Part shown: positions 1 to 6,899 of the stretch, one piece after another
Position numbering within the stretch: position 1 is the stretch's first letter
How the letters are laid out: each line of letters begins with the position of its first letter
From: Nanoarchaeota archaeon
GTDB taxonomy: Archaea; EX4484-52; LFW-46
Direction of reading: 5' to 3'
Assembly: GCA_018897155.1 (NCBI GenBank)
Contig: JAHILE010000022.1
Span: forward strand, 1 to 6,899
Length of the DNA: 6,899 nucleotides
The notes under the pieces: model-generated
Told to the model about the DNA's origin: nothing
Seen by the model: the letters and a program-made list of their open reading frames with translations, nothing else
Databases searched by the model: none
Program-made: the position numbers and the translations under genes

Positions 1-302
1 GGCCAATCCATCAACCACAAAAAAGTTCTCAGTATAATGAGAAATGACAATCTATTATGCATTCGGAAAAAATTCAGAATCATAACAACAGATTCAAACC
101 ACAATTTGCCGGTGTTCCAGAATTTAATCAAAGATATTGAGAAAAGCGCCTTGAAGCAATTAAATCCGCACAATTCAGCGTGATACAGCAAAAGGAATTT
201 GCATATATTAAGGTTGTAATGATAATTCCGCGTGTTAAGGGAAAGGAAATAATTGAAACAATCCTTACGCCCGTGCCAATGGCTCAAGGCGTTGTGGTAT
301 AA
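1..302 (+). pseudogene. Decayed IS3-family transposase (OrfB) fragment
   Basis: Frame 1 is open from the window edge to a TGA at 181-183. It contains the stretches NHKKVLSIMRNDNLLC and TTDSNHNLPVFQNLIKDI, which match the HTH_21-like region just ahead of the integrase core of IS3-family OrfB transposases. After the stop, similarity seems to resume in frame 3 (about 141-302) with KEFAYIKVVM, which resembles the YLAVV strand carrying the first catalytic Asp in this family. That Asp is not readable here, and the frame ends at TAA 300-302. The D-D-E core is therefore lost and the piece is a non-functional remnant. Its 5' part lies outside the window and no terminal inverted repeat or target duplication is visible. 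The family call rests on the first stretch and is fairly secure; the extent of the second part is inferred. Confidence 0.72.
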
Positions 303-345
303 TTAATGCACGAGCATCATCATCATATTTCCTAATCCACATTTC

Positions 346-359
346 TAAAATCCGCGGAT
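346..359 (-). terminator. Weak terminator candidate after the YgiQ gene
   Basis: Read on the minus strand, the perfect palindrome ATCCGCGGAT (350-359) lies 8 nt past the YgiQ stop codon and runs into TTTTAG. The stem is only 5 bp without a loop and the T run is short, so this is a tentative call. No other terminator-like sequence is visible between the gene and the transposase remnant. Confidence 0.2.
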
Positions 360-367
360 ATATTGTA

Positions 368-1981
368 TTATTTTTTACGCTTTTTAGGCCGGTATGACTT
401 GAATTGATATTCCGGTTTCAGATGCCTGAATACTTCGTTTTTGAGCGCTTTCTTTTCGTTGTAGGTGTACGGGACGCGCACTTTTTCAAGCGTCTTGGGA
501 TGCATCCCTGCCCAATACATGCAGGTTGAAACGCTCATAGGCGTCGGGGTGAATATTTGTATGGAGTCAATATTGTCAAAATCCTTGAGTTTTTTTCCAA
601 GAGCTCTGCATTCGGTTATATCATCACCTGGATGCGCGACCATGAAATAGTATTTGAGCGCCTGTTTAGTGTTTTGATTCAGCTTTTCAAATTCTGCTTT
701 GAATTTTTCGAATTTGCCATCCGGCTTATTCATAAGCGCAAGCACTTTTTTTGAAAAATGCTCTGGCGCAATTTTCAGGCATCCGGATATGTGATGCAAA
801 GACAGTTCGCTTATGTATTTCGGGCTTTCTATCGCAAGGTCATACCTTATTCCGCTTCGCACAAATACTTTTTTTACGCCATCTATTTTGCGCACAGACT
901 GCAAAAGATCTATGATTTTTTTATGGCTTAAATCAAGCTTCTTGCAGCTGATGCAGCTTTTTGGGCACGCTGTTTTGCAGTCCATTCCATACATATTTGC
1001 AGAAGGGCCGCCAAGGTCGTCAATATAGCCTTTGAACTGCGGGTGCTTTGTGATTTTTTTGATTTCGCAAAGTATGCTTTCTTTTGAGCGCGAAATAATC
1101 TTGCTGCCCTGGTGCTGGGCTATTGAGCAGAAACTGCATTCTCCGATGCAGCCTCTGTGCGTTACGACTGAAAATTGCGCGAGTTTCAAAAGCGATTCTT
1201 CGCTTAAGTTTCTTGAGTAGTCCAGCGAGTATATCCAGTCAAGAAATTGCGGCGTATATTTCGGATATTTGAATTGGAGGACAAATCTGTCTGTATGCTG
1301 TTGCGCCAGATTTTCATTGATTGAGAACATATTCTGCATTTTGCAAAACTGCTTTGTGTCTTTTTTCACATCCTCAAATGAAGGCAATGCTTTGAAGCCG
1401 TTCGGGATTGTTTTTGAAAATATGCATGTGCCTGCTATGCCGTACAGGTCGCGGTTATTTGCAAGGCGCTCCGCAATCTCTATTGATTGCAATTCGCCGT
1501 TGCCATAGGCCAGTATGTCCGCTCTTGTGTCTGCAAGTATGCTTGAGCGGATATTGTTTTCCCAGTAGTCGTAGTGCGCAAAACGCCGCAAAGAGGCTTC
1601 AATACCTCCGATTACTATTTTAGTTCCTTTGAACAACTTCTTTATTTTGTTGCAATACACCATAAGCGCGCGGTCCGGCATCTCAACGATTTTTGCGTGT
1701 GGGTCTTCAGACCTTTTCCTCTTAAGCGGCGTGTAATTATTCAGCATGCTGTCAATTGATCCTGAAGTTACGCAGAAGCAGAGCTTTGGTTCTCCAAGCG
1801 CGAGGAAATCTTTGTCCTGTTTCCAGTCCGGAGTTTCAATAATGCCGATACTATAGCCTTTTGCATCAAGAACTTTTGCAATCACACCGGCAGGGCTTAG
1901 CGGGTGGTCGCCATAATGCTCTGCAGTGATTATAATTATGTCAAAATCCTGTTCTTGCTTTGTTTTTGAGATCATATGCAT
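368..1981 (-). CDS. YgiQ-family (UPF0313) radical SAM protein
   Basis: A 537-residue cytoplasmic radical SAM enzyme of the YgiQ/UPF0313 family; the reaction and substrate of the family are not established. The N-terminal third (about 12-260) matches the family-specific N-terminal domain, with DHPLSPAGVIAKVLDAKGY near residues 25-44 and IGGIEASLRRFAHYDYW at 124-140. The radical SAM core carries the 4Fe-4S motif C278-x3-C282-x2-C285 (HRGCIGECSFC). It is followed by DLGGPSANMYGMDC and a cysteine group (C335, C339, C343, C346), both typical of YgiQ; the extra cysteines could bind metal, which is inference. The chain lacks the extended C-terminus of long bacterial versions and ends in a basic tail (RPKKRKK). 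The start is ATG 1981; a second in-frame ATG at 1975 is possible. The gene is last in the minus-strand series, 58 nt after the metallopeptidase gene. Confidence 0.93.
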   Translation of the reverse strand: MHMISKTKQEQDFDIIIITAEHYGDHPLSPAGVIAKVLDAKGYSIGIIETPDWKQDKDFLALGEPKLCFCVTSGSIDSMLNNYTPLKRKRSEDPHAKIVEMPDRALMVYCNKIKKLFKGTKIVIGGIEASLRRFAHYDYWENNIRSSILADTRADILAYGNGELQSIEIAERLANNRDLYGIAGTCIFSKTIPNGFKALPSFEDVKKDTKQFCKMQNMFSINENLAQQHTDRFVLQFKYPKYTPQFLDWIYSLDYSRNLSEESLLKLAQFSVVTHRGCIGECSFCSIAQHQGSKIISRSKESILCEIKKITKHPQFKGYIDDLGGPSANMYGMDCKTACPKSCISCKKLDLSHKKIIDLLQSVRKIDGVKKVFVRSGIRYDLAIESPKYISELSLHHISGCLKIAPEHFSKKVLALMNKPDGKFEKFKAEFEKLNQNTKQALKYYFMVAHPGDDITECRALGKKLKDFDNIDSIQIFTPTPMSVSTCMYWAGMHPKTLEKVRVPYTYNEKKALKNEVFRHLKPEYQFKSYRPKKRKK

Positions 1982-2009
1982 TCCATAATAACTGTCAATA
2001 ACGCTTTAA

Positions 2010-2021
2010 CTTTATTTTATG
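2010..2021 (-). promoter_or_regulatory. Possible TATA box ahead of the YgiQ gene
   Basis: The minus strand reads CATAAAATAAAG about 29-40 nt upstream of ATG 1981, within the 58-nt gap after the metallopeptidase stop codon. Position and composition suit an archaeal box A with a very short leader. Read-through from the upstream genes is equally possible. Confidence 0.3.
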
Positions 2022-2039
2022 CGATTTGCTTTTAATTAA

Positions 2040-2492
2040 CTATCGGTTCAGAATTTTTTGAAAGAATGAAACGCCTTTTTTATCGAGTTTAACAACAGAT
2101 ATATCAACGGGCTGCTCTGTTTGATTCCTTAATTTTTTGAAAAGAACTTCAACACTCCGCGCGTCAATTCTCTTCGCGAAACATTTATGCGGCACAAGCG
2201 CACCTGAGAACGTTTTTGGCACGTGCATAAGCTCGTGTATCAGAGTCCTGTCCTGGTCGTCCTTGCCGCGACTGTCGAAATAGTGGCTCAGAACCTCAAG
2301 AATATAATGCGCTTCAACTCCGAGTGCCTTCTGCCAGATGCGCGGCAGGGACCAGATGCGCGCATAAGCCTTTGCCTTTGAATTGTGCGAGCGCATACAT
2401 ACTATGTTTTCGGCGCGGATATGTTTTAGTTCGAGCCTTTGTATTATCTCGCAAACTCTTGCCTGTATGTCCGGCGCGGATTCGAATTTCAT
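2040..2492 (-). CDS. Small zinc metallopeptidase, HELMH motif (COG4900-like)
   Basis: A 150-residue predicted soluble zinc metallopeptidase. The signature is LIHELMHVPKTFSGAL at residues 84-99, with zincin motif H86-E87-L-M-H90. H102 in the following VPH is a plausible third metal ligand (inference). The preceding part (IVCMRSHNSKAKAYARIW, then LPRIWQKALGVEAHYILEVLS) fits the archaeal 'predicted metallopeptidase' group COG4900, related to the putative phage metallopeptidase domain; both groups are small single-domain proteins like this one. No signal peptide or membrane segment is seen, so it is probably cytoplasmic. Its substrate is unknown. The ATG at 2492 is 20 nt after the rhomboid stop codon, with no clear Shine-Dalgarno sequence between, suggesting co-transcription with the rhomboid gene. 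Confidence is high for the peptidase fold and low for any role. Confidence 0.85.
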   Translation of the reverse strand: MKFESAPDIQARVCEIIQRLELKHIRAENIVCMRSHNSKAKAYARIWSLPRIWQKALGVEAHYILEVLSHYFDSRGKDDQDRTLIHELMHVPKTFSGALVPHKCFAKRIDARSVEVLFKKLRNQTEQPVDISVVKLDKKGVSFFQKILNR

Positions 2493-2512
2493 ACATTCAG
2501 TTAGCTGATAAT

Positions 2513-3094
2513 TTATTTAAGCGCGCGCCTCACTCTTTTTCTTATTTCATGTTCTTCCCTGAATTTTTTCTTCCACATTTTGCCGAAAGCAATTCCGGTT
2601 GCAAATCCTGCGAGGTGCGCAGCATTTCCAATGTCCGACGGCACAAAGAGCCCTATGAGGTCTGTCAAAATCCAGAGCGCGGAAAATACAATTACCGGCA
2701 GGCTTGCCCCGAACCATATAGATGCCCGTGGACGCAGAAATGTCAGGCACCCTACAACACCCATTATCGCCCCTGACGCGCCAAGGGAATATGAATGCGG
2801 ATAAAAGAAAAAAGAAGCAATGCTGCCGGCAAGCCCTGCTGTGAAATAAACAGAAATTATTTTCTTTGGGCCAATCACTTTTTCAAGAGACGCCCCGAAA
2901 ATCAGGAGCGCGACCATATTCATGAGCAGATGCCCTATATTTACATGCACAAAAAGCGATGTAAAAAGCATCCAGGGGTTAGTTAAAATTTTCGAAGGAT
3001 TAAGCGCGAGATTTTCCTGGAGCGCAGGAAATGGCATCTCAAGAAGTGATATTGCTATTGTGACAATCAGCAATGTATTGGTTATGCGCGCCAT
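2513..3094 (-). CDS. Rhomboid-family intramembrane serine protease
   Basis: A 193-residue polytopic membrane protein with the full rhomboid signature. HVNIGHLLMN at residues 50-59 gives the conserved His and Asn in the second membrane helix (H50, H55, N59). LGASGAIMG at 104-112 carries the nucleophile Ser107, and NAAHLAG at 157-163 carries the catalytic His160. Hydrophobic segments fit a six-helix core, and a basic tail (about 173-193) should lie in the cytoplasm. Rhomboids cut transmembrane segments of other membrane proteins; the substrate is unknown here. The neighbouring single-span pilin-like protein is a candidate only by proximity. ATG 3094 lies 20 nt after the pilin stop codon and is preceded by GGTGA, so the gene probably belongs to one transcript with the pilin and metallopeptidase genes. 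Confidence 0.92.
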   Translation of the reverse strand: MARITNTLLIVTIAISLLEMPFPALQENLALNPSKILTNPWMLFTSLFVHVNIGHLLMNMVALLIFGASLEKVIGPKKIISVYFTAGLAGSIASFFFYPHSYSLGASGAIMGVVGCLTFLRPRASIWFGASLPVIVFSALWILTDLIGLFVPSDIGNAAHLAGFATGIAFGKMWKKKFREEHEIRKRVRRALK

Positions 3095-3098
3095 AAAT

Positions 3099-3103
3099 TC
3101 ACC
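3099..3103 (-). promoter_or_regulatory. Ribosome binding site for the rhomboid gene
   Basis: The minus strand reads GGTGA, 4 nt before ATG 3094, complementary to the end of archaeal 16S rRNA. It supports this start and internal initiation on a polycistronic mRNA. The other starts in the window mostly lack such a site, as expected for leaderless or near-leaderless messages. Confidence 0.55.
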
Positions 3104-3114
3104 ATTTGACGCAT

Positions 3115-3843
3115 TTAATGTTCGTTGAAGTTTCTGACGGAAATCTCGTTGAAATGATCCCTGCCGCTTTCAAGCGTGTAATATATGTCGTAATCCGCGA
3201 AAGTGTTGTTGACATGTATAATCACTCTTCCGCGCGCAAGCCGCGGCCCGGTTTCTTCGGCGCGCACATATCCGTTGCCAACTCCATTAGAATCGCTGCC
3301 GTCTATGCGCACCTTTATCACTCCGTCAAATGTTGTGTTTGCATTCTTTAAGAATATCGATTTTATCACCATGTTCGCATCTATGGTTGTGTAATTCGTG
3401 GCGTTTCCAGATTTATTGAATGTCGCAATGATGTGCTCATTTTCTATAATTATTTCCGTACCGCTGTCAGCGACATTGACGTTTGTATTCGCACTGAATA
3501 TCAGGTTTCCTACAACGCGCCTTGTGCGCGGCGAAATCATCTCTGCATCGGTTTCAATGCCGTATACTATCATGTCGTTTGCCGAATCGATTGTTATATC
3601 GCCTTTTTTAATTTGCAGCGGAACAACACGCGTCGAGCCGCGTCCTTCCGATGCCACATCCTGTATAATTTTGTCAAGGTTTGCGAAAGAATCCTTTGCC
3701 TGGTCAACCGCAGCCACATCCTGCATTTTTGTTATTGCAGGGCTAGCGATTTGCATTACAATAAGAAGGGCTACGCTGACTATTCCGACATAAAGCGCGC
3801 CTGCAAGAAGCGGAGAAACACCCTTCCGATTTCCAGAGAACAT
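3115..3843 (-). CDS. Type IV pilin-like secreted protein (archaeal class III signal peptide)
   Basis: A 242-residue protein with a short basic leader (MFSGNRKG) followed by VSPLLAGALYVG and one hydrophobic helix (about 9-34). This is the layout of archaeal type IV pilins and archaellin-like proteins cut by a PibD/EppA-type prepilin peptidase, here predicted between G8 and V9. The rest is polar, beta-rich and cysteine-free, and should lie outside the membrane. Five N-glycosylation sequons (N143, N147, N150, N169, N212) fit surface exposure. No pilus ATPase or membrane platform gene is in the window, so the protein may be a minor pilin or a pseudopilin of another surface structure. ATG 3843 follows a well-placed TATA box. 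The rhomboid gene starts 20 nt after its stop codon. The exact subfamily is not recognised. Confidence 0.8.
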   Translation of the reverse strand: MFSGNRKGVSPLLAGALYVGIVSVALLIVMQIASPAITKMQDVAAVDQAKDSFANLDKIIQDVASEGRGSTRVVPLQIKKGDITIDSANDMIVYGIETDAEMISPRTRRVVGNLIFSANTNVNVADSGTEIIIENEHIIATFNKSGNATNYTTIDANMVIKSIFLKNANTTFDGVIKVRIDGSDSNGVGNGYVRAEETGPRLARGRVIIHVNNTFADYDIYYTLESGRDHFNEISVRNFNEH

Positions 3844-3864
3844 AACATTATTTGTGAATGGCTG

Positions 3865-3871
3865 TTTATAT
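3865..3871 (-). promoter_or_regulatory. TATA box for the pilin-rhomboid-metallopeptidase transcript
   Basis: In the 56-nt gap between kae1 and the pilin gene, the minus strand reads ATATAAA at 22-28 nt upstream of ATG 3843. This spacing matches archaeal leaderless promoters, placing transcription start at or next to the ATG. No Shine-Dalgarno sequence precedes that ATG, which fits. It suggests that the pilin gene and those after it can be expressed independently of kae1. Confidence 0.5.
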
Positions 3872-3899
3872 GTTTTGAATACCCCCGACTATGCGCGCA

Positions 3900-4907
3900 T
3901 TATAATTCATCAATGCGCCATTTTGGAAATATGTCTATTTTTGTCTTTGATTTCTTTTTGAACTCAATAATACCTGTCCATGCGATATTGGCTCCACAAT
4001 CTCCGGCAAATTCGCGCGGAACGTTCCGAAATTCAGCCCTGCGCTCTTTACACATTATCGAGAGCATTTCTGCAAGCCTTTTGTTTGCGGCAACTCCGCC
4101 TGTTAGAAGCAATGTATTTTTCTCAGTATGCGCGAGTGCACGCTCCGTCACTTCCGTAAGCATTGCATATGCAGTTTCCTGAAACGAGAAGCAGATGTCT
4201 TTTAAATCGAACTTTCCTGATTTGAATTTTCGAACAACATCAGTGCAAAGCCCTGAGAATGAGAAATCCATGCCTTTTACAGTGTATGGCAGAGGAATGT
4301 ATTTTCCGCCAACCGCAAGCTTTTCCACTTCGGGACCACCCGGGAAAGGGATGCCTGTTTCTCGCGCGAATTTGTCCACTGCATTTCCGATTGCAATATC
4401 GAGCGTTTCGCCGAAAACGCGGTATTTTCCGCCGCCCCAGCCAATGATTTGAGAGTTTCCGCCAGAGACATAAAGCACAAGCGGGTCGCATGCGCCGGTC
4501 ATTAATTTTCCTATCTCAACATGCGCGAGGCAGTGATTAACTGGAACAAGCGGCTTTTTGATTTTTTCGGAAAGTTTTTTTGCAAAATCCAGGCCTACTG
4601 CAAGGCACGGCGAAATGCCCGGCCCTGCGCTGTATGCGATTATGTCGATGTCAGAAAGCTTGAGCTTTGCATCGTCCAGCGCCTTTTGCAAAATTGCTTC
4701 AGCAACCGCTTTGTGATGGTCGCGCGCCTTTGACGGATGGATGCCTCCGGCTTCGGGGCGGTATGTGTCGCGCGCATTTGAATAAACTTTGCCGTTTACA
4801 ACCGAAGGTTGTAAAGCCGAGAGCGAGCGCGGCGAAGCGACCGGATTGTCGTCGACTATTCCGATGCCGAAAGTATGCGCGGTTGATTCGATGCCAAGAG
4901 AAATCAT
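3900..4907 (-). CDS. kae1: KEOPS complex ATPase Kae1 (tRNA t6A37 synthesis)
   Basis: Kae1 is the catalytic subunit of KEOPS, which transfers the threonylcarbamoyl group to A37 of ANN-decoding tRNAs in the cytoplasm. The 335 residues contain ESTAHTFGIGIV (7-18), NARDTYRPEAGGIHP (44-58), the metal-binding NHCLAH with H125 and H129, YVSGGN with Y146, FGETLDIAIGNAVDKFARE (165-183), GMDFSFSGL (212-220), the nucleotide-binding LLTGGVAANKRL (267-278) and AGDCGANIAW with D303. The expected iron ligands (two His, Tyr, Asp) are therefore present. Two oddities: residues about 22-38 form an insert absent from typical Kae1 (see the repeat at 4794-4844), and the usual GDNGA motif reads GDCGA. The protein stops after KWRIDEL, so it is not fused to the Bud32 kinase as in many archaea, and no bud32 is in view. 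It is transcribed divergently from the gene at 5017. Confidence 0.96.
   Translation of the reverse strand: MISLGIESTAHTFGIGIVDDNPVASPRSLSALQPSVVNGKVYSNARDTYRPEAGGIHPSKARDHHKAVAEAILQKALDDAKLKLSDIDIIAYSAGPGISPCLAVGLDFAKKLSEKIKKPLVPVNHCLAHVEIGKLMTGACDPLVLYVSGGNSQIIGWGGGKYRVFGETLDIAIGNAVDKFARETGIPFPGGPEVEKLAVGGKYIPLPYTVKGMDFSFSGLCTDVVRKFKSGKFDLKDICFSFQETAYAMLTEVTERALAHTEKNTLLLTGGVAANKRLAEMLSIMCKERRAEFRNVPREFAGDCGANIAWTGIIEFKKKSKTKIDIFPKWRIDEL
4794..4844 (-). repeat. In-frame palindromic insert within kae1
   Basis: About 51 bp (17 codons) interrupt the place where Kae1 proteins usually run directly from VDDN to GKVYSNARDTY; here the reading is VDDN, then PVASPRSLSALQPSVVN, then GK. The DNA has two parts. 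A G+C-rich block lies at 4817-4839. A perfect hairpin has arms TTTACAACC (4795-4803) and GGTTGTAAA (4807-4815) around a 3-nt loop. The element is open in the kae1 frame, so the gene appears functional. It may be a mobile palindromic element like those translated inside Rickettsia genes, or a lineage-specific insertion. The boundaries are inferred from the expected Kae1 sequence and could shift by a codon or two. Confidence 0.6.
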
Positions 4908-4926
4908 AGTTTATATTCATCATTCA

Positions 4927-4936
4927 AATTAATAAG
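4927..4936 (-). promoter_or_regulatory. TATA box for kae1
   Basis: The minus strand reads CTTATTAATT at 20-29 nt upstream of ATG 4907, the spacing expected for a leaderless archaeal mRNA. No Shine-Dalgarno sequence lies before the ATG. A second A+T-rich stretch, AATAAAAAG, about 41-49 nt upstream is a weaker alternative. Confidence 0.4.
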
Positions 4937-4978
4937 TTCTGTTTGAACTTTTTATTTTGTCTAAAATTTCAATATTGA

Positions 4979-4987
4979 TTTATATAT
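4979..4987 (+). promoter_or_regulatory. TATA box for the unknown gene at 5017
   Basis: TTTATATAT ends 29 nt before ATG 5017, which would put the transcription start within about 10 nt of the ATG. This helps choose ATG 5017 over the upstream in-frame TTG at 4957, because that TTG would lie upstream of this TATA box. Confidence 0.5.
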
Positions 4988-5016
4988 TTCGTAATACACT
5001 ATTTTGCAGTGAGAAA

Positions 5017-5478
5017 ATGGAATATGAAAATATTTATCGTTTAATGCAAAAATTAGATGAGCTGACTAATAAAACGAATGCTCAGAAGTATTTTTCTGAA
5101 GTGATAAAAAGACCGGAATTAGATAATTTAACTAATCAAATTGATGCCCTGAGGTATCTTATTTGTGATGATATAAACCATTTTAAATCTGACGAAATCA
5201 TCAGTATAGATACTTATCCTTCTCCAAAAATAATCGGACGTTTAGAAGAATCATTTATTCCGAAAGATCCTTTAGTATTCGATGAACAACGCGGTTTAGG
5301 AACGCGAATAAATTTTAAACACAATCTTGAACAAGTTTGTTATGATCCCGAGATTAAGCGAGCTCATTTAGTTAATATTGGGTCGTCCAGCGGCATTATA
5401 CGTTATAATTCCAAGATATGCCGTGGAAAAGAGAAAGTGAACGAACAATTAGGATTAGAAGGTTTAGCATTTGAATGA
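5017..5478 (+). CDS. Unknown 153-residue protein with a 22-residue internal repeat
   Basis: The product is not recognised. The first 60 residues are polar and helix-prone and contain two copies of one motif, LDELTNKTNAQKYF (13-26) and LDNLTNQIDALRYL (35-48), with a 22-residue period. The remainder is mixed, with IISIDTYPSPKIIG (61-74), DEQRGLGTRINF (89-100) and LVNIGSSSGIIRY (118-130). There is no signal peptide, membrane span or familiar catalytic motif, so a soluble protein is likely. An upstream in-frame TTG (4957) would add 20 mostly hydrophobic residues but lies before the TATA box, so ATG 5017 is preferred. The gene is clearly richer in A+T than kae1 or nre and uses mostly TTA for leucine, suggesting separate ancestry. 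A small membrane protein gene follows 24 nt downstream and is probably co-transcribed. Confidence 0.7.
   Translation: MEYENIYRLMQKLDELTNKTNAQKYFSEVIKRPELDNLTNQIDALRYLICDDINHFKSDEIISIDTYPSPKIIGRLEESFIPKDPLVFDEQRGLGTRINFKHNLEQVCYDPEIKRAHLVNIGSSSGIIRYNSKICRGKEKVNEQLGLEGLAFE
5053..5160 (+). repeat. Imperfect internal duplication, 66-nt period
   Basis: Segments 5053-5094 and 5119-5160 agree at 30 of 42 positions by direct comparison, and encode two related 14-residue motifs (7 identical residues) spaced 22 residues apart. Similarity at the DNA level suggests an old in-gene duplication rather than convergence. Confidence 0.6.
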
Positions 5479-5502
5479 TCCTTTAATTTTATGGATGGCA
5501 TT

Positions 5503-5748
5503 ATGTCAAACTATTGCGAAAAGGCGGCAAAAGTAACAGGTGCTGCAGGCGCGCTTCTGGCAGCATCAGATGATTTTCTTAGAGGAAACTTGCTTTCAGG
5601 ACTGGTTGATGGCTTCAGTTTTGGAGTATTGGGTTATTTGCTGGGTTATGTTGCTGGCGGCGTAGCGGATTTTTTCAGTCATGATGATGAAAAAAGCGCT
5701 AAAAAGTCGGCGAATAACGATGCAATTCATAATAAGCTGACTGCTTGA
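5503..5748 (+). CDS. Small glycine-zipper membrane protein, unknown function
   Basis: An 81-residue protein from ATG 5503; the in-frame ATG at 5491 would add only MDGI. A short Ala/Gly-rich segment (about 11-22) is followed after SDDFLRGN by a longer hydrophobic stretch (about 29-58). That stretch carries a glycine zipper, G44-x3-G48-x3-G52 (GYLLGYVAG), with another GxxxG at G37-G41. The tail (about 60-81) is polar and charged. This suggests one or two helices packing tightly in a membrane, possibly as an oligomer. Glycine zippers occur in many unrelated channel, scaffold and peptide-toxin families, so no role can be assigned. The gene follows the unknown protein by 24 nt on the same strand and probably shares its transcript. 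Existence as a real gene is likely from the coherent composition but not proven. Confidence 0.6.
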   Translation: MSNYCEKAAKVTGAAGALLAASDDFLRGNLLSGLVDGFSFGVLGYLLGYVAGGVADFFSHDDEKSAKKSANNDAIHNKLTA

Positions 5749-5753
5749 AAGCC

Positions 5754-5770
5754 GTTTTTATTTTTCCCTT
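5754..5770 (+). terminator. T-rich terminator candidate after the small membrane protein gene
   Basis: Six nt past the TGA the plus strand reads GTTTTTATTTTTCCCTT. T-rich tracts on the coding strand end transcription in archaea without needing a hairpin. The same A+T stretch, about 25 nt before ATG 5785, could instead serve as a TATA element for nre, and the two roles cannot be separated here. Confidence 0.4.
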
Positions 5771-5784
5771 TTCTATATTGTTAT

Positions 5785-6899
5785 ATGCCTCAAAAATCCT
5801 TTCGTTCCGCTGACGCTCCACTCGAGGTTTTTGAACCCAATAAATCTGTGAATGGTTCAAAATATCAATCATGGGACAATCCGCGCTGCGAGATTCTAAA
5901 AGCCTTAGCAGAGGCAAAGCCCATGAGCCATAAGCTCTGTCTAGAATGCAAGGGCGGAAGGCTCCTATGCGGCAGGGAGTCGTGCCCATTGCTTGCGAAG
6001 ATCCATATCCAAAGCCCTATTGAGCAGACTCTCAAAAAGACAATGTTCGGCCCATCCCCTCCGTCTTTGTTTGTCGGCTGGATGGGATATCCGAATGTTT
6101 TTGTCGGGCCGATGGTTTCACTTGAGCCCGAAAACGCGCAGCATCTGGACAATCCCCGGGAGTGGTACGGCGCGGATTTCAACGAAATAATTCGCATGCG
6201 CTCTTCCCTCGCGCGCTCAAAGACAAAAGAGCATATTAAGTCAAACAGCAGGATGGTAATGGATGTGCAGGAATTGACTCTGTCAAAATACAGCGTTGAT
6301 GTTGAGTTGGAATTCAAAAAGGCGCCGCATTATTCTCTTTCGTTTTCCCCGATTTCCCAGCCTGTCGGACCCACAGGGATACTTGAGAAATTTAAGATTG
6401 CGGGCAATGTCTCGATTCCGCAGAAAGTTGAAAAAGTCGTTTGCGACGATTTAAAATCGGTTGATTCCGCGCGCATGCTTTATGAAAAAAACTTTGATGT
6501 GTATTATATATCAAAGGTTTTATCCGCGGGAATTCTCGGAATCGCGAAAAATCGGAAGTTAACACCCACGAGATGGTCGATTACGGCCACCGATTCAATT
6601 TTGGCTAACGAGTTGATGAAAAAAATCCGCGATTATCCGAAAGTAAATGAATATTTGGTCTATTCAAACACTTATCTTGACAATCATTTCGAGGTGCTGC
6701 TTATGCCCGGAGCATGGTCGTTCGAGCAGTTCGAGGCTTGGGCAGCAAATACTTTGTGGACACTTGCAATGGATTCGCCGACAATAACGCAGGAATCAGA
6801 GGGCTTTGATGGTCGGACAAAATACGCAATAAAAGAAGGCGGCGGATATTATGCAGGACGGTTTGCAGTGTGCGAGCAGCTGGAAAAAATGCGCAGGCA
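5785..6899 (+). CDS. Nre-family archaeal DNA repair protein (3' end beyond window)
   Basis: Nre proteins are archaeal repair factors that work with PCNA, and loss of them in haloarchaea causes sensitivity to DNA crosslinking. The recognisable part begins with a zinc-finger-like LCLECKGGRLLCGRESCP (C52-x2-C55-x6-C62-x4-C67, counted from ATG 5785). It continues with SPPSLFVGWMGYPNVFVGPM, LDNPREWYGADFNEIIRMRSSL, QELTLSKYSVDVELEF and later YYAGRFAVCEQL near the edge; this order is typical of the family. About 371 residues are visible. The C-terminal PCNA-binding motif expected in NreA-type members would lie outside. The start is uncertain: ATG 5785 gives 46 residues before ATG 5923, and family members usually begin close to the zinc finger, so 5923 is a real alternative. 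The extra N-terminus overlaps a repeat-like segment. Confidence 0.88.
   Translation, partial: MPQKSFRSADAPLEVFEPNKSVNGSKYQSWDNPRCEILKALAEAKPMSHKLCLECKGGRLLCGRESCPLLAKIHIQSPIEQTLKKTMFGPSPPSLFVGWMGYPNVFVGPMVSLEPENAQHLDNPREWYGADFNEIIRMRSSLARSKTKEHIKSNSRMVMDVQELTLSKYSVDVELEFKKAPHYSLSFSPISQPVGPTGILEKFKIAGNVSIPQKVEKVVCDDLKSVDSARMLYEKNFDVYYISKVLSAGILGIAKNRKLTPTRWSITATDSILANELMKKIRDYPKVNEYLVYSNTYLDNHFEVLLMPGAWSFEQFEAWAANTLWTLAMDSPTITQESEGFDGRTKYAIKEGGGYYAGRFAVCEQLEKMRR
5803..5862 (+). repeat. Repeat-like segment with 9-bp inverted arms in the 5' part of the nre frame
   Basis: A G+C-rich block at 5803-5827 is followed by arms TTTTGAACC (5829-5837) and GGTTCAAAA (5854-5862) around a 16-nt loop. The arrangement parallels the kae1 insert: G+C-rich block, then a T-run arm ending in AACC, then its complement. 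By hand the two blocks agree at 17 of 25 columns with two gaps, which is suggestive but not conclusive for such biased sequence. The segment is open in the nre frame. Confidence 0.4.

What the first reader, a model, noticed from the sequence alone, without database searches (positions are those of the whole stretch)
4794..4844. A palindromic element appears to sit, translated, inside the essential gene kae1
Seen directly: between VDDN and GKVYSNARDTY there are 17 extra codons whose DNA contains a perfect hairpin (9-bp arms, 3-nt loop) and a G+C-rich block, all in frame. From family knowledge, Kae1 normally has a short turn here joining two strands of the N-terminal ASKHA domain, a place likely to tolerate an extra loop. 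Inference: this is a small mobile or propagating element that can insert into genes without breaking the frame, comparable to the Rickettsia palindromic elements.
Basis: partly seen in the sequence, partly recalled or inferred. Interest (0 to 1): 0.7.

Follow-up and report, generated by a model that had tools for sequence, protein, structure and literature searches.

The report
Translated palindromic repeat family in archaea
A short self-copying hairpin-forming DNA element, present in a hundred or more copies in this uncultured archaeon, has inserted in frame into essential genes such as kae1, so that selfish DNA has become part of working proteins, as is known from Rickettsia.

Summary
Kae1 here carries exactly 51 bp (17 codons) that are absent from its congener (87% identical outside the insert) and from 17 other archaeal Kae1 proteins. 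The insert is one copy of a dispersed palindromic family. A covariance model finds at least 94 copies at E<=0.001 in this genome and 104 in the sister. It finds 0-8 per genome in one related family, at most one marginal hit elsewhere in the phylum, and none in 27 other archaeal genomes. Each unit has two hairpins joined by A4/T4 tracts: AAAATC-stem-GCTTTT, then a stem of variable sequence. Both stems covary across 141 distinct copies. Copies are mostly intergenic. At least eight lie in frame inside or at the end of conserved genes (Kae1, KsgA, GatA, MetG, a molybdopterin oxidoreductase, a HerA-like ATPase, a glycosyltransferase, UvrA) where the sister is empty. The sister has its own copy in an HemK-like gene. 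A second window copy forms the NreA N-terminus. AlphaFold makes the Kae1 insert a disordered loop. It works like Rickettsia palindromic elements and reported Methanocaldococcus jannaschii elements, but lacks GTAG/CGTC tags and a flanking tyrosine transposase; the mobiliser is unknown. A new family of a known kind.

The parts
3900..4907 (-). kae1 (tRNA N6-threonylcarbamoyladenosine synthase subunit), the host gene, open throughout including the insert
   Evidence: ORF of 335 aa; aligns over its length with solved Kae1 2ivn, E 5e-104, with the gap at the insert
4797..4847 (-). 51-bp in-frame element insert, 17 codons, Kae1 residues 21-37
   Evidence: exact gap in the sister genome and in 17 other Kae1; R1 match 4793-4849, 67.5 bits
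4795..4815 (-). H2 hairpin of the element: 9-bp arms, 3-nt loop, T3/A3 ends
   Evidence: the same hairpin in the C5 copy; H2 covaries across copies
4813..4848 (-). H1 core of the element, AATCCGGTCGC...GCTCTCGGCTTT: imperfect palindrome with conserved unpaired bases
   Evidence: R1 match; CCG/CGG, CCT/AGG and CTG/CAG compensatory variants among copies
5793..5864 (+). second copy of the family, forming codons 3-27 of the nreA reading frame; shared with the sister species
   Evidence: R1 match 41.5 bits, E 7e-8; aligned copy in sister locus L021
5785..6897 (+). nreA (archaeal Nre), host of the second copy; runs off the contig end
   Evidence: Pfam Nre_N 3.8e-94, residues 61-326

Best explanation
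The 51-bp insert is one copy of a non-autonomous, dispersed palindromic element. A unit is two hairpins joined by A/T tracts: an imperfect palindrome AAAATC[stem]GCTTTT with conserved unpaired bases, then a hairpin TTTT[stem]AAAA of free sequence. Units occur alone or chained into mosaics. The family spread in the ancestor of this genus and afterwards. Copies that landed in genes survive only where frame, lack of stops and a tolerant surface loop kept the protein working, so they are translated as extra peptide. Shown: dispersal, occupied and empty sites, frame preservation, covariation. Inferred: translation, neutrality, and mobilisation in trans through the folded single-stranded form by an unidentified enzyme or by replication template switching.
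For: Copies: 125 matches at E<=1 in own genome with only 150 of 1148 candidates scored; 94 own and 104 sister at E<=0.001; none in 27 archaeal genomes outside the phylum. Empty sites in the sister: Kae1, HerA-like, FdhA-like, GatA, KsgA, MetG, GT2 and, less cleanly, UvrA C-terminus. Reciprocal insert in the sister's HemK-like gene, with the same 112-bp block at another sister site (one difference) and its first 97 bp at a third. Covariation: 94.2% of cells paired versus 73.1% in shuffles; 13 of 14 pairs with changes on both sides over 141 copies; slid controls collapse. The element is read in all three phases and both orientations in the eight genes, yet always open. Insert disordered (pLDDT about 46-51) in an otherwise mostly >90 model. 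Copies avoid genes: 5 of 24 in ORFs that cover 80% of the sampled DNA.
Against: No mobilising enzyme is identified; the tyrosine transposases present carry no copy at their ends. No consistent target-site duplication was seen. Only two genomes of the genus are held, both draft assemblies. Translation was not measured. Covariation may reflect quasi-palindrome correction rather than selection.
Confidence: 0.88

Rival explanations
1. Ordinary lineage-specific loop expansion of Kae1 by local slippage or duplication; the hairpin is incidental.
For: The insert lies in a surface turn of Kae1 and a 9-bp hairpin alone is not rare in a window of this size.
Against: The same DNA recurs on another contig (89% over 53 bp) and as a covarying family of a hundred copies, with clean empty sites in other unrelated genes.
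Confidence: 0.02
2. The insert is an intron or other RNA segment removed before translation.
For: It folds into hairpins, and archaea splice some mRNAs at bulge-helix-bulge sites (general knowledge).
Against: At least seven intragenic copies keep frame and lack stops, although the element is read in all three phases; removal would not require this. No Rfam family matches the window.
Confidence: 0.04
3. The repeats are functional chromosomal or RNA signals (terminator, stabiliser, protein-binding site) kept by selection; the genic copies are accidental spill-over.
For: Mostly intergenic and covarying stems, as expected for a structured transcript or binding site.
Against: Genic sites are not shared between the two congeners, and arrays and mosaics are common. 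Avoidance of genes is equally expected from purifying selection against insertions.
Confidence: 0.2
4. It is a REP family in the strict sense, moved by a REP-associated tyrosine transposase (RAYT).
For: Size, palindromy, clustering and intragenic copies match REPs (PMC3733652). Both genomes have Y1 transposases.
Against: No GTAG/CGTC end tag. No Y1 gene is flanked by the element: the nearest matches are roughly 0.9-1 kb away, at one locus only.
Confidence: 0.15

Closest known systems
Rickettsia palindromic elements (RPE), Ogata et al. 2000 and 2002; reviewed in PMC2229807 and PMC10969869
   Same: Dispersed palindromes found between genes and fused in frame inside conserved protein genes of a small-genome organism
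   Different: Different host domain; shorter units (about 50 bp, chained to 80-130 bp, against 105-150 bp); no CGTC tag; double hairpin with variable covarying stems; all three phases used
Palindromic repetitive elements of Methanocaldococcus jannaschii (Suyama, Lathe and Bork 2005, cited in PMC2229807)
   Same: Archaeal palindromic repeats with coding potential, found inside protein genes
   Different: Unrelated host lineage; sequences not available here, so homology untested
GTAG and CGTC REP families, intragenic in Opitutus terrae and R. conorii (PMC3733652)
   Same: Small palindromes, multi-copy, dimers and clusters, some translated within genes including uvrA
   Different: No GTAG or CGTC tag at the ends and no flanking RAYT gene
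Mitochondrial double-hairpin elements and Volvox palindromic repeats (PMC2670323)
   Same: Short selfish hairpin elements (double hairpins known to me for Allomyces) without own proteins
   Different: Organelle hosts; the Volvox repeats are described in intergenic and intronic DNA

Membership tests
Rickettsia palindromic elements | multi-copy palindromic element, intergenic and in frame within conserved genes | tested here: met
Rickettsia palindromic elements | CGTC tetranucleotide at one end (as reported in PMC3733652) | tested here: not met
   CGTC within the end 20 nt of 2 of 90 copies and its complement GACG of 4 of 90; consensus ends are AAAATC and TTTT...AAAA
GTAG REP / REPtron | GTAG tag at one end | tested here: not met
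   GTAG within the end 20 nt of 1 of 90 copies, its complement CTAC of 2
GTAG REP / REPtron | tyrosine transposase (RAYT) flanked by the repeats | tested here: not met
   four Y1 loci found, none flanked by copies
MITE | terminal inverted repeats with target-site duplication | tested here: inconclusive
   AAAATC/GATTTT-like ends; Kae1 shows at most 2 bp (AA), GatA has GATGATT on both sides but this is also the element's own end motif
MITE | ends shared with an autonomous transposon of the genome | tested here: inconclusive
   only Y1 transposase loci were inspected; other IS families not searched
M. jannaschii palindromic elements (MJRE) | sequence similarity to the published groups | not testable with these tools
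Archaeal bulge-helix-bulge intron | removed from the transcript, so free of frame constraint | tested here: not met
   intragenic copies keep frame without stops in three phases

The most novel reading that the evidence does not exclude
A DPANN-specific class of double-hairpin mobile elements in which only the folded shape, not the stem sequence, is needed for propagation. It moves by a mechanism without a dedicated transposase (for example hairpin-primed template switching at A/T tracts) and steadily adds short disordered loops to essential proteins across the lineage.
Probability: 0.3. Interest if true: 0.75.

Novelty: new member of a known kind. Interest (0 to 1): 0.58.

Why it matters
Protein-coding palindromes have been described mainly from Rickettsia and Wolbachia, with one reported archaeal case. 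A second, unrelated archaeal lineage with clean occupied and empty sites in at least seven conserved genes, plus a reciprocal insertion in the sister species, shows that selfish palindromes repeatedly lengthen essential proteins in small-genome prokaryotes. The covarying, sequence-free stems make a testable point: the element appears to be recognised by its shape. Gene annotation and structure work on DPANN proteins should also expect such spurious-looking loops.

Tried and rejected
Chance hairpin: the hairpin alone is not significant, so it was not used as sole evidence. Rfam: no match. RAYT or IS200 as the moving enzyme: Y1 genes exist but have their own unlike ends. Target-site duplication: no consistent one found. 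The idea that the H2 stem is an inverted copy of the target site fitted the HerA-like gene (7 nt) but not Kae1, GatA or GT2, and was dropped. Several ORF-internal matches were discarded: the element upstream of the L126 methylthiotransferase lies before its likely true start, and small ORFs (L121, L142, L181, L191) look spurious. L195 and L203 had no sister match, so their empty sites were not tested.

Full report
Setting. The window is the whole contig C22 of a 1.43-Mb draft genome. Kae1 places it among DPANN archaea: the nearest named record is 'uncultured archaeon isolate LFW-46' (83% in the best segment), followed by Nanohalarchaeota and Aenigmatarchaeota at about 57-61%. The one other genome of its genus, G001, appears to be the same LFW-46 genome: its kae1 lies on a contig of the same length, 12,922 bases. 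The phylum holds 34 genomes in the collection, all in one order.

The observation. kae1 runs 4907-3900 on the minus strand and is open throughout. Against the sister species the DNA alignment shows one clean 51-bp gap, GACGAC|AAAGGAAAAG in the sister versus GACGAC-[51 bp]-AACGGCAAAG here; at protein level it is residues 21-37, with 87% identity elsewhere. Seventeen further archaeal Kae1 proteins all lack it, and so does the solved Pyrococcus structure sequence 2ivn (organism from my own knowledge). The perfect 9-bp hairpin is at 4795-4815 and the G+C-rich part follows. The hairpin alone is not statistically striking.

It is a repeat. A 62-base query finds an 89%-identical 53-bp copy on contig C5 at E 8.6e-14, plus many partial matches. 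Inspection of 239 kb gave the full pattern. I built a covariance model R1 from ten copies. It finds 125 matches at E<=1 in the genome, with only 150 of 1148 candidates scored, 94 at E<=0.001 in another run, 104 in the sister, 0-8 per genome in family f7 of the same order, and one marginal match in each of two other genomes of the phylum. The 27 genomes outside the phylum gave none at E<=0.01. The f7 copies have the same consensus, so the family is probably older than the genus.

Anatomy. A unit reads AAAATC-stem1-GCTTTT-stem2-loop-stem2'-AAAA. Stem 1 is an imperfect palindrome with conserved unpaired bases and variants CCG/CGG, CCT/AGG and CTG/CAG; a further type, CAT/AAG, keeps one mismatch. 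Stem 2 is free in sequence but almost always complementary. On 141 distinct copies, 94.2% of cells pair against 73.1% in shuffles, 13 of 14 pairs show changes on both sides, and the covariation score is 0.447 against at most 0.084 for slid versions (smaller set). The larger alignment was fitted to the structure, so these figures lean towards it, but the effect is large and present in the hand-picked set too. Units are often chained (three in a row at L103 4414-4566), which gives mosaics reminiscent of bacterial interspersed mosaic elements.

Genic copies. Simple ORF calls show copies inside long conserved reading frames. Pfam supports most of the gene names; UvrA and GatA are named from sequence inspection and general knowledge, with only generic Pfam matches. 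A chimeric protein query recovered the sister genes, and DNA alignment shows the element missing from the sister in the HerA-like ATPase, FdhA-like oxidoreductase, GatA, KsgA, MetG and a family-2 glycosyltransferase, besides Kae1; the UvrA C-terminus is consistent but less clean. Own-only insertions at the element are about 14 to 35 residues. The element is read in both orientations and all three phases, so there is no favoured peptide; what is common is that the frame is kept. In the other direction, the sister's HemK-like gene carries a mosaic insert that this genome lacks, and the same 112-bp block recurs once more in the sister with one difference, its first 97 bp a further time. A second copy in this very window forms codons 3-27 of nreA and is shared with the sister, so it predates their split.

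Distribution and effect. In the fetched contig stretches 5 of 24 strong copies lie in ORFs that cover 80% of the DNA (p about 1e-9; the stretches were chosen around hits). This fits removal of most genic insertions by selection, or an insertion preference. AlphaFold2 on the Kae1 alignment gives mean pLDDT 91.8, but about 46-51 for residues 21-40, between two beta strands: a disordered loop.

Mechanism. Shown: dispersal, occupied and empty sites in both genomes, structural conservation. Inferred: the element is non-autonomous and moves as a folded single strand. Both genomes encode Y1 (IS200/IS605-like) transposases, three here and one in the sister, but these genes are not flanked by the element. 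Junctions lie mostly in A/T-rich stretches; I saw no consistent target duplication. Template switching at hairpins would also explain covarying stems without selection. I cannot decide between these.

Known or new. Protein-coding palindromes are known from Rickettsia (19 genic insertions; one product, guanylate kinase, shown active), as reviewed in PMC2229807 and PMC10969869. Intragenic REPs are reported in several bacteria (PMC3733652). PMC2229807 also cites Suyama and colleagues 2005 for palindromic elements with coding potential in the archaeon M. jannaschii, so this is not the first archaeal case. The present family lacks the GTAG and CGTC tags and I found no description of it in the searchable papers. 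I therefore file it as a new family of a known kind.

Limits. Two draft genomes of one genus; copy numbers are lower bounds; ORF calls are mechanical; translation is inferred from open frames; the phylum assignment is inferred from Kae1.

Noticed in passing
L021:5289-5291: The sister genome's kae1 has an in-frame TAA (LS*KIKK, where this genome has LSEKIKK): assembly error, polymorphism or a decaying gene.
   Followed up: no
L103:19896-20000; L111:14214-14318; L114:7515-7619; L102 first 225 bases: Four contigs end or begin in the same array of the element, so the repeat family probably broke the assembly there.
   Followed up: partly
L103:4414-4566: Three units of the element in tandem, each starting in the A-tract that ends the previous one.
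   Followed up: partly
G001:C75:14926-15039, G001:C31:36236-36328 and the HemK-like gene at G001:C31:12020-12748: A mosaic block of about 112 bp is nearly identical at two sister sites, with its first 97 bp at a third: recent copying.
   Followed up: partly
L184:1616-1681 and L194:1558-1623: Two paralogous genes on contig C59 share a 66-bp element-like start that encodes their N-termini; not tested against relatives.
   Followed up: no
L178:1106-2245: The glycosyltransferase also has two further own-only insertions (residues 30-45 and 298-317) that are not matches to the element model.
   Followed up: no
window 5051-5160: A 44-nt imperfect direct repeat (73%) inside the small ORF 4957-5478 of unknown function.
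   Followed up: no
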